Of a stretch of DNA of 64,000 nt, positions 1 to 64,000 are shown piece by piece; position 1 is the stretch's first letter, and every line of letters starts with the position of its first letter. This DNA comes from Pseudoxanthomonas sp. PXM02. GTDB lineage: Bacteria > Pseudomonadota > Gammaproteobacteria > Xanthomonadales > Xanthomonadaceae. The notes below the pieces were generated by a model. It searched no databases and had not been told where the DNA came from. It saw nothing but the letters and a program-made list of their open reading frames with translations. The stretch is from positions 930,001-994,000 of the forward strand of contig NZ_JACVAK010000001.1 of NCBI RefSeq assembly GCF_014851805.1. The letters run 5' to 3'. A program made the position numbers and the translations under genes.

Positions 1-951
1 GTGCGCAACCGCGCCCTGCTGGACGGCATGGAAACCGGGCTCGCGCGCCTGGGCGGCTGGGCACTGCGCAGCTGGCATGCGCTCCGCCGCAACACGCGCG
101 AAGGCAGCCGTCGCAACATCGCCGCGCACTACGACCTGGGCAACGATTTCTTCGCGCTGTTCCTCTCGCCCGACCTGATGTACTCGTCGGCGATGTTCGC
201 CTCGCCGGAGGACGACCTGGACACCGCCTCGTTCCGCAAGCTGGACGCGGTGTGCCGGAAGCTGGCGCTGGCGCCGGGCGACCGCGTCATCGAGATCGGC
301 ACCGGCTGGGGCGGTTTCGCCCTGCATGCGGCGCGCCACTACGGCGCCCACGTCACCACCACCACCATCTCGCGCGAGCAGCACGAGCTCGCCCGCCAGC
401 GCGTGACTGAGGCCGGCCTGCAGGATCGCGTCACCCTGTTGCTGCAGGACTACCGCGACCTGCAGGGCGAGTACGACAAGCTGGTCTCCATCGAGATGAT
501 CGAAGCGATCGGCGCGCAGTACCTCGACACGTTCTTCGGCAAGCTCGGTCGCCTGCTGCGTCCCGGCGGTCAGGCGCTGCTGCAGGCCATCACCATCGAG
601 GACCATCGCTACGCGCAGGCGCGCGACTCGGTCGATTTCATCAAGCGCTTCGTCTTCCCCGGCAGCTTCATCCCGTCACTCGAAGCGATGTACGGCGCGA
701 AGACCCGCGCCAGCGACCTGCAGGTGATCCACCAGGAGGATTTCGGCCTGTCGTACGCGTACACCCTGCGCGCATGGCGGCGCCGCTTCCTGACCCGCCT
801 GCAGGACGTGCGTGCGCAGGGCTTCGACGAACGCTTCATCCGCCTGTGGGAGTTCTACCTGGCCTATTGCGAAGGCGGTTTCCTGGAACGTTCGATCGGC
901 GTGTCGCACCTGCTGATGCAGCGTCCGTCCCACGTGCAGGCGGCGGCGTGA
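1..951 (+). CDS. cfa: Cyclopropane-fatty-acyl-phospholipid synthase family methyltransferase (5' end cut by window)
   Basis: 316 residues are visible, against a usual 380-430, so the first part of the gene probably lies left of the window; the GTG at base 1 is only the edge. The visible part has the family's AHYDLGNDFF segment (about 42-51), the SAM-binding loop EIGTGWGG (98-105) and a C-terminal YCEGGFLERS segment like that of CFA synthases. Such enzymes transfer a methylene or methyl group from SAM to the double bond of an unsaturated acyl chain in membrane phospholipid. The stop TGA shares its last base with the ATG of the next gene (951), so the two are translationally coupled. A second, divergent paralogue follows at 1745. 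Whether the product is a cyclopropane or another methylated lipid cannot be told from sequence. Confidence 0.88.
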   Translation: MRNRALLDGMETGLARLGGWALRSWHALRRNTREGSRRNIAAHYDLGNDFFALFLSPDLMYSSAMFASPEDDLDTASFRKLDAVCRKLALAPGDRVIEIGTGWGGFALHAARHYGAHVTTTTISREQHELARQRVTEAGLQDRVTLLLQDYRDLQGEYDKLVSIEMIEAIGAQYLDTFFGKLGRLLRPGGQALLQAITIEDHRYAQARDSVDFIKRFVFPGSFIPSLEAMYGAKTRASDLQVIHQEDFGLSYAYTLRAWRRRFLTRLQDVRAQGFDERFIRLWEFYLAYCEGGFLERSIGVSHLLMQRPSHVQAAA

Positions 952-1748
952 TGGACCTTCTGCCTGCGCTCGCCGTCGTCTGGGGCGTGTCGCTGCTGGC
1001 CATGACCGTCGGCTGGGCGTGGCAGCGGCGACACGACAACGCCGGCATGGTCGATGTGGTGTGGACCGGTTGCGTCGGCTTCGCCGCCGTCTGGCTGGCC
1101 GTCTGTGGCGACGGCGCCTGGCAGGCGCGTGCTGCGCTCGCGATCCTCGGCGGCAGCTGGGGCCTGCGGCTGGCCATCCATCTGTGGGATCGCGTCACCC
1201 ATGAACCGGAAGACGGCCGCTACCAGTACCTGCGTGCCCACTGGCAGGGCCACCAGGGCAAGTTCTATCTGTTCTTCGCCGGGCAGTCGCTGCTGGTGCT
1301 GCTGTTCGCGCTGCCGTTCGCGGCGGTGGCGCGCAGTCCGGTCGCGACGTTCTGGCCGTGGATCGCGCTGGCGGCACTGATCGGCATCGTCAGCGTGGTG
1401 GGCGAAAGCCTGGCCGACCGCCAGCTCGCCCGCTTCCGCGCCGATCCCGCCAACCGCGGCCGTACCTGCCGCGACGGGCTGTGGCGGTACTCGCGCCATC
1501 CCAACTATTTCTTCGAATGGCTGCACTGGTTCGCCTACATCGCCCTGGCCGTGGGCTCGCCGTGGTTCTGGCTGGCCTGGAGCGGACCGCTGGTGATGTT
1601 CGTGTTCCTGCGCTGGATCAGCGGCATTCCCTTCACCGAGGCGCAGGCGCTGCGCACGCGTGGCGACGACTACCGCGAGTACCAGCGCACGACGCCGATG
1701 CTGTTCCCGTGGTTCCCGAAATCCGCCGCCAAGGAGACGACGCGATGA
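951..1748 (+). CDS. DUF1295 family membrane protein (steroid 5-alpha-reductase-like fold)
   Basis: 265 residues with about six hydrophobic segments. The C-terminal signature SRHPNYFFEW is typical of the DUF1295/isoprenylcysteine methyltransferase/steroid reductase superfamily, where it contributes to cofactor binding. Start ATG at 951 overlaps the previous stop by one base; the stop overlaps the next ATG (1745). Sitting between two CFA-synthase-like methyltransferases, it probably acts on the same acyl chains, perhaps as a reductase, but the substrate is not known. A longer reading from 774 lies inside the upstream gene and is not needed. Family call firm; function inferred only from context. 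Confidence 0.85.
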   Translation: MDLLPALAVVWGVSLLAMTVGWAWQRRHDNAGMVDVVWTGCVGFAAVWLAVCGDGAWQARAALAILGGSWGLRLAIHLWDRVTHEPEDGRYQYLRAHWQGHQGKFYLFFAGQSLLVLLFALPFAAVARSPVATFWPWIALAALIGIVSVVGESLADRQLARFRADPANRGRTCRDGLWRYSRHPNYFFEWLHWFAYIALAVGSPWFWLAWSGPLVMFVFLRWISGIPFTEAQALRTRGDDYREYQRTTPMLFPWFPKSAAKETTR

Positions 1749-2824
1749 ATGCGATGGTCGAAGAACTCGCCGCCGACCGCGCGGCCCCCGGCCTGCTCGG
1801 TCTGGCCGAACGCGGGCTGCTGCCGGATGCGCTGGTGCGCGCCGGCATCCGCCAGCTCTGCGTTCAGCGCCTGCGCGACGAAAGCGCGGGTGGCCAGGTG
1901 GCCCAGTCCGCGCAGCTGGCGCATCGCTTGCGGGCCCTCCGGCAGGGTGCGGTGGCCGTGCATACGGATGCTGCCAACCGCCAGCACTACGAAGTACCGG
2001 CCGACTTCTTCCGCCATTGCCTCGGCCATCGGCTGAAGTACAGCAGCTGCTACTACCCCACCGGCACCGAGACGCTCGACCAGGCCGAAGACGCGATGCT
2101 GGCGCTGTACGGCGAACGTGCGGCGCTGGCCGACGGACAGGACATCCTGGAGCTCGGCTGCGGCTGGGGCTCGCTGACGCTGTGGATGGCCGAGCGCTAT
2201 CCGAACGCACGCATCACCGCCGTCTCGAACTCGCACTCGCAGCGCGCCCACATCGAGGCGCAGTGCGACCAGCGTGGCCTGCACAACGTCCGCGTCATCA
2301 CCTGCGACGTCAATCAGCTGCAGCTTGAGCCCCGCACCTACGATCGCTGCGTATCGGTGGAGATGTTCGAGCATGTCAGCAACCATGCCGCGCTGATGCA
2401 CCGCATCCACGACGCCCTGCGTCCGGGTGGCGCGCTGTTCGTGCACATCTTCGTCCACCGCCACCTGATGTATCCGTTCGAGACGCAGGGCGAGGACAAC
2501 TGGATGGGCCGGCACTTCTTCACCGGCGGCATGATGCCGTCGGCCGACTTGCTGCTGTTCTTCCAGGACCACCTGCGCCTGCAGGAGCGCTGGCTGCTCG
2601 ACGGCACCCACTACCAGCGCACCGCCAACCACTGGCTGGAGAACCACGACGCGCACCGCGACGCGGTGATGGCCGTGCTGCGCGAGACCTACGGTGACGC
2701 CGCTGCGTTGTGGCACCAGCGCTGGCGCATGTTCTGGATGGCCTGTGCCGAACTGTTCGGCTACCGCGACGGCCAGGAATGGCTGGTCGCGCACTACCGC
2801 TTCCAGCGCCCCGTGGAGGCCTGA
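1745..2824 (+). CDS. SAM-dependent methyltransferase, CFA-synthase-like paralogue
   Basis: 359 residues. Start ATG at 1745 overlaps the DUF1295 stop (ATGA). The central domain carries the SAM-binding motif ILELGCGWGSLTLW and, further on, the family's SVEMFEHV segment. It belongs to the CFA synthase/mycolic acid methyltransferase group but is only distantly similar to the copy ending at 951, so this is an old paralogue and not a recent duplication. The N-terminal 70 residues are helical and lack a recognised domain. Position in a coupled run of methyltransferase, DUF1295, methyltransferase and lipocalin suggests stepwise modification of an unsaturated phospholipid acyl chain. The acyl target is inferred. 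Confidence 0.85.
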   Translation: MNAMVEELAADRAAPGLLGLAERGLLPDALVRAGIRQLCVQRLRDESAGGQVAQSAQLAHRLRALRQGAVAVHTDAANRQHYEVPADFFRHCLGHRLKYSSCYYPTGTETLDQAEDAMLALYGERAALADGQDILELGCGWGSLTLWMAERYPNARITAVSNSHSQRAHIEAQCDQRGLHNVRVITCDVNQLQLEPRTYDRCVSVEMFEHVSNHAALMHRIHDALRPGGALFVHIFVHRHLMYPFETQGEDNWMGRHFFTGGMMPSADLLLFFQDHLRLQERWLLDGTHYQRTANHWLENHDAHRDAVMAVLRETYGDAAALWHQRWRMFWMACAELFGYRDGQEWLVAHYRFQRPVEA

Positions 2825-2825
2825 C

Positions 2826-3353
2826 ATGCGCCCGCTCCCGCTCGTCCTGTTGCTGGCCGCCGTCGCGGCGACCTCCGCCTGCCGCTCGAATACCGTCAAA
2901 CCGTCGATCACCACCGCGGCGCCGGTCGATGTCGACCGCTTCATGGGCGGCTGGTACGTCATCGCCCATATTCCGTCGTTCCCCGAGCGAGACGCGTACG
3001 CCGCCGTGGAGTCGTACGCCAAGCTGCCCGATGGCCGCATCCAGACCACGTTCCGCTACCGTAAGGGTGCGCTCGATGGCCCGGAGAAGACGATGCATCC
3101 CGTCGGCACCGTGGAGCCGGACACGGGCGGTGCGGTCTGGGGCATGCAGTTCGTCTGGCCCATCCAGGCCGAGTACGTCATCGCCTACGTCGATGCCGAC
3201 TACCAGCAGACCATCGTGGGTCGCAGCAAGCGCGACTATGTGTGGCTGATGGCGCGGACGCCGCGGATTCCCGAAGCCGACTACCAGGCACGTATCCGCC
3301 AGATCGAGGCGATGGGCTACGACGTGTCGAAGATCCGGCGCGTGCCGCACTGA
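2826..3353 (+). CDS. Lipocalin family lipoprotein (Blc-like)
   Basis: 175 residues. A lipoprotein signal peptide ends in TSAC (Cys19), so the mature protein is probably an outer- or inner-membrane lipoprotein. The lipocalin N-terminal signature appears as MGGWYVIAHIP, followed by a YRKGALDG segment and alternating strands as in bacterial lipocalin Blc. Bacterial lipocalins bind fatty acids or lysophospholipids. The gene starts one base after the stop of the upstream methyltransferase (2824), so it closes the same operon. Carrying or exchanging the modified lipid is a reasonable role, by inference. Confidence 0.88.
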   Translation: MRPLPLVLLLAAVAATSACRSNTVKPSITTAAPVDVDRFMGGWYVIAHIPSFPERDAYAAVESYAKLPDGRIQTTFRYRKGALDGPEKTMHPVGTVEPDTGGAVWGMQFVWPIQAEYVIAYVDADYQQTIVGRSKRDYVWLMARTPRIPEADYQARIRQIEAMGYDVSKIRRVPH

Positions 3354-3434
3354 CGGAGCGCCTCACGCGGCATCGGGCCGCCGCGTACGGGATGGATGGG
3401 TCCCAGGAGACCCGTCCCCAAAACTTCATACGAC

Positions 3435-3551
3435 TCAGCCCGGCGAGAAGCCGCGCGTCGCCTTCTTCTCATTCTTGTCCGCGCGCTTTTCCTTCAGCGT
3501 CTTCGCGGGCTTTTTCTTCTGCTCTTTCTTCTTGTCCAGGCCCTTCGCCAT
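3435..3551 (-). CDS. Small lysine-rich protein, 38 residues
   Basis: The reading frame encodes MAKGLDKKKE followed by further KKK and EKK runs and the end RGFSPG. About 40% of residues are Lys or Arg. A GGGAG ribosome-binding site lies 8 bases before the ATG at 3551; an in-frame ATG at 3566 has none. I believe small proteins beginning MAKGLDKKKE recur in Xanthomonadaceae but could not check. The strong charge suggests binding to RNA or another polyanion; no function is known to me. It runs opposite to the lipid operon and converges on it. Confidence 0.6.
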   Translation of the reverse strand: MAKGLDKKKEQKKKPAKTLKEKRADKNEKKATRGFSPG

Positions 3552-3889
3552 CACATGCACTCCCATGGTCGTTGCGACCGCGGCGAGCATGCCACATCCG
3601 CGCACGCCCGGCGTACAGGGCGTCAGGAGGCGGGCCTCACCCGTCCTGCGGCGGGGTCAGGAACTGCTCCGTCGGGCAGGCCCGCGGACGCCACCCCACC
3701 ATGAAGAGCGCAAGTGCAGTCTCGCCTTGAGTTCTCTTCATCAGAAGCCGCTCTTTCTGAAGGGAGTATCTGTTGATGCCCTGGAACCGCTACTCCCTCG
3801 CGGCCGACATGCGCCCGGCGATCTCCTGAGCGACGACGATCGAAGGCATCGACGAACGCTCCGATCTGGAACCCTCTCCGCACCGGGCC
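3552..3889. other. Gene-free stretch
   Basis: No reading frame here has both a ribosome-binding site and a plausible protein composition; the longest, on the minus strand at 3623-3883, is rich in Arg and Gly in the way shadow frames are. I see no repeat, RNA gene or clear hairpin. Confidence 0.5.
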
Positions 3890-4300
3890 CTAAGGCCAGT
3901 TTCCCACGTAGATGTAGTACTCGCGTTCCTTGTTCGTTCCCGGCTCCAGGAATACATACAGATCGCAGAACGGGGGCTCGCTCTCGCGCTTCAGGCCACA
4001 CTCGACAAGACCGCGGCTCTGAAACTCCAGACCCGTCGGAACATTGACCGAAAGCCAATGTTTCTGAAGGCTGACCCGAAAGGTCCTGTCCGCACTGGCA
4101 AGCTTTCTTCCAGGTACGGCAATGATCACCGGGGAGGCTGAAGTGGCGTAAGCCTCGGAAAAGACGAAGGTGGGGCTCATCGGTGTGCCGTGGCCAAGCA
4201 CCTCAAAGGACTTGAACGGCGCGTCGCCGCTCTGGGCCGCGGCAGGAAGGCTGAAGACGAAGAGGATCAACAGGTTCCGCAGGAATCGGGGCACTGGCAT
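3890..4300 (-). CDS. Hypothetical exported protein
   Basis: 136 residues from ATG 4300. The first 24 residues (MPVPRFLRNL then a hydrophobic run ending PAAAQS) form a clear Sec signal peptide, which decides the start; the frame is open further upstream but without a signal. AAGGA sits only two bases before the ATG, an unusually short spacing. The mature part contains two cysteines (VECGLKRE and FCDLYVF), which could form a disulfide, and reads like a small beta-rich periplasmic domain. I do not recognise the family. It is in the same orientation as the lipoprotein gene at 4447-4992, 147 bases downstream of it. Confidence 0.65.
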   Translation of the reverse strand: MPVPRFLRNLLILFVFSLPAAAQSGDAPFKSFEVLGHGTPMSPTFVFSEAYATSASPVIIAVPGRKLASADRTFRVSLQKHWLSVNVPTGLEFQSRGLVECGLKRESEPPFCDLYVFLEPGTNKEREYYIYVGNWP

Positions 4301-4446
4301 CGTCCTTGTGCTGGGAGTGAACGGAACAGCGGGGGTTGCACGAGACATACGCGTCCGGGACATCGGTGACCTGGCTGACGATGCGCTCCGGCGTGTCAGG
4401 GTTCTCGGGTTGAGCGGGCAGGACACGGACGTCACCCGCCGAGTGC

Positions 4447-4992
4447 TTACGTGTCTCCCGGCGTCGATGAGGGCAACACGCTCTGCGACCCTTCAGTCCA
4501 ATCGAGCGGGATGGTGGCCGTTCCGGAATATCGACAGAAGCAGACGGTCGTGGTGGTGATGCAGTCCCCGCCCGACCAGTTGTAGCGGATCTTTCCCGTA
4601 CTGATGGGAGCGAGCTGCGCGGGCCACTTTGTCGACAGGGACTGGGCCAGCGCCTCGATCTTCTTCTTGCACTCCACCATGTACGGGCCGTCCACCGGGA
4701 TCTCGATGCGCTTCTCGCACGACACGCGCAGCTGATCGCCATTGCTACGGAGGGTTTCCATCGACGCAGACTGCGCATCCTCGATACCGCATCCCGGCGC
4801 CCCGGCAGAGCAGGAGGCAGGCCACGTACGGCTGGAAGTCCGTTCGATGTCCCGTTGCCCTGCGCAGGATGCGGCAAGCAGGGAAACGACGAGCAACAGC
4901 CCTGTGCGCAATGCATTTTTCAACGGCACGCTTGCAGGTACACGTGCCGATCCGCGAGGCGACTGTCGCTTGCAGGAACCCCTGGTTCGCAT
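4447..4992 (-). CDS. Hypothetical lipoprotein
   Basis: 181 residues if begun at ATG 4992, which has a good GAGGTG site five bases upstream. A hydrophobic run ends in LAASC (Cys43), a lipobox, but the n-region before it is unusually long (about 28 residues). A GTG at 4929 would give a more normal signal but has no ribosome-binding site. The mature part contains seven or so cysteines (including SCSAGAPGC and CFCRYS), suggesting disulfides. No family recognised. Together with 3890-4300 it may form a two-gene exported-protein unit. Confidence 0.6.
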   Translation of the reverse strand: MRTRGSCKRQSPRGSARVPASVPLKNALRTGLLLVVSLLAASCAGQRDIERTSSRTWPASCSAGAPGCGIEDAQSASMETLRSNGDQLRVSCEKRIEIPVDGPYMVECKKKIEALAQSLSTKWPAQLAPISTGKIRYNWSGGDCITTTTVCFCRYSGTATIPLDWTEGSQSVLPSSTPGDT

Positions 4993-5265
4993 TCCCCACC
5001 TCGATGAGTGAAAGACCTTGTTGCGGACCAACAGCATCGGATGCTGCCTGAAATGCAGACGAACACAGCGTTGTCGATCGTCTCGACGCGGGTGAGGCGT
5101 GGAACACGTCGTTAGACGGATCTCGCCGGAATGGAATGTCCAGACGCTCCTACGTGGCAGGCCATCCCCTTGCTACGAAACGATCTTAGGGTGGCCGGAG
5201 CCAGTCAACAAGCTGACGTGTCCCCCCGTTCGACGGCATGGAATGACCGCTGCCGACTATTCGTC
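4993..5265. other. Gene-free stretch left of the repeat array
   Basis: About 270 bases upstream of the lipoprotein gene at 4447-4992. It must hold that gene's promoter, but I see no convincing -35/-10 pair. No gene, RNA or strong hairpin seen. Confidence 0.5.
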
Positions 5266-5573
5266 GATACGTTGCGCTATGACGCGACACACGTGCGGTA
5301 CTGACCGGCCATACCAAGTGGTATCACCTTCGATACCAACAGGTATCAACGCTGATACCGATGAGTGTCTCCGGTCATGCTTCGGGGAGTGTCGTGTCAT
5401 AAGCACGGGTATCAACGTTCATATCGCGCCCTATGGCGCGTGACATGCAGTGGTATCAACGGCCATGTGATCGATCATGGCGCGACATACGCCGAACACT
5501 CGATCACCACTTCGCAAGACAGGGGCGATGACGTGGTTCGCATGCCAAGGCGACACGAGGCGACCTGACGGGA
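5266..5573. repeat. Degenerate 22-bp tandem periodic array with dyad-symmetric units
   Basis: The sequence GGTATCA occurs at 5320, 5342, 5408 and 5452, spacings of 22, 66 and 44, all multiples of 22. On the opposite arm GATACC occurs at 5332 and 5354, with CATACC at 5310, again 22 apart. Cut into 22-base units from 5266, all 14 units up to 5573 begin with GA or CA. The best units (5310, 5332) read GATACC, four bases, then GGTATCA, so each is an inverted repeat of about 16 bp. Other units (5266, 5420, 5464) share a TATG(A/G)CGCG or CATGGCGCG core instead. The unit length is not a multiple of three and no gene spans it. It lies 230-530 bases upstream of the sensor kinase start. Confidence 0.7.
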
Positions 5574-5798
5574 CCCGTGCCGCCGCATCGCCCGATACCC
5601 GCCGCAGGTCGCCCGACAGGCCCCGCCCCGACACTCACCCGCGTGATGGGCATCGTCCCTGACGGGTCGCGAGATATGCCGGGAAGTCGCCCATGGCAGC
5701 GCAGCACGGCGGCGTTCCGGTAGATTGCGCGCTGGCAGGACACTCGACTGCCACCGGACCTCCGTCGTTCCTACCTCCCCGCTTGGCGGTGACTGTCG
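5574..5798. other. Leader region of the propeller sensor kinase
   Basis: No gene seen. A GATACC occurs at 5594, two bases out of phase with the 22-bp array, so the array may decay into this stretch. No clear promoter hexamers recognised. Confidence 0.4.
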
Positions 5799-8700
5799 AT
5801 GATCGGATCCACCGCACCAAGGGGGCACCGTGCGCTGGCGGGTTGGCTGGCGGCCGTCCTGTCGTGCCTGTCCGCATCGCTGATGGCCACTCCGCTGCCG
5901 GACGGCGGCATCACCACCGAATGGCGGTCCATGACGATGGACGAAGGCGACGACATCGCCTTCAGTCGGGTGGAGAACGCGCAGGACTTCCTTCCAGCGC
6001 GCGTGGGCCAGATCAGCCAGGACGACCAGGGCTTCATGTGGTTCGGCACCCAGTACGGCCTGTACCGCTTCGACGGCTACGGCCACATCGCCTTTGCAGC
6101 GGATGCCCGCGACAGGCACCAGCCCGGCGGCGTTTTCGTCCACGCCATCCACAAGGACAAGGCGGGACGACTCTGGATTTCCACCGACGGCGGCCTGGAC
6201 GTCTTCGATCCCCGCGCGGGCACCTTCCGCCGCGTCCACTACGCGACCACCGCCACCGTGCCGCTGGTCCAGGCGTTCCACGAAGACCCGCAGGGGCTGA
6301 TGTGGCTCGCGACGACGGGCGGGCAGTATGCACTCGATGCGGAAGGCAGGGTGCGCTCGCATGTGCACGCCGATCCTGCCGATCCCGGCGCGCTCGCGAG
6401 CACCGACGTGCGGTTCGCCACGCGCGATCGCGCAGGCATGTTCTGGATCGGGGGCACCGCGGGACTGGAAGCCATCGATCCGACTTCGGGCCGCGTGCGC
6501 ACACGCATCCCGCTGCCGGAACCGCGCGAGATCAGCTTCATCGAAGACCGTGCCGGCGTGCTGTGGATCGCGCATGCCGGCGGCAACGGGCTTTCCTCCT
6601 TCGATCCTTCGACCCGCACGCTCGCGCACTACCGGTTCGTCGACGGCAAGGGCGCGCCTGTTCCGCGCTTCGGCATCTTTTCCGCGCTGCAGGATCGCGA
6701 CGGCGGACTGTGGCTGGGCACGGGCGGTGCCGGCCTGCTGCGGCTGGATGCCGAACAGCGGCGCGTGGTCCGTTACCGCAACAATCCCGGCGATCCGCAG
6801 AGCCTCAGCGGCGATGACGTGGCCGCGCTGTTCCAGGACCGGGACGGCGATGTGTGGGTGGCGCTGCATGGCGAACGGCTCAACCTGTTCTCGCCGCGCA
6901 AGGCGCCCTTCCACAAGCTGCCACCGCGACCGGCGTCCGTTCCCTCCCGCAGCGAGAAGATGGTCAACGCGATCCTGGAGGTGAACGAGCGGACGCTGTG
7001 GATCAGCTACCTGGGCATGCTGCTGGGGGTCGACCGGGCTACCGGGCAACGCGAAGACCTGCACCGCGCGCTGGGCCTGCAGTCGGACGTCATCGCGATG
7101 GCGAAGGATGCGCGCGGGCGGCTCTGGCTGGGCACCGTGGGCACCGGCGTCGTCATGCGCGAACCGTCCGGTCGCCTGACGCACTATCGGCACGACCCGA
7201 CCGATCCGCGCAGCCTGCCGGACGACGTGGTCAACGACATCCTGGTGGACCGGTCGCAGACGCTGTGGTTCGCGACGTGGGGCGGCCTGGCACGACTGGA
7301 CGAACGCACCGGCACCTTCGACACGCACACGCCCAAGGGACTCGACCCGAAGTACCTGACCCTGACCGACGACGGCACTGGAGCGCTCTGGCTGGGCACC
7401 CATCGCTACGGACTGCACCGGTTCGATCCGGTGACGAAGGCGTTCGATGTCTATCCGCCGACGGGTGCGCCGCGCGGCGTCAGCAACGGCCGCATCAACG
7501 CGGTGCATGTGGACCGACGTGGCACGGTGTGGGTGGGCACGCAGAACGGCCTGGACAGACTGGACCCCGCCACGGGACGGATACACGGCTACCACGCGCA
7601 GGATGGTCTGCCAGGAAACGCGGTGAGCTGCCTGCTCGAAGACGCGCGCGGTGGCCTGTGGCTGGGCACCAACAACGGCATCGCGCGACGGGACGCCGCG
7701 AGCGGGAAGATGCAGGGTTACTCGCGCAGCGATGGACTGCCGGGCGTGGATTTCACCGGCTGGGGTACGTGCCACCGCGGTGCGAGCGGCACGATGTACT
7801 TCGGTGGTTTCTCGGGAGGCACGGCGTTCCTGCCGGACCAGGTGCGCGCGCAGGGACAGGTGCCCTCCGTGGCGCTGACGGACCTGACGGTCGCCGGCCG
7901 CAGGTTTTCTGCCGGCACGACGGCTGCGCAGCCGCAGGTGCTGCCGGTGCCGGAGGCGCTGGCGTTGCCGTACTCGCGGAACTCGTTCACCGCCGGCTTC
8001 GCGGCGTTGCGTTACGCCAATCCTTCCGCGATCGACTACCGCTTCCGCCTGGCGGGACTGGAAAAGGACTGGCACGTGGTCGGCAGCGACCGGCGCGTGG
8101 CCGCGTACAACTCGCTACCGCCCGGGGATTACCGGCTGGACGTGCAGGCCTCCGTCGGCGGAGGCGACTGGTCCGACAGCACGTCGCTGGCACTGACGAT
8201 CCTGCGCCCGTGGTGGCAGGCCATGTGGTTCCATCTGCTGGTCGGACTGCTGTTGGTCGGCGCGGTGTTGCTCGCCTACCGGTTGCGCGTTCGGCAGGTG
8301 ATGCAGCGTTTCGAGATACGCCTGGACGAACGCGTGGCCGAGCGCACGCGGATCGCGCGCGAGTTGCACGACTCCCTGCTGCAGGGTTTCCACGGCCTGA
8401 TGTTCCGGCTGCAAGCGGTACGCAACCTGCTCCCCGCACGTCCCGATGACGCCGCCGCGGTGCTGGACGAAGCCTTGCGACGCGGCGACGACACCGTGGC
8501 GATGGCGCGCGAGGCCGTGACCGACCTGCGCACGTTCGGCACCGGCACCCTGGATCTGGAAGCGGCGCTGCGGATGATGGTGGACGACGTGGCCGCGCCT
8601 TACCGCGACGATCCGCCCGAATGCCGCATCACCGTGGAAGGGACACCCCACCCGATGATTCCGCTCGTGCGCGACGACGTGCTGCAGATCGCGCGCGAAG

Positions 8701-8972
8701 CGGTGCGCAATGCGTTGCAGCACGCGCAGGCGAAACGGGTACGGGTGGAGGTGCAGTGGGGCGCGCAGCGGTTCGTCCTGCGCGTGCAGGACGACGGTGT
8801 CGGCCTGGACCCGGGGTTCGCCGAACACGGTCGCGATGGCCACTGGGGCCTGCATGGCATGCGCGAACGGACCCGCGACGTGGGCGGCAGCCTGGAGATC
8901 CGCAGCGAGGGCACCGGCACGCAGGTGGAACTGGGAATTCCCGCCAACCGCGCCTACGTGCGCGCCGGCTGA
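5799..8972 (+). CDS. Beta-propeller sensor histidine kinase (Reg_prop / Y_Y_Y / HisKA_3)
   Basis: 1057 residues. A hydrophobic signal or anchor near residues 12-30 is followed by about 700 residues of periplasmic two-component-regulator propeller repeats (recurring LWxGTxxGLxRFDP patterns such as GGLWLGTNNGIARRD), then a Y_Y_Y domain. A membrane segment at about 808-828 leads to a cytoplasmic HisKA_3 domain with the phospho-acceptor His857 in ELHDSLLQGFHG, and an ATPase domain with DDGVG and WGLHGM. Such kinases usually sense extracellular carbohydrates or other large ligands and signal to NarL-type regulators. A NarL-type regulator lies immediately downstream on the opposite strand (8985-9614), the likely partner. 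The 22-bp array lies upstream. Confidence 0.92.
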   Translation: MIGSTAPRGHRALAGWLAAVLSCLSASLMATPLPDGGITTEWRSMTMDEGDDIAFSRVENAQDFLPARVGQISQDDQGFMWFGTQYGLYRFDGYGHIAFAADARDRHQPGGVFVHAIHKDKAGRLWISTDGGLDVFDPRAGTFRRVHYATTATVPLVQAFHEDPQGLMWLATTGGQYALDAEGRVRSHVHADPADPGALASTDVRFATRDRAGMFWIGGTAGLEAIDPTSGRVRTRIPLPEPREISFIEDRAGVLWIAHAGGNGLSSFDPSTRTLAHYRFVDGKGAPVPRFGIFSALQDRDGGLWLGTGGAGLLRLDAEQRRVVRYRNNPGDPQSLSGDDVAALFQDRDGDVWVALHGERLNLFSPRKAPFHKLPPRPASVPSRSEKMVNAILEVNERTLWISYLGMLLGVDRATGQREDLHRALGLQSDVIAMAKDARGRLWLGTVGTGVVMREPSGRLTHYRHDPTDPRSLPDDVVNDILVDRSQTLWFATWGGLARLDERTGTFDTHTPKGLDPKYLTLTDDGTGALWLGTHRYGLHRFDPVTKAFDVYPPTGAPRGVSNGRINAVHVDRRGTVWVGTQNGLDRLDPATGRIHGYHAQDGLPGNAVSCLLEDARGGLWLGTNNGIARRDAASGKMQGYSRSDGLPGVDFTGWGTCHRGASGTMYFGGFSGGTAFLPDQVRAQGQVPSVALTDLTVAGRRFSAGTTAAQPQVLPVPEALALPYSRNSFTAGFAALRYANPSAIDYRFRLAGLEKDWHVVGSDRRVAAYNSLPPGDYRLDVQASVGGGDWSDSTSLALTILRPWWQAMWFHLLVGLLLVGAVLLAYRLRVRQVMQRFEIRLDERVAERTRIARELHDSLLQGFHGLMFRLQAVRNLLPARPDDAAAVLDEALRRGDDTVAMAREAVTDLRTFGTGTLDLEAALRMMVDDVAAPYRDDPPECRITVEGTPHPMIPLVRDDVLQIAREAVRNALQHAQAKRVRVEVQWGAQRFVLRVQDDGVGLDPGFAEHGRDGHWGLHGMRERTRDVGGSLEIRSEGTGTQVELGIPANRAYVRAG

Positions 8973-8984
8973 AGCGCGACCGCC

Positions 8985-9614
8985 CTACTCGCTGATCGAC
9001 GGCAGGATGCCGCGCGCCAGCGCCAGCGTCACCGCATGGGTGCGGTCGCTCGCCCCCAGCTTGGCCATGATGTGTTTCATGTGCGCCTTTGCGGTTTCCC
9101 GGCTCACCGACAGCCGCTGGCCGATTTCCTCGTTGCTGTTGCCTGCCGCCACCAGGCGCAGCACGGCGATCTCGCGTGGCGACAGGCACTCTTCGCCCCG
9201 ATGCGCCGCCAGTGCCCTGGCCACGTCGGCAGTGACGTGCCTGCGCCCCAGGTGTACCGAACGGATGGTATCCAGCAGTTCCACGCGCACGTCGCCCTTC
9301 AGCACGTACGCGTGCGCGCCGGCATCGAGGGCGCGCTGCGCCAGCGCATCGCCGCCATAGGTGGTCAGCACGATGACGCGTGCACCGGGAAACTCGGCAC
9401 GGAGGGCCACCAGTGTTTCGATGCCGCCCATGACCGGCATCTGGATGTCGAGCAGGGTGACGTCGGGACGGAAGACGCGGAAGCGCTCGAGTGCCTCCAC
9501 GCCCGTGGAGGCTTCCGCCACCAGCGCCATGTCGGACTGTCCGGCGATCAGCGCGGCGATGCCGCCCCTGAGCAGGGGATGGTCGTCAACGGCGAGGACA
9601 CGGATGGCCATCAT
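8985..9614 (-). CDS. NarL/FixJ family response regulator
   Basis: 209 residues. Receiver domain with the acidic pair at residues 10-11, phospho-acceptor Asp56 in LLDIQMPVMGG and conserved Lys in YVLKG; C-terminal LuxR-type HTH (LSPREIAVLRLVAAGNSNEE, about 145-205). Start: two consecutive ATGs at 9614 and 9611; the first overlaps the TGA of the upstream hydrolase gene, so the regulator is translationally coupled to it. It converges with the propeller sensor kinase, leaving 12 bases between the stops, and is the obvious partner. The coupling matters because the upstream gene has an internal stop codon. Confidence 0.92.
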   Translation of the reverse strand: MMAIRVLAVDDHPLLRGGIAALIAGQSDMALVAEASTGVEALERFRVFRPDVTLLDIQMPVMGGIETLVALRAEFPGARVIVLTTYGGDALAQRALDAGAHAYVLKGDVRVELLDTIRSVHLGRRHVTADVARALAAHRGEECLSPREIAVLRLVAAGNSNEEIGQRLSVSRETAKAHMKHIMAKLGASDRTHAVTLALARGILPSISE

Positions 9615-10399
9615 GCTTCCTCGTTGATGTACTCGATGCCGATGCGTCGGCGGGAGCCGGGCGCGAGTTGCGCTTCGATCCACTGGCCTGTCTTTTCGCG
9701 GACGCGCCGGTGGCATCGACCGTTGACCAGGTCGTGATCGCCGCCCTCGAACACCAGCAGCGTCCTGTCCCGGGAACCCGCGTAGCGATGAAGGTACTCG
9801 CTGCCTGACGGCGGCGCCATCGCGTCGTCTGATCCCTGCAGCAGGAGTAACGGCAAAGACAGAGCACGGACGGTGTCGCGCAATCGCCGGTCGGCATGGA
9901 CCAGCGCCATGCGCGGCGCCCGCAACACGCGCGCGAGCCGGGGGTGCTTCCGGAAGATCGCAGCACACCAGGGCGGGTCCAGCAGGATGGCTTCGCCGAT
10001 CAGGCCATCCAGGTCGGTCGGGTACCGCAACGCATGGCGGCAGACCACGAGCGCACCGGCACCATGGCCGAACGCGAACAGCGGGCGCGCGGGATGGCGC
10101 AGCCGCAGGCACGTCGTCAGGGTCCGCAGGTCGGCCAGCGTGTGCGCCGGCGAGGACGCCTACCCGCAGACATACGTTGTCCCTTTGCCTTCATCCACCT
10201 CGACGGCGTAGCTGGCGATGCCGTGCGTCGCCAGCACGTGGGCGATGCCGTCGTAGCGGATGCCGGCCGACCCCGGCTCATGCGCGAAGGCAACGACCGC
10301 ACGCACACCGTCGGGTTGCCAGCAACGCACCCGCAGACGCCACCCGTCGGGCGATGCGATGTACTCCTGCGACATGGCGGGCCCGACGTGCGATGTCAT
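9611..10399 (-). pseudogene. Alpha/beta-hydrolase (serine aminopeptidase S33-like), interrupted by an in-frame TAG
   Basis: From ATG 10399 (AGGAGGG site five bases upstream) the frame runs 79 codons to TAG at 10162-10160, then continues in the same frame for 182 codons to the TGA at 9613-9611. Both halves belong to one hydrolase: before the stop a YDGIAHVLATHGIASYAVE segment; after it TLADLRTL, a nucleophile elbow, an acid loop LLLLQGSDDAM and a catalytic-His segment GGDHDLV. At the elbow, where GHSxG is expected, the sequence is GHGAG, so the catalytic serine is absent. Two independent lesions point to a decayed gene. Its stop overlaps the response regulator start. Confidence 0.8.
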
Positions 10400-10550
10400 G
10401 CGGCCCTCCTGGCGGCAGAGGTCCGGTAGATACCAGACGCGCCCCGGGCGCCGGTTACCCGTTCGGGGAATTCGACACGCAACGGCCGCGCGCATGCTCC
10501 GGCCACGTGCGCCGGTGCGGACGCACGTCCATTCGCCAGGAGAGAGCGCC

Positions 10551-11390
10551 ATGACCCGCAACACCCGTCCCGATCACACCGACCTGCAGCGACGCGGCGT
10601 GCTGCAGGCGGCCGGTGCCGCCATCGCGGCGTCGGCACTGCCGTCGGCCTTCACTGCGCAAGGCACGCAGGTGACCGGTGTCGCATCGTCGCTGGGATCA
10701 ATCGGGGGACGCCTGCGCGGCGTGCAGCACTTTGGGCTGACCGTCCAGAACATGGACCGCGCGTTCGCGTTCTACACCGACGTGCTGGGTGGCACCGAGG
10801 TGATGCGCGATGGCGACTTCCATGGCGAGCGCATCCACAACACGCTGTTGACCGACCAGGTGATCGAATCGAACGCGCGCAAGGTCAATCCCGTCACGAT
10901 GGGCATTCCCGACCTGCGCAGTGGCGCACAGCGCCTCGACGTCCGCTTCATCCAGTTCGACAACGTCGTGATCGAGCTGCTGCAGTACCGGGACTCGCAA
11001 CAGCCCGCGGGCACGGGTGCGGCCTTCGCCGAACCGCTGGACCACATGAGCCCGGCCTTCCCCCGGATGATGCATATCTGCTTCCACATCCGCGACGACG
11101 TGGACTTCAACCAGTTCATCGCGGACCTGGAAGCCGAGTCCGCACGCCGTGGCATGACGCAGGTGCGCGCCAACCGCGTCCTGACGGTCACCACCGAGGC
11201 CCAGCGCAAGGCGGCGCCGCTCGATGCCAACAGCAACGGCATCACCGAGGGCAAGTCGAACGGCTGGCGGCTGATCTACTGCAAGGGATCGGAAGGCGAG
11301 CAACTGGAGTTCGTGCAGGCACTGGGGCCGGTCAAGCGTGTCTTCGACAGCGCGCTTGAAGCACGCACGCGCCTGGTGTCCGGCGCCTAG
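10551..11390 (+). CDS. VOC (glyoxalase/dioxygenase superfamily) protein with Tat-like signal
   Basis: 279 residues; ATG 10551 follows CAGGAGAGA. The N-terminus has a twin-arginine pattern (LQRRGVLQAAG, Arg14-Arg15) followed by an Ala-rich hydrophobic stretch, so the protein is probably exported folded. The rest is a vicinal-oxygen-chelate domain: the opening VQHFGLTVQNMDRAFAFYTD is typical, with candidate metal ligands His in that strand, His in MMHICFHI and Glu in QLEFVQ. VOC enzymes include dioxygenases, glyoxalases and isomerases; the substrate cannot be told. An exported-monooxygenase-like gene follows 49 bases later and may be cotranscribed. Confidence 0.85.
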   Translation: MTRNTRPDHTDLQRRGVLQAAGAAIAASALPSAFTAQGTQVTGVASSLGSIGGRLRGVQHFGLTVQNMDRAFAFYTDVLGGTEVMRDGDFHGERIHNTLLTDQVIESNARKVNPVTMGIPDLRSGAQRLDVRFIQFDNVVIELLQYRDSQQPAGTGAAFAEPLDHMSPAFPRMMHICFHIRDDVDFNQFIADLEAESARRGMTQVRANRVLTVTTEAQRKAAPLDANSNGITEGKSNGWRLIYCKGSEGEQLEFVQALGPVKRVFDSALEARTRLVSGA

Positions 11391-11439
11391 TTCCCACGCC
11401 CGCGACGTACCGCCCTCCACCACTGAAGGACATGCACCG

Positions 11440-11865
11440 ATGAAACGCTACCCCCTGTTGCGCGGCGCTCTCCTCCTCGCCGCCCTCGCCCTCCCGGGCA
11501 CACCCGCGATCGCCGCAGATACCTCCCCCCTGCAGTACGGCGCCCTTCCCGCGGGCGCCTACGCCGTCGTCGCGGAAGTCCGGGCGAAGGCCGGCAAGGA
11601 GGAGGCGTTACGCGCGGTGACGCTGCCGCTCGTCGAGCAGGTCCGCGCGGAGCCCAACAACCTGCTCTATTTCCTGCATGAGGATCGCCAGGCGCCGGGG
11701 CACTTCGTCTTCTACGAGATCTTCAAGACGCAGGCCGACTTCGAAGCGCACAACGCGACGCCGCATGTGCAGGCTTGGTTCGCGCACCTGCCGGAACTCG
11801 CCGACGGCGGCGTGAAGGTGATCCGGATGGAGATACTCGGCAACGAGGGCACGCGCAGCCCATGA
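11440..11865 (+). CDS. Exported antibiotic-biosynthesis-monooxygenase (ABM) domain protein
   Basis: 141 residues; ATG 11440 gives a standard Sec signal (MKRYPLLRGA, hydrophobic run, cleavage near AIAAD). The mature part is a single dimeric alpha-beta-barrel ABM domain of the YgiN/quinol monooxygenase type: AVVAEVRAKAGKEE, NNLLYFLHEDR, FVFYEIFKTQADFEAHNATPH. ABM proteins oxidise quinols or aromatic compounds without a cofactor. Export and the neighbouring exported VOC protein suggest the two act together on an aromatic or reactive compound in the periplasm, by inference. Confidence 0.85.
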   Translation: MKRYPLLRGALLLAALALPGTPAIAADTSPLQYGALPAGAYAVVAEVRAKAGKEEALRAVTLPLVEQVRAEPNNLLYFLHEDRQAPGHFVFYEIFKTQADFEAHNATPHVQAWFAHLPELADGGVKVIRMEILGNEGTRSP

Positions 11866-11878
11866 GCCGGAACACGCA

Positions 11879-11901
11879 GGGAATCCCTTGCCGGGATTCC
11901 C
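11879..11901. terminator. Hairpin between convergent genes
   Basis: Nine-base-pair inverted repeat GGGAATCCC, loop TTGCC, GGGATTCCC, just after the ABM gene stop and before the stop of the convergent gene at 11914. No T run follows, so it may be an inefficient two-way terminator. Confidence 0.5.
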
Positions 11902-11913
11902 CGCCTGTGGCTG

Positions 11914-12672
11914 TCAACGCGTGGACGCTGCGGCAGCGGCTTGCGGCAGGCTCTGGATGACCTCGCCCGACTCATCCAGGAAGTCGAGCTTCGGCGTACC
12001 GCTGGGATCGACCAGCATCATGATCCTCGGCCGTCCCTGGGTGTCGGCGAGAATGACGGCCGACGATTTGCCGCGCGTCTTGCCGACGAACAACCGCTTG
12101 GTCTGCCGGCCACCGGCGTCGATCCACTGCTGCCTCAGCCGGTCTTTCTCCGCCCCTTCAGGCGCTTTCCTGAAGGCTTCGTAGAGCGGGCCGTACTCGG
12201 CTTCGAGTCCGCGGTCATAGACGTTCAACCCACTCTCCATGGTGCCGCCGGCTTCGTAGTGTCCCAGCGCGAGTTGCTGGTCGCCGCCGTAACGATCCAT
12301 CGAGAAATGCATGCCCGCGCTGGGTTTGCCATCCTCGCCCGGCTTGCCGTCGAAGATCAGTCCCCCGTTCTCGTCGCCCTGGGCGTTGTAGAAGATGATG
12401 CCGGGCATGCCGCGATCGTCATCGCTTTCTTGGCCATTGATCACGGCCCGCGGCAGCCGATGGCGATTGGCCAGCACCAGTTCGCGCTTTCCGTCGGGCG
12501 TGATGATGTTGATGCGCTCGACATCGATCTCGGTGTACTTCGCCTTGGTATCCGGCGCCTTGGCGGCCACCGTCAGCAGCACCGCGAGCGACAGGCCCAT
12601 CGTGCCCAACAAGGCCTTCAACAACCGGTTCTGCCGCACGAGCTGCGCGACGACGTCCTGTGGGTTCTGCAT
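11914..12672 (-). CDS. Conserved-looking hypothetical protein with one membrane anchor
   Basis: 252 residues from ATG 12672, with an AGGAGA site eight bases upstream. Residues about 18-38 form one hydrophobic segment (LLGTMGLSLAVLLTVAA), so the protein is anchored with its bulk probably in the periplasm. The soluble part alternates short beta-like stretches carrying Gly and Asp turns (IDVERINIITPDGKRELVLAN, IIFYNAQGDENGG, IMMLVDPSGTPKLDFLD). The same 'strand, DxxGxP, strand' pattern recurs three or four times, as in beta-propeller or beta-helix proteins. I do not recognise a named family. Confidence 0.75.
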   Translation of the reverse strand: MQNPQDVVAQLVRQNRLLKALLGTMGLSLAVLLTVAAKAPDTKAKYTEIDVERINIITPDGKRELVLANRHRLPRAVINGQESDDDRGMPGIIFYNAQGDENGGLIFDGKPGEDGKPSAGMHFSMDRYGGDQQLALGHYEAGGTMESGLNVYDRGLEAEYGPLYEAFRKAPEGAEKDRLRQQWIDAGGRQTKRLFVGKTRGKSSAVILADTQGRPRIMMLVDPSGTPKLDFLDESGEVIQSLPQAAAAASTR

Positions 12673-12980
12673 CGAATCTTTCTCCTGACGGCCAATGGGT
12701 GGAGACCCGGGGTCCGGTCGTGTGTGTGATGTCCTTGACGCCCCGCGTGGCACGTCATCCCCTGGATGCGGTTCGATCTTAGGGCCGCCTGCCGGACACG
12801 GCAATCGCATCGCCAGCCGTGAGAACGCACTGCGATGAACACGCTCTCTCTTGGCTGGAAGCAGTGCCCTCGACACGAGGCCTTCGCGTGCAGAGGACTC
12901 TCAGGATCCGCATGCAGTGATCGACTGGCGTCCGACCACCTGCTTCATGCAGGCAACCACAGGACCGCGCCGCGATCCTG
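12673..12980. other. Intergenic region, nothing recognised
   Basis: About 300 bases between the start of the gene ending at 11914 and the stop of the LysR gene. It should hold the promoter of the former; I see no clear hexamers, RNA gene or repeat, and the short reading frames lack ribosome-binding sites. Confidence 0.5.
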
Positions 12981-13883
12981 TCATGCGCGCCGATCGAGGG
13001 CCGCCGTCAATTCGGGCGCACTGTCGAAGCACTCGAGCAACAGATCGATGAGCACGCGCACTTTGCGGGGAGAATGCTGGCCCGGCGGACGGACGACGTA
13101 GATGCCCGCCGCAGGAGGCGGATAGCGCGTCATGATCGGGACCAGCGCACCGGAGGCCACGTACTCCGCGGTCAGGCCATCCGGCAGCCACCCGATACCC
13201 AGTCCCGCCACGGCGGCCGCGACCAGTGCGATGCCGTTGTCCGCCTTGAAGCGGCCACGTGGATGCACCGTCACCACGGTGTCGCCGTCAACGAACTGCC
13301 AGGCTTCGGTGCCCTGCATCAGCGCTTCGTGCGTGCTGATTTCATCCGGCGACGCCGGCTCGCCATGTGCCTTGATGTAGTCGGGGCTGGCGACCAGCTT
13401 TCCGTAGATCGGACCGACGCAGCGCGCGATCAGGCTGGAGTCCGGCAGGTAGCCGACGCGGATGCCGCAATCGAAGCCCTCCGCCACCAGGTCCACGAAA
13501 CGATCGCTGTAGTAGGTGTGGATATGGAGCTGCGGATGGCGACGGCCCATTTCGGCGAGCGCCATGGCGAAATGCGTCGGCCCGAACGTTAGCGGCGCCG
13601 CGATGCGCAGGCGGCCGCGCAGATCCCCTTCGGGCAGCAGCGTCTCGCGTGCGGTATCGATCTCGGCGCAGGCACGCGCGGCGTGGTCGCGGAACACCTG
13701 CCCCGCTTCGGTCAGCGCGGCGCCGCGCGTGGTGCGTGCAAGCAGTTGCACGCCCAGATCGGTCTCGAGCCGTCCCAGCCGTCGGCTGACGATGGATTTG
13801 GCGACGCCCAGCCGGCGCGCCGCAGGCGATACGCCGCCAGCGTCCGCCACTTCCACGAATGTCCGCAGGTCTTCGATATCCAT
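12981..13883 (-). CDS. LysR family transcriptional regulator
   Basis: 300 residues from ATG 13883 (MDIEDLRTFV), with AGGA eight bases upstream. N-terminal winged HTH (residues 1-60: LRTFVEVADAGGVSPAARRLG, SIVSRRLGRLE) and a periplasmic-binding-protein-like effector domain, with the YYSDRFVDLVAEGFDCGIRVG segment typical of the CrgA/DsdC-like subgroup. It diverges from the isochorismatase-family gene at 14080 (196-base gap), its likely target. Effector unknown. Confidence 0.9.
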   Translation of the reverse strand: MDIEDLRTFVEVADAGGVSPAARRLGVAKSIVSRRLGRLETDLGVQLLARTTRGAALTEAGQVFRDHAARACAEIDTARETLLPEGDLRGRLRIAAPLTFGPTHFAMALAEMGRRHPQLHIHTYYSDRFVDLVAEGFDCGIRVGYLPDSSLIARCVGPIYGKLVASPDYIKAHGEPASPDEISTHEALMQGTEAWQFVDGDTVVTVHPRGRFKADNGIALVAAAVAGLGIGWLPDGLTAEYVASGALVPIMTRYPPPAAGIYVVRPPGQHSPRKVRVLIDLLLECFDSAPELTAALDRRA

Positions 13884-14079
13884 GAGGCGTTCCTGATCGA
13901 GCGACACAGCGTGCCACGGGGAAGTCCGATCCGGCGTTCCGGATTCTGCGACACAGATTGGCATGGAACGACGCTACCGCGCCGTGGAGGCCGATGACAA
14001 GGTGGAAGACCACACAACGCAGCGCACGGTGCAGATGCCGCTGCGACACACCCACCACCCCGCACCCGAGGATGCCTCC

Positions 14080-14727
14080 ATGACCTTTCGCAACGGCCTT
14101 GATTCCCTGCTCCGCCCCGAAGATTCCGTCCTCGTCCTGATCGACCACCAGCCTTACCAGCTGTCGAACCTCAACAGCCACGACCCGCACATGGTGGTCA
14201 ACAACACGACCGGCCTGGCGAAGGCCGCCAAGGTCTTCGGCGTGCCGACCATCCTGACCAGCGTGCTGGAAGCGCGCGGCGGCAAGATCTTCCCCCACGT
14301 CACGGACGTGTTCCCGGACCAGCCGGTGATCGATCGCACCTTCATCAACACCTGGGAAGACCGCAAGGTCGTGGATGCGGTCAAGGCGACCGGTCGCAAG
14401 CAGCTCATCATTGCCGGCCTGTGGACCGAGATCTGCGTGGCGATGCCGGTGATCCAGGCCCTGGGCGAAGGCTGGGACGTCACCGTGATCACCGATGCCT
14501 GTGGCGCGGTAACGCCTGAAGCCCACCAGGTCGCGATCCAGCGCATGATCGCCGCCGGCGCGAACATGATGACGTGGCTGGCGCTGGCCGCGGAATGGCA
14601 GCGCGACTGGGCCCGCATGGACACGGCGCTCGCGCTGAACGACGTGATCAAGTACCACGCCGCGGGCAGCGGCATCGCCTTCCTGTGGGAACAGCAGCTG
14701 CTCAACACGCCGGTGCCGGCCAACTGA
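14080..14727 (+). CDS. Isochorismatase-family cysteine hydrolase (YcaC-like)
   Basis: 215 residues; GAGG lies eight bases before ATG 14080. Features of the family: the Asp-containing strand VLVLIDHQ, and the catalytic Cys in GLWTEICVAMPVI. The phrases VKATGRKQLIIAGL and VTVITDACGA are very close in pattern to E. coli YcaC. Members hydrolyse amides or related compounds; YcaC's own substrate is unsettled. Divergent from a LysR gene that probably controls it, and followed by an AraC-type gene. Confidence 0.9.
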   Translation: MTFRNGLDSLLRPEDSVLVLIDHQPYQLSNLNSHDPHMVVNNTTGLAKAAKVFGVPTILTSVLEARGGKIFPHVTDVFPDQPVIDRTFINTWEDRKVVDAVKATGRKQLIIAGLWTEICVAMPVIQALGEGWDVTVITDACGAVTPEAHQVAIQRMIAAGANMMTWLALAAEWQRDWARMDTALALNDVIKYHAAGSGIAFLWEQQLLNTPVPAN

Positions 14728-14809
14728 GCCTGCGACGACGACGGGGGCATGACGACGTGCCCCTGCTTCGTTGTCGATACGCGGCCACCCCACGGAGGAC
14801 ATCTCGAGG

Positions 14810-15241
14810 ATGCACGAGTGCCTGCGCAACTGCTCGCCCCTTCCCCCGCGATCCTGCACACGGAAAGACGGTTCCCGCACGATCGACACCACTGTAGAGC
14901 GTCACGACGTGCGCATGCGTGCGCTGGTGCGCGCCCTCGTTCACATCGAAGCGCACTTCCGCGAGCCGCTGACACTAGGCGTGATCGCCGACGTGGCCTG
15001 CGTCAGCAAGTTCCACTTCGCGCGCCTGTTCCGCGCCGAGATCGGGATGAGTCCGATGCAGTACGTCCGCTGGCGACGCGTGATGGAAGCCAAACGCCTG
15101 CTCCGCGCCGGGCAGCAACCGCTCGTCGCCATCGCGCTGGGCCTGGGCTACTTCGACCACAGCCACTTCTCCCGCTCCTTCCACCTGGCCACCGGCATCC
15201 GCCCGCACCAGTACATGGCCACCCGCGCACGCAGCGCGTGA
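14810..15241 (+). CDS. Short AraC family transcriptional regulator
   Basis: 143 residues from ATG 14810; GGAGG lies 11 bases upstream. Apart from a 40-residue N-terminal piece with several cysteines, the protein is a bare double-HTH AraC domain (TLGVIADVACVSKFHFARLF; AIALGLGYFDHSHFSRSFH). There is no effector domain, as in MarA/SoxS-type regulators, so its amount is probably what is regulated. An ATG at 14771 is possible but less well placed. Thirty bases later begins the MoaF/SnoaL fusion gene, a likely operon partner. Confidence 0.85.
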   Translation: MHECLRNCSPLPPRSCTRKDGSRTIDTTVERHDVRMRALVRALVHIEAHFREPLTLGVIADVACVSKFHFARLFRAEIGMSPMQYVRWRRVMEAKRLLRAGQQPLVAIALGLGYFDHSHFSRSFHLATGIRPHQYMATRARSA

Positions 15242-15271
15242 CGCTTCGCCCTCTCCACACAGGACAACCGC

Positions 15272-16000
15272 ATGTCATTGGATCGCTTCCCCGTCGGACA
15301 GGAAATGGACGTGTCCTACCCGAACTTCCGTGTCGCCCTCGCGTTGCTGTCCGCCACGCAGTTGCGCTTCACGATCGCCGAAGGGCCTTTCGCGCGCACG
15401 GAGGTCGTCGATATCCAGGTCATTCCGCTGGGTAACGGCCTGTTCGCGGTCAGCTGGCAGGAAAAGGACGGCGCCACCGTCACCAATGTCCAGGACTACG
15501 ATCGCGGCGTGGTGCACTCATTCGCCACACTGCCCGATGGGCAGTTCCTGCGGATGACCGGGACGCTGACCATCACGCGCACGTCGGATCGCGCCAACGA
15601 CCACCGTCCCCAGCGCAACAAGGCGCTGGTGCTGGAGGCGATGACGTCGTTGTTCCAGCGTCGCGATGCCGCCGCCGTGGACCGGCTGTATGCCGTGGAC
15701 TACATCCAGCACAACCCCAACATCCCGCAGGGTCGCGAGGCATTGAAGCAACTGGTGGCCGGCCTGACGCCCGACGTCCACTACGAACCCGGCCTGATGG
15801 TCGCGGAAGGTGCGTTCGTCGCCATCCACGGCCGCATCCGCGGCTGGTCCGACGCGCCACAGGTGGTGATCGACCTGTTCCGCATCGAGGACGGCCGGTT
15901 GGCGGAGCACTGGGATGTGCTGCAGGACGAGGTGCCGGTGAACGCCGCGCGGGCCGGCGTGGCGATGTTCGACCCCGATGAACGTGCGCGGCAGGTCTGA
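15272..16000 (+). CDS. MoaF-like / SnoaL-like two-domain protein
   Basis: 242 residues. Residues 1 to about 105 resemble the MoaF lipocalin-like domain (GQEMDVSYPNFRVALALLS, FAVSWQEKDGATVTNVQDY). Residues about 115-240 are an NTF2-fold SnoaL-like domain (RNKALVLEAMTSLFQRRD, VDYIQHNPNIPQGREALKQL, GRLAEHWDVLQD). SnoaL-type domains bind or convert small hydrophobic substrates. I infer one fused protein because the frame is continuous across both domains. It follows the AraC gene and may be its target. Confidence 0.82.
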   Translation: MSLDRFPVGQEMDVSYPNFRVALALLSATQLRFTIAEGPFARTEVVDIQVIPLGNGLFAVSWQEKDGATVTNVQDYDRGVVHSFATLPDGQFLRMTGTLTITRTSDRANDHRPQRNKALVLEAMTSLFQRRDAAAVDRLYAVDYIQHNPNIPQGREALKQLVAGLTPDVHYEPGLMVAEGAFVAIHGRIRGWSDAPQVVIDLFRIEDGRLAEHWDVLQDEVPVNAARAGVAMFDPDERARQV

Positions 16001-16039
16001 CACGGCGTTGTCCGCGGCAATTGACGCCACCGAACGCAG

Positions 16040-16063
16040 AACGGCCCGGTAAACCGGGCCGTT
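16040..16063. terminator. Strong hairpin between convergent genes
   Basis: Ten-base-pair stem AACGGCCCGG / CCGGGCCGTT with TAAA loop, placed between the SnoaL-like gene and convergent hutU. No T run on either side. Confidence 0.6.
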
Positions 16064-16090
16064 CGACAGACGCATGAAAGCGCCTGCGGA

Positions 16091-17758
<1,668 letters not shown>

Positions 17759-17865
17759 GGCGGGTTCCAGATGCAGACAGGCCGCCATTATCGACGCGGC
17801 CGGCGGTCGGGTGCGAGCCGGCGCGATGCTGCAGTGCGTGATGACGCGCGTGGCAGAATCCGGCC

Positions 17866-18600
17866 ATGGCCATCTTCCGCACCGTCGTTTCCGCCGTGCT
17901 GCTGGGAACCCTGCTGTCCGCGACACCCGCCCCGGCCGCGCCACCGGAGCGCGTGCTGATCTTCACCAAGACGGCCGGCTTCCGCCATGACGCCATTCCC
18001 ACCGCGGTCGCGACCTTGCGCACCCTGGTGGCCGATGCGGGCATGGCGGCCGACCACACCGAGGACGCGAACGACTTCAGTGCCGCCAACCTCGCGCGCT
18101 ATCGCGTGGTGGTGTTCGCCAGCACCACCGGAGATGTGCTGGACGAGGCGCAACAGGCGGCAATGGAAGGTTTCGTCCGCGGTGGTGGCGGTTTCGTGGG
18201 TGTCCACGCCGCAGCGGACACCGAATACGACTGGCCCTGGTATGGGCGCCTCGTCGGCGCGTATTTCGCCAGCCATCCGCCGGGCCTGCAGTCGACGCAG
18301 GTGCAGCCGGAGCTCGACGGCCAGCCTGCGGGTGCACGCTGGCCGATCACCGACGAGCTGTACAACTACCGCACGAATCCGAGGCCACAGGTGCGCGTGA
18401 TCGCCACCGTGGACGAGCGCGGCTACAGCGGCGGCACCATGGGCGCCGACCACCCGATTGCGTGGTGCCATGACTACGACGGTGGTCGCAGTTGGTATAC
18501 CGGGCTGGGCCACGAGGCGAACGTGTACGCCGACGCGAACGTCATTGAGCAGCTGACGCGCGGGTTGCGTTACGCAGCATCACGGTCGGACGATTGCTGA
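17866..18600 (+). CDS. Exported ThuA-domain protein
   Basis: 244 residues; Sec signal of about 24 residues ([10 protein letters not shown] to PAPAA). The mature part is a single ThuA (trehalose-utilisation, glutamine-amidotransferase-like) domain: [50 protein letters not shown], ending [20 protein letters not shown]. ThuA domains occur in sugar metabolism, often with glycoside hydrolases or dehydrogenases, but their chemistry is not settled. No sugar genes adjoin it. Divergent from hutU. Confidence 0.9.
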
Positions 18601-18602
18601 CC

Positions 18603-18638
18603 GCCACCGCGCTCCCTGAGCACGGGAAACGCGGTGGC
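18603..18638. terminator. Hairpin after the ThuA gene
   Basis: GCCACCGCG at 18603-18611 pairs with CGCGGTGGC at 18630-18638 (nine base pairs, 18-base loop), between the convergent ThuA gene and the small exported protein gene. No T run. Confidence 0.45.
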
Positions 18639-18651
18639 AACACTTCACCCT

Positions 18652-18987
18652 TCAGCGGATCGACGGATCCAGGGTGCGCAGCGCGTCGGACAGGTTGAGG
18701 TGACCGGTGCTGTTGAGGTCATCCTTGGTGTATGCGCGGCCCGGCTGGCCGGTGCAACGCGACTTGCCATCGCGCCTGGTGATGCGGCTGCCGGTCTCGC
18801 GTACGCAGTTCGCTTCGGACAAGAGCTTCTTGTCAGCGTCGGCTGCGTGCGTCGCTGACTCCGCAGCCTTCGCGGCGTCCTGCGTGGCCGGCGTCGTCGT
18901 GGGCGTCTGCTCGGCGGTGGTCTGGGCCTGTGCAGTAGCGGCAGCCAGGCCAGCGGCGAGCAAGAACATCAGAGGAAGGCGTTTCAT
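18652..18987 (-). CDS. Small exported protein with cysteine pair
   Basis: 111 residues; signal peptide MKRLPLMFLL to AQAQ (about 22 residues). The mature protein starts with a Thr/Ala/Gln-rich linker and then has EANCVRETGSRI and SRCTGQPGRAYT, two cysteines probably bonded, ending in LSDALRTLDPSIR. GGGAG lies upstream of the ATG. Family not recognised; function unknown. Confidence 0.75.
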   Translation of the reverse strand: MKRLPLMFLLAAGLAAATAQAQTTAEQTPTTTPATQDAAKAAESATHAADADKKLLSEANCVRETGSRITRRDGKSRCTGQPGRAYTKDDLNSTGHLNLSDALRTLDPSIR

Positions 18988-19075
18988 GGGCGGCTCCCGG
19001 ACGTGAATGTGACTTCACGATACGCCCCCGACACGTCCGCAGGGACCGACGTCGCACCCAGCATTCAGGCCGAAC

Positions 19076-19597
19076 TCAGGCTGACGGACAGGCAGCGCGT
19101 TCACCTTCGCGGAAGCGTTGCGCGGCCGCGGCGTCGGCCGGTTGCGGGGGAATGCCGTCGTCGAACAGTACACGCCAGACGCCGTCATCCCCGCGCTGCC
19201 AGACCGAGCCGAACCGGCCCAGCCGCGTAGCGCCGCTCTTCGGGTCCTCGTACAGCGCCGGACCGCTGGAATAGGCCGTTCGCCCGTCACCGCCCAGGGT
19301 CACGACGGCGGGGTACCAGCGCAGGATCAACACAGAACCGTTGATCAGGCCGGCCCATTCGCGGGTGATCGCGTCGCGGCCCCGCGTGGGCTTGCCGCTG
19401 ACCCCGAAGGCGGCGTCGGGGTGGAGGTGCTCGGCGAACGCGGCCGCGTCGTGGTCGGCGACCGATCGGGCGAAACTCCGTTCACGTTGCCAGACGGCGC
19501 ATTCGGCCATGCGGATGTCCTCGGGCGTGGCCGCATGGACGGGCGCGATGACGCAAGCCAGTGCCAGCAAGGACGAAAGTCGGACAGCCTGTGTCAT
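19076..19597 (-). CDS. Exported SnoaL/DUF4440-like (NTF2-fold) protein
   Basis: 173 residues from ATG 19597 with a signal peptide (MTQAVRLSSL to PVHAA). The mature domain has the DUF4440 pattern: AVWQRERSFARSVADHDAAAFAEHL, HPDAAFGVSGKPTRGRDAI, FGSVWQRGDDGVWRVLFDDG. NTF2-fold proteins of this group are often small binding or isomerase-like proteins of unknown substrate. It diverges from the phosphodiesterase gene with a 57-base gap, so their promoters must overlap. Confidence 0.85.
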   Translation of the reverse strand: MTQAVRLSSLLALACVIAPVHAATPEDIRMAECAVWQRERSFARSVADHDAAAFAEHLHPDAAFGVSGKPTRGRDAITREWAGLINGSVLILRWYPAVVTLGGDGRTAYSSGPALYEDPKSGATRLGRFGSVWQRGDDGVWRVLFDDGIPPQPADAAAAQRFREGERAACPSA

Positions 19598-19654
19598 GCG
19601 GATGCCCCCGGAGTCTGCCAAGCTGTACGCGATTTCAGCTTCTGCACGTACCGC

Positions 19655-20920
19655 ATGCGCCTGCCATTGGTCAGGGTGACGGTGCTGGCGCTCCTGCTAG
19701 GGACAGCCGGCTGCACCACCACCCGCCCCTCCTTGCCCGCGACGCCTCCTGCCCCGCACAGCGTCGTCCTGATCTCCATCGATGGCCTGCCGGCCAGCGC
19801 CTTGGGCCGCGGCAACACGCCCGTCCTCGATGCGCTCGCCCGCGACGGCGTGCGCGCCGAATGGATGAACCCGTCCTACCCGGTGCTGACGTTCCCGAAC
19901 CACTTCACCCTGGTGACCGGCCTGCGGCCCGACCGCCACGGCATCATCCACAACAGCATGCGCGACGACGCCGTCGGCGGCTTCAAGGTGGCCGACAAGA
20001 CGGCCGGCGCCGATGCACGCTGGTGGCAGGGCGAACCGATCTGGAACACCGCCGAAAAAGCCGGCCTGCGCACCGCCATCTGGGCCTGGCCGGGCAACGC
20101 GGCCCCGATCGAGGGACTGCGCCCGACGCGCTGGGTGCCCTATTCGCCCGAGATCAGTTCCGCCGACCGCGCCGACCAGGTGGCGGCGTGGATGACCGAA
20201 CCGGCCACGACTCGCCCGCGGCTGGCCGCGCTGTACTTCGAGCGCGTCGACAACGTCGGCCATGACCAGGGACCCGAGGCACCAGAAACCCACGCCGCGA
20301 TCCGCGAAGTGGACGCCGCCGTCGGCCGGCTGGTGCAGGCGCTCGACGCGCACGGACTGCGTGCCAGCACCGATGTGGTGGTCGTGTCCGACCACGGCAT
20401 GGCACCGGTGCGGCCGGACCAGTACATCGCGATCGAAGACATGGCCACGATCGAGCAGGCCGAAGCGGTCAGCACCGGCCAGGTGATCGGCTTCAATCCG
20501 CGCGCAGGCCACGAAGCGGCCACCTACCAGCGCCTGCTCGGCCGCCATGCGCACTACACCTGCTGGCGCAAGCAGGACCTGCCGGCACGCTGGCACTACG
20601 GCACGCATCCGCGCATCCCCGCGATCGTCTGCCAGTTCGACGAAGGGTGGAACGGACTGCCGGCCGCACAACTGGCCCGTGCGACGACGGAGCACCTCAA
20701 CCGCGGCTCGCACGGCTACGACAACGCGTTTCCGTCGATGCGGGCGGTGTTCGTGGCGGCCGGCCCGAGTTTCCGTCATGGCATGACGCTGCCCGCGTTC
20801 GACAACGTGGACGTCTACCCGTTGCTGGCGAGGCTGCTGGGCGTCACCCCGGCGCGCAATGATGGCTCGTCCGACGTGTTCACCCCCGTGCTGACGCCGC
20901 GGACCGACACCGCCCATTGA
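19655..20920 (+). CDS. Ectonucleotide pyrophosphatase/phosphodiesterase-like lipoprotein
   Basis: 421 residues; lipoprotein signal with TAGC (Cys20). Alkaline-phosphatase superfamily, NPP branch: metal-binding Asp43 in SIDGLPAS, nucleophile Thr79 in VLTFPNHFTLVTGLRPD, then ERVDNVGHDQGPEA and VVSDHGMAP supplying the other zinc ligands, and HGYDN near the end. NPPs cleave phosphodiester or pyrophosphate bonds of nucleotides or choline lipids. As a surface or periplasmic lipoprotein it probably scavenges phosphate or nucleosides. Stands alone; the DNA repair gene follows after 49 bases. Confidence 0.92.
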   Translation: MRLPLVRVTVLALLLGTAGCTTTRPSLPATPPAPHSVVLISIDGLPASALGRGNTPVLDALARDGVRAEWMNPSYPVLTFPNHFTLVTGLRPDRHGIIHNSMRDDAVGGFKVADKTAGADARWWQGEPIWNTAEKAGLRTAIWAWPGNAAPIEGLRPTRWVPYSPEISSADRADQVAAWMTEPATTRPRLAALYFERVDNVGHDQGPEAPETHAAIREVDAAVGRLVQALDAHGLRASTDVVVVSDHGMAPVRPDQYIAIEDMATIEQAEAVSTGQVIGFNPRAGHEAATYQRLLGRHAHYTCWRKQDLPARWHYGTHPRIPAIVCQFDEGWNGLPAAQLARATTEHLNRGSHGYDNAFPSMRAVFVAAGPSFRHGMTLPAFDNVDVYPLLARLLGVTPARNDGSSDVFTPVLTPRTDTAH

Positions 20921-20969
20921 TGTCCGGAAACGGCGAGTCCGTGCGCAGGGGCGGTGCTAGCCTGCGCAC

Positions 20970-22469
20970 ATGCCCGCTGCCGATGCCACCGCCCTGCCCG
21001 ATCCGCGCGTCTGCGAACAGGCGCGCCTGAGTCGCGACGCGCGCTTCGACGGCCTGTTCTTCACCGCAGTCACCAGCACGCGCATCTATTGCCGGCCGGT
21101 CTGCCCGGCGCCCGCACCGAAACCCGCCAACATCGTGTACTACCGCCATGCCGCAGCAGCGGAGGCAGCAGGATTTCGTCCCTGCCTGCGCTGCCGCCCG
21201 GAACTCGCGCCCGGCGACGGCGCATGGCGACGTGGCGATGACGTGGTGGCGCGCGCCTTGAAGCTCATCGAACAGGGCGCGCTGGTCGATGCGCCCTTGT
21301 CGACGTTGGCCGACAAGGTGGGATTGGGCGAACGGCAGCTGCGTCGCCTCTTCAGCGAACGGCTGGGCGCCACACCCAACGAGGTGCACGGCACGCGCCG
21401 CCTGCTGTTCGCCAAGCAGCTGTTGACCGAGACCGCGCTGCCGATCACGCAGGTGGCGCTGGCGGCGGGCTTCGGCAGCCTCACCCGTTTCAACACCGCG
21501 TTCCGCGAGGAGTACCGCATGGCGCCGCGGGAACTACGCAAGCGCGATGTGCCGCCCGCGGACGACGGTGTGACGCTGCGGCTCGGCTATCGCCCGCCCT
21601 ACGACCTGACGGCGATGCTGGATTTCCTGCGCGGGCGTGCATTGCCCGGCGTTGAAGCGGTGGACGACCGCAGCTACCGGCGCGTGGTCGGCACGGCCGA
21701 CGCCCCGGGCTGGCTGCGTGTCAGTGCCTGGGGCGGCGATGCGCATGCGCTCAGGCTGGAACTGCATGGCGCCGCGCCGGCCGGCCTGCTGGGCATCGTG
21801 CAGCGGCTGCGTCGCATGTTCGACCTCGACGCGGATCCGCACGTCATCGCGCAGGCGCTTGGCGGCGATGCGCGCCTGCGCCCGTTGCTGGAGGCACGCC
21901 CCGGACTGCGGCTGCCGAGTGGCTGGGACGGTTTCGAGATCGCGGTGCGCGCGGTGATCGGCCAGCAGGTCAGCGTGGCCGCCGCACGCACGCTGACCGC
22001 GCGGTTGGCGCAACGACACGGCACACCGCTGCCGGTCGCGTTCGACGGGTTGACGCACCTGTTCCCGACGCCGGACCGGCTGGCCGATGTCGACCTGACC
22101 GAAATCGGCCTGACCCGTGCGCGCGCCGACACGATCCGCGGACTGTCGCGCGCGTTGCTGGAGGGCCGCGTCGACTTCAATCCCGAGCGGACGCTGGAGG
22201 ATTTCACCTCGCGCTGGGTCGCGTTGCCCGGCATCGGTCCGTGGACCGCGCACTACATGGCGCTGCGCGCGCTCGGCCATCCGGATGCATTTCCCGCCGA
22301 CGACCTGGTGCTGCAGAAGGCCGTCCCCACCGATGGCGTGCGCATGACCGCCAAAGCATTGACCGCGCGCGCGGAAGCGTGGCGGCCGTGGCGCGCGTAT
22401 GCGGTGATCCATGTATGGAAGGGCAGCATGGCGGCAGCGAAGCCCTCCGCTGTTGTGGGAGCGACGTAA
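20970..22469 (+). CDS. alkA: Ada-AlkA fusion: DNA-3-methyladenine glycosylase with Ada sensor and AraC HTH
   Basis: 499 residues. Residues 1-80 are the Ada zinc domain with cysteines 41, 45, 72 and 75 (YCRPVCP and PCLRCRPE); in Ada one of these accepts the methyl group from phosphotriesters. Residues about 90-190 are an AraC-type double HTH. The rest is AlkA: an N-terminal saddle domain, then the HhH-GPD fold with LPGIGPWTAHYMA and catalytic Asp445 in FPADD. It removes alkylated purines and probably activates repair genes when methylated. The last codons, giving VVGAT and stop TAA, come from the palindromic repeat that begins at 22454. ogt follows 78 bases later. Confidence 0.95.
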   Translation: MPAADATALPDPRVCEQARLSRDARFDGLFFTAVTSTRIYCRPVCPAPAPKPANIVYYRHAAAAEAAGFRPCLRCRPELAPGDGAWRRGDDVVARALKLIEQGALVDAPLSTLADKVGLGERQLRRLFSERLGATPNEVHGTRRLLFAKQLLTETALPITQVALAAGFGSLTRFNTAFREEYRMAPRELRKRDVPPADDGVTLRLGYRPPYDLTAMLDFLRGRALPGVEAVDDRSYRRVVGTADAPGWLRVSAWGGDAHALRLELHGAAPAGLLGIVQRLRRMFDLDADPHVIAQALGGDARLRPLLEARPGLRLPSGWDGFEIAVRAVIGQQVSVAAARTLTARLAQRHGTPLPVAFDGLTHLFPTPDRLADVDLTEIGLTRARADTIRGLSRALLEGRVDFNPERTLEDFTSRWVALPGIGPWTAHYMALRALGHPDAFPADDLVLQKAVPTDGVRMTAKALTARAEAWRPWRAYAVIHVWKGSMAAAKPSAVVGAT

Positions 22470-22520
22470 GTCGCGATGAAGCTTTACCGATGACCCATCG
22501 CGACTTACGTCGCTCCCACA
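22454..22520. repeat. Palindromic repeat (REP-like), copy 1
   Basis: 67 bases. Arms of about 25 bases, TGTGGGAGCGACGTAAGTCG and its reverse complement, flank a short non-palindromic middle. Each arm also folds alone into GCGAC-GTAA-GTCGC, a five-base-pair stem with a GNRA tetraloop. Lies between alkA and ogt and overlaps the alkA 3' end. Confidence 0.9.
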
Positions 22521-22547
22521 TCCAAGCTGCCCTATCCTGCCCACGCC

Positions 22548-23045
22548 ATGATCCTCTTCCGCCATCTCGACAGCCCCGTCGGCACGCTGACCATCGCCGC
22601 GACGGATGCCGGCCTGCATGCGATCGAGTTCCCCCGCAACCGACATCCGGCGGACCGGCAAGGATGGACGGAAGGCGACCACGCCGTGATCGATCTCGCT
22701 GCGCGCCAGTTGGACGAATACTTCGCAGCCACGCGGCGTGCGTTCGATCTGCCGCTGGCACCGCGTGGCACCGAGTTCCAGCGCACGGTGTGGATGACGC
22801 TGGCGGGCATCGGCTATGGCGACACGATCAGCTACGCACAGTTGGCGCAACGCGTGGGCAAGCCGACCGCGATGCGTGCGGTGGGCGCGGCGAACGGACG
22901 CAATCCGCTGCCGATCGTGCTGCCCTGCCATCGGGTCATTGGCGCGGACGGGTCGCTGACCGGCTTCGGTGGCGGCCTGCCGACCAAGCAGTTCCTGTTG
23001 CAGTTGGAAGGCGCGCTGCCGCCGGCCGACGACCTGTTCGGCTGA
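22548..23045 (+). CDS. ogt: Methylated-DNA--protein-cysteine methyltransferase
   Basis: 165 residues. It repairs O6-methylguanine by irreversible transfer of the methyl group to Cys127 in the PCHRV motif (126-130); the HTH arginine finger lies in [22 protein letters not shown] and the C-terminal GFGGGL is present. Length and order match the single-domain Ogt type. Follows the Ada-AlkA fusion in the same direction, which makes an alkylation-repair pair. The palindromic repeat between them may act on the joint mRNA. Confidence 0.95.
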
Positions 23046-23049
23046 CCGG

Positions 23050-23811
23050 CTACATGCCGCGGAATCGCTGCTGGAACGCAGCGCTGACTGGCAGCACGTC
23101 GCTGCGACCCTTGATGCTGAGCTGCTGCCGGCCGAGTTCGTCCTTGCGTACGCGGTCGATCGCCTGCACGCGCACCAGGACGCCACGGTGCACCTGCCAG
23201 AACACATCCGGATCCAGGCCACCGAGCAGTTCCTTCAATGGCATGCGGATGATGGCCTCGTCGGTGGCGGTCGCCACGCGCACGTACTTGTCCTGCGCCT
23301 GGAAGAACAGCACGTCGTCGACGGCGATCATGCGCACGCTGTCGCCGACGCTGGCGGTGATCCAGCGGATCAGCCGATCGCCCTGCGGCCGCAGGCGGGC
23401 CTCCAGATCGTCGATGAGGGTGCGCAGATCGGGCTTGCGCGCATCGGCCAGCCGCTCGCGTACGCGCGCGACCGCCTGCTCCAGCCGCGCGTCCTGCACG
23501 GGCTTGAGCAGATAGTCGGCCGCGCCGGCCTCGAAGGCCCGGATCGCGTAGTCCTCGTACGCCGTGGTGAAGACGACCAGGCCGCCTTGCGCCACCACCT
23601 GTCGCGCGACATCCAGCCCGCTGACGCCGGGCATGCGGATATCGAGGAAGGCGACCCGCGGGCGATGCTGCGCGACGGCCTCCATCGCCGACACGCCGTC
23701 CTCGCAGATCGCCACCACGTCGAGCTCCGGCCACGCCACGCGCAACTGCTGCTGCAGCGCGCGGCGCTGAGGCGCTTCGTCTTCGGCGATCAGGGCGGTG
23801 ACCGGCGTCAT
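23050..23811 (-). CDS. LytTR family response regulator
   Basis: 253 residues from ATG 23811 (MTPVTALIAEDE). Receiver domain with phospho-acceptor Asp57 in AFLDIRMPGVSG and the Lys in YLLKPV, linked by a helix to a C-terminal LytTR DNA-binding domain (VLFFQAQDKYVRVATA, FWQVHRGVLVRVQAIDRV, LPVSAAFQQRF). Its ATG overlaps the TGA of the sensor kinase gene (ATGA). Convergent with ogt, four bases between stops. LytTR regulators bind paired direct repeats; none was searched for. Confidence 0.93.
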   Translation of the reverse strand: MTPVTALIAEDEAPQRRALQQQLRVAWPELDVVAICEDGVSAMEAVAQHRPRVAFLDIRMPGVSGLDVARQVVAQGGLVVFTTAYEDYAIRAFEAGAADYLLKPVQDARLEQAVARVRERLADARKPDLRTLIDDLEARLRPQGDRLIRWITASVGDSVRMIAVDDVLFFQAQDKYVRVATATDEAIIRMPLKELLGGLDPDVFWQVHRGVLVRVQAIDRVRKDELGRQQLSIKGRSDVLPVSAAFQQRFRGM

Positions 23812-25037
23812 GAGGACGACCCTATCGGCACGCGGATCTCGGCGCAAACTCCGCGCCCGGAATCACCGGCCGTCAGCGAGAACATGGCCTGCGTGCCGTA
23901 GCGCGCGGCCAGTTGTTCACGGACATTCGCCAGCCCCATCCCCGTGCTCAGGCCGGGCTGCAGGCCGGCGCCATCGTCGCTGACGCGGACGCGCAAGCCG
24001 GCACCGTCGCGCACTGCGGCCACCTCAACCCGCCCCGCGCCGGGGCGCGGCTCGATGCCGTGCTTGATCGCGTTCTCCACCAGCGTGATCAGCAGCGACG
24101 GCGGGAACGGCAGCGCGCGTAGCGATTCATCCGCCTGCACGGCGTACGCCAGTCGCCCGCCCATGCGCACCTGCATCAGCGCCAGGTAGCTCGCGCAGAT
24201 ATCGAGCTGTTGGCCCAGCGTCGCATGCAGGCTGCGGTCTTCGCGCAGCTTGGGAATGGTGGCGCGCAGGAAGTCGACCAGCGCGTCGAGCGTGGCCTCG
24301 GCCTGCACCGGATCCTGCCGCACCAGCGCGCGCACCGAGGCCAGCGTGTTGAACAGGAAGTGCGGTTCGACCTGTGCCTGCAGCACGCCGAGGCGAAGAT
24401 CGGCCTCGTGCACGCGTCCTTCCAGCGCGTGCACTTCACGCGCATGGTGGTGGTCGTCCCAGCGACGACGCTCGCTGAAATACGCCCGCAGTGCCAAGCC
24501 GCCACCGAACAGTCCGTAGATGAGCACCAGCGCGGCGACATTGATCGCCAGTCCTATCGCCTTCAGCAGCGGTGCGGGCGGCACTACCTGCTCGGGCATC
24601 GGCAGGCCCGCGGCCAGCATGCCCGGTCGGATCAGCTGGTCGAGGTACGACGATGCCACGCGGTCGACGAAGAAGCTCAGCACCATGCCGACCAGCACTG
24701 CCACCACCACCGCCTTGCGCTCGCGTGCCTCCGGCCAGCGCAGGTGGCGCACCGCCGTGGCCAACGCCGGCCCCAGTGTCGCCATCAGGCTGAAGGCGAC
24801 GAACTGGGTCGCCGTCACCTTCAACGCGATATCGAACTGCCGTACCGCGAGCCCGGTGCCCGCCCCGATGAAGCCCGCCACCACCACGATGATGCTGCAG
24901 AACAACAGACTGCGGCCCGCCAGCCAACGGGAGCCGAACACCGGATACCGGCGATAGCGGCTCAGTACCGAGCCACCGCCAACGAGTACGTCGGCGGGCA
25001 GCGGCTGCGTCAGCGCATAGTCCTGTCGCGTGGTCAC
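23808..25037 (-). CDS. LytS-type sensor histidine kinase
   Basis: 409 residues with a GTG start at 25037 that overlaps the stop of the serine hydrolase gene (GTGA). Four membrane segments in the first 190 residues (for example FCSIIVVVAGFIGAGTG and AVVVAVLVGMVLSFFV), then a His_kinase domain with the acceptor histidine in EPHFLFNTLASV, and an ATPase domain with LVENAIKHGI and DDGAGL. Pairs with the LytTR regulator that overlaps it. No extracytoplasmic domain is evident, so the signal is probably sensed within the membrane or via the coupled hydrolase. Confidence 0.93.
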   Translation of the reverse strand: MTTRQDYALTQPLPADVLVGGGSVLSRYRRYPVFGSRWLAGRSLLFCSIIVVVAGFIGAGTGLAVRQFDIALKVTATQFVAFSLMATLGPALATAVRHLRWPEARERKAVVVAVLVGMVLSFFVDRVASSYLDQLIRPGMLAAGLPMPEQVVPPAPLLKAIGLAINVAALVLIYGLFGGGLALRAYFSERRRWDDHHHAREVHALEGRVHEADLRLGVLQAQVEPHFLFNTLASVRALVRQDPVQAEATLDALVDFLRATIPKLREDRSLHATLGQQLDICASYLALMQVRMGGRLAYAVQADESLRALPFPPSLLITLVENAIKHGIEPRPGAGRVEVAAVRDGAGLRVRVSDDGAGLQPGLSTGMGLANVREQLAARYGTQAMFSLTAGDSGRGVCAEIRVPIGSSS

Positions 25038-26665
25038 TGCTTCTCGCCCCGCAGTTGCTGGCCGGCCTGCTTCAACGTCAACGCGGCGACCTTGCCGGCG
25101 GCATCGCGCTCGAAGCGGATTTCCGCGCCCACCGCATCCATCACGAACACATCGCGCTCCACCGCCTGCACGGGCAGTGCAGGCTGTCCGGTGCCCTGGA
25201 TGGTCAACGCATCGCCCTGCACCTTCACCGTCAGCCCGAAGCCCGGCACGAGCGGATACTCGCCTTCATAGTCGCGCAGCGTGGCGGGATCGACGGCGAA
25301 CGCCGGCGTCGCGACCGCCTTGTCGATGCGCGTGGCCGGCAGTGCGCCCCCCATCTGCATCCAGGTGAAGGTGTAACCGTTCGCGCCGCGTTGCGGCCGC
25401 AGGACGGCATCGAAGTCACGCGGATAGAAGTCGCCCGCGCTGTCGTAACTCATCGCGTACGTACCCTGCCCTGCGGGCTGGATTTCCAGCGCATTGCCCT
25501 TCCGGCGCAGCGTCATTTTCATGCCGCCGGCCAACGCGTAGTCGCCCACCAATGCGTCGAGCAGCGCGGCATCAGGTGTGGCTTCCAGGCGCGGCGCACC
25601 GAGCGGAAGGCTGGCATCGACCAGGTGCAGGCCCAGCGACCCGAGGCTGCCGATCGAGTTCCAGGTCGTATCGGAGAGGATCACTACGCCACGGCGTTTC
25701 TCCTTGTCGAACGAGACGAAGGACGAGAAGCCTCCCGTGCCGCCCTCGTGCACATGCACGGTGCGTCCGCCGACCGGCATCAGCATCCAGTTCATCGCCA
25801 TCGGGGGCGCGTCGGACACCTTCTGCTGCGACAGCTTCAGTGCAGGCGCGATAGCGCTTGCCTCCGCGTCGAGCTGTCCCTGCAAGTAGCGGACCATGTC
25901 GTCGAGTGTGGCGCGCGCGCCGCCCACACCGGCGAGATTGGTCTGGAAATGCCAGGCGGACGTCGGTCGCGCATTCGGCGTATGCCCGGCCGCCGCGCGA
26001 ACGCCTGCGGGCGGGGTGTTGATGTAGGCGTGCTCCATGCCGAGTGGCGCGAACAGTCGCTGCTTCATCAGCGTTTCCAGATCCGTGCCGGCGCGGTGGG
26101 CAACTGCGAACGACAGCACCATCGACGCGAAGTTGGAGTACTCGAACTTCGTCCCCGGCGCGGCGTCCAGGGTCACGTCGCCCAGCGACGCGAGCAGTGC
26201 GGCCTCGTCCAGCTTCGCGTACGGATCCGTCATGTCGGGCGCCCCCATGCGTGATGGCAGCGCCGGCAATCCGGAGGTGTGGGTCACGACATGCCGCAGA
26301 AGAATGGGCTTGCCCTGGAAGTCGGGCAGCTTCGTGCCCGGTGGCAGCCATGCCGACAGCGGATCATCCAGCGATCCGTTGCCCTGGGAGATCAGGTCGG
26401 CCAGCAGCGCGGCGGTCATCGTCTTGGTGACGGAGCCGATTTCGAACGCCGTGTCGGGTCCGATGCGCGACGTGTCCTTGGCATCCGCACACTGGAAGGT
26501 GCGGGCCACCGACCCGTTCTCGACAATGGCCACCGCCATGCAGGCACCGGTCCGGTCGCCCTGCAGGCGCTGGCTGACGGTATCGGCGAGCGAGGCATCG
26601 GTCATCGCATGGGCGGAACCGCTGGCGATCGCCAGCGTCAGGGCAAGGGTGTGTGCGTAGGGCAT
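25034..26665 (-). CDS. Exported class C beta-lactamase-like serine hydrolase
   Basis: 543 residues; signal peptide cleaved after AHA (residue 20). The N-terminal 380 residues are a beta-lactamase/penicillin-binding-protein fold: SVTK (78-81) with nucleophile Ser78, YSN (176-178), and HEGGTGG in place of the KTG strand. The C-terminal 150 residues look like a lipocalin-like DUF3471-type extension (LRDYEGEYPLVPGFGL). Members include esterases, D-aminopeptidases and AmpC-like enzymes; an extension of this type argues against a plain antibiotic lactamase. ATG 26665 has AGGAG eight bases upstream. Its stop overlaps the sensor kinase start. Confidence 0.9.
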   Translation of the reverse strand: MPYAHTLALTLAIASGSAHAMTDASLADTVSQRLQGDRTGACMAVAIVENGSVARTFQCADAKDTSRIGPDTAFEIGSVTKTMTAALLADLISQGNGSLDDPLSAWLPPGTKLPDFQGKPILLRHVVTHTSGLPALPSRMGAPDMTDPYAKLDEAALLASLGDVTLDAAPGTKFEYSNFASMVLSFAVAHRAGTDLETLMKQRLFAPLGMEHAYINTPPAGVRAAAGHTPNARPTSAWHFQTNLAGVGGARATLDDMVRYLQGQLDAEASAIAPALKLSQQKVSDAPPMAMNWMLMPVGGRTVHVHEGGTGGFSSFVSFDKEKRRGVVILSDTTWNSIGSLGSLGLHLVDASLPLGAPRLEATPDAALLDALVGDYALAGGMKMTLRRKGNALEIQPAGQGTYAMSYDSAGDFYPRDFDAVLRPQRGANGYTFTWMQMGGALPATRIDKAVATPAFAVDPATLRDYEGEYPLVPGFGLTVKVQGDALTIQGTGQPALPVQAVERDVFVMDAVGAEIRFERDAAGKVAALTLKQAGQQLRGEKQ

Positions 26666-26809
26666 GGCGCGGCTCCTGAGGGGACGGAGGCCATGCTGCC
26701 GTGCCTTCTCCATCGCCATGCGGACATCGGATGGACGCCGGCCTGCCCGCGACGGAACCCCCGATCCGGCCGATGATCCGCCACGCGGCGACGTCATCCT
26801 CCGGCCGCC

Positions 26810-28066
26810 TCAATCACGCAACAGCTGCCGGAGCGTTTCACCGTACCGGCGCGCGATGGCCTCGCGCTCCACATGCTGCCCATCGGTGACGACCTCGCGA
26901 CCGGCGACGCGCACCTGCTTCACCAGCGACCGATTGCCGGCGAACAACCAGCGATCCACCAGGTCATTGCGCGTTGCGCCAACCAGCGCCGGTGCATCGG
27001 CATCCAGCAGTACCAGATCATCTTTGCCACCCGGGAAGCCAATGGCGTCCGTCGCACTTTCCAGTACGCCCTGCAGCAGCGTCTCGCCGACACTGGGTGA
27101 ATCTGCGGTCACTGCGATGTTGCGATGGCGCGTAACCAGACGCTGGCCATACTCCAGCCAGCGCAATTCTTCCACCGGCGACACCGAGACATGCGAATCC
27201 GATCCGATGCCCCAACGCCCGCCCGCCTGCAGGTATTCGCGTAATGGGAACAAGCCGTCGCCGAGGTTGGCTTCGGTCGTCGGACAGATTGCCACGGTCG
27301 CGCCGCTGGCGGCGATGCCATGCGTCTCTTCCTGCGTCAGATGCGTGGCATGAACCAGTGTCCAGCGCCGGTCGACCTGGAACTCGCGTAACAACCATTC
27401 GACCGGTCGCGCATTGCGCACCGCCAGACAGTCCTGGACTTCGCCCACCTGTTCGGCGATATGGATGTGGATCGGTGCGTCGGCGGGCAGTGCGGCCAGC
27501 ACCTCACGCATGGCGGCTTCGGGCACGGCACGCAGGCTGTGGAAAGCGCAGCCGACGCGCAGTTGGTCATCCTGTAGCGGACGCAGGCCGTCGATCAGGC
27601 GGAGGAAGCCGTCGACGCCGTGACCGAAACGCTGCTGCCTGGCCGACAGCGCGCGCCCATCGAAACCACCGGTCATGTACAGCACCGGCAGCAGCGTCAT
27701 CCGGATGCCGGTATCGCGTGCCGCGGCGATCAGCGCCTTCGACATGGCGGCGGCATCGGCATAGGGCGTGCCGTCCGGCTGGTGATGGACGTAGTGGAAC
27801 TCGCACACCGTGGTGTAGCCGGCTTCCAGCATTTCCGCGTAGAGCTGTGTCGCCACTGCGTACGTGCTGTCGGGATCCATGCGCGCAGCGAAGCGGTACA
27901 TGATCTCGCGCCAGGTCCAGAAGCTGTCTTCCGGATGCGTCTGCCGTTCCGCCATGCCTGCCATGGCCCGCTGGAACGCATGGGAATGCAGGTTGGCGAT
28001 GCCGGGCACGCGCCAGCCGCCTTCGATGGCATGGACCTGGCCTGCGGTGGAGTCGGGATTGGACAT
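26810..28066 (-). CDS. hutF: Formimidoylglutamate deiminase
   Basis: 418 residues. It hydrolyses N-formimidoyl-L-glutamate to N-formylglutamate and ammonia in the five-step histidine pathway. Amidohydrolase features: metal-binding NLHSHAFQ, ICPTTEANLGDGLFP, HIAEQ, VHATH and the Asp in GSDSHVSVSP. The family is usually near 450 residues; this one starts almost at the HSH motif and so lacks most of the small N-terminal beta domain. An in-frame TAG at 28105-28103 rules out an extension beyond 12 codons. No good ribosome-binding site precedes ATG 28066. Divergent from hutI. Confidence 0.9.
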   Translation of the reverse strand: MSNPDSTAGQVHAIEGGWRVPGIANLHSHAFQRAMAGMAERQTHPEDSFWTWREIMYRFAARMDPDSTYAVATQLYAEMLEAGYTTVCEFHYVHHQPDGTPYADAAAMSKALIAAARDTGIRMTLLPVLYMTGGFDGRALSARQQRFGHGVDGFLRLIDGLRPLQDDQLRVGCAFHSLRAVPEAAMREVLAALPADAPIHIHIAEQVGEVQDCLAVRNARPVEWLLREFQVDRRWTLVHATHLTQEETHGIAASGATVAICPTTEANLGDGLFPLREYLQAGGRWGIGSDSHVSVSPVEELRWLEYGQRLVTRHRNIAVTADSPSVGETLLQGVLESATDAIGFPGGKDDLVLLDADAPALVGATRNDLVDRWLFAGNRSLVKQVRVAGREVVTDGQHVEREAIARRYGETLRQLLRD

Positions 28067-28133
28067 GGCGATGCTTACGGCCGGCGACAGGGGTGCGTTA
28101 GGCTACCGCGTCGCTACCTTCCCTGGCACGTCC

Positions 28134-28295
28134 ATGGACCTTATGGAAATCTTCCTGCTTGCCGCTGCGGCGATACTTTTCGCGCTCTTCGTGTTCGTCA
28201 AGGCGGCGCGAGGCGGGCATGACAGTGGCGGCAACGGCAGCGTCCACGGGTTGGAAGGCGATTCGGATGGAGGCGGCGATGGCGGAGGAGATTGA
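28134..28295 (+). CDS. Small single-span membrane protein, 53 residues
   Basis: Reads [10 protein letters not shown] then a hydrophobic span to about residue 22, a basic VKAARGG, and a Gly/Asp/Ser-rich tail ([13 protein letters not shown]). The positive charges after the span predict an N-out or cytoplasmic tail topology. Its stop lies four bases before the hutI ATG, and the tail codons contain the hutI ribosome-binding site GGAGGAG, so translation of this peptide could affect hutI. The start has no clear ribosome-binding site. Function unknown. Confidence 0.55.
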
Positions 28296-28299
28296 TCTC

Positions 28300-29526
28300 A
28301 TGGCGAGCCGCTGGGATGGCCTGCTGTTGAATGCCCGACTGGTGACGCTGGCTGGCGACACCGGCTACGGCGTGAGCGAGAACGCCGCGCTGGCATGGCG
28401 CAATGGCGTTCTGACCTATGCAGGCCCTGCCGACCAGCTGCCTGCATCATCTGATGCGCTGGCTGACGCCGTCATCGACGCATGCGGCGAATGGGTCACG
28501 CCCGGCCTGATCGACTGCCATACGCACGTGGTCTTCGGCGGCGACCGCGCCGGCGAGTTCGAGCAGCGCCTGCAAGGCGCCAGCTACGAGGACATCGCGC
28601 GCGCCGGTGGCGGGATCGTCTCGACCGTGCGGGCGACCCGTGCCGCCAGCGAGGCGGGCCTGTTCGCGCAGTCGCTGCCGCGCGCGCAAGCCTTGCGCGA
28701 TGACGGCGTGACCACGCTGGAGATCAAGTCCGGTTACGGGCTGGATCTGGAGAACGAACGCAAGATGCTGCGCGTGGCGCGCCGCATCGGCGAGGAACTC
28801 GGCATCACGGTACGCACGACCTTCCTTGGCGCCCATGCGCTGCCACCGGAGTACGCCGGCCGTGCGGACGACTACATTTCCGCGGTCTGCGAGTGGTTGC
28901 CGCTGCTGCACGCAGAAGGACTGGTCGATGCGGCGGATGCGTTCTGCGAGCGCATCGGGTTTACGGACGCGCAGACACGGCGCGTGTTCGAGGTTGCGCG
29001 TGAACTCGGGCTTCCGGTCAAGCTGCACGCGGACCAGCTCAGCGATGGCGGTGGTGCCGCACTCGTGGCCGGTTTCGGTGGCCTGTCCGCCGACCATGTC
29101 GAGTACACGTCAGAGGCGGGCGTCGCGGCGATGAAGCAGGCCGGCAGTGTCGCCGTGCTGCTGCCGGGCGCGTTCCACGTGCTGCGTGAAACGAAGCTGC
29201 CACCGCTGGAGGCGTTCCGTGCCCAAGGCGTGCCGATGGCGGTCGCAACCGACTGCAATCCCGGCACGTCACCGCTGCAATCGTTGCGACTGGCAATGTC
29301 GCTCGCCTGCACGCATTTTCGTCTGACGCCGGAAGAAGCGCTGCGGGGTGCCACCGTGCATGCAGCGCAGGCCTTGGGGTTGCAGGATCGCGGACGCCTG
29401 GTGACCGGACAACGCGCGGACTTCGTCCGCTGGCGCATCAGCGAACCCGCGCAACTCGCGTACTGGCTGGGCGGGGATCTGGTTTCCGCCGTCCATGTCG
29501 GCGGACGCAACGTCACCCGCGACTAG
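28300..29526 (+). CDS. hutI: Imidazolonepropionase
   Basis: 408 residues from ATG 28300 (GGAGGAG nine bases upstream); an ATG at 28279 also has a GGAGG but gives an N-terminus less like the family. It hydrolyses 4-imidazolone-5-propionate to formimidoylglutamate, the substrate of HutF. Metal site [20 protein letters not shown]; further blocks [25 protein letters not shown]-type [27 protein letters not shown] and [13 protein letters not shown]. Divergent from hutF, followed by a strong terminator. Confidence 0.96.
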
Positions 29527-29534
29527 AAAAACGA

Positions 29535-29558
29535 AAACCCCGGCCAGGGCCGGGGTTT
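29535..29558. terminator. Rho-independent terminator after hutI
   Basis: AAACCCCGGCC pairs with GGCCGGGGTTT (11 base pairs, tight loop) directly after the hutI stop; A- and T-rich ends let it work in both directions, also for the small basic protein gene on the other strand. Confidence 0.85.
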
Positions 29559-29592
29559 CGTGTTCGCTGCCGGCGATACCGGCGCGGATGGC

Positions 29593-29769
29593 TTACGCCT
29601 TGGCGACGGCCTTCTTGGCCACGGCCTTCTTCGCCGGCGCCTTCACGACCGACTTCTTGGCGGTGGCAGTGGCAGCGATGCCGGCCTTGGCGACGGTGCG
29701 CTTGCGCGCGTTGCCGTAGCTGGACGAATAGCGCTTGCCCTTGGCCGTCTTGCGATCACCCTTGCCCAT
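29593..29769 (-). CDS. 30S ribosomal protein THX-like, with a Lys/Ala tail
   Basis: 58 residues. The opening MGKGDRKTAKGKRYSSSYG is the THX signature (Thermus THX begins MGKGDRRTRRGK), a small basic protein buried in the 30S head. Here the core is followed by about 30 residues rich in Ala and Lys (VAKKAVAKKA type), as in histone-H1-like tails. AGGAGA lies eight bases before ATG 29769. Terminator shared with hutI. Annotation as THX rests on the first 25 residues only. Confidence 0.8.
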   Translation of the reverse strand: MGKGDRKTAKGKRYSSSYGNARKRTVAKAGIAATATAKKSVVKAPAKKAVAKKAVAKA

Positions 29770-29909
29770 CTTTGTTCTCCTGATTCGATGAAAAGTCCGT
29801 CCCGGTCGGGACGGTTGCGCGGTTGCCCACAGGTCCGGGGGCCACGCGCGAGGCCGCAAAGCCTACCACAGCAAGGCCTTCCGGGCCGCAGTCCGGCCCG
29901 CTCCACGGC

Positions 29910-30317
29910 TCAATGCGCGCAGCTGGCGTCGTGGACGTGCCAGTGGTTCAGGCGCAAGTTCAGCAGGTGGGCCAGGCCCACCAGCATGCCGCCGATCGTC
30001 ATCACGATGGCGTGGGGAACGACGGATTCATGCAGCGGCGTGTACAGCACGCCGGCCCACAGGGCGGACAGGCCGAACAGCAGCATGCCCAACGCGCGGA
30101 AAACACGGTGGCGGCGGTAGCCCCAGATCAGGCTGAAAAGCCCCAGCACCGTGACGAACACGACGAAAGCCCGCTCGAATCCATCGCCCAGCCAGACCGA
30201 CAAGCCGAGCGAGGGAATGACGGCCAGCAGCAACGGCGTGATGGCGCAGTGGAGCGCGCAGACCAGCGAGCCGGCAGCGGCAAAGCGGTCGATCAGGGAG
30301 CGGAAAGAGGACTTCAT
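29910..30317 (-). CDS. MerC-like membrane protein
   Basis: 135 residues from ATG 30317; a TTG at 30326 with GGAAG upstream is an alternative start. Four hydrophobic segments. The first carries the cysteine pair region AAGSLVCALHCAITPLLL, typical of the MerC family, whose founding members carry Hg(II) through the inner membrane. The C-terminus is His/Cys-rich (NHWHVHDASCAH). Chromosomal MerC homologues away from mer operons may handle other soft or borderline metals. It diverges from a TonB receptor across a Zur-type operator, which points to zinc. Confidence 0.85.
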   Translation of the reverse strand: MKSSFRSLIDRFAAAGSLVCALHCAITPLLLAVIPSLGLSVWLGDGFERAFVVFVTVLGLFSLIWGYRRHRVFRALGMLLFGLSALWAGVLYTPLHESVVPHAIVMTIGGMLVGLAHLLNLRLNHWHVHDASCAH

Positions 30318-30360
30318 GGGGGACAAGTATGACTTCCGGGAGGGTTATATTGTCACTATT

Positions 30361-30373
30361 GGTATATTATAAC
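30361..30373. promoter_or_regulatory. Zur box in the merC-like / TonB receptor divergent region
   Basis: GGTATATTATAAC matches 12 of 13 positions of the gammaproteobacterial Zur core GTTATAWTATAAC, and continues as ATCTTC on the right where the consensus has ATTTC. It lies 19 bases before the receptor ATG (30392) and 44 bases from the MerC-like ATG. A weaker GTTATATTGTCAC lies at 30344-30356. The core is AT-rich and probably covers the receptor -10. Confidence 0.75.
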
Positions 30374-30391
30374 ATCTTCAACTTCTCCACC

Positions 30392-32581
30392 ATGAGTGAC
30401 GTCACGCCCATGCCATTCCCCCGCAACGTGCTTCCCGCCCCCCACCTGCTCGCCGCCGCCCTCGCCTTGGCGCTCGCCTCCCCCGCCGCGCTGGCCGATG
30501 ACGCCGGCGGCACCCAGGCCAAGGACCTGGATGCCGTGGTGGTGACCGCTTCGCCGTTGAAGGGCAATGCCGAATCGGTGGCCACCCCGGTGGACGTGCT
30601 TTACGGCGAAGACCTAGACAAGGCCAAGGCCGGCACCCTCGGCGAGACCGTCGCCAAGCTGCCGGGCGTGCAAACCACCTACTTCGGTACCGGCGTCGGC
30701 CGTCCGATCATCCGCGGCCAGGAGGGCCCGCGTGTGCAGGTGCTGTCCGGCGGTATTGGCTCGATGGACGCCTCCACGGTCAGCGCCGACCACGCCGTCA
30801 GCATCGAACCCTTTCTCGCCGACCAGATCGAAGTGCTGAAGGGCCCTGCCACGCTGCTGTTCGGCAGCGGCGCCATCGGCGGCGCCGTCAACGTCGTCGA
30901 CGGTCGCCTGGCCGAATCCATCCCCGACCAGCCGCTCAGCGGCCGCGCAGAGGTCCGCGGCAACACCGTTAATGACGAGCGCACCGGCATGTTCCGCCTC
31001 GATGGCGTGAACGGAAACTGGGTGCTGCACGTCGACGGTCTGGTGCGCGACACCGACGACTACGACATTCCCGGCGTTGCCATCCTGCACGATCACGAGG
31101 AAGGCGAGGAACACGAAGAAGAGCCGCAGCCCAACGGCACGCTGCCGAACAGTTCGATCAAGACCAAGGCCGGCGCGATTGGCGCCACCTATCTCGGCGA
31201 TCGCGGCTATTTCGGCCTGGCCGCCAGCACCTACCGCAGCAACTACGGCATTCCCGCCGGTGCGCACGTGCATGGCGAGGAAGACCACGATCATGACCAC
31301 GACGGCGAGGAGGACCATGATCACGAGGAGCACGAGGAAGGTCCGGTTCGCATCGACATGGTGCAGAACCGCCTGGACATGAAGGCCGGCGTCTACAACC
31401 CGGTGTCCTTCCTGGAAAGCATCAACCTGCGTGCTGCCTGGAACGACTACGAGCACATCGAACTGGAAGGCGACGAGGTCGGCACGCGCTTCACCAACGA
31501 AGGCTACGACGCACGTCTGGAGGCCGTGCAGAAGGCGTGGAACGGCTGGCGTGGTGCGTTCGGCCTGCAGTTCGGCAGCACCGACTTCAACGCCGTAGGC
31601 GCGGAGGCCTTCGTGCCGCCGACCGTCACCGATACGCTGGGCCTGTTCGTGGTGCAGGAGAAGGATTTCGGCCCGTGGAAGCTGGAACTCGGCGGCCGCT
31701 ACGATCAGGTCAAGCTGAAGCCCGAAGATCGCGCCTCGACGGACTTCGATGCGATCAACCTGTCGGCTGCCGCCATCTGGCGTCTGAGTGACGGCTTCGA
31801 CCTGCGCTTCGGCCTGGACCGTTCCGAGCGCGCGCCGACCAACGAGGAACTGTTCGCCGGCGGTACCCACGTCGCCACGCAGTCGATCGAGATCGGTGAT
31901 GCGACACTGGATACCGAGAAGGGCGTGCGTGCCGAGATCGGTGCGCATTGGCACACCGATCGTGTCGACCTGAAGTTCGCGGTCTACCAGACGAAGTTCA
32001 AGGATTTCATCTACCTCACCGACACCGGCGTGGAAGAAGAAGGCTATCCGGTTCGCTTGTGGACGCAGGACGATGCCACGTTCACCGGCGCCGAGGCCGA
32101 AGCGAAGATCCAGCTCGCCGACACGGCCGCCGGCATGTGGGATCTGCGCCTGTATGGCGACTACGTGCGTGCGAAGCTGGATGGCAGTGGGCTGCGAACC
32201 GTTGCGTTCGAAGTCCCGCATGGCGACCACACGCACGGCTACGAGGTCGATATCGCGCAGGGCGGCTACCTGCCCCGCATCGCCCCGATACGTGTCGGCG
32301 CGGACCTGGGCTGGTCGCTGGGCGGCTGGCGCGCATCGCTGGGTGCGGTGCGCTACAGCAAGCAGGACGACGTTGCGCAGAACGAGCACACCAGCGACGG
32401 GTATACGCTGGTCGATGCCCATGTGGCGTACCGCTGGGATCGCACCGCGTCGAGCTGGGAGGTGTTCCTCGATGGCAGCAACCTGACCGACGAAGAAGCG
32501 CGCCCGCATACCTCGCTGCTGCGCGACTACGCGCCGCTGCCGGGCCGTGGCGTGGCGTTCGGCATCCGCGCCTACTTCTGA
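30392..32581 (+). CDS. ZnuD-like TonB-dependent outer-membrane receptor with His/Asp/Glu-rich loops
   Basis: 729 residues from ATG 30392; ATG 30410 gives a more standard signal peptide (MPFPRNVLPA then a long Ala/Leu run) and is a real alternative; neither has a ribosome-binding site. A TonB box (DLDAVVVTASP) and plug domain (QVLSGGIGSMDAS, LKGPATLLFGSGAIGGAVNVVDG) precede a 22-strand-type barrel ending in an aromatic residue (IRAYF). Two loops are packed with His, Asp and Glu: about residues 233-250 and 290-318 (HDHDHDGEEDHDHEEHEE). This pattern is that of zinc receptor ZnuD. Control by Zur is supported by the box at 30361. Confidence 0.92.
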   Translation: MSDVTPMPFPRNVLPAPHLLAAALALALASPAALADDAGGTQAKDLDAVVVTASPLKGNAESVATPVDVLYGEDLDKAKAGTLGETVAKLPGVQTTYFGTGVGRPIIRGQEGPRVQVLSGGIGSMDASTVSADHAVSIEPFLADQIEVLKGPATLLFGSGAIGGAVNVVDGRLAESIPDQPLSGRAEVRGNTVNDERTGMFRLDGVNGNWVLHVDGLVRDTDDYDIPGVAILHDHEEGEEHEEEPQPNGTLPNSSIKTKAGAIGATYLGDRGYFGLAASTYRSNYGIPAGAHVHGEEDHDHDHDGEEDHDHEEHEEGPVRIDMVQNRLDMKAGVYNPVSFLESINLRAAWNDYEHIELEGDEVGTRFTNEGYDARLEAVQKAWNGWRGAFGLQFGSTDFNAVGAEAFVPPTVTDTLGLFVVQEKDFGPWKLELGGRYDQVKLKPEDRASTDFDAINLSAAAIWRLSDGFDLRFGLDRSERAPTNEELFAGGTHVATQSIEIGDATLDTEKGVRAEIGAHWHTDRVDLKFAVYQTKFKDFIYLTDTGVEEEGYPVRLWTQDDATFTGAEAEAKIQLADTAAGMWDLRLYGDYVRAKLDGSGLRTVAFEVPHGDHTHGYEVDIAQGGYLPRIAPIRVGADLGWSLGGWRASLGAVRYSKQDDVAQNEHTSDGYTLVDAHVAYRWDRTASSWEVFLDGSNLTDEEARPHTSLLRDYAPLPGRGVAFGIRAYF

Positions 32582-32596
32582 CCTGCGGTCTCTCCG

Positions 32597-32624
32597 GGGC
32601 GGCTGGCCGGGATGGCAGCCGCCC
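32597..32624. terminator. Terminator after the TonB receptor gene
   Basis: GGGCGGCTG pairs with CAGCCGCCC (nine base pairs, ten-base loop) followed by TTCTT, 16 bases after the stop. Confidence 0.75.
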
Positions 32625-32627
32625 TTC

Positions 32628-32658
32628 TTGACAGTCATTACGTGCATATACACATAAT
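32628..32658 (+). promoter_or_regulatory. Promoter and palindromic operator of the MarR/MFS operon
   Basis: A consensus -35 TTGACA at 32628-32633 is followed by a 22-base imperfect palindrome at 32637-32658, ATTACGTG...CACATAAT, in which 18 of 22 positions are symmetric. CATAAT at its right end (32653-32658) is the nearest -10 candidate but with a 19-base spacer; TATACA at 32647 is too close. The palindrome fills the space between the hexamers, as expected for MarR autorepression. Confidence 0.65.
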
Positions 32659-32673
32659 TGACCATCCACCCAC

Positions 32674-33144
32674 ATGCGCACCTCCATGACCGCCACACCC
32701 CCTCCCGCCGCAACCAGCAGCGTGTGCACCTGCTTCCGCCTGCGGCGCGCCAGCCGCCGCGTGACCCAGGTGTATGACCACGAACTGGCCAGCGTGGGAC
32801 TGAGCCTCAACCAGTACTCGATCCTGCGCCGGACCGAGCGCGAGCCACGCGTGCTGGGCGGATTGGCGGAAGAACTCGGCATGGACCGCACGACATTGAC
32901 GCGCAACCTGTCGCCGTTGATGGATGCAGGCCTGCTGGAAACGGTCCGCGGCAAGGACGCCCGCCAACGGGTGATCGCACTGACCGAGGAAGGCCGCGTC
33001 CGACTCGCTGCCGCGAAGCCGCTCTGGCATCAGGCGCAGTCGGTCATCGACACCATGCTCGGCGAGGCCGCCGTCCAGCGGCTTCACGGAGAGCTGGATC
33101 GTCTCGACAGCCTGTTGCGGCAACACCTGGGAGAAGCCGCATGA
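32674..33144 (+). CDS. MarR family transcriptional regulator
   Basis: 156 residues from ATG 32674; ATG 32686 is also possible. Winged HTH of the MarR type: LSLNQYSILRRTEREPRVLGGLAEELGMDRTTLTRNL with the wing VRGKDARQRVIALTEEGR. A CTCFRLRRASR segment near the N-terminus has two cysteines, seen in MarR members that respond to oxidants or metals. Its stop overlaps the MFS start (ATGA), and a 22-base palindrome covers the promoter. It most likely represses its own operon and is released by the compound the transporter exports. Confidence 0.92.
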   Translation: MRTSMTATPPPAATSSVCTCFRLRRASRRVTQVYDHELASVGLSLNQYSILRRTEREPRVLGGLAEELGMDRTTLTRNLSPLMDAGLLETVRGKDARQRVIALTEEGRVRLAAAKPLWHQAQSVIDTMLGEAAVQRLHGELDRLDSLLRQHLGEAA

Positions 33145-34373
33145 GCACCACGACGACGCCGGTGCCACGCATGCATTGGGGCCTGCTGCTGGCGGCGTCG
33201 GCCACGCTGATGATCACGATGGGCGCGCGACAGACCACCGGTCTGTTCGTCGCACCGATCCACCAGGACACCGGCATCGGCATCGCGGCCATCAGTTTCG
33301 CGCTGGCGATCGGACAGTTCACTTGGGGCGCAGTGCAACCCATCTTCGGGGCCGTCGCCGACAAGCGCGGCTCCACCGGCGTGCTGGTGCTCGGTGCCAT
33401 TCTGCTGTCCCTCGGTCTTGCCCTGACGCCGCACCTGACGTCGCCATGGGGGCTGATGTTCACGCTCGGCCTGCTGACGGCGGCGGGCGCTGGCGCCGGC
33501 AGCTTCTCCATCTTGATCGGCGCCACGGCACAGCAGTTGGCGCCGGAGAAGCGTTCGTTCGCCGCTGGCTTCATCAACGCCGGTGGGTCGCTGGGACAGT
33601 TCGTGTTCGCGCCGCTGGTCCAGGCGGTCATCGCGTTCGCCGGTTGGGCCAGCGCCATGTACACCTTGGCGGTCGCCTCGCTGCTGGCGATCCCGCTCGC
33701 ATTCCCATTGCGCAAGAAGGCAGTCGCGGCATCCAGCACACCGACCGCCACCGCGATCGGCGACATCAGCCTGAAGCAGCAGATCGCCATCGCACTACGC
33801 GATCGAAGCTATTGGATGCTGCACCTCGGCTTCTTCACCTGCGGCGTACACATCGCGTTCCTGGTGACACACCTGCCGGGCGAAGTGGCCTTGTGCGGCC
33901 TGCCGGCAAGCGTGTCGGCCGCTGCGCTGATGCTGATCGGCCTGTTCAATGTGGCAGGCAGCCTGATCGCCGGTGCGCTGGGTCAGCGTGTGCGGATGAA
34001 GTGGATCCTCGCCGTGATGTACGCCAGTCGCGCGGTGATGATCGCGCTGTATCTGATGGCGCCACCGACGCCGCTGACGTTCTACATCTTCGCCGCGGCA
34101 CTGGGCTTCACCTGGCTGGCGACGGTTCCACCGACGGCGGGCCTGGTCGGCAAACTGTTCGGCCCACGCTACCTGGGCACACTGTTCGGACTGACGCTGC
34201 TGTCGCACCAGATCGGTGGATTCTTCGGTGCGTGGCTCGGTGGCCTGGCGCTCGAACGCTCCGGCGATTACACGTGGATGTGGTATCTCGACATGGGCTT
34301 GGCGCTGATCGCAGCGGCAGCCAACCTGCCGATCCGCGAACGCTCACCGAAGGCGGTACCGGCAACGGTCTGA
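33141..34373 (+). CDS. Major facilitator superfamily transporter
   Basis: 410 residues with about 12 membrane segments and the MFS loop pattern (AVADKRGSTGVLVLG between segments 2 and 3). It resembles the monocarboxylate/oxalate-formate-type MFS group more than drug/H+ antiporters (ITMGARQTTGLFVAPI at the start). Translationally coupled to the MarR regulator. Substrate not predictable. The next element is a palindromic repeat placed 11 bases after the stop. Confidence 0.92.
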   Translation: MSTTTTPVPRMHWGLLLAASATLMITMGARQTTGLFVAPIHQDTGIGIAAISFALAIGQFTWGAVQPIFGAVADKRGSTGVLVLGAILLSLGLALTPHLTSPWGLMFTLGLLTAAGAGAGSFSILIGATAQQLAPEKRSFAAGFINAGGSLGQFVFAPLVQAVIAFAGWASAMYTLAVASLLAIPLAFPLRKKAVAASSTPTATAIGDISLKQQIAIALRDRSYWMLHLGFFTCGVHIAFLVTHLPGEVALCGLPASVSAAALMLIGLFNVAGSLIAGALGQRVRMKWILAVMYASRAVMIALYLMAPPTPLTFYIFAAALGFTWLATVPPTAGLVGKLFGPRYLGTLFGLTLLSHQIGGFFGAWLGGLALERSGDYTWMWYLDMGLALIAAAANLPIRERSPKAVPATV

Positions 34374-34383
34374 GGAAGCTTGG

Positions 34384-34455
34384 TGTGGGAGCGACGTAAG
34401 TCGCGAGCTTTCCGTGCTGCCAGAGGAAGAGCTCGCGACTTACGTCGCTCCCACA
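34384..34455. repeat. Palindromic repeat (REP-like), copy 2
   Basis: 72 bases, same arms as copy 1 (22454). The centre extends the stem with GCT / AGC next to the arms. Lies between the convergent MFS and zur genes, where it can serve as a terminator hairpin for both. Confidence 0.9.
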
Positions 34456-34467
34456 GCCAGCAACACC

Positions 34468-34956
34468 TTATGCAGCCGCGCACCGCGCACACAGCCCATG
34501 CACTTCCAGCGTCTGCGCCTGCGGCTGGAAGCCCAGCGCCTTGGCGCGCGCATCCAGCGCCGCCACGACCTCACGGTCTTCCAGCTCAACCGCACTATGG
34601 CAGCGGTCGCAGATCAGGAACGGTACCGAATGCTGTGCGCTGTTCGGATGGTGGCAAGCGACGAAGGCATTCACCGACTCCAGCTTGTGCACGAAGCCGT
34701 TCGCCATCAGGAAGTCCAGCGCACGGTAGACCGTCGGTGGTGCATCCGCGCCGACACCTTTGGTGGCGCGCACCCACTCCAGCAGTTCGTAGGCCTTCAC
34801 CGGCTTGCCGGCTTCGGCGATCAACTGCAGCACGCGCGCACGGATCGGCGTCAGCCGCAGCCCACGCTCCTGGCACGCATGCTCTACCGCGGCCACGAAC
34901 GCTTGCGCGTCATGGACGTGGTGATGAGGGTCGGTACAGGCGTGGGAAGACGGCAT
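34468..34956 (-). CDS. zur: Fur-family zinc uptake regulator
   Basis: 162 residues. Fur fold with winged HTH (LTPIRARVLQLIAEAGKPVKAYELL, APPTVYRALDFLMANGFVHKLES) and the Zur-type metal segment ACHHPNSAQHSVPFLICDRCHSAVE. The paired CxxC motifs CDRC and CARC hold the structural zinc. The N-terminus is His-rich (DPHHHVHD). Zur represses zinc uptake genes when zinc is plentiful; a matching box precedes the ZnuD-like receptor 4 kb away. ATG 34956; gltX precedes it on the same strand. Confidence 0.93.
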   Translation of the reverse strand: MPSSHACTDPHHHVHDAQAFVAAVEHACQERGLRLTPIRARVLQLIAEAGKPVKAYELLEWVRATKGVGADAPPTVYRALDFLMANGFVHKLESVNAFVACHHPNSAQHSVPFLICDRCHSAVELEDREVVAALDARAKALGFQPQAQTLEVHGLCARCAAA

Positions 34957-34969
34957 GGGCGATCCGGAG

Positions 34970-36376
34970 TCAGGCGGACGTATCTACCTTGATAAGTGCG
35001 GCGTCGATGCGTTTCAAGGCCTCGTCGCGGCCGGCCAGGTAAACGGTCTGCGAGATGTCGGGGCTGACCTGGGTGCCGGTGATCGCGACGCGCAGCGGCT
35101 GCGCGACCTTGCCCATGCCGAGTTCCAGCGCTGCGGCGGCTTCGTGCAGCGCCACCGATACGCTTTCCGCACTCCACTCCGTCAGCGCCGCCAGGGACTC
35201 GCGCGCCTTGGTCAGCGGGGCCTGCGCCGCCGCGCCCAGATGCTTGGCCACGGCCGCGTCGTCGTAGGCCGTCAGAGGCTGGTACCAGACCACGGCCTTC
35301 TCGGCCATGTCCTTCAGCGTCTGCACGCGATCGCGCAACGCGACCACCACGTCGGCCGGTGCCGGGCCTGCGGTCAGGTCGACGCCGAGCTTTTCCAACT
35401 GGTAGACCAGATGCGGCGCGATGTCCGCGGGCGCATCGGTCTTCAGGTAATGCTGGTTCACCCAACCCAGCTTGGCCATGTCCAGGCGTGCCGCCTTCGA
35501 GTTCACGTCCTTCACGTCGAACAGGTCGATCAGCTCCTGCCGCGAGAACAGCTCCTGGTCGCCATGCGACCAACCCAGCCGCGCCAGATAGTTGATCAGC
35601 GCATGCGGCAGGTAGCCGGCGTCCTTGTACTGCATCACGTCGGCCGCGCCGGTGCGCTTGGAGAGCTTGGCGCCCTCCTCGTCCAGGATCATCGGCATGT
35701 GCGCGAACTTCGGCACCGGCGCGCCCAGCGCTTCGTAGATGTTGATCTGGCGCGGCGTGTTGTTGATGTGGTCGTCACCGCGGATCACCTCGGTGATGCC
35801 CATGTCCCAGTCATCGACCACCACCGCAAAGTTGTAGGTCGGGTAGCCGTCCGGACGGAAGATCACCATGTCGTCGAGTTCGCTGTTGGCGATCTCGATG
35901 CGGCCCTTGATCAGGTCGTCGAAGGCGACCACGCCATCCAGCGGATTCTTGAACCGGATGACGCGGTTCGGATCATCGCGGTGCGGCAGGTTCTGCTCGC
36001 GCGCGGCGCCGTTGTAGCGCGGCTTCTCCTGCTTCGCCATCGCCGCCTCGCGCATGGCGTCCAACTCTTCGCGCGTCTCGTACGCGTAGTAGGCCTTGCC
36101 GGCCGCGACGAGTTGCTCGGCGACTTCGCGGTAACGGTCGATGCGCTGGGTCTGGTAGATCGGACCCTCGTCGTAGCCCAGGCCCAGCCAGTCCATCGCA
36201 TCGAGGATCGCGTCGATGGCCGCCTGCGTGCTGCGTTCCCGATCGGTGTCCTCGATACGCAGGATGAAGTCGCCGCCGCGATGGCGCGCCTCCAGCCAGC
36301 AGTACAGCGCCGTGCGGGCGCCGCCGATGTGCAGGTAACCGGTAGGACTGGGGGCGAAACGGGTACGGCAGGCCAT
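34970..36376 (-). CDS. gltX: Glutamate--tRNA ligase
   Basis: 468 residues, normal length. Class I synthetase: HIGH-type motif [15 protein letters not shown] near the N-terminus and KMSKS-type AKLSKRTGA in the middle, with VRFAPSPT replaced by TRFAPSPTG. Zinc-type cysteines of the E. coli enzyme are not evident in the 100-130 region. ATG 36376 follows the upstream non-coding region; the frame stays open further but lacks sense before it. Upstream of zur by 13 bases, same strand, so zur may be partly cotranscribed. Confidence 0.96.
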
Positions 36377-36466
36377 GGTGGACTCGATGAACGGTATGCC
36401 GCCAATTTTAACCCGCGCGGGCCGCGTTTCCCTGCCTGCTCCGGGGGCAGGGCTTAGAATTACGCC

Positions 36467-37204
36467 ATGACCACGCTCTTCATCTCCGACCTGCACCTGG
36501 ACGCCGAGCGTCCCGCCGTCACCGAGCTGTTCGGCGCGTTCATGCAGAAGGAAGCCACGCAGGCCGATGCGCTGTACATCCTCGGCGACCTGTTCGAGGC
36601 CTGGGTCGGCGACGACGATCCGTCCGACAATGGCGCCTACGTGGCCGCCTGCATCCGCGAGGTCGCCGATGCCGGCGTGCCGGTGTTCTTCATCCGCGGC
36701 AACCGCGATTTCCTGCTGGGCGACGCGTTCGCGCGCCGCGCCGGCATGCGCGTCCTGCCCGACCCGGCGGTGGTCATGCTGTACGGAAAGCCGACCCTGC
36801 TGATGCACGGCGATCTGCTGTGCACCGGCGACACGGCCTACCAGGCATTCCGTGCACAGACCCGCAACCCGGCCTGGCAGGCGCAGTTCCTGTCGCAACC
36901 GCTCGCCGCCCGACTGGCCTTCGCGGCGCAAGCGCGTGCAGCCAGTGCAGCCCACCAGGGCGGCATGAAGCAGAACGACAAAGCCCAGTTCGAGACGCTG
37001 ACTGATGTGGCGCCGGCTACCGTGGATGCGACGTTCGCGCAGTTCGGCATCGACACGATGATCCACGGCCATACGCACCGGCCGGCGATCCACGAACTCA
37101 CCGTCGGCGACCGCGCCTGCCGGCGCATCGTGCTGGGCGACTGGTACGAACAGGGTTCGGTGCTGCGCGTCGAGCCGGACGGGATGTCGCTGGATTCGCT
37201 CTAA
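36467..37204 (+). CDS. lpxH: UDP-2,3-diacylglucosamine diphosphatase
   Basis: 245 residues. It removes UMP from UDP-2,3-diacylglucosamine to give lipid X in lipid A synthesis. Metallophosphatase motifs in order: [34 protein letters not shown] and HGHTHRP, together the Mn site of LpxH. The leader is very short: TAGAAT, a probable -10, ends six bases before the ATG, so the mRNA may be leaderless or nearly so. Divergent from gltX. Confidence 0.95.
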
Positions 37205-37230
37205 GCGCTGGCGCGCAACGAGATGCCGGC

Positions 37231-37297
37231 TGTGGGAGCGACGTAAGTCGCGATGACGGCACCGCGGGGGTTCATCGCGACTTACGTCGCTCCCACA
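37231..37297. repeat. Palindromic repeat (REP-like), copy 3
   Basis: 67 bases; arms identical to copy 1 over at least 22 bases, and the same GATGA/TCATC inner extension. Lies between convergent lpxH and the DUF455 gene. Confidence 0.9.
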
Positions 37298-37322
37298 CAT
37301 GGGTCCACGGGAGACTTCGGAC

Positions 37323-38120
37323 CTACGGCGCTTCGAGCGCCGCGAGTTCGTCCTCGTCAAAGCCCGCCAGCAGGCGCGCTTCGATATTGAACGGGCCGTG
37401 CAGATAGCCGCCGGCGTATTCCTTCAGCAGCTCGCGGAAACGCGCGCGCGGCTCGATGCCCCGCTGCGCGCAGTACCAGCGGTACCAGCGCGATCCGGCG
37501 GCGACATGCGCGACTTCCTCGCGCAGGATCACGTCGAGGATCGCGACCGTGGCCTCGTCGCCCAGCTCGCGCAGTTTGACGATCATCCCGGGCGTGACGT
37601 CCAGGCCGCGCGCCTCCAGTACGCGCGGCACCAGCGCCATCCGCGCGAGGCCGTCGTGCGCGGTTTTCTCGGTCATTTCCCACAGCCCGTTATGGGCGTC
37701 GAAGTCGCCGTAGTCGTGGCCGAGCTCGCGCAGGCGATCGCGCAGCAGGACGAAATGGCGCGACTCGTCGTGCGCCACCGCCACCCAGTCGGCATAGAAC
37801 GCCGCCGGCAGGCCGCGGAAGCGGTACACCGCGTCCCAGGCCAGGTCGATGGCATTCAGTTCGATATGTGCGATGGCGTGGATGAACGCCGCCCTGCCCG
37901 CCACGCTGCCCAGTCCACGACGTGGCAGCTCGCGTGGATGTACCAGCGTCGGCTTCTGCGGACGGCCCGGCATGCGGATCGGCTCGGGAGCTGTCGCATC
38001 GGTCGGGATCGCGAGTCCGCCCTGCACGAAGGCGGCGGCGTACTGCTGTGTCAGCGCGACCTTGGTGTCGACCTCCGCCGCATCCAGGCAGATGCGCGCG
38101 GCCTCGAACAACGTGGTCAT
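37323..38120 (-). CDS. DUF455 ferritin-like protein
   Basis: 265 residues from ATG 38120 ([10 protein letters not shown]). The family is a ferritin-like four-helix protein; the expected metal-binding Glu and His are present as [28 protein letters not shown], and [16 protein letters not shown]. Members are putative di-iron proteins, some annotated as rRNA or tRNA hydroxylase-like, without firm function. It follows purF by 16 bases and is probably the last gene of the folC-dedD-cvpA-purF run. Confidence 0.88.
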
Positions 38121-38136
38121 GCCGGGGCGTGCCGCG

Positions 38137-39606
38137 TCAGCCGACGCGGCGCTTGCGCTTGGCTTCGTCCGAGCGGGCCTGTTCGATGCGCTCGAAGTAA
38201 CCCGGCTCGATGCCGGTGACGTACTGGCCATCGAAGCAGGACGAATCGAAGTCTGCCAGGTTCGGGTTGCCCTCGCGCACGGCGGCTTCGAGGTCTTCCA
38301 GGTCCTGGTAGATCAGCCAGTCGCAACCCAGCTCGCGTTCGATGTCCTCGACGGTGCGGTTGTGCGCCACCAGTTCGTCCGCGGCCGGCATGTCGATGCC
38401 GTAGATGTTGGGATGGCGCACCGGCGGCGCGGCACTGGCCAGGTACACCTTGCGCGCGCCCGCATCGCGGGCCATCTGCACGATCTGCTTCGACGTGGTG
38501 CCGCGCACGATGGAGTCGTCGACCAGCAGCACCACGCGGTTGCGGAATTCCAGGTTGATCGGATTGAGCTTGCGGCGCACCGATTTCACGCGCTCGCCCT
38601 GCCCCGGCATGATGAACGTGCGGCCGACGTAGCGGTTCTTGATGAAGCCTTCGCGGTACTTCACGCCCAGCACGTTGGAGATCTCGAGCGCGGCGTCGCG
38701 CGAGGTGTCCGGGATCGGGATGATGGTGTCGATGTCGTGGTCGGGACGCAGGCGCAGGATCTTCTCGCCCAGCTTCACGCCCATGCGCATGCGCGCCTTG
38801 TGCACCGACACGTTGTCGATCATCGAATCGGGGCGCGCGAAGTACACGTACTCGAAAATGCACGGCGAATGTTCGGGCGCATCGGCGACGATCTCGCTGA
38901 ACAGCTCGCCGCGCGCAGTGATCACGATTGCTTCACCCGGCTGCACGTCGCGCATGCGCACGAAACCGAGGATATCGAGCGCGGCGGATTCCGAGGCGAT
39001 GATGTACTCGGTGCCTTCGCTGTGCTCGCGCTTGCCCAGCACCAGCGGACGGATGCCGTGCGGATCGCGGAACGCCACCAGGCCAAGGCCCAGCACAACG
39101 CTGACGACGGCGTAGCCACCCTTCACGCGGCGGTGCACGCCGGCGACGGCGCGGATCGCCGCTTCCGGGGTCAGCGTGCGCTGCAGGTCCAGCTCGTGCG
39201 CGAACACGTTCAGCAGCACTTCGCTGTCCGAATCGGTGTTGATGTTGCGGCGATCCTGCGCGAACACGTCCTGCCGCAACGATTCGGTATTGATCAGGTT
39301 GCCGTTGTGCGCCAGCGCGATGCCGTACGGCGAGTTGACGTAGAACGGCTGCGCTTCGTCCATCCCCTCCGAGCCGGCGGTCGGATAGCGACAGTGGGCG
39401 ATGCCCACGCGGCCTTCCAGCACGCTCATGGCCTTGGCGTTGAATACGTCCCGCACCAGCCCGTTGTCCTTGTGCACGCGCAGGCGCGTGCCGTCGGCGG
39501 TGGCGATGCCGGCGGCATCCTGTCCGCGATGCTGGAGGACGGTCAGCCCGTCATAAAGCTGGCCGGCAACGTTCTGGTTGCCGACGATTCCGACGATGCC
39601 GCACAT
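38137..39606 (-). CDS. purF: Amidophosphoribosyltransferase
   Basis: 489 residues. First committed step of purine synthesis, PRPP to 5-phosphoribosylamine. N-terminal glutaminase with nucleophile Cys2 (MCGIVGIVG), HCRYPTAG and NGNL; C-terminal PRTase domain with the PRPP loop [15 protein letters not shown]. The family's propeptide is absent, as in E. coli PurF. Lies seven bases after cvpA, in the same order as in E. coli. Confidence 0.97.
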
Positions 39607-39613
39607 GGGGGAT

Positions 39614-40225
39614 CTACTCCGGTTTCGACGCGGGTGAGGCGGACGAGGGGGCGTGGTCCTGCGGTGCGCCGGGTTCTTCCAGCGGCAGGGGCAGCAGGTT
39701 TTGCAGGCGCGCATTATCGCCCGCCGGCCGGCCATTGCCAAAGTCCAGTTCCTGCACAGTCCATTCCGGCAGCCACTGCGACAGCCACTGCGAGCCGGGC
39801 AAGAGGACCGGTACGACGGATGACCGATGCCATTCAGTTTCGCGCGGGAGATCCGTGAAGGCCGCCAGCAGCAGCACGATGCAGGCCACGAATGCACCGC
39901 GCAGCAGCCCGAGCGCCAGGCCGAGCACGCGATCCAGCCCCGACAGACCAACCGATTTCACCAGGTTCCGGATGGCCCAGCCTGTCAGACCGACGAAAAT
40001 CATCACGCCGACGAAGCTGAGCACATAGCCGCCCAGCAGTTCGCTGGCCGACGGCTGCCCGTCGCTGGACAGCCAGTGCGCGGCATCGCCGCCGTAGTGG
40101 AACGCGACCCAGCCGGACAGCAGCCAGGCGACCATCGAGGCGAGCGCGCTGATGAAGCCGCGCATTACGCCGAACAGGGTCGACACGCCGACGATCGCCA
40201 GCAGCGTCAGGTCGAGCGCGCTCAC
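39614..40225 (-). CDS. cvpA: CvpA family membrane protein
   Basis: 203 residues with a GTG start (40225). Four membrane segments in the first 125 residues and the family pattern [20 protein letters not shown], followed by a Pro-rich tail. CvpA is needed for colicin V production and envelope homeostasis in E. coli. Its place between dedD and purF is conserved. Confidence 0.92.
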
Positions 40226-40268
40226 GCGGCGCGCCCGGAACGGTCAGTCGCGCAACAGGACGGATCCA

Positions 40269-41288
40269 TCAAGGATGCGGTCGGACCATGCCGTCCACGC
40301 CGATCTTCGAGGCGACCTGCGCCTTCAGTCGGTCGGCATCGGCACGGTTGGCGACCGGACCGATGCGCACGCGGCTGAGCGTGCCCTTGTCGGTGCGGAC
40401 CTGCTCGACGAACGCGCTGAAGCCGGCGCCGCGCGCGCGATCACGCAAGGCATTGGCATCGGCTGCGTTCGAGAAGGCGCCCAGCTGCACGGCGAAGCCG
40501 GTGCCGGACGCGGCCGGTTTCGGCGCTTCGGTCGGCTTGGGCGCGGTGGCGACCGGCTTGGCGGCCGGCGGCGGGACGGGTTTGGTCTCGGCCGGTGTCG
40601 CCGCAACAGGCTTGGCTTCGGTCGCTGCAGGCTTCGGGGCCGGCTTGGCGGGCTCCGGCGGCAGCGTCTGCGTGGTGACTGAAGGCGAGGCAGGGGCGGC
40701 GGTGGCGGTCGAGGCCGAAGACGCCGGTGCGGGCGACGTCGTCGCAGGTGCGTTGGCCGCGGCATCCAGCGTCACGACCTGGGCGTTGACGTCGCCGCGG
40801 ATCTTGATCGCATCCAGCCGCGCGGCTTCGGCCTGCGGACGGTCGGCATAAGGACCGACGCGCACCCGGAAGGCCGGCTTGCCATTGATGGTCGCCGGTT
40901 CGACGAAGCCGGGGAGCTTGGACTGCTTCACACGGGCCAGCACCGCGTCGGCATCGGCCTGGGTGGCGTAGGCGCCGAAACTGACGGCGAAATCGCCGCC
41001 GGCAGTGGCGGCTGGTTGCAACGTCCCCGTGGTTGGCGCCGGTTCCGCTGCCGGTGCAGCCACCTGCCCTTGAAGCCCCACCGCGCCAGCGGCAGGCGCG
41101 TTGCCCGGCGTCACCAGCGGCAGTTCGCGTGTTTCGAATTCGCCATCGGCGGCGGGCGGTACGTCCAGCGGCACGTCGGACACGCCACTGTCGGGCGCGG
41201 GCCCCTTGACCAGCATGGGAAGGAAGATGACGGCCAGCGCCACCAGCACGACGGCGCCGATCAGGCGCTGTTTCAGGGCAGTATCCAT
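40269..41288 (-). CDS. dedD: SPOR-domain protein (DedD-like) with two SPOR repeats
   Basis: 339 residues. A short cytoplasmic start and one membrane segment (VVLVALAVIFLPML) are followed by two SPOR domains: about 100-170 (FAVSFGAYATQADADAVLARV) and about 265-335 (FAVQLGAFSNAADANALRDRA), with a Pro/Ala/Lys linker. SPOR domains bind denuded peptidoglycan at the division septum. E. coli DedD has one SPOR; the duplication is notable. Between folC and cvpA, as in E. coli. Confidence 0.92.
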   Translation of the reverse strand: MDTALKQRLIGAVVLVALAVIFLPMLVKGPAPDSGVSDVPLDVPPAADGEFETRELPLVTPGNAPAAGAVGLQGQVAAPAAEPAPTTGTLQPAATAGGDFAVSFGAYATQADADAVLARVKQSKLPGFVEPATINGKPAFRVRVGPYADRPQAEAARLDAIKIRGDVNAQVVTLDAAANAPATTSPAPASSASTATAAPASPSVTTQTLPPEPAKPAPKPAATEAKPVAATPAETKPVPPPAAKPVATAPKPTEAPKPAASGTGFAVQLGAFSNAADANALRDRARGAGFSAFVEQVRTDKGTLSRVRIGPVANRADADRLKAQVASKIGVDGMVRPHP

Positions 41289-41355
41289 CCAAGTCCACGG
41301 CAGCTGCGGCGGGAATGCCGCGGCGATTATACGGCGCGCTCCGGCGCGCTCCCCG

Positions 41356-42633
41356 TCATCGACCTGAATGCAGAACCTGCAACGCGTCGGCAACCGTGTG
41401 GAACGAGCCGAACACCAGTACGCGATCGCCAGGGGCGGAGGCATCGAGTGCCGCACGCAGGGCGGCGTCCACGCTGGCATGCAGGCTCGCCGCCGTCGCG
41501 ATTACATCGTCCAGCCGGGTCGCCAACTGCTCGGCCGTCTGCGCGCGCGGGCCGGACGACAAGCCCGCCAGGAACCAGTGCAACGGCACGCTGGCGAACG
41601 CGTCCACCACACTGCGTACGTCCTTGTCGGCGAGCGCGGCGAACACAACGCGGGTCTTCCCGGCGATGGGGTGCGCCTGCAGCCACGTCGCCAGTTCGCG
41701 GGCCGCCTGCGGGTTGTGGCCGACGTCGAGCACGACGTCGATATCCTCGTGCGTCACCTGCTGCAGGCGCCCCGGCAGGACTGCCTTGGCTACACCTTCG
41801 GCAAAGGCCTCGTCCGGGACAGCTTCGCCCGGCAAGGCACGCAGCGCCGCAATCGCGGTGGCCGCGTTCGCACGCTGCGACGGTGCGGTAAGTGCCGGCG
41901 ACGGCAGTTCCAGTTCGGCGCCGACTTCACGCCAGCGCCAGCGCTGACTGTCGATGGGCTCGTGGAAGAAGTCGCTGCCCAACCTCAACGCATTCGCGCC
42001 GATGGCGTAGGCATGGCGTAACACGCTGGACGGCGAGTCCACTTCGCCCAGCACCAGCGGCTTCCAGGCGCGGGCGATGCCTGCTTTCTCGGCGCCAATC
42101 GTTTCGCGGTCGTTGCCCAGCCAATCGGTATGGTCGATGTCGACCGTGGTGATGACGGCGACGTCGGGATCGACGATGTTCACCGCATCCAGTCGTCCGC
42201 CCAGCCCGATTTCCAGCACGGCCAAGTCCAGCCCGTTGCGCTGGAACAACCACAAAGCGGACAGCGTGCCGAACTCGAAGTACGTCAGCGGCGTGTCACC
42301 GCGTGCGGCTTCCACCGCCTCGAAAGCTTCGACCAGCGAGGCGTCGTCGGCGTCCGTACCGTCGATGCGCACGCGCTCGTTGTAGCGCAGCAGGTGCGGC
42401 GAAGTGTAGGCGCCGACCTTCCAGCCGGCGGCGCGCGCGATGGCCTCGAGGAAGGCCACGGTCGAGCCCTTGCCATTCGTTCCGCCTACCGTGACGACGC
42501 GGGCGGCGGGCCTGCCCAGCGAAAGCCGCGTCGCGACCTCGCGCACGCGGTCCAGGCCCATCTCGATGGACTTAGGGTGCTGCTGCTCGACGTAGGTCAA
42601 CCATCCGTCAAGGTTCTGTGGTGCGCTTGCCAT
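41356..42633 (-). CDS. folC: Bifunctional folylpolyglutamate / dihydrofolate synthase
   Basis: 425 residues from ATG 42633. Mur-ligase-like fold with P-loop VGGTNGKGSTVAFLE, SPHLLRYNERVRI, the ligase-type TVDIDHTDWLGN and DVGHNPQAAR. It adds glutamate to dihydropteroate and folates. The ATG is one base after the stop of the membrane-protein gene upstream, so these two are coupled, and dedD, cvpA and purF follow. Confidence 0.95.
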   Translation of the reverse strand: MASAPQNLDGWLTYVEQQHPKSIEMGLDRVREVATRLSLGRPAARVVTVGGTNGKGSTVAFLEAIARAAGWKVGAYTSPHLLRYNERVRIDGTDADDASLVEAFEAVEAARGDTPLTYFEFGTLSALWLFQRNGLDLAVLEIGLGGRLDAVNIVDPDVAVITTVDIDHTDWLGNDRETIGAEKAGIARAWKPLVLGEVDSPSSVLRHAYAIGANALRLGSDFFHEPIDSQRWRWREVGAELELPSPALTAPSQRANAATAIAALRALPGEAVPDEAFAEGVAKAVLPGRLQQVTHEDIDVVLDVGHNPQAARELATWLQAHPIAGKTRVVFAALADKDVRSVVDAFASVPLHWFLAGLSSGPRAQTAEQLATRLDDVIATAASLHASVDAALRAALDASAPGDRVLVFGSFHTVADALQVLHSGR

Positions 42634-42634
42634 G

Positions 42635-43213
42635 TCAGCGGCCTGATTCGATGTGCACAATGCTCGCGCCGAACGGGGATCGGCGCCCCACCAGCACGAC
42701 CGGGACCTGTTCCTCGGGGTGGCGATGATAGAACGTCTCGCTGACGCACAAGTAGCGCGGGAAGGCCCGCTCCATCGGGCCTCCCTCCAATCGGTATTCG
42801 CACGTGCGCCTACTGCTCACGTAGTACGTCTTCATGATGTGCGATTCGCGGAATTCCCCGCCGAACGCGCGTGTCCATGCCCATGGCAGGGCCTTGACCA
42901 ACACGCACCAGCTTACGAAACCCAGCAGGACCGGCATTCCACAGAAAAAGAACAGGAACTTCGGGAACCCTTTGTCGAGCAGGACGTGCATGCGTCCGTG
43001 ACGATCGCGATGTCGAAGCAGCCCCGCGGTACCGATGACCCCGATCACCAGGAACAGCAGGGTGACGTGCATGCCATGCAACGCCGGAGCAGGCACGAAA
43101 TCGACGGACATGCCGATCAACGCCAGTGCGCCGGCGCCGAGACTGACCAGGGTGATGTCGACCCGGCGCCGGATGCGCGTCTCCGAGCCGAGCCATGCCG
43201 TCTTCCAGCCCAT
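42635..43213 (-). CDS. Hypothetical membrane protein
   Basis: 192 residues with three hydrophobic segments (TLVSLGAGALALIGMSV; HVTLLFLVIGVIGTAGLL; FLFFFCGMPVLLGFVSWCVL) and a soluble C-terminal part of about 70 residues (KTYYVSSRRTCEYRLEGG, RYLCVSETFYHRHPEEQ). Possibly the C-terminal part faces the periplasm. I do not recognise the family. Coupled to folC by a one-base gap but not part of the E. coli order, so it may be a lineage-specific insertion. Confidence 0.75.
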   Translation of the reverse strand: MGWKTAWLGSETRIRRRVDITLVSLGAGALALIGMSVDFVPAPALHGMHVTLLFLVIGVIGTAGLLRHRDRHGRMHVLLDKGFPKFLFFFCGMPVLLGFVSWCVLVKALPWAWTRAFGGEFRESHIMKTYYVSSRRTCEYRLEGGPMERAFPRYLCVSETFYHRHPEEQVPVVLVGRRSPFGASIVHIESGR

Positions 43214-43244
43214 GCGGATTCGCCCGTAGACGTCGTTGCCCGCG

Positions 43245-43889
43245 TCAGAGCGCCCGGTGCTTCGCTTCGCCGAAGAACGGCGTGTGGTGTGCGCAGTCGT
43301 TCAGGCGCACGACTTCCAGCTGATCCACTGACGGCCCTTCCAGCAGGTTGAGCGTGGTCGGCGCCTGGCGGAAGCTCCACAGCTTGGCGATCGGCAAGCC
43401 CAGGATGCGGCACAGCAGGACGCGGTTTACCGCGTCGTGCGCCACGATCAACAACGTGTCGTCATCGCCCAGCCCTTCGGCGGCACGCGCGAGACCGCGC
43501 CATGAACGGTCCAGCACCTGGCGCAACGATTCGCCGCCCGGCATCAGCACCGTATCCGGTTCTTCGCGCCAGGCGAGCAGACGCGCCGGATCCTTGTCCT
43601 GGATCTCGCTGGCCAGCAGGCCTTCCCATTCGCCGTGGGCGATTTCCTGCAGATCAGCGTCCGTCTGCAGCATGTCGGCACGTGCATCGCCCAGGGCGAG
43701 CTTCGCAGTCAATTGCGCGCGGGACAGCGGTGATGCCACCGCGCGATCGATGCGCACGTCCTTCAAGCGCTGGCCCAGCGCGGTGGCCTGGCCTTCACCG
43801 ACCGGCGAGAGCGGGATGTCGATCTGGCCCTGGTAGCGGCCTTCGGCGTTCCAGGGCGTTTCGCCATGACGGGCAAGCAGGATGCGCAT
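43245..43889 (-). CDS. Histidine phosphatase family protein
   Basis: 214 residues. Phosphoglycerate-mutase-like fold with catalytic LLARHGETPWN (His8), Arg in ASPLSRAQLTA and second His in IVAHDAVNR. Small bacterial members include CobC, GpmB-like and PhoE-like broad phosphatases; the pattern does not decide among them. Upstream of the hypothetical membrane protein and folC in the same orientation. Confidence 0.9.
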   Translation of the reverse strand: MRILLARHGETPWNAEGRYQGQIDIPLSPVGEGQATALGQRLKDVRIDRAVASPLSRAQLTAKLALGDARADMLQTDADLQEIAHGEWEGLLASEIQDKDPARLLAWREEPDTVLMPGGESLRQVLDRSWRGLARAAEGLGDDDTLLIVAHDAVNRVLLCRILGLPIAKLWSFRQAPTTLNLLEGPSVDQLEVVRLNDCAHHTPFFGEAKHRAL

Positions 43890-44002
43890 GCGGAGTGTTC
43901 CGGTGTGTGAGACGAGTCCGTGTCTGTTCCGACGGCCGGAAACGAAGACGGGAGCGGATGATAACCGCTCCCGTCCCATGCCTGCCGGCTCAGTTGCAGG
44001 TG

Positions 44003-46171
44003 TTACTTGCCGACGCCCATTTCCTTGAGCAGCTGCGGTGCCGGATAGACCTCCTGCATGATCCAGCGCAGGTAACGACCGTCGACGGCGATCATGCGGG
44101 TCATCTTCGGATCGAACACCCAGTTGGAGCTGACCGACTCCCAATTGCCATCGAAGGCCAGGCCGATCAGCTTGCCGTGTGCGTCCAGGACCGGTGAACC
44201 GGAGTTGCCGCCGGTGATGTCCAGGTTGGACAGGTAGTTCACCGGCACCGAGCCGAGGCGCTTGTCTTCCAGTCCGCCGTAGCGCTTGGCCGCTACTGCG
44301 TCGAGCAGGGCCTTCGGCGAGTCGAACGGATCCTCGCCCGTCTCCTTCGCGACCACGCCTTCCAGCGTAGTGAACGGGGTGTACTCCACGCCGTCCTTCG
44401 GCGCATAGCCCATCACGTTGCCGAAGGTGATGCGCAGCGACAGGTTGGCATCCGGATAGACGAACTCGCCCTGAGTCTTCTTGTAGTCGGCAAGCGCCTG
44501 CAGATAGACCGGACGCGCGGCCAGGTTCTCGCCGGCGCGCGTCTTGCGCTCCTGCTCCAGCTGCAGCAGCGTCGGCATCACCGCGACGGCGTACTGGATG
44601 GCGGGATCCTTGCTGGCCTCGAACGCCTTGCGGTCGGCGGCGAACCATTTCAGACGCTCATCGGTGCTGCCAAGCTGGGTGCCGGCAAGGCGATCCAGCG
44701 CGCGCTTCACCGCAGCAGCGTCGTTGCCGCCGAGCCACGTGTCGATGGCGGCCACGCGCTGGTTCGCCGGCAGCTTGAGGTACTCGTTCAACCAGTACTC
44801 CTGCAACTGGCGGTCCATCGCGGCCACGTAGCGACGCTCGAGCTGCTTCTGCGCGCCTTCGATGGACGGCAGGTCGCGCTCCTGGTAACCGGACTCGCGC
44901 TCGGCGTTCGGCTTTTCGCGCTCGATCGACAGGCGGTACAGCTGAGTGGCGGAACCGACCATCGCGGTGTTGTTGAACATCGCCAGGGCCAGGTCGCGCT
45001 CGCGCGTGGCCTTGTTCTGATCAAGCAGGGCCAGCAGCTTGGCGTGCGCGTCGAGCGCGGGCTGCCCCTTCGTGCCCTGCCCCTTCAGCCACGCCAGCAC
45101 GGCGGCCTCTTCGTGCTGCTTCTGGCCGGCGGCGTCGATGCGTTTGAAGCCTTCCAACTGGCCGTCGTAGTTCTTGCTGGTGTTGTTCCAGCCGGCCATG
45201 GTGTTGGCGTACTTCACCTGGATATCGGCGTTCTTCTTGCCGGCGTCCTGCACCATCGCGATCTGGTTCTTGTAGTGGCGCGCGATGGTCGGATAGGTCC
45301 AGGCGGCGGTGTTGTCGAACTCGGCCGCCAGCGCGTAACGGTTGGTGGACCCCGGATAGCCGGCCACCATCACGAAGTCGCCCTCGCCCAGCGGCTGGTC
45401 GGCGAACTTCAGCCAGTGCTTCGGCTGGTACGGCACGTTGTCCTTCGAGAATGCCGCCGGCTTGCCGTCCTTGCCCACGTAGGCGCGGTAGAACGCGAAG
45501 TCGCCGGTGTGGCGCGGCCACATCCAGTTGTCGATGTCGCCGCCGTACTTGCCCACGCTACCGGGAGGCGCGTACGCCAGGCGGACGTCCTTGATCTCCA
45601 GGTTCTTGAACAGGCGGTAGGTGTTGCCGCCGGAGAAGCTGTACAGGCGGCAGCGGAAACCGGCATCGGCCTCGCAGTCGGCGATCAACTTCTTTTCGAA
45701 CGCTTCCAGCGCCTTGGTCCGTGCCAGCGCGTCATTGCCGGCGGAAGCGATGGCGACCTGTGCTTCCTTGGTCACGTCGGTGATTTCGTCGAGCACGAAC
45801 ACGCGCGCGTTCGGGCCGGCGCTGACTTCATCACTGGTCGACGGCGCGTTGAAGCCGTTCTTGATCAGGTTGTTCTCGGCGGTCGAGTTCAGCTGGATCG
45901 CGCCGTAGGCGCAGTGGTGATTGGTCACCACCAGTCCGTTCGGCGATACGAAGCTGGCGGTGCAACCGCCCAGCGCGACCACCGCACCCATCGGGTCACC
46001 CGTGAGGTTGGCGAGCTGCTGCGGCGACAGCTTCAGTCCGGCCTTCTTCAGCGGCCCGGCGATTTCGGGCAGCTGCTGCGGCACCCACATGCCCTCGCCA
46101 GCGTGGGCGAGTTGGGCGGCGAGCAAGGACAACGGAACCGCGATGGCGGCGGCGAGCAGGTTCGGACGCAT
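44003..46171 (-). CDS. S46 family dipeptidyl peptidase (DPP7 / DAP BII type)
   Basis: 722 residues with a 24-residue signal peptide (MRPNLLAAAI to AHA). Catalytic residues counted in this sequence are His86 (VVTNHHCAYG), Asp224 (RHTGDF) and Ser657 (GGNSGSP), the same numbers I recall for DAP BII of Pseudoxanthomonas mexicana. The residue that decides substrate preference is Gly675 in FDGNW, as in DPP7/DAP BII (hydrophobic P1), not the Arg of DPP11 (acidic P1). It releases dipeptides from the free N-terminus of oligopeptides in the periplasm and so feeds amino-acid catabolism. Divergent from tdh. Confidence 0.95.
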   Translation of the reverse strand: MRPNLLAAAIAVPLSLLAAQLAHAGEGMWVPQQLPEIAGPLKKAGLKLSPQQLANLTGDPMGAVVALGGCTASFVSPNGLVVTNHHCAYGAIQLNSTAENNLIKNGFNAPSTSDEVSAGPNARVFVLDEITDVTKEAQVAIASAGNDALARTKALEAFEKKLIADCEADAGFRCRLYSFSGGNTYRLFKNLEIKDVRLAYAPPGSVGKYGGDIDNWMWPRHTGDFAFYRAYVGKDGKPAAFSKDNVPYQPKHWLKFADQPLGEGDFVMVAGYPGSTNRYALAAEFDNTAAWTYPTIARHYKNQIAMVQDAGKKNADIQVKYANTMAGWNNTSKNYDGQLEGFKRIDAAGQKQHEEAAVLAWLKGQGTKGQPALDAHAKLLALLDQNKATRERDLALAMFNNTAMVGSATQLYRLSIEREKPNAERESGYQERDLPSIEGAQKQLERRYVAAMDRQLQEYWLNEYLKLPANQRVAAIDTWLGGNDAAAVKRALDRLAGTQLGSTDERLKWFAADRKAFEASKDPAIQYAVAVMPTLLQLEQERKTRAGENLAARPVYLQALADYKKTQGEFVYPDANLSLRITFGNVMGYAPKDGVEYTPFTTLEGVVAKETGEDPFDSPKALLDAVAAKRYGGLEDKRLGSVPVNYLSNLDITGGNSGSPVLDAHGKLIGLAFDGNWESVSSNWVFDPKMTRMIAVDGRYLRWIMQEVYPAPQLLKEMGVGK

Positions 46172-46317
46172 GGAAACCCCGGGAACTGGCAGGAAAGTTC
46201 CGATTGTAATGAACCTGTCACGGCAGCCGACCCATGACTTTCGGACTAGGAGGGCGGCTGCCGGGACGTCCAAGCGTGTCAAGGCGCCCTGCAGCAGGGC
46301 ACCACAGAGGCGGGGCG

Positions 46318-46323
46318 TATAAT
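46318..46323 (+). promoter_or_regulatory. Probable -10 hexamer for tdh
   Basis: TATAAT at 46318-46323, 30 bases before the tdh ATG. No good -35 at the expected distance, so the call is tentative. Confidence 0.45.
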
Positions 46324-46353
46324 CCGCGCCCTCATTCCCTGGATCGACGCCCG

Positions 46354-47388
46354 ATGGCACAGACGATGAAGGCGCTGGTGAAGCGCGAGGCCGGCAAAGG
46401 CATCTGGATGGAGGAGCTGCCCGTTCCGCAGCCCGGCCCCAACGAAGTGCTGATCAAGCTGGAGAAGACCGCCATCTGCGGCACCGACCTGCACATCTAC
46501 CTGTGGGACGAGTGGAGCCAGCGCACCATCAAGCCCGGCCTGACCATTGGCCACGAGTTCGTCGGCCGCATCGCGCAGCTGGGTTCCGCCGTCACCGGTT
46601 ACGAGGTCGGCCAGCGCGTGTCCGCCGAGGGCCACATCGTCTGCGGCCATTGCCGCAACTGCCGCGGTGGCCGCCAGCACCTGTGCCCGAACACCGTCGG
46701 CATCGGCGTGAACCGCAACGGCGCTTTCGCCGAGTACATGGTGATGCCGGCCAGCAACCTGTGGCCGATCCCGGACCAGATTCCGTCGGAACTGGCAGCG
46801 TTCTTCGATCCTTACGGCAACGCCGCGCACTGCGCGCTGGAGTTCGACGTGGTCGGCGAGGACGTGCTGATCACCGGCGCAGGCCCGATCGGCATCATCG
46901 CCGCCGGCATCTGCAAGCACATCGGCGCGCGCAACGTGGTGGTCACCGACGTCAACGACTTCCGCCTGAAGCTGGCCGCCGACATGGGCGCCACGCGCGT
47001 GGTCAACGTGGCCAATACGTCGCTGAAGGACGTGATGGCCGACCTGCACATGGAAGGCTTCGACGTGGGCCTGGAGATGAGCGGCAACCCGCGCGCGTTC
47101 AACGACATGCTCGACTGCATGTACCACGGCGGCAAGATCGCGATGCTCGGCATCATGCCCAAGGGCGCCGGCTGCGACTGGGACAAGATCATCTTCAAGG
47201 GCCTCACCGTGCAGGGCATCTACGGCCGCAAGATGTACGAGACCTGGTACAAGATGACGCAGTTGGTGCTGAGCGGTTTCCCGCTGGGCAAGGTGCTGAC
47301 CCACCAACTGCCGATCGACGATTTCCAGAAGGGCTTCGATCTGATGGAACAGGGCAAGGCCGGCAAGGTGGTCTTGAGCTGGAACTGA
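46354..47388 (+). CDS. tdh: L-threonine 3-dehydrogenase
   Basis: 344 residues. Zinc-dependent MDR enzyme oxidising threonine to 2-amino-3-ketobutyrate with NAD+. Catalytic zinc ligands Cys42 in ICGTDLHIY and the HE pair in TIGHEFVG; structural zinc in [16 protein letters not shown]; Rossmann loop [14 protein letters not shown]. coli Tdh-like throughout. The partner kbl lies 6.5 kb downstream in the same orientation, not adjacent as in E. coli. Followed by a strong two-way terminator. Confidence 0.96.
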
Positions 47389-47403
47389 GCCTGTTACTTC
47401 GCT

Positions 47404-47437
47404 GAAAAAAAGGGCGCCTTGCGGCGCCCTTTTTTTT
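47404..47437. terminator. Bidirectional rho-independent terminator
   Basis: AGGGCGCC, loop TTGC, GGCGCCCT with A7 before and T8 after the stem, between convergent tdh and the TorF porin gene. Works on both strands. Confidence 0.92.
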
Positions 47438-47450
47438 CATGCTCGACGGC

Positions 47451-48209
47451 TCAGGGAACCGCCACGGCGATGGTGAACACTAGGCCCGGCTTGTAGATGT
47501 CCGAGCCACGACGCAGTTCGGACGCATCGGAGCCGAAGGTGTCGTAGTAACCCAGGGTCGCCGTCGCAGGACCAAACCCCTTCGATACCGTGATGGAACC
47601 GTCGTAGAAGTCCGTGCGGCCGTCGCTACCGGCGTCGATCGAGGTATAGCCGGTGCTCGCGCCCAGCGAGAAGCCGGATTCGCCGATGTCGTAGCTGGCA
47701 TTCAAGCCGGCATAGATTTCCTCAGCGCCCGTGTTGCTGTAGTCATCGGCATAAGCCAGGATGCCGCCGACAGTCACTGGGCCGCTCCACGTTACCTTGG
47801 CGATGTACTCGTTGTAATCGATGTCGCCATAACCGCTGGAAGCGCCTTCATAGGTATAGCGATTCACGCCCAGGTCGATGTTCCAACTGTCGTTCAGATC
47901 CTTGTTCCAGCCGACGAAGTAGTCCACTTCGAAATTGGGGCCACGGACACCCAGTTCGGGGCTACCGAAGTCGACGTTGGAACCCCACACGCCGGCATAC
48001 AGACCGAAAGGCGCCGAGTAGCCGAGTCCGGCCTGGAATGCGATCTCATTGTCGGTCTGTGAAACGCCACGGAACACGTAATCGCTGGTCACGGCGAAGC
48101 TGGCGCTGAAGGGGGAAGCTTCTTCTTCTGCTTCCTGGGCGAAGGCCGCCATGGGCAGGGACAGCAGCAGGGCGGTGGCGAGGGCGGTGCAGAGCTTGGC
48201 GGGCGTCAT
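47451..48209 (-). CDS. TorF family putative porin
   Basis: 252 residues; signal peptide MTPAKLCTAL to AFAQ. Matches the Gcw_chp/TorF pattern: FSASFAVTSDYVFRGVSQTDNEIAFQ-type start and amphipathic strands rich in Tyr, Gly and Asp, ending in hydrophobic AVAVP without the usual terminal Phe. AGGAG lies upstream of ATG 48209. Family members are outer-membrane barrels of unknown substrate. Separate from the sulfate cluster upstream on the same strand, though only 174 bases apart. Confidence 0.88.
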   Translation of the reverse strand: MTPAKLCTALATALLLSLPMAAFAQEAEEEASPFSASFAVTSDYVFRGVSQTDNEIAFQAGLGYSAPFGLYAGVWGSNVDFGSPELGVRGPNFEVDYFVGWNKDLNDSWNIDLGVNRYTYEGASSGYGDIDYNEYIAKVTWSGPVTVGGILAYADDYSNTGAEEIYAGLNASYDIGESGFSLGASTGYTSIDAGSDGRTDFYDGSITVSKGFGPATATLGYYDTFGSDASELRRGSDIYKPGLVFTIAVAVP

Positions 48210-48382
48210 CCGGGGTTCTCCTGGGCGGTTGGGGCGTTGGCCGTGAGTTAAACCGTCATCACGACTTCACGGTTTTTTAACTGCGCCCCGATAGTGCGCC
48301 GCACCAATCGCTCGCGTCAAGTGTCGGATCAGCCTTTGTAAAATTGGTTTCTTTTTCAATTAATTCAGCAAGTTATATCGCA

Positions 48383-49450
48383 TCACGCTGGTGCCGACGC
48401 ACCATCCAGGGGAAACCAGCCGAACCGTTTTGGTGCCAAACGCACCGCCTTGCCGGGTGCAGTCGCGTCGCCTTCGCGATCAGCAGGCAGCTCCACATCC
48501 AGCTCGACATCGCTGTCCGTCAGCCGCGCCCGCAGACGCAGACGAGGTCCCGTCCGCTGCGCGCCGATGATCGTTGCCGGCCAAGCCGCGGACGCCGTCG
48601 CATCCACCAGATGCAGGTCCTCCGGCCTGACATAGACCTCGGCCTCGCCCTGCCCCGCCTCGCCGCGCGGCTGCAGCGGGAGTCCCGCGACCTGCAGCGC
48701 GCCGTCGTTCCACTGTGCCGGCACGCGATTCACCGCGCCGACGAACGAGTAGACGAACGGCGACGCCGGCACGTCGTAGGCATCGGCGGGGCTGCCGAGT
48801 TGCTCGATCCGGCCGCGGTTGAGGATGGCGACGCGGTCGGCGAGTTCCAACGCTTCTTCCTGATCGTGGGTCACGAAGATCGTGGTCAATCCGGTGCGGT
48901 CGTGCAGTTCGCGCAGCCAGCGCCGCAGGTCGCGGCGCACCTGCGCATCCAGCGCGCCGAACGGCTCGTCCAGCAGGAGCACGCGTGGCTCGATGGCCAG
49001 CGCCCGCGCCAGCGCCACGCGCTGCCGCTGGCCGCCCGAGAGCTGCGCCGGATAGCGTGCACCGAATCCCTCCAGTTGGACCAGCGAAAGCAGCTCCGAC
49101 ACGCGCGAACGGACCACCGCATCGGGTACACGGTCGCGCCCCTTGCGGACGCGCAGGCCGAACGCGATGTTCTCCTCCACCGTCAGATGGCGGAACAGTG
49201 CGTAGTGCTGGAACACGAAGCCCGCGCGCCGCGCCTGCACGCTGAGGCGGGTGGCGTCCTCGCCATCGAACAGCACGCGCCCGCTGTCCGCATGTTCGAG
49301 GCCGGCGATCACGCGCAACAGCGTGGTCTTGCCCGACCCCGAAGGCCCCAGCAGCGCGAGCAGCTCGCCCTGGCGGATGTCCAGCGACACGTCATCCAGT
49401 GCGGCGAAGCTGCCGAAGCGCTTGCCCAGGTGTTCGATCTTGATGCCCAT
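48383..49450 (-). CDS. cysA: Sulfate/thiosulfate ABC transporter, ATP-binding subunit
   Basis: 355 residues. ABC ATPase with Walker [10 protein letters not shown] (35-43), signature LSGGQRQR, Walker [13 protein letters not shown], switch VTHDQEEA, and a C-terminal TOBE-like regulatory domain ([12 protein letters not shown]). Last gene of the operon sbp-cysT-cysW-cysA on the minus strand, 12 bases after cysW. Confidence 0.95.
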
Positions 49451-49462
49451 GAGGTCGTCCTG

Positions 49463-50425
49463 TCAGTGACGGTGGTTGGCAGCCAGCGCTTCGCCGTGGC
49501 GCCATTCCAGCCAGGTCTTCAGTACCAGTGTCAGCAGCGCGGTCAGCGCAAGCAACGAAGCCGCCGCAAAAGCGGCGCTGTACGCGTACTCGTTGTAGAG
49601 AATTTCCACGTGCAGCGGCAGCGTGTTGGTGCGTCCGCGGATATGGCCGGACACGACCGACACCGCACCGAACTCGCCCAATGCGCGCGCACTGCACAGC
49701 AGCACGCCGTACAGCAACGCCCAACGGATGTTCGGCAGCGTCACCCGCCAGAACGTCTGCCAGCCGCTCGCACCCAGGCTGAGTGCGGCCAGCTCTTCAT
49801 CGGTGCCCTGCTGCTCCATCAGCGGCATCAGCTCGCGTGCGATGAACGGGAACGTCACGAAGATCGTCGCCAGCACGATGCCCGGCAGCGCGAAGATGAT
49901 CTTCGGCAACTGCAGGTGCAGTTCGCCGAGTAACGGCAGGGTGAAGTGCCAACCTTCGTCAATCAGCGAATATGCCCAGCCTTGTGCACCAAAGATCAGC
50001 ACGTAGATCAGGCCGGCGACCACCGGCGACACCGCGAATGGCAGATCGATCAGCGTCACCAGCCAGCGTTTGCCGCGGAACTCGTGCTTGCTGACCGCCC
50101 ACGCAGCGGCCACGCCGAAGGCGAGGTTGAGCGGCACGACGATGGCCGTCACCAGCAAGGTCAGCTGTACGGCGGCGAGTGCATCGGTCTCAGTGACAGC
50201 GGAGGCGAACGCCACCCAACCGCCGCGTAGTGCCTCGACGAACACCAGCGCCAACGGCAGCAACAGGAACGACAGCAGGAATCCAAGCGCGCCCAGCACC
50301 AGCAGCACCTGCACCCAAAGCGGTTCGGTGGTGGCGGCATGACGGCGGACGGCAGGACGTTCGTGCACTTCCACGGCGGACGACTCCGGGGGAATGGCGA
50401 TGACGGCGGAGATACTGTCGCCCAT
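49463..50425 (-). CDS. cysW: Sulfate ABC transporter permease CysW
   Basis: 320 residues, six or seven membrane segments; ABC permease EAA loop [23 protein letters not shown] contacts CysA, and the CysW-typical opening [23 protein letters not shown] is present. A 40-residue cytoplasmic N-terminus is longer than in E. coli. The stop of cysT at 50427 is one base upstream of the ATG at 50425, so the genes are coupled. Confidence 0.94.
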
Positions 50426-50426
50426 G

Positions 50427-51287
50427 TTAGCCCCCTGCCCGCTTGCCCGTGCGCTGCAGTCGCGCCTGCAGCGTGTTGATCAGCAGCAGCAAGGCGAACG
50501 ACAGCAGCAGCATCGCCGCCGCGATCGCGGTAGCTCCCTCGTAATCGAACTCCTCCAGCTTGATCGTGATCAGCAACGGAGCGATCTCCGACACACCCGG
50601 CAGGTTGCCGGCGATGAAGATCACCGACCCGTATTCGCCCACGCCGCGCGCGAACGCCAGCGCAAAGCCCGCCAGCACGGCCGGCCACAGGGTTGGCAGC
50701 ACCACGTGACGAACGGCTTGCCAGCGGCTTGCACCCAAGGTGGCGGCCGCTTCTTCAAGCTCGGTCTCGATCTCCGCCAGCACGGGCTGCACCACCCGCA
50801 CCACGAACGGCAGGCCGATGAAGACCAATGCTACGGTAATGCCCAGCGGCGTGTAGGCCACCTTGATGCCGGCCGCTTCCAGCCATTGGCCGATCCAGCC
50901 GGTCGGCCCGTACAGCGCCGTCAACGCGATGCCCGCCACGGCGGTCGGCAACGCGAATGGCAGGTCGATCATTGCGTCGAATACACGCTTGCCCGGAAAG
51001 CGGTAGCGCACGAACACCCAGGCCACCAGCGTGCCCATCACGGCATTGAAAGCAGCCGCCGCCAGTGCGGTGCCGAAACTGATGCGCAGCGCCGCCAGCA
51101 CGCGCGGCTCGGTCCAGATCGCCCAGATGCCGGCCGGCCCCAGGCCGCTGGCTTTCGCGAACACGCCCACCAGCGGAATCAAGACAATCAGCCCCAGCCA
51201 GGCCAGCGTATAGCCCAGGCTGAGGCCGAAACCAGGAATGACGCGCCGGGGGCGCGCCTTTCCCGGCCAGGGATTTACTGCCGCCAC
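50427..51287 (-). CDS. cysT: Sulfate ABC transporter permease CysT (CysU)
   Basis: 286 residues with a GTG start at 51287, one base after the sbp stop (51289). Six membrane segments; [24 protein letters not shown] is the CysT signature and [23 protein letters not shown] the EAA loop. Forms the heterodimeric channel with CysW. Only a weak ribosome-binding site, as expected for a coupled start. Confidence 0.94.
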
Positions 51288-51288
51288 G

Positions 51289-52305
51289 TTACTTCGCCTG
51301 GATCTGGTCGAACACGCCGCCATCCGCGAAGTGCGTGGCCTGCGCCTTCGCCCACGAGCCGAAGACGCCGTTGATCGTCACCAGCTCCAGCTTGGGGAAG
51401 CGCGCGATGTCTTCCGGTGCGGCGTACTGCGGATAGCGCGGACGGTAGTAGTGCTTGGCCGCCAGGCGCTGGCCCGTGGGCGAGTACAGGTACTTCAGGT
51501 AAGCCTGCGCCGCCTCGCGTGTCCCGTGCTTGTCCACGTTGCGGTCGACCAGCGCCACCGGCGGCTCGGCCAGGATCGACAACGACGGCACGACGATGTC
51601 GAACTTGTCCGGCCCCAGTTCCTCGATCGACAGGAAGGCTTCGTTCTCCCACGCCAACAGCACATCGCCGATGCCGCGCTGGACGAAGGTGGTGGTCGAA
51701 CCGCGCGCACCGGTGTCCAGCACGGGCACGTTGCGGAACAGTCCGCGCACGAAATTGCGCGTCTTCGCTTCGTCGCCCTTGAAGATCTTCAACCCGTAAG
51801 CCCATGCCGCCAGATAGTTCCAGCGCGCACCACCGGAGGTCTTCGGGTTCGGCGTGATCACCGAGATACCGGGCTTCACCAGGTCGTGCCAATCGCGGAT
51901 CTTCTTCGGGTTGCCCTTGCGCACCAGGAACACGATCGTCGACGTATACGGCGCGCTGTTCTCCGGCAGGCGCGACTGCCAGTTGGCCGGGAAAAGTCTG
52001 GCACGCTGGGAAATCGAGTCGACGTCGTACGCCAGCGCCAGCGTCACCACGTCGGCTTCGAGGCCATCGATGACCGAACGGGCCTGCTTGCCCGAACCGC
52101 CATGCGAGGTCTCGATGCTGACCTTCTGCCCCTTCGTCTTCTGCCAGTCGGCGGCGAAGGCCGTGTTGAACTCGCGGTAGAACTCGCGCGTCGGATCGTA
52201 CGACACGTTGAGCAGGTTGAGGTCCTTGGCACCGGCCGCAGCGGCGACGGTAAGGCCGAAGGCAAGCAGGGCGTTGCGGATATGGCGTCGGATAGTGGGT
52301 TTCAT
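51289..52305 (-). CDS. sbp: Periplasmic sulfate-binding protein
   Basis: 338 residues from ATG 52305 (GGAGA seven bases upstream); signal peptide ends near AAGAKD. Family motifs [17 protein letters not shown] at the mature start, [23 protein letters not shown] (sulfate loop), [16 protein letters not shown] and [19 protein letters not shown]. It delivers sulfate to CysT/CysW. Preceded by a porin gene 16 bases away. Confidence 0.95.
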
Positions 52306-52321
52306 GGCTTGTCTCCGGGAA

Positions 52322-53776
52322 TCAGAAGGCGACCTGCAGTCGCGAGAACACGGCCTTTTCGTCTTCGCGATCACCGCTCGCGGCGCCGCCCTCGAATTGC
52401 GTATCCAGGTAGTTGAGTACCAGTTTCAGGTTGCTGTTGAGGTACCAGTTGACGCCCAGCGTCCAGGCCTTCGTCCGGCGCGCGGATACCACCGGATCGG
52501 CGAACAGCGGGAAGGCGCCGTCATCGATCTCCAGCTCGCCATAGCGGCCGACCAGTTCCCAGGCACCCCAGTCACCCTTGCCAGGACTGAAGGGCTTGGA
52601 CGGCTTGACGACACCGCGGTAGCTCGCATCCTCGCCGGTCAGCACGTAGCTGGCGGTCGCCTGCCAGGCGGTGTTTTCCAGCTCCGCGGACACAACACCG
52701 ACCTGCAGCTCCTGCTTCGACGCGATGTATTCCGCCAGCAGCCCGAACCCGTTGCGGTAGAAGTAACCCTGCGGCGACCAGCGCGTACGCTTGCCGTCGG
52801 CGGCGACGGCACTGCGATAGTTGAAGAACTGCACCTGGCCCGGCGTCCGATAGCGCGGCAGGATGTTGTTGCCGGTGCCCACGGTGTCGCCGACGCTGCC
52901 ACCGATGCCAAAGCCGAGGCCCGACCAGAAGCCCGCGCTGTCCTTGAACGGTTCGACGAAGAGACGACCGGCGACTTCGAATTCATCGTCCGGATTGGTG
53001 GTCACCGCATCGCGTCCGTCGACCGTGCCATTGAACACGCCGATCGCATAACTGACCTTGCTGCCGGCCAGTTCACCCTGCAGCTGTACGCCGATGTCGC
53101 GGTTCGGCGCCAGTTCGCTGGGCAATGCGCGCTCGATGTCCGACAGTGCGGACGATGACTGCAAGCGTTCCAGGCCGACCGGCGAGGTGAACTTGCCCAG
53201 CCGTACCGTGGCGGCAGGCGAGAACTTCAAGTCGGCGTAGGCATCGACGATGCTGGCGCTGTCGCCGGCGAACTCCGGCGTGAAGCGGAAGCCGATCCAC
53301 TTGCCCAGCGTGCCCTCGATGGTGGGACGCGCCGTGCGCAACAGGAAGGTGTCGTAGGTTCCCGACGGCACGCCGCTGCTGAAGAAGCGCCCATCGCCCT
53401 GCAACAGACCGCGGATCCTGATCTCGTAATCGCCGTTCGCCGACTTCAGCGAGGCGCCCTTGTCGTTCACGGCGACAACCGGTGCTTCCTTGGCCTTGGC
53501 CGCGGTTTCTTCCTGCTGCAGCTCGAGGCGGCGCTCCAGGATGCGCAGGCGCTGGTCCAGATCGCCCAGCGTCGCCGGGCCGGACTCGCCGTCTTCGGTG
53601 GCCACGCTTGCGGGCGCGTCGCCGACGCGACGCTCAAGGGCTTCCAGGCGTTGCAGCAGTTCTTGCACGGTCGGCTGGCTCTGTGCGGATACGGGAACAG
53701 CCAGCGAACAGACCAGCGCGCCCAGGATGGCGACGCCGCTGCCCTTCCGCCTGCCCAGTCCCGAGTGTGTCCGCAT
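52322..53776 (-). CDS. OprP/OprO-type anion-selective porin
   Basis: 484 residues; signal peptide to VSAQS, then a coiled-coil ([16 protein letters not shown] and [18 protein letters not shown]-like heptads, about 35-90) as in OprP-type porins that trimerise, then a barrel ending in RLQVAF, the terminal Phe required for outer-membrane insertion. It is the first gene of the sulfate cluster, 16 bases ahead of sbp, which suggests an outer-membrane path for sulfate or sulfonates instead of phosphate. Confidence 0.9.
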
Positions 53777-53948
53777 GACCGCTTTTCCCCGTGTGAAGGC
53801 CCGTCGTGGGCCGGAAACGCGATGCTGCGTGCGCACATGCGGGCAGGGAAATGACGAAACGGGGCCCGCTTATGCCGTATCCGCATGACGCCGCGGGGGC
53901 CGGATGGGCCGCGGGTAGAATGGCGCCTTTCCCGCTCATCTCCCTGCC

Positions 53949-55148
53949 ATGTCCAACGCGCTGACCGCCCACTACGCCACCACCCTCGACGAGATCCGCG
54001 CCCAGGGCCTGTTCAAGGCCGAGCGGATCATCACCAGCCCGCAGTCGGCGGAGATCACGCTGGCCGACGGGCGGACGGTGCTGAACTTCTGCGCCAACAA
54101 CTACCTGGGCCTGGCCGACCATCCGGACGTCATCGCCGCGGCGAAGGACGCGTTGGACACGCACGGCTTCGGCATGGCGTCGGTGCGTTTCATCTGCGGC
54201 ACCCAGGATTTGCACAAGAAGTTGGAGCAGACGATTGCCGACTTCTTCGGCACCGAAGACACCATCCTCTACGCGGCCTGCTTCGACGCCAACGGCGGCC
54301 TGTTCGAGCCGTTGCTGGGCGAAGATGACGCCATCATCTCCGACGCGTTGAACCACGCCTCGATCATCGACGGCGTGCGCCTGTGCAAGGCCCAGCGTTT
54401 CCGCTACGCCAACTGCGACATGGCCGATCTGGAAAAGCAGTTGCAGGCGGCCGATGCAGCCGGCTGCAAGACCAAGCTGATCACCACCGACGGCGTGTTC
54501 TCGATGGACGGCTTCATCGCCCCGCTGGATGAGATCACCGCGCTGGCGAAGAAATACAACGCGCTGGTGCATATCGACGAATGCCATGCCACCGGCTTCC
54601 TCGGTGCGACCGGCCGAGGCTCGGCCGAGGTGAAGGGCGTGCTGGATCGCATCGACATCATCACCGGTACGCTGGGCAAGGCGATGGGCGGTGCGCTGGG
54701 CGGATTCACCACCGCACGCAGGGAAGTGATCGAACTGCTGCGCCAGCGTTCGCGTCCCTACCTGTTCTCGAACTCGCTGCCGCCGCACGTGGTGGCCGCC
54801 GGCATCAAGGCGTTCGAGATGCTGTCCGCCGCTGGCGACCTGCGCGAACAACTGCAGGAAAACACGCGCTACTTCCGCGAGAAGATGACCGCCGCCGGCT
54901 TCGACATCAAGCCGGGCGTACACCCGATAAGTCCGGTGATGCTGTACGACGCACCGCTGGCGCAACGCTTCGCCGAGCGGCTGCTTGAGGAAGGCATCTA
55001 CGCGATCGGCTTCTTCTTCCCGGTGGTGCCCAAGGAACAGGCGCGCATCCGCACACAGATCAGCGCCGCGCACACGCGCGAACACCTGGACCGCGCAATC
55101 GACGCCTTCATCCGCATCGGCCGCGAACTGGGCGTGATCAAATCCTGA
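53949..55148 (+). CDS. kbl: 2-amino-3-ketobutyrate CoA ligase
   Basis: 399 residues. PLP enzyme cleaving 2-amino-3-ketobutyrate with CoA into glycine and acetyl-CoA, the step after Tdh. Schiff-base Lys244 in [10 protein letters not shown], Asp/His binding block HIDECHATG, and [10 protein letters not shown] near the N-terminus. The Lys position equals that of E. coli Kbl. A TAGAAT -10-like hexamer lies about 30 bases before the ATG. tdh lies 6.5 kb upstream beyond the sulfate genes. Confidence 0.97.
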
Positions 55149-55172
55149 TCGCTGCGCCGGCGCGTCCGCGTA

Positions 55173-55463
55173 TCAGCGGGCGCGCCTGGCGGTGCTGGCG
55201 GTCTTCGGCTTCGCCGGCGCGCCCTTGGCCACACGGATGCCGCGGGCTTTCATCCAGGCGTCGAACTCCTCGGCCGTCATGCTGCGCCCGTTCTGCTGCA
55301 TGTCGAAACGGTGCCCGTGCGGGCCGACCTTCACGGTGACGATCTCCTCCGGGGCGGCCTGCTTTATCGCAGCGGTCGGCGATTTCGAGGCGCAGCCCGA
55401 CGACAGGCCAATGACGAGCAGCACGGCGCAGCACAGCGGCAGGCGCGGAATCGAACGGTACAT
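55173..55463 (-). CDS. Small lipoprotein with FDxxQNG...EFDAWMKxRG motif
   Basis: 96 residues; lipoprotein signal with LSSGC (Cys24). The mature part has FDMQQNGRSMTAEEFDAWMK followed by ARGIRVAKG and a Lys/Ala tail. The same motif (FDMSQNGKRMTADEFDAWMK, SRGVRVVK) ends the exported protein at 56374. Beyond that I recognise no domain. Convergent with kbl. Confidence 0.75.
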   Translation of the reverse strand: MYRSIPRLPLCCAVLLVIGLSSGCASKSPTAAIKQAAPEEIVTVKVGPHGHRFDMQQNGRSMTAEEFDAWMKARGIRVAKGAPAKPKTASTARRAR

Positions 55464-55536
55464 GTGGTTTCCCCAAGGTCAGCGTGAGCGAGTGTAGGCA
55501 GGCGCCCGCTCGCGAACCCGGACGACCGTCGCGCAA

Positions 55537-56331
55537 TCAACGCCCGGTCGTCGGCGCGAGTGCGTCGCGCTCATGCGCTTCGAGCACGCGCCATGCGCCC
55601 TTGCCCAGTTCCCCCAACGTGAGCGGACCGATCGCGACGCGCACCAGCCGCAACACGCCGATGTCGAACGCGGCGAGCAGCCGGCGGATCTGTCGGTTGC
55701 GTCCCTCATCGAGCACGATTTCCAGCCACGCATTGCGCTCGCCGCTTCGCAGCACACGCGCGTCGCGAGCGGACAGATGCTCCCCGTCGACGCTTACCCC
55801 GGCCTTCAATCCCACCATCAAGCCGTCGTCGGGGAGCCGGTCGATCTGCACGTGGTACGTCTTGTCCGGCCCCTGCACGGGATCGGTGATGCGTGCCGCC
55901 CATTCGGGATCGTTGGTGAACAGCAGCAGGCCTTCGCTGGCCTTGTCCAGCCGGCCGACCGGCGCGACCCACGGCAGCCCCGCGCCGTCCAGGCAGCGGT
56001 AGACCGTGTCGCGCCCTTGTTCGTCGCGCGCCGTCGTGACCAGGCCGCGCGGCTTGTTGAGCATCATGTAGCAGCGCTCCGGTGCCGCATTCGCTTGGCC
56101 ATCCACCTGGATCACGGCGCGTCCGGCAACCACGGGAAACTCGGGGTCGCGCACGATGCGCCCGTCGACCGACACACGGCCGTCAACGATCCAGCGCGCG
56201 GCTTCGCTGCGCGAACACACGCCCTGCTTGGACAGCACGCGGGCGAGACCATGGCGTACGCCCTGCACGCCAGGTGCACGGACGCTTCCCCTGCGCGAGG
56301 TCTCGCGGGAAGGTGGTCTGCGTATCGTCAT
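55537..56331 (-). CDS. RsuA/RluB/RluE-family pseudouridine synthase
   Basis: 264 residues. An N-terminal S4 RNA-binding domain (GLARVLSKQGVCSRSEAARWIVDGRV) precedes the synthase domain with catalytic Asp in GRLDKASEGLLLFTND and the C-terminal NRQIRRLLAAFDIGVLRLVR. It isomerises a uridine in rRNA; which member (RsuA for 16S, RluB or RluE for 23S) is not decided. The start has a Ser/Arg-rich leader. The two paralogous motif proteins lie on either side. Confidence 0.93.
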   Translation of the reverse strand: MTIRRPPSRETSRRGSVRAPGVQGVRHGLARVLSKQGVCSRSEAARWIVDGRVSVDGRIVRDPEFPVVAGRAVIQVDGQANAAPERCYMMLNKPRGLVTTARDEQGRDTVYRCLDGAGLPWVAPVGRLDKASEGLLLFTNDPEWAARITDPVQGPDKTYHVQIDRLPDDGLMVGLKAGVSVDGEHLSARDARVLRSGERNAWLEIVLDEGRNRQIRRLLAAFDIGVLRLVRVAIGPLTLGELGKGAWRVLEAHERDALAPTTGR

Positions 56332-56342
56332 GAGGTAGAAAG

Positions 56343-56366
56343 AAGAACGGCCGGGAAACCGGCCGT
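56343..56366 (-). terminator. Terminator of the exported protein gene at 56374
   Basis: GAACGGCCGG, loop GAAA, CCGGCCGTTC (ten base pairs). Read on the minus strand it is followed by TTCTTTCT, as a terminator for the gene at 56374-56877, eight bases after its stop. Confidence 0.85.
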
Positions 56367-56373
56367 TCGTGGA

Positions 56374-56877
56374 TCAGTTCTTCTTGGCGGGATCGACCGG
56401 CGCCGGTGCGGGCGCCGCAGCGGGCGCACCTGGCGCCTTCACCACGCGGACACCACGCGACTTCATCCACGCATCGAACTCGTCGGCGGTCATGCGCTTG
56501 CCGTTCTGGCTCATGTCGAAACGCCAGGGCGTGTTGTCGTGGGCGGTTTTCGGCTGGTACGCCGCCGGGCTCGCCGTGGCGGCCGCAGTCGTGGGCGCGG
56601 CCGGCAGGGCCTTGGCGATATTGCGGCAGCCCTCGATGCGCAGACGCATCAGCACGCGGTCCACCGATTGCGATTCATCAAAGGCGTGCGATGCCAGCAC
56701 GCCCGAAGGCGCGCCCAGCTGCGTCGCAGCTGCGGTGAACTCCGGCGCCACCGGCGCGATGACCGTGGCGGGCGTCTTCAGCGGTGGCGGGACCAGGCTG
56801 CCACTGCAGTCGGGTGCGGCATGGGCGGCGGGAATCGCGGCGATGCACAGCACACTGGCAAACACATGACGACGCAT
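56374..56877 (-). CDS. Exported protein sharing the EFDAWMK motif
   Basis: 167 residues from ATG 56877 (AGGAG eight bases upstream); signal peptide MRRHVFASVL to AAHAA. The mature protein starts with a Pro-rich segment and has three cysteines (Cys after AAPD, and EGCRNIAKALP), then the shared block FDMSQNGKRMTADEFDAWMK and RGVRVVK, ending in a Pro/Ala-rich tail. Only the C-terminal motif resembles 55173-55463. Function unknown; the conserved block suggests one shared partner. Confidence 0.75.
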   Translation of the reverse strand: MRRHVFASVLCIAAIPAAHAAPDCSGSLVPPPLKTPATVIAPVAPEFTAAATQLGAPSGVLASHAFDESQSVDRVLMRLRIEGCRNIAKALPAAPTTAAATASPAAYQPKTAHDNTPWRFDMSQNGKRMTADEFDAWMKSRGVRVVKAPGAPAAAPAPAPVDPAKKN

Positions 56878-57018
56878 CGGCACAACTCCTGAACGTTCAC
56901 TACTGGGCGTGCCCGGAGTGTAGGCAGCGCACCGGGGCATGGCAAGAAATTGCCTGCCCTGCGACGCGCCAATGCGACAAGACGGAAGCGCGGTCACGCA
57001 AATCCCGCGTACACCGCC

Positions 57019-57051
57019 AAAAAACGAAGCCCGGCACAAGGCCGGGCTTCG
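57019..57051 (-). terminator. Rho-independent terminator of the OmpA-family gene
   Basis: CGAAGCCCGGC pairs with GCCGGGCTTCG across a five-base loop; on the minus strand it is followed by six T residues (AAAAAA at 57019-57024 on the plus strand). It lies directly after the OmpA-family stop (57075). Confidence 0.93.
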
Positions 57052-57074
57052 GTTACTTCGGGAAGAGCGTCAGA

Positions 57075-58157
57075 TTAGTTCTGGACGTTCAGTTCCGTAC
57101 GACGGTTACGCTCGCTCTTGCAGCCCGGCAGGGTCTGCGCGGTCGGCTCCAGCGGACGGCTCTCGCCGTAACCGATCGGGCCCACCAGACGCGAGGCGCT
57201 GACGCCGTTGTTGGTCAGGTAGTCGTACACGGTCTGCGAACGACGCTGCGACAGCGACTGGTTGTAGGCGTCCGCACCGCACAGGTCGGTGTGGCCGGCC
57301 ACTTCGACGCGCAGGTCGGGGTAGCGCTTCAGGATCTCGGCAGCTTCGCTCAGGATCGCGATTGCGTCCGGACGCAGCGTCGACTTGTCGAAGTCGAAGT
57401 TCACGCCCTTCAGGTCGATCGAGACCTGCACCGGGCAGCCGTCCGGACCGATGGTCTGGCCAGCCTGCGAACCGGGGCACTTGTCGTCGCAGTTATTGAC
57501 GCCGTCACCGTCGTCATCCAGATCGGCGCAGCTCGGCGCAGCCGGCGGGGCCGGCGGGGCAGCGACTTCGGCCTTCGGACCCAGCGGGATCACGACGCCG
57601 ACCGATGCCAGCACGTCACCGAACCAATCTTCGCTTGCACCGGCGACGCTCTGGTCGTCGAAGTCAGCGCGGTAGGCCAGTTCGGCACGCACGCCGACGC
57701 GCTTGTCGAGCGTGGTCTGCAGGCCGACGCCCAACTTGGCGGCGAGATTGTTGTCACGACGCTGCGCCGGCGAATCCGGGCTCACGATTTCGTACTCTTC
57801 TTCCGAACGCTGCATGCCCAGGCCCGCCACGATGTACGGGTTCCAGCCACGGCCTTCCTGGATGAAGTGGCGACGCAGATCCAGCGATATGCCGTACTGG
57901 CTCCACAGCAGGTCACGGTTGTCTTCGAACTTGGGGTTCTGGTAGTTCAGCTCACCGTCCAACGACCAGTTCGGGCTGATGAACTTGCCCAGGCCCAGAC
58001 CCAGGAAAGGGGCGTTGCGGGTGGTGCGGTCATCGTCCTGCACATTGAAGCCGGTCGTACCCGTGAGGTACCAGCGGTCATCGAACTCCTGGGCCATCGC
58101 GTGGTTCGCGAAGCTCAGGCCGCCCAGCAGCGCGGCGCAGAGAATCTTCTTGTTCAT
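57075..58157 (-). CDS. OmpA family outer-membrane protein with TSP3 segment
   Basis: 360 residues; signal peptide MNKKILCAAL to AMAQ. Residues about 25-195 form an eight-stranded barrel; a Pro/Ala hinge then leads to an acidic thrombospondin-3-like calcium segment (DLDDDGDGVNNCDDKCPGS, with cysteines) and an OmpA C-terminal domain that binds peptidoglycan (VNFDFDKSTLRPDA, VEVAGHTDLCGADAYNQSLSQRR). The AAGGAAAGGAG before ATG 58157 is a strong site, fitting an abundant protein. Divergent from the DODA gene; a GTTAAC palindrome pair lies between. Confidence 0.93.
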   Translation of the reverse strand: MNKKILCAALLGGLSFANHAMAQEFDDRWYLTGTTGFNVQDDDRTTRNAPFLGLGLGKFISPNWSLDGELNYQNPKFEDNRDLLWSQYGISLDLRRHFIQEGRGWNPYIVAGLGMQRSEEEYEIVSPDSPAQRRDNNLAAKLGVGLQTTLDKRVGVRAELAYRADFDDQSVAGASEDWFGDVLASVGVVIPLGPKAEVAAPPAPPAAPSCADLDDDGDGVNNCDDKCPGSQAGQTIGPDGCPVQVSIDLKGVNFDFDKSTLRPDAIAILSEAAEILKRYPDLRVEVAGHTDLCGADAYNQSLSQRRSQTVYDYLTNNGVSASRLVGPIGYGESRPLEPTAQTLPGCKSERNRRTELNVQN

Positions 58158-58291
58158 TTGCAGCTCCTTTCCTTGTAAAAGTTCAGTAGTAGAGAAACCG
58201 AAGTACTCGCTTGCGGCATTTCTAGTTGTTATTCGAGGCGACAGGCTTCCGTCGCCTTGCTGAACAGATTATGCGGGGTCATGTGAAGACT

Positions 58292-58330
58292 GTGTTAACG
58301 GTACCATAACAAGTTGGGCGCGGTTAACAC
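58292..58330. promoter_or_regulatory. Paired GTGTTAAC / GTTAACAC inverted repeat
   Basis: GTGTTAAC at 58292-58299 and GTTAACAC at 58323-58330, an inverted repeat whose centres are 31 bases (three helical turns) apart; each GTTAAC is itself palindromic. It lies 135 bases upstream of the OmpA-family start and 138 bases from the DODA start. Possible operator for either gene. Confidence 0.5.
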
Positions 58331-58467
58331 TCTTCAGGTGAACTGGCGCAGATCGCTCACAAGGATAAACGCCGCGGATCCACTCCAACCTACAGCATGC
58401 GAATGGGCAACAGACCGGTCCATGCATGAGACTTGGTAAGCGCCAAGCGGAAGCCGATGCTCGCATC

Positions 58468-59271
58468 ATGAACCTCCCCGCCGCTTCCGTACATCTTCCC
58501 AGCCTTTTCCTGTCCCACGGCTCGCCCATGCTGGCTGTTGAGGACTCGCCGACTGGTCGTTTCCTCGATCGCCTGGGTGAACTGCTGCCCAGGCCGCGGG
58601 CCATCGTCGTCGCCTCCGCGCACTTCATCCATGCCCGTCCGACGCTGACGGCCACGCCACTGCCGGACACCATCCACGACTTCGGCGGCTTCCCCGAGGC
58701 GCTCTATCAGATCAGGTATCCCGCGAACGGCGCGCCCACGCTCGCGCATGACATCGCCACGCGCCTGACCGCAGCGGGCTTCGAGGCTCGCGAAGACGAT
58801 CACCATGGACTCGACCACGGCGTCTGGGTGCCGCTGCGGCGCATGTATCCGGCTTCTGACATCCCGGTGGTAGCGCTGTCGGTGAATCCGTCCCGCAGCG
58901 CCGAATGGCACTACCAGTTGGGCCGGGCGCTCGCGCCGCTACGGCGGGAGGGCGTGCTTGTCGTCGGTTCCGGCGGTTTCTCGCATAACCTGCGCGCGCT
59001 GGACTGGCAGCACGCGACAGCACCCGCATTCCCCTGGGTTGCTGCGTTCACCGATCCCTTGCGGGCGGCGCTGCTGGCCGGCGATGTGGACACCGCGCTC
59101 GACTGGCTGGCGCTGCCCTATGCGCGGGAGAACCATCCGACCACCGAGCACCTGTATCCGCTCTACGTTGCGCTGGGTGCCGGTGGCGAGAACGCCCGCG
59201 GAAGGCTGCTCCACCGCGACGTTGAAATGGGCGGCCTGGCGCTGGATGCGTTTGCCTTCGACACGGCGTAG
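58468..59271 (+). CDS. DODA-type extradiol dioxygenase family protein
   Basis: 267 residues from ATG 58468 (MNLPAASVHL). LigB/DODA fold, close in pattern to E. coli YgiD: SLFLSHGSPMLAVED holds His, AHFIHARPT, DHHGLDHGVWVPLRRMYP and GSGGFSHNL the remaining metal ligands. Plant DODA opens DOPA to betalamic acid; bacterial members open catechols of unclear identity. An ATG at 58426 is less likely. Convergent with the LysR gene, stops touching (59271/59272). Confidence 0.9.
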   Translation: MNLPAASVHLPSLFLSHGSPMLAVEDSPTGRFLDRLGELLPRPRAIVVASAHFIHARPTLTATPLPDTIHDFGGFPEALYQIRYPANGAPTLAHDIATRLTAAGFEAREDDHHGLDHGVWVPLRRMYPASDIPVVALSVNPSRSAEWHYQLGRALAPLRREGVLVVGSGGFSHNLRALDWQHATAPAFPWVAAFTDPLRAALLAGDVDTALDWLALPYARENHPTTEHLYPLYVALGAGGENARGRLLHRDVEMGGLALDAFAFDTA

Positions 59272-60192
59272 TCACGCTGTCAGGCCGCGCTCCCAGGGCG
59301 GATGCTCACCGAATGCATCTGACAGGAAGTCCACGAAAGCGCGGACCCGCGGCGGTACCAGCCGTCGCTGTGGCATCACCGCACTGATGGCCGTCGTCGC
59401 CAGCGGATAGTCGGGCAACACCACCTTGAGCCGGCCGGCCCGCAGATCGTCGGCAACATGCCACAGCGAGTGCACGACGATGCCCTGCCCCGCCAGCGAG
59501 GCGTCGCGCAGCACTTCACCGAAGTTGCTCTCGAACCGGCCCTGCACGCGCACCGCAACCTCGCCGCCCTCCGGCGTCTCCAGCCGCCATACGTCCTGGC
59601 GTCCGCCGCTGCCGAACAGCAGCAGGCAGTCGTGCTCAGCCAGTTGCGCTGGTATCTGCGGCTCGCCGCGCCGACGCAGGTAGTCCGGCGAAGCGCATAG
59701 CACGCGCCGGTTCGGCGCGATCCGCCGGGCGACCAGACGCGAGTCGTCCAGCGCGCCGATGCGGATGGCGAGGTCGAAACCCTCGCTGACCAGGTCCACC
59801 ACGTTGTCGCTGAGGTGGATGCTCAGCTTCAGCTTCGGATGCTTCGCCATGAACGCGGGCAACAACGGAGAAACGTACTGGCGCCCGAACGAGGCCGACA
59901 TCGTGACTCGCAGCGTTCCCGCCACTTCCTGTGCGGCCTCACGCAGGCCCGAGCCGAGCGTCTCCAGTTCCTCCACCAGCACGCGGCCCTGCTCCGCGAG
60001 CGCCGCTCCCTCCGGCGTGGCGTGAAGCCGCCGCGTGGTCCTGTGCAGCAGCCGCACACCCAGGTCCTTTTCCAAACGCTTCAGGCGTTGGCTGGCCACC
60101 GCCACGGACAGGTCCAGGCTGTGCGCCGCGGCCGTGATCGAGCCGAGGTCGAGCACGCGCAGGAACAGGGTCAGGTCACCGACACGATCCAT
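59272..60192 (-). CDS. LysR family transcriptional regulator
   Basis: 306 residues from ATG 60192. HTH MDRVGDLTLFLRVLDLGSI, AVASQRLKRLEKDLGVRLLHRTTRR; effector domain SIHLSDNVVDLVSEGFDLAIR typical of LysR members near MFS efflux genes. Divergent from the MFS gene with a 99-base gap that contains an inverted repeat TTTCAAT-ATTGAAA at the LysR start. Probably autorepresses and controls the transporter. Confidence 0.92.
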   Translation of the reverse strand: MDRVGDLTLFLRVLDLGSITAAAHSLDLSVAVASQRLKRLEKDLGVRLLHRTTRRLHATPEGAALAEQGRVLVEELETLGSGLREAAQEVAGTLRVTMSASFGRQYVSPLLPAFMAKHPKLKLSIHLSDNVVDLVSEGFDLAIRIGALDDSRLVARRIAPNRRVLCASPDYLRRRGEPQIPAQLAEHDCLLLFGSGGRQDVWRLETPEGGEVAVRVQGRFESNFGEVLRDASLAGQGIVVHSLWHVADDLRAGRLKVVLPDYPLATTAISAVMPQRRLVPPRVRAFVDFLSDAFGEHPPWERGLTA

Positions 60193-60211
60193 TTTCAATA
60201 TTTCATTGAAA
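60193..60211. promoter_or_regulatory. Inverted repeat in the LysR/MFS divergent region
   Basis: TTTCAAT at 60193-60199 and ATTGAAA at 60205-60211, a perfect seven-base inverted repeat with a five-base spacer, directly before the LysR ATG (60192). Centre and sequence fit a LysR-type site (T-N11-A) and would let the regulator control both genes. Confidence 0.6.
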
Positions 60212-60291
60212 GTGATTCGCCATCTTCTCGGTTTTTCATCTGCGAGGGAAGGGGCACGCTGCACGCCTTCTTTCCCACCCCACCCTCTCCC

Positions 60292-61500
60292 ATGTCGCCC
60301 GTCTCCCCCTCTTCCCGGATGCCGCTGGGGCTTTACGCCCTGACCGCCGGCGCCTTCGGCATCGGCACCACCGAGTTCGTCATCATGGGCCTGCTGATGC
60401 AGGTCGCCGCCGATCTGCACGTTTCCATCGCGGCCGCCGGTCTGCTGATCTCCGGCTACGCGCTCGGCGTGTTCGTCGGTGCGCCGCTGCTGACTGCCGC
60501 GACCAGCCGCATGCCCCGCAAGGCGGTGCTGGTGGCGCTGATGGTCGTCTTTACGCTGGGCAACCTGGCCTGCGCCTTGGCGCCGAACTACGAACTGCTG
60601 ATGGCGGCGCGCGTGGTGACCTCACTGGCGCACGGCACCTTCTTCGGCGTCGGCGCGGTGGTCGCCACCGGCATGGTCAGCGAAGACCGCAAGGCCTCGG
60701 CCATCTCCATCATGTTCACCGGCCTGACCGTGGCGACGCTGCTCGGCGTGCCGGCGGGGGCATGGCTGGGTCTGGAGTTCGGCTGGCGTGCGACGTTCTG
60801 GGCGGTGACCGCCATCGGCGTGCTGGCCACGATCATCATCGCGACGTTGGTGCCGGCCGACCGCAGCGCACCGGCGCCGCTGTCGTTCCGCGACGAATTG
60901 CGCGTGGTCACCCGTCCGCAGGTGCTGCTGGGCTTGCTGATGACCGTGCTCGGCTTCGGCGGCATGTTCACCGTCTACACCTACATCCAGCCGCTGCTGA
61001 CGCAGGTCACCGGTTTCAGCGATGCGGCCGTCTCGCCGATCCTGCTGGTATTCGGCGTCGGCATGATCATCGGCAACCTGTTGGGTGGCCGCTTCGCCGA
61101 CCGTCGCCTGGCGCCGGCCCTGCTCGGCACGCTGGCACTGCTGGCGCTGGTGATGGGCGCAATGACCTTCGTGCTGCAGAGTCAGTGGGCAATGATCGCC
61201 TTCACCGGCCTGCTCGGCGCTGCCGCGTTCGCCACCGTCTCGCCGCTGCAGCTGTGGGTGCTGCAGAAGGCCAGCGACGCGCAGAGCTTGGCATCGAGCC
61301 TGAACATCGGCGCTTTCAATCTCGGCAATGCGCTGGGCGCCTGGCTGGGCGGCGTGGTCATCTCGCAAGGCTTGGGCCTGTCGGCACTGCCGTGGGTCGC
61401 TGCGCTGGTACCGGCGTCCGCCTTCGCCGTTGCGGTATGGGCTCTCGCCCTGGAGCGTCGCCAGCGTTTCCCGCTGGTTCCCGAAGCGGACTGCGCCTGA
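60292..61500 (+). CDS. MFS efflux transporter (AraJ/YdhP-like)
   Basis: 402 residues with 12 membrane segments; opening LGLYALTAGAFGIGTTEFVIMGLL is the mark of the arabinose-efflux/YdhP MFS group, with the loop RMPRKAVLVALM after segment 2. These export sugars or drugs; the true substrate is often unknown. Under likely control of the divergent LysR gene. The oxidoreductase gene follows after 82 bases. Confidence 0.92.
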   Translation: MSPVSPSSRMPLGLYALTAGAFGIGTTEFVIMGLLMQVAADLHVSIAAAGLLISGYALGVFVGAPLLTAATSRMPRKAVLVALMVVFTLGNLACALAPNYELLMAARVVTSLAHGTFFGVGAVVATGMVSEDRKASAISIMFTGLTVATLLGVPAGAWLGLEFGWRATFWAVTAIGVLATIIIATLVPADRSAPAPLSFRDELRVVTRPQVLLGLLMTVLGFGGMFTVYTYIQPLLTQVTGFSDAAVSPILLVFGVGMIIGNLLGGRFADRRLAPALLGTLALLALVMGAMTFVLQSQWAMIAFTGLLGAAAFATVSPLQLWVLQKASDAQSLASSLNIGAFNLGNALGAWLGGVVISQGLGLSALPWVAALVPASAFAVAVWALALERRQRFPLVPEADCA

Positions 61501-61582
61501 TCCGCCCTTCGTCGCATCGCCTCTTTCCTGCGCACGCCGCATCATCGCGGCACGCCTCCCGACTCCCCCACGAGGATCCACC

Positions 61583-62599
61583 ATGAAAGCCGTCGCCCTC
61601 ACCCGTTACCTGCCCATCGACGATCCGCAGTCGCTGGCCGATGTCGAACTGGACACGCCCACCGCTACCGGCCACGACATCCTCGTGCGCGTGGAAGCCG
61701 TGTCGGTGAATCCGGTCGACACGAAAGTCCGTTCGCCGAAACCGCAGGTCGAAGCGCAGCCGAAGGTGCTGGGCTACGATGCCGCTGGTGTGGTCGAAGC
61801 CGTCGGCGATGCCGTCACCCGCTTCAAGCCCGGCGATACCGTGTACTACGCCGGCGACATCACCCGTCCCGGCAGCAATGCGCAGTTCCAACTGGTCGAC
61901 GAACGCATCGCCGGCCGCAAGCCGGCGTCGCTGGATTTCGCGCAGGCTGCCGCGCTGCCGCTGACCACGATCACCGCGTGGGAACTGTTGTTCGACCGCA
62001 TGCCGTACGCCATCGACGGCGGCGGGAATGGCAAGTCGCTGCTGGTGATCGCCGGTGCCGGTGGCGTCGGCTCGATCGCGATCCAGCTGGCCAAGCGCGC
62101 CGGCTTCACTGTCATCGCGACCGCGTCGCGCCAGGACACCATCGACTGGTGCAAGAGGATGGGCGCCGACCACGTCATCAATCATCGCGAACCGCTCGGT
62201 CCGCAGCTGAAGGCGCTGGGCTTCGACACGATCGATGCGGCGCTGAATCTCGCCGACACCGACCGCTACTGGACCGAACTCGGCGAGCTGCTCGCGCCGC
62301 TGGGCCATGTCGGCCTGATCGTCGAACCGCGCGGCGAGTTGCGCATCGGCGATCCCTACAAGGCCAAGAGCATCGGCATTCACTGGGAAATGATGTTCGC
62401 CCGCCCGCGCTTCCGTACTGCCGACATGGGTGAGCAGGGTGCGATCCTGGATCGCGTGGCCGACCTGATTGACGCCGGCACGCTGCGCGGCACGCTGTCC
62501 GACACACTGTCGCCGATCAATGCCGCGAACCTGCGCGAAGCGCATCGCCGGCTGGAATCCGGCACCACCATCGGCAAGCTGGTACTTGCCGGCTGGTAA
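61583..62599 (+). CDS. Zinc-type alcohol dehydrogenase family protein (quinone-oxidoreductase-like)
   Basis: 338 residues; ATG 61583 after GAGG. MDR family: GroES-like part (VEAVSVNPVDTKVRSP, LGYDAAGVVEAVGD, FKPGDTVYYAGD), Rossmann loop VIAGAGGVGSIAIQLAKRAG. No catalytic-zinc Cys ligand set is present, so it is a zinc-independent quinone or enone reductase despite the usual family name. In the same direction as the LysR-controlled transporter and possibly in its operon. Confidence 0.92.
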   Translation: MKAVALTRYLPIDDPQSLADVELDTPTATGHDILVRVEAVSVNPVDTKVRSPKPQVEAQPKVLGYDAAGVVEAVGDAVTRFKPGDTVYYAGDITRPGSNAQFQLVDERIAGRKPASLDFAQAAALPLTTITAWELLFDRMPYAIDGGGNGKSLLVIAGAGGVGSIAIQLAKRAGFTVIATASRQDTIDWCKRMGADHVINHREPLGPQLKALGFDTIDAALNLADTDRYWTELGELLAPLGHVGLIVEPRGELRIGDPYKAKSIGIHWEMMFARPRFRTADMGEQGAILDRVADLIDAGTLRGTLSDTLSPINAANLREAHRRLESGTTIGKLVLAGW

Positions 62600-62612
62600 A
62601 GGAAAAAAGAAC

Positions 62613-62696
62613 TGTGGGAGCGGCGTGAGTCGCGACTGGACGCCGGAGACATCTTCATCTCCTGACGACTCCATCGCGACTTACGTCGCTCCCACA
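62613..62696. repeat. Palindromic repeat (REP-like), copy 4, longest centre
   Basis: 84 bases. The right arm matches the other copies; the left reads GAGCGGCGTGAGTCGC, with A to G changes. The arm hairpin survives because one change gives a G-T pair and the loop becomes GTGA, still a GNRA loop. Lies between convergent genes. Confidence 0.88.
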
Positions 62697-62708
62697 GGAT
62701 GGCGCTTC

Positions 62709-64000
62709 TCACGCGGCCGCGGCGTCTCCGGTGCGGTCGCGTTTCAGTACGGCGACCGGTTCAGCCCACGTGCTCGCAGCGCGGCGCTTGCTGGTGGCCA
62801 GCACCAGGTCGGACGGCTCGAACACGTTGACGTTGTGCGTGATCGGCGTGGTCAGGATGTACTGCGCATCGGTCGAGCGCAGGAAGCGGCCGACTTTCTC
62901 GATGTTGGCGACGTCCAGGTGCGCGAACGGTTCGTCGATGAAGACGAATCCGCCCGGCTGCTCCTCGTCGCGCAGCAACGCCACCAACAGCAGCAGCGAT
63001 TTCATCACCTGCTGGCCACCCGAGGCTTCGCCGTCGTCGAGGCCGATCCAGCCCTTGCGGTCAAAGTCGAAGCGCACGGTCAGGCCGGCCTGCGCCAGCG
63101 CCGTGTCCTCGTTGACCAGCTCGGGCAGCTCCGCGTCGACGCCGATGCCGGCGAGGTCGCCTAGCGCCGCCAGGTTGCGCTTGTAGCGGCGCACGGTGGC
63201 GCGCAGCACGTTGATATAGGCGCCGCGCGCCTCCTCGGTCAGGCGGCGGGCACGATGCAGGTGCGTTTCGCGCTTGCCGATGGCCGCTTCCAGACCCGCG
63301 TGGTCGGCGCCGAACTTGTCGCGCAACGCGACGCAGCCCTCGTCCTCGACATAACCGCCACGCGCGATGCGCTCATCGATGCGTTCGAGTTCGCGGCGCA
63401 CCGCGCTTGCGCTTTCGTATTCCTCGCGTGCGGCACGGAGCACTGCAGCGCTGCGCCATGCAGCCGGCATCTGTGCGCGACGGCGACGGAAGTCGACGAT
63501 GCGCTGCGCCAGTGTCAGGCGTTCCTGGCCGATCTGCTGGCCACGCTCCTTCAGCTCGCCGGCGAGCGCCTTGATCTCGCCCGCGCGGCTGGCGGTGGCA
63601 ATGCCTTCGGCCTTGTCGAGCGCCTCCAGCCCGTCGAGCCGCTGGCGCGCCTCTGCCAGTGCAGCGGCCGCCTCGGCGGCGGCATCCGCGAGTGCCGGCA
63701 GTCGCTCGGCGGCATCGGCGAACTCGGCGGCGCGCGTAACCAGTTCCTGCCCGGCATCCAGGCCGAGCAGGCGCGACTGCGCGCTATCGAGCTGCCGGCG
63801 CAGGGTTGCCAGGGCGTCTTCGCGCACCTGCGCACGGTCCTGCAGCATCGCCTGCTCCGACCGCAGCGATGCCAGATGCGCCTGGCGCGCACCGGCACCG
63901 AAGTGATGCGCGCCACCGCCGATATGGCGGCCACCACGCTGCTCGCGCAGATAGCCCTTGGCGGTGATCCAATCCTGTCCCTTCGACAAGCGATGACCCG
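62709..64000 (-). CDS. SMC-like ATPase, C-terminal part (5' end cut by window)
   Basis: At least 430 residues open to the right edge, so the N-terminal part, including Walker A, is outside. Residues to about 230 are Ala/Glu/Arg/Leu-rich heptads (coiled coil: LEALDKAEGIATASRAGEI, EERLTLAQ-like stretches), then the ABC signature ASGGQQVMKSLLLLVALL, Walker B FVFIDEPFAHLD and the switch segment LTTPITHNV. The signature reads SGGQQ, unlike SMC (SGGE) or SbcC (SGGE/SGGR). It could be a chromosome-segregation, repair or defence ATPase; gene neighbours beyond the edge would decide. Confidence 0.8.
   Translation of the reverse strand, partial: GHRLSKGQDWITAKGYLREQRGGRHIGGGAHHFGAGARQAHLASLRSEQAMLQDRAQVREDALATLRRQLDSAQSRLLGLDAGQELVTRAAEFADAAERLPALADAAAEAAAALAEARQRLDGLEALDKAEGIATASRAGEIKALAGELKERGQQIGQERLTLAQRIVDFRRRRAQMPAAWRSAAVLRAAREEYESASAVRRELERIDERIARGGYVEDEGCVALRDKFGADHAGLEAAIGKRETHLHRARRLTEEARGAYINVLRATVRRYKRNLAALGDLAGIGVDAELPELVNEDTALAQAGLTVRFDFDRKGWIGLDDGEASGGQQVMKSLLLLVALLRDEEQPGGFVFIDEPFAHLDVANIEKVGRFLRSTDAQYILTTPITHNVNVFEPSDLVLATSKRRAASTWAEPVAVLKRDRTGDAAAA

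Follow-up and report, generated by a model that had tools for sequence, protein, structure and literature searches.

What kind of element is the degenerate 22-bp repeat that lies upstream of a sensor kinase gene in Pseudoxanthomonas sp. PXM02? The window analyzed here, a stretch of 64,000 nucleotides from this genome, holds the repeat between a short hypothetical gene and a large propeller sensor kinase gene (5799..8972, plus strand; Reg_prop, Y_Y_Y, HisKA_3, and HATPase_c by Pfam), which is not tied to the element. We give close to an even chance to the reading that the repeat is a half-decayed copy of a dispersed, noncoding cis-element of fixed size, a cooperative array for a dimeric protein that may silence or insulate the gene junction in which it sits.

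The periodic array and its relatives

The 22-bp periodicity of positions 5266-5573 is far above chance. Autocorrelation of 5200-5600 gave z = 5.9, 6.9, 5.1, 6.5, and 5.6 at lags 22, 44, 66, 88, and 110, peaks that none of 400 dinucleotide-preserving shuffles matched at any lag up to 120; over 4900-5800, the region for which the preliminary description had proposed the analysis, lag 22 gave z = 4.5, with a family-wise p of 0.0025. Weaker peaks were seen at lag 10 (z 3.6, 5266-5573) and lag 12 (z 4.2, 5300-5480) and none within the array at lag 11, a pattern that fits half-sites alternating in orientation. Tandem Repeats Finder called only 5311-5359 in this region, so the array is too degenerate for that tool. 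The motif positions reported earlier are all correct, with GGTATCA at 5320, 5342, 5408, and 5452 and CATACC or GATACC at 5310, 5332, and 5354, and GA or CA opens 14 of 14 units counted from 5266.

A BLASTN search with the array against 60 relatives and the window's own genome gave matches in 4 of the 61 and brought in further 22-bp arrays, one of them at another spot of the window's own genome; two other matches (L003 and L005) hold no 22-bp array. A three-unit profile was made from 18 segments and then searched against the genus genomes. This search picked up two arrays in the window's own genome and gave matches for 7 of the 38 genus genomes, six of which are true carriers; a match in G025 (E 0.0016) proved false and was dropped after inspection of the locus and array scoring. 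The array score is binary: on the better strand, 19 of 89 scanned loci scored 87.8 to 163.3, and the other 70 scored -11.8 or lower. The 19 high-scoring loci correspond to ten copies, nine of which had been fetched twice. These ten copies, in 6 of 38 genus genomes, are distributed as two each in G000 (the window's own genome), G023, G027, and G029, and one each in G019 and G020.

By synteny the copies fall into five places, with different immediate neighbors at each: locus A (G029, G027, G020, and G023), locus B (G000, G029, and G027), place C (G019), place D (the second place in G023), and the window. The places are not fully separate, in that locus A of G029 shares small genes with the neighborhoods of C and D. 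Two small adjoining genes (L061 3091-3390 and 3502-3921) lie ∼6 kb from the G029 locus-A copy, and relatives of them are found near other copies (L065 6653-6916 and L068 9294-9713); one of the two has a relative 3 kb from the G019 copy at place C (79% DNA identity), and the other a relative directly beside the second G023 copy at place D (82%). An older common neighborhood may lie behind places A, C, and D. On a single-gene tree that took in 28 of the 38 genus genomes the carriers are scattered, G019 falling among noncarriers and G000, with poor support, likewise.

The profile gave no match beyond the genus. At E ≤ 1e-5 it hit 5 of 297 family genomes, each of them a member of the genus, and in a set of 369 class genomes it hit the window's own alone; an exact pattern matched 4 of 395 family genomes; the family and class scans used stricter filters and a genus-trained model that diverged relatives could escape, and the strict exact pattern misses even the carriers G019 and G020. 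The intact G027 locus-A copy had no BLASTN match in 72,556 plasmid and 50,697 phage records. An exact-pattern scan of genome contigs, which may omit near relatives, returned nine stretches and no array of this kind; a slightly shorter version of the pattern matches only some of the known copies. Five of the nine belong to another short 22-bp spaced palindrome element, of the TTTATCACGCGTGATAAA type, present in at least five copies in one Bacteroidales genome (L010, L012, L013, L014, and L016). Among viral contigs the first exact pattern gave 0 matches and a second gave two, neither of them an array. Viral contig L214 carries ATACC-N4-GGTAT dyads 22 bp apart at 3570-3912, with more copies reaching a small gene with a weak HTH match, and L215 carries a similar dyad pair at 6363-6398, with no regulator gene recognized alongside. 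A search of the open-access literature, from which most subscription journals are absent, turned up no account of such an element.

Unit layout and the window copy

The consensus unit is S-ATACC-NNNN-GGTAT-S-NCGCGN, 22 bp in length, with one dyad centered in NNNN and a second, 11 bp off, in CGCG. An alignment of nine copies runs over 14 units (308 bp) in a single orientation, each unit with its own sequence; the tenth copy, at locus B of G027 (G027b), which has lost one unit and carries a 1-bp indel, was excluded from this alignment and from the profile. Almost everywhere, units 5, 11, and 12 form strong palindromes, and unit 13 has its own ACC-R-CGC motif at most places. For each of the eight copies other than that in the window, offset 0 gave the best alignment to the rest and displacement by one or two units was clearly worse; mean identities, which include orthologous pairs, were 0.555 to 0.645 at offset 0 and 0.455 to 0.515 at the next best offsets. 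The order of units is common to places A, B, C, and D, since 21 of 21 cross-place pairs, the window excluded, beat shuffled order (z 2.5 to 4.5, p 0.011 or less). Outside units 1 to 14 there is no in-register similarity between places, save for a weak half unit ahead of unit 1. The four copies at locus A align without gaps. At locus B, G027b alone has gaps: one equals a unit exactly in length (22 bp), and the other, of 1 bp, breaks the register and counts against our main reading.

The window copy was placed with a profile derived from the eight remaining copies of the alignment, the window copy itself being left out. The profile scored 72.5 bits at 5259-5566 on the minus strand, compared with 36.4 in the next register and -109.5 at the best position elsewhere in the window. 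The whole element, 14 units and 308 bp, therefore spans 5259..5566 (minus strand), with unit 14 at 5259-5280 and unit 1 at 5545-5566. The count of 14 in the preliminary description stands, and its frame, which began at 5266, shifts by 7 bp to the one that best fits the relatives. Judged by the unit consensus, the two interleaved site types suggested there are not supported: units with the TATGGCGCG core are of the ordinary kind, but their palindrome is weak and they had been read across the second dyad.

On these alignments the window copy is half decayed. A profile of units 8 to 14 scored 93.6 at 5259..5412 (minus strand), compared with 55.3 in the next register and -38.8 at best elsewhere, and this well-kept half includes the strong units 11 (5325..5346; ATACCTGTTGGTATC...) and 12 (5303..5324; ATACCACTTGGTATG...), each with an identity of 0.70 to other places in the nine-copy alignment, as well as unit 13 (5281..5302; identity 0.66), in which a unit-specific ACCGC replaces the usual core. 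Units 1 to 7 (5413..5566, minus strand) are regarded as decayed because their identity to other places is only 0.30 to 0.49; the profile of units 1 to 7 gave its best score in a different register of the window copy. The window copy lacks the strong unit 5 of the other places: at this unit its identity to them is 0.38, compared with 0.72 among the other places. In the unit-order test only two of its eight pairwise comparisons beat shuffled order at p < 0.05, and the comparison with the second copy in the same genome was worse than shuffled order (z -0.4). The placement of the window copy rests on the profile and on units 11 to 13.

We also compared rates of change within the element. The six core positions, ATA/TAT, changed less than the rest in six of nine orthologue comparisons at p < 0.05 (lowest 8.6e-6), although these comparisons overlap and are not independent, and the test is confounded with base composition, the cores being A/T and the remainder mostly G/C. 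The effect was not significant for G029a-G027a (p 0.069), G029b-G027b (0.54), or G020-G023a (0.55). As a whole the element is no slower than fourfold sites, whether in G029a/G027a (0.932 versus 0.89 to 0.92) or in G020/G023a (0.750 versus 0.87). As judged from the copies compared, then, the layout is maintained while most bases drift. The recurrence of the 14-unit count elsewhere and the conservation of the cores in distant orthologues bear out the earlier suggestion of dyad-symmetric 22-bp units that lie on one face of the DNA, as might be expected of cooperative binding.

Candidate function and competing readings

How could such an array work? Each unit is a dyad (S-ATACC-NNNN-GGTAT-S), and the next dyad follows two helical turns on, so that equivalent contacts would be presented on one face of the DNA. 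We propose that the array would be occupied by a dimeric DNA-binding protein whose gene lies at another site in the genome. Binding would begin at the strong units 5, 11, and 12 and extend cooperatively to the weaker ones, and a nucleoprotein filament or wrap with a set length would form. The most likely effect would be silencing or insulation of the gene junction that hosts the element; the copies examined sit at junctions that vary between relatives. We would place silencing or insulation first among the possible roles, spread by a recombinase second, and a centromere-like role third. A broader formulation is more tentative. The element might be a stand-alone, gene-free protein-assembly site of fixed length, with 28 alternating half-sites in 308 bp, which serves as an insulator, an anchor, or a centromere-like site and moves between variable junctions, at least one of them a hot spot for antiphage defense genes. 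With the same degree of doubt, this would make it a new class of chromosomal element.

The neighborhoods were surveyed for a companion gene. A comparison of 179 proteins, predicted from the DNA up to ∼10 kb away from the ten copies, yielded eight cross-place pairs, and no protein family was present at four or all five of the places; the proteins came from simple ORF calling, which overlooked at least one real gene. The neighbors are a 203-aa protein of unknown family at locus A, a YbjQ/DUF4259 cluster at locus B, a glucokinase-like gene in G019, and a TonB receptor at the second G023 copy, the last two named from their translations. Neither the neighboring genes nor the orientation of the element toward them recurs between places, which weakens the case for a shared regulatory role.

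The copies tend to coincide with breaks in synteny, at locus A, in G019, and in the window. To the left of the locus-A element, three different neighborhoods were found across four genomes. In the window, DNA similarity to the relative G008 reaches 93 bp upstream of the kinase start and ends 140 bp before the element; the promoter-proximal stretch of the kinase (5706..5798, plus strand) is conserved by BLASTN in G008, which lacks the array, and lies outside the element. Beyond the 203-aa gene at locus A, each genome carries a different defense-like cargo within ∼5 kb (L063, L067, L066, and L061): a type VI retron RT with an HTH protein in G027, LmuB/LmuC-like proteins in G023, an AbiJ_NTD4/PDC-S32 protein in G020, and, by a weak match, a SieB-like protein in G029. 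The interval looks like a defense hot spot. The 164- to 203-aa family to which this gene belongs (L061 10086-10697 and relatives) occurs in 21 of 38 genus genomes, with up to five matches per genome, and had no match in Pfam, NCBIfam, or PADLOC. A gene comes after the element in G000 and G027; on the unit-1 side at L062, G029 seems to keep only a remnant of its start, and this remnant had no protein match.

Short transposon derivatives can be spread by a full-length relative, and the array could by analogy be the binding site of a transposase or recombinase whose gene lies at another locus and which spreads a fixed 308-bp unit. Such a nonautonomous mobile element would account for the constant length, for the same sequence at five places with no in-register similarity past the outer units, for the patchy presence on the tree of 28 of the 38 genomes, with the carrier G019 inside a noncarrier clade, and for the copies at synteny breaks. 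We nevertheless consider it unlikely. Neither terminal inverted repeats nor target duplications were recognized, in a comparison that had no clean empty site: relatives hold other small genes at the YbjQ locus, and at the G019 place they share no upstream similarity past the glucokinase-proximal stretch. There are never more than two copies per genome in the six carriers, no pair of copies in one genome resembles recent duplicates, and the small gene common to A, C, and D, some kilobases off, means that fewer moves may suffice.

A site of the centromere or plasmid-origin type (ParR/parC, SopB/sopC, or iteron), left behind or still used by an integrated replicon, is rather improbable. The contiguous tandem repeats, 14 × 22 bp, do have a length near that of known systems and would suit such a site. 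However, no Rep, ParM, or ParR family was found by Pfam in 24 neighboring proteins, a set that excludes the neighbors of G019 and of the second G023 copy; no gene family recurs beside all places; and the intact copy is unmatched in the plasmid and phage collections. Nor do the three of ten copies that could be placed by GC skew lie near a switch: the 1.84-Mb contig bearing both G000 copies has no GC-skew switch sampled, and the G023 C4 copy lies ∼0.5 Mb from one. A link to the replication origin or terminus was likewise set aside, as the GC skew of these three copies gives it no support. The dif core pattern, with up to two mismatches, was present in one of ten genus genomes, a noncarrier, and absent from G000, G019, G020, G023, G027, G029, G008, G014, and G015.

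The preliminary description had also offered an old minisatellite as an alternative. The degenerate units, the half-decayed window copy, and a divergence at or above that of silent sites are what neutral decay would give. Tandem arrays normally vary in copy number, however, and here 14 units are found in nine of nine aligned copies, with G027b, outside the alignment, one unit short; the cores, too, are conserved in distant pairs. Because unit number, order, and register are kept at different places, we regard a purely neutral origin as quite unlikely.

Could the array instead be transcribed as a structured RNA, a chain of hairpins? Single arrays folded with far lower energies than shuffled sequence on either strand, in five of five tried, but this is expected of any array of palindromes. 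The nine-copy consensus fold gave -39.1 versus -16.4 ± 5.6 on one strand and -30.8 versus -11.0 ± 4.1 on the other, relative to phase-kept column shuffles. The covariation term was better than column shuffles on the plus strand (-3.8 versus -1.4 ± 1.0) but no better than shuffled on the minus strand. Excess complementarity was found at unit positions 7-8 (z 3.4) and 0-15 (z 3.0), weakly at 4-11 (z 2.1), and also at 18-19, 7-8 and 18-19 being the dyad centers; the remaining symmetric pairs of the unit core showed no significant excess over shuffled columns. Mismatches favor no RNA strand consistently, with 106 G-T versus 82 A-C over pairs 1-14 to 7-8 and opposite signs at neighboring pairs. Since the shuffles split the near-identical strong units, which alone could account for the energy gap, we hold an RNA to be very unlikely. 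Rfam gave no match in 3400-6200. A repeat protein is rejected: the copies share no common reading frame, every frame being stopped in at least five of nine. Since neither consistent compensatory pairing nor a shared frame was seen, and no companion gene was found within ∼10 kb, the element probably functions at the DNA level and offers a cooperative array of sites to a dimeric protein whose gene lies at another locus.

That the array is an operator for the adjoining sensor kinase, as had been suggested, is scarcely credible: its end lies 233 bp above the kinase start, but the array is absent around the kinase orthologues (taken at E ≤ 1e-200) of G008 (82% identical) and G026 (65%), and the other copies adjoin different genes. 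Retention of the flanking genes without the array, which the preliminary description had named as evidence against its own proposal, is thus seen on the kinase side only; the upstream gene in G008 differs from that in the window.

Comparison with known systems

Type II partition centromeres are one of the closest known systems. In ParR/parC of pSK41 and R1, tandem repeats are bound by many dimers, and the DNA of parC wraps around a superhelix of ParR (PMC5016525). The likeness lies in the tandem repeats. The element differs in its 22-bp unit with two dyad axes and in its location on chromosomal contigs, in one or two copies, and no ParM or ParR was found among the neighbors scanned. The earlier term "iteron-like" is apt as an analogy only. 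In R6K and pPS10 the iterons are as long as 22 bp and are bound by one protein, and R6K has seven of them (PMC4980987). The element, in contrast, has 14 units, and these are dyads, whereas iterons are bound by Rep monomers; no Rep gene was found among the neighbors scanned.

Paired operators of the phage type offer what appears to be a weak analogy. Viral contig L214 has the same dyad, ATACC-N4-GGTAT, twice at a spacing of exactly 22 bp; a small gene ∼340 bp away shows a weak match, below Pfam cutoffs, to a Cro/C1-type HTH. The element has 14 contiguous units rather than two adjacent sites, no such gene was found beside it, and the host type of L214 differs (GC 0.45). Lrp/FFRP sites are likewise dyads about two helical turns apart that support cooperative wrapping; the present array is far longer and has unit-specific sequence, and no Lrp gene was identified. 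REP/BIME sequences and short nonautonomous transposons are also short, dispersed, intergenic palindromic DNA, but the element occurs in one or two copies per genome, as 14 contiguous degenerate units with no recognized termini. Binding sites in long, helically phased arrays are familiar chiefly from the origins and centromeres of plasmids, where the gene for the protein is adjacent. The present array keeps its length and internal layout at several places on the chromosome, and no companion gene was found in its vicinity; should it be a site of protein assembly, the bound protein would reveal what use the chromosome makes of a 308-bp filament at variable junctions.
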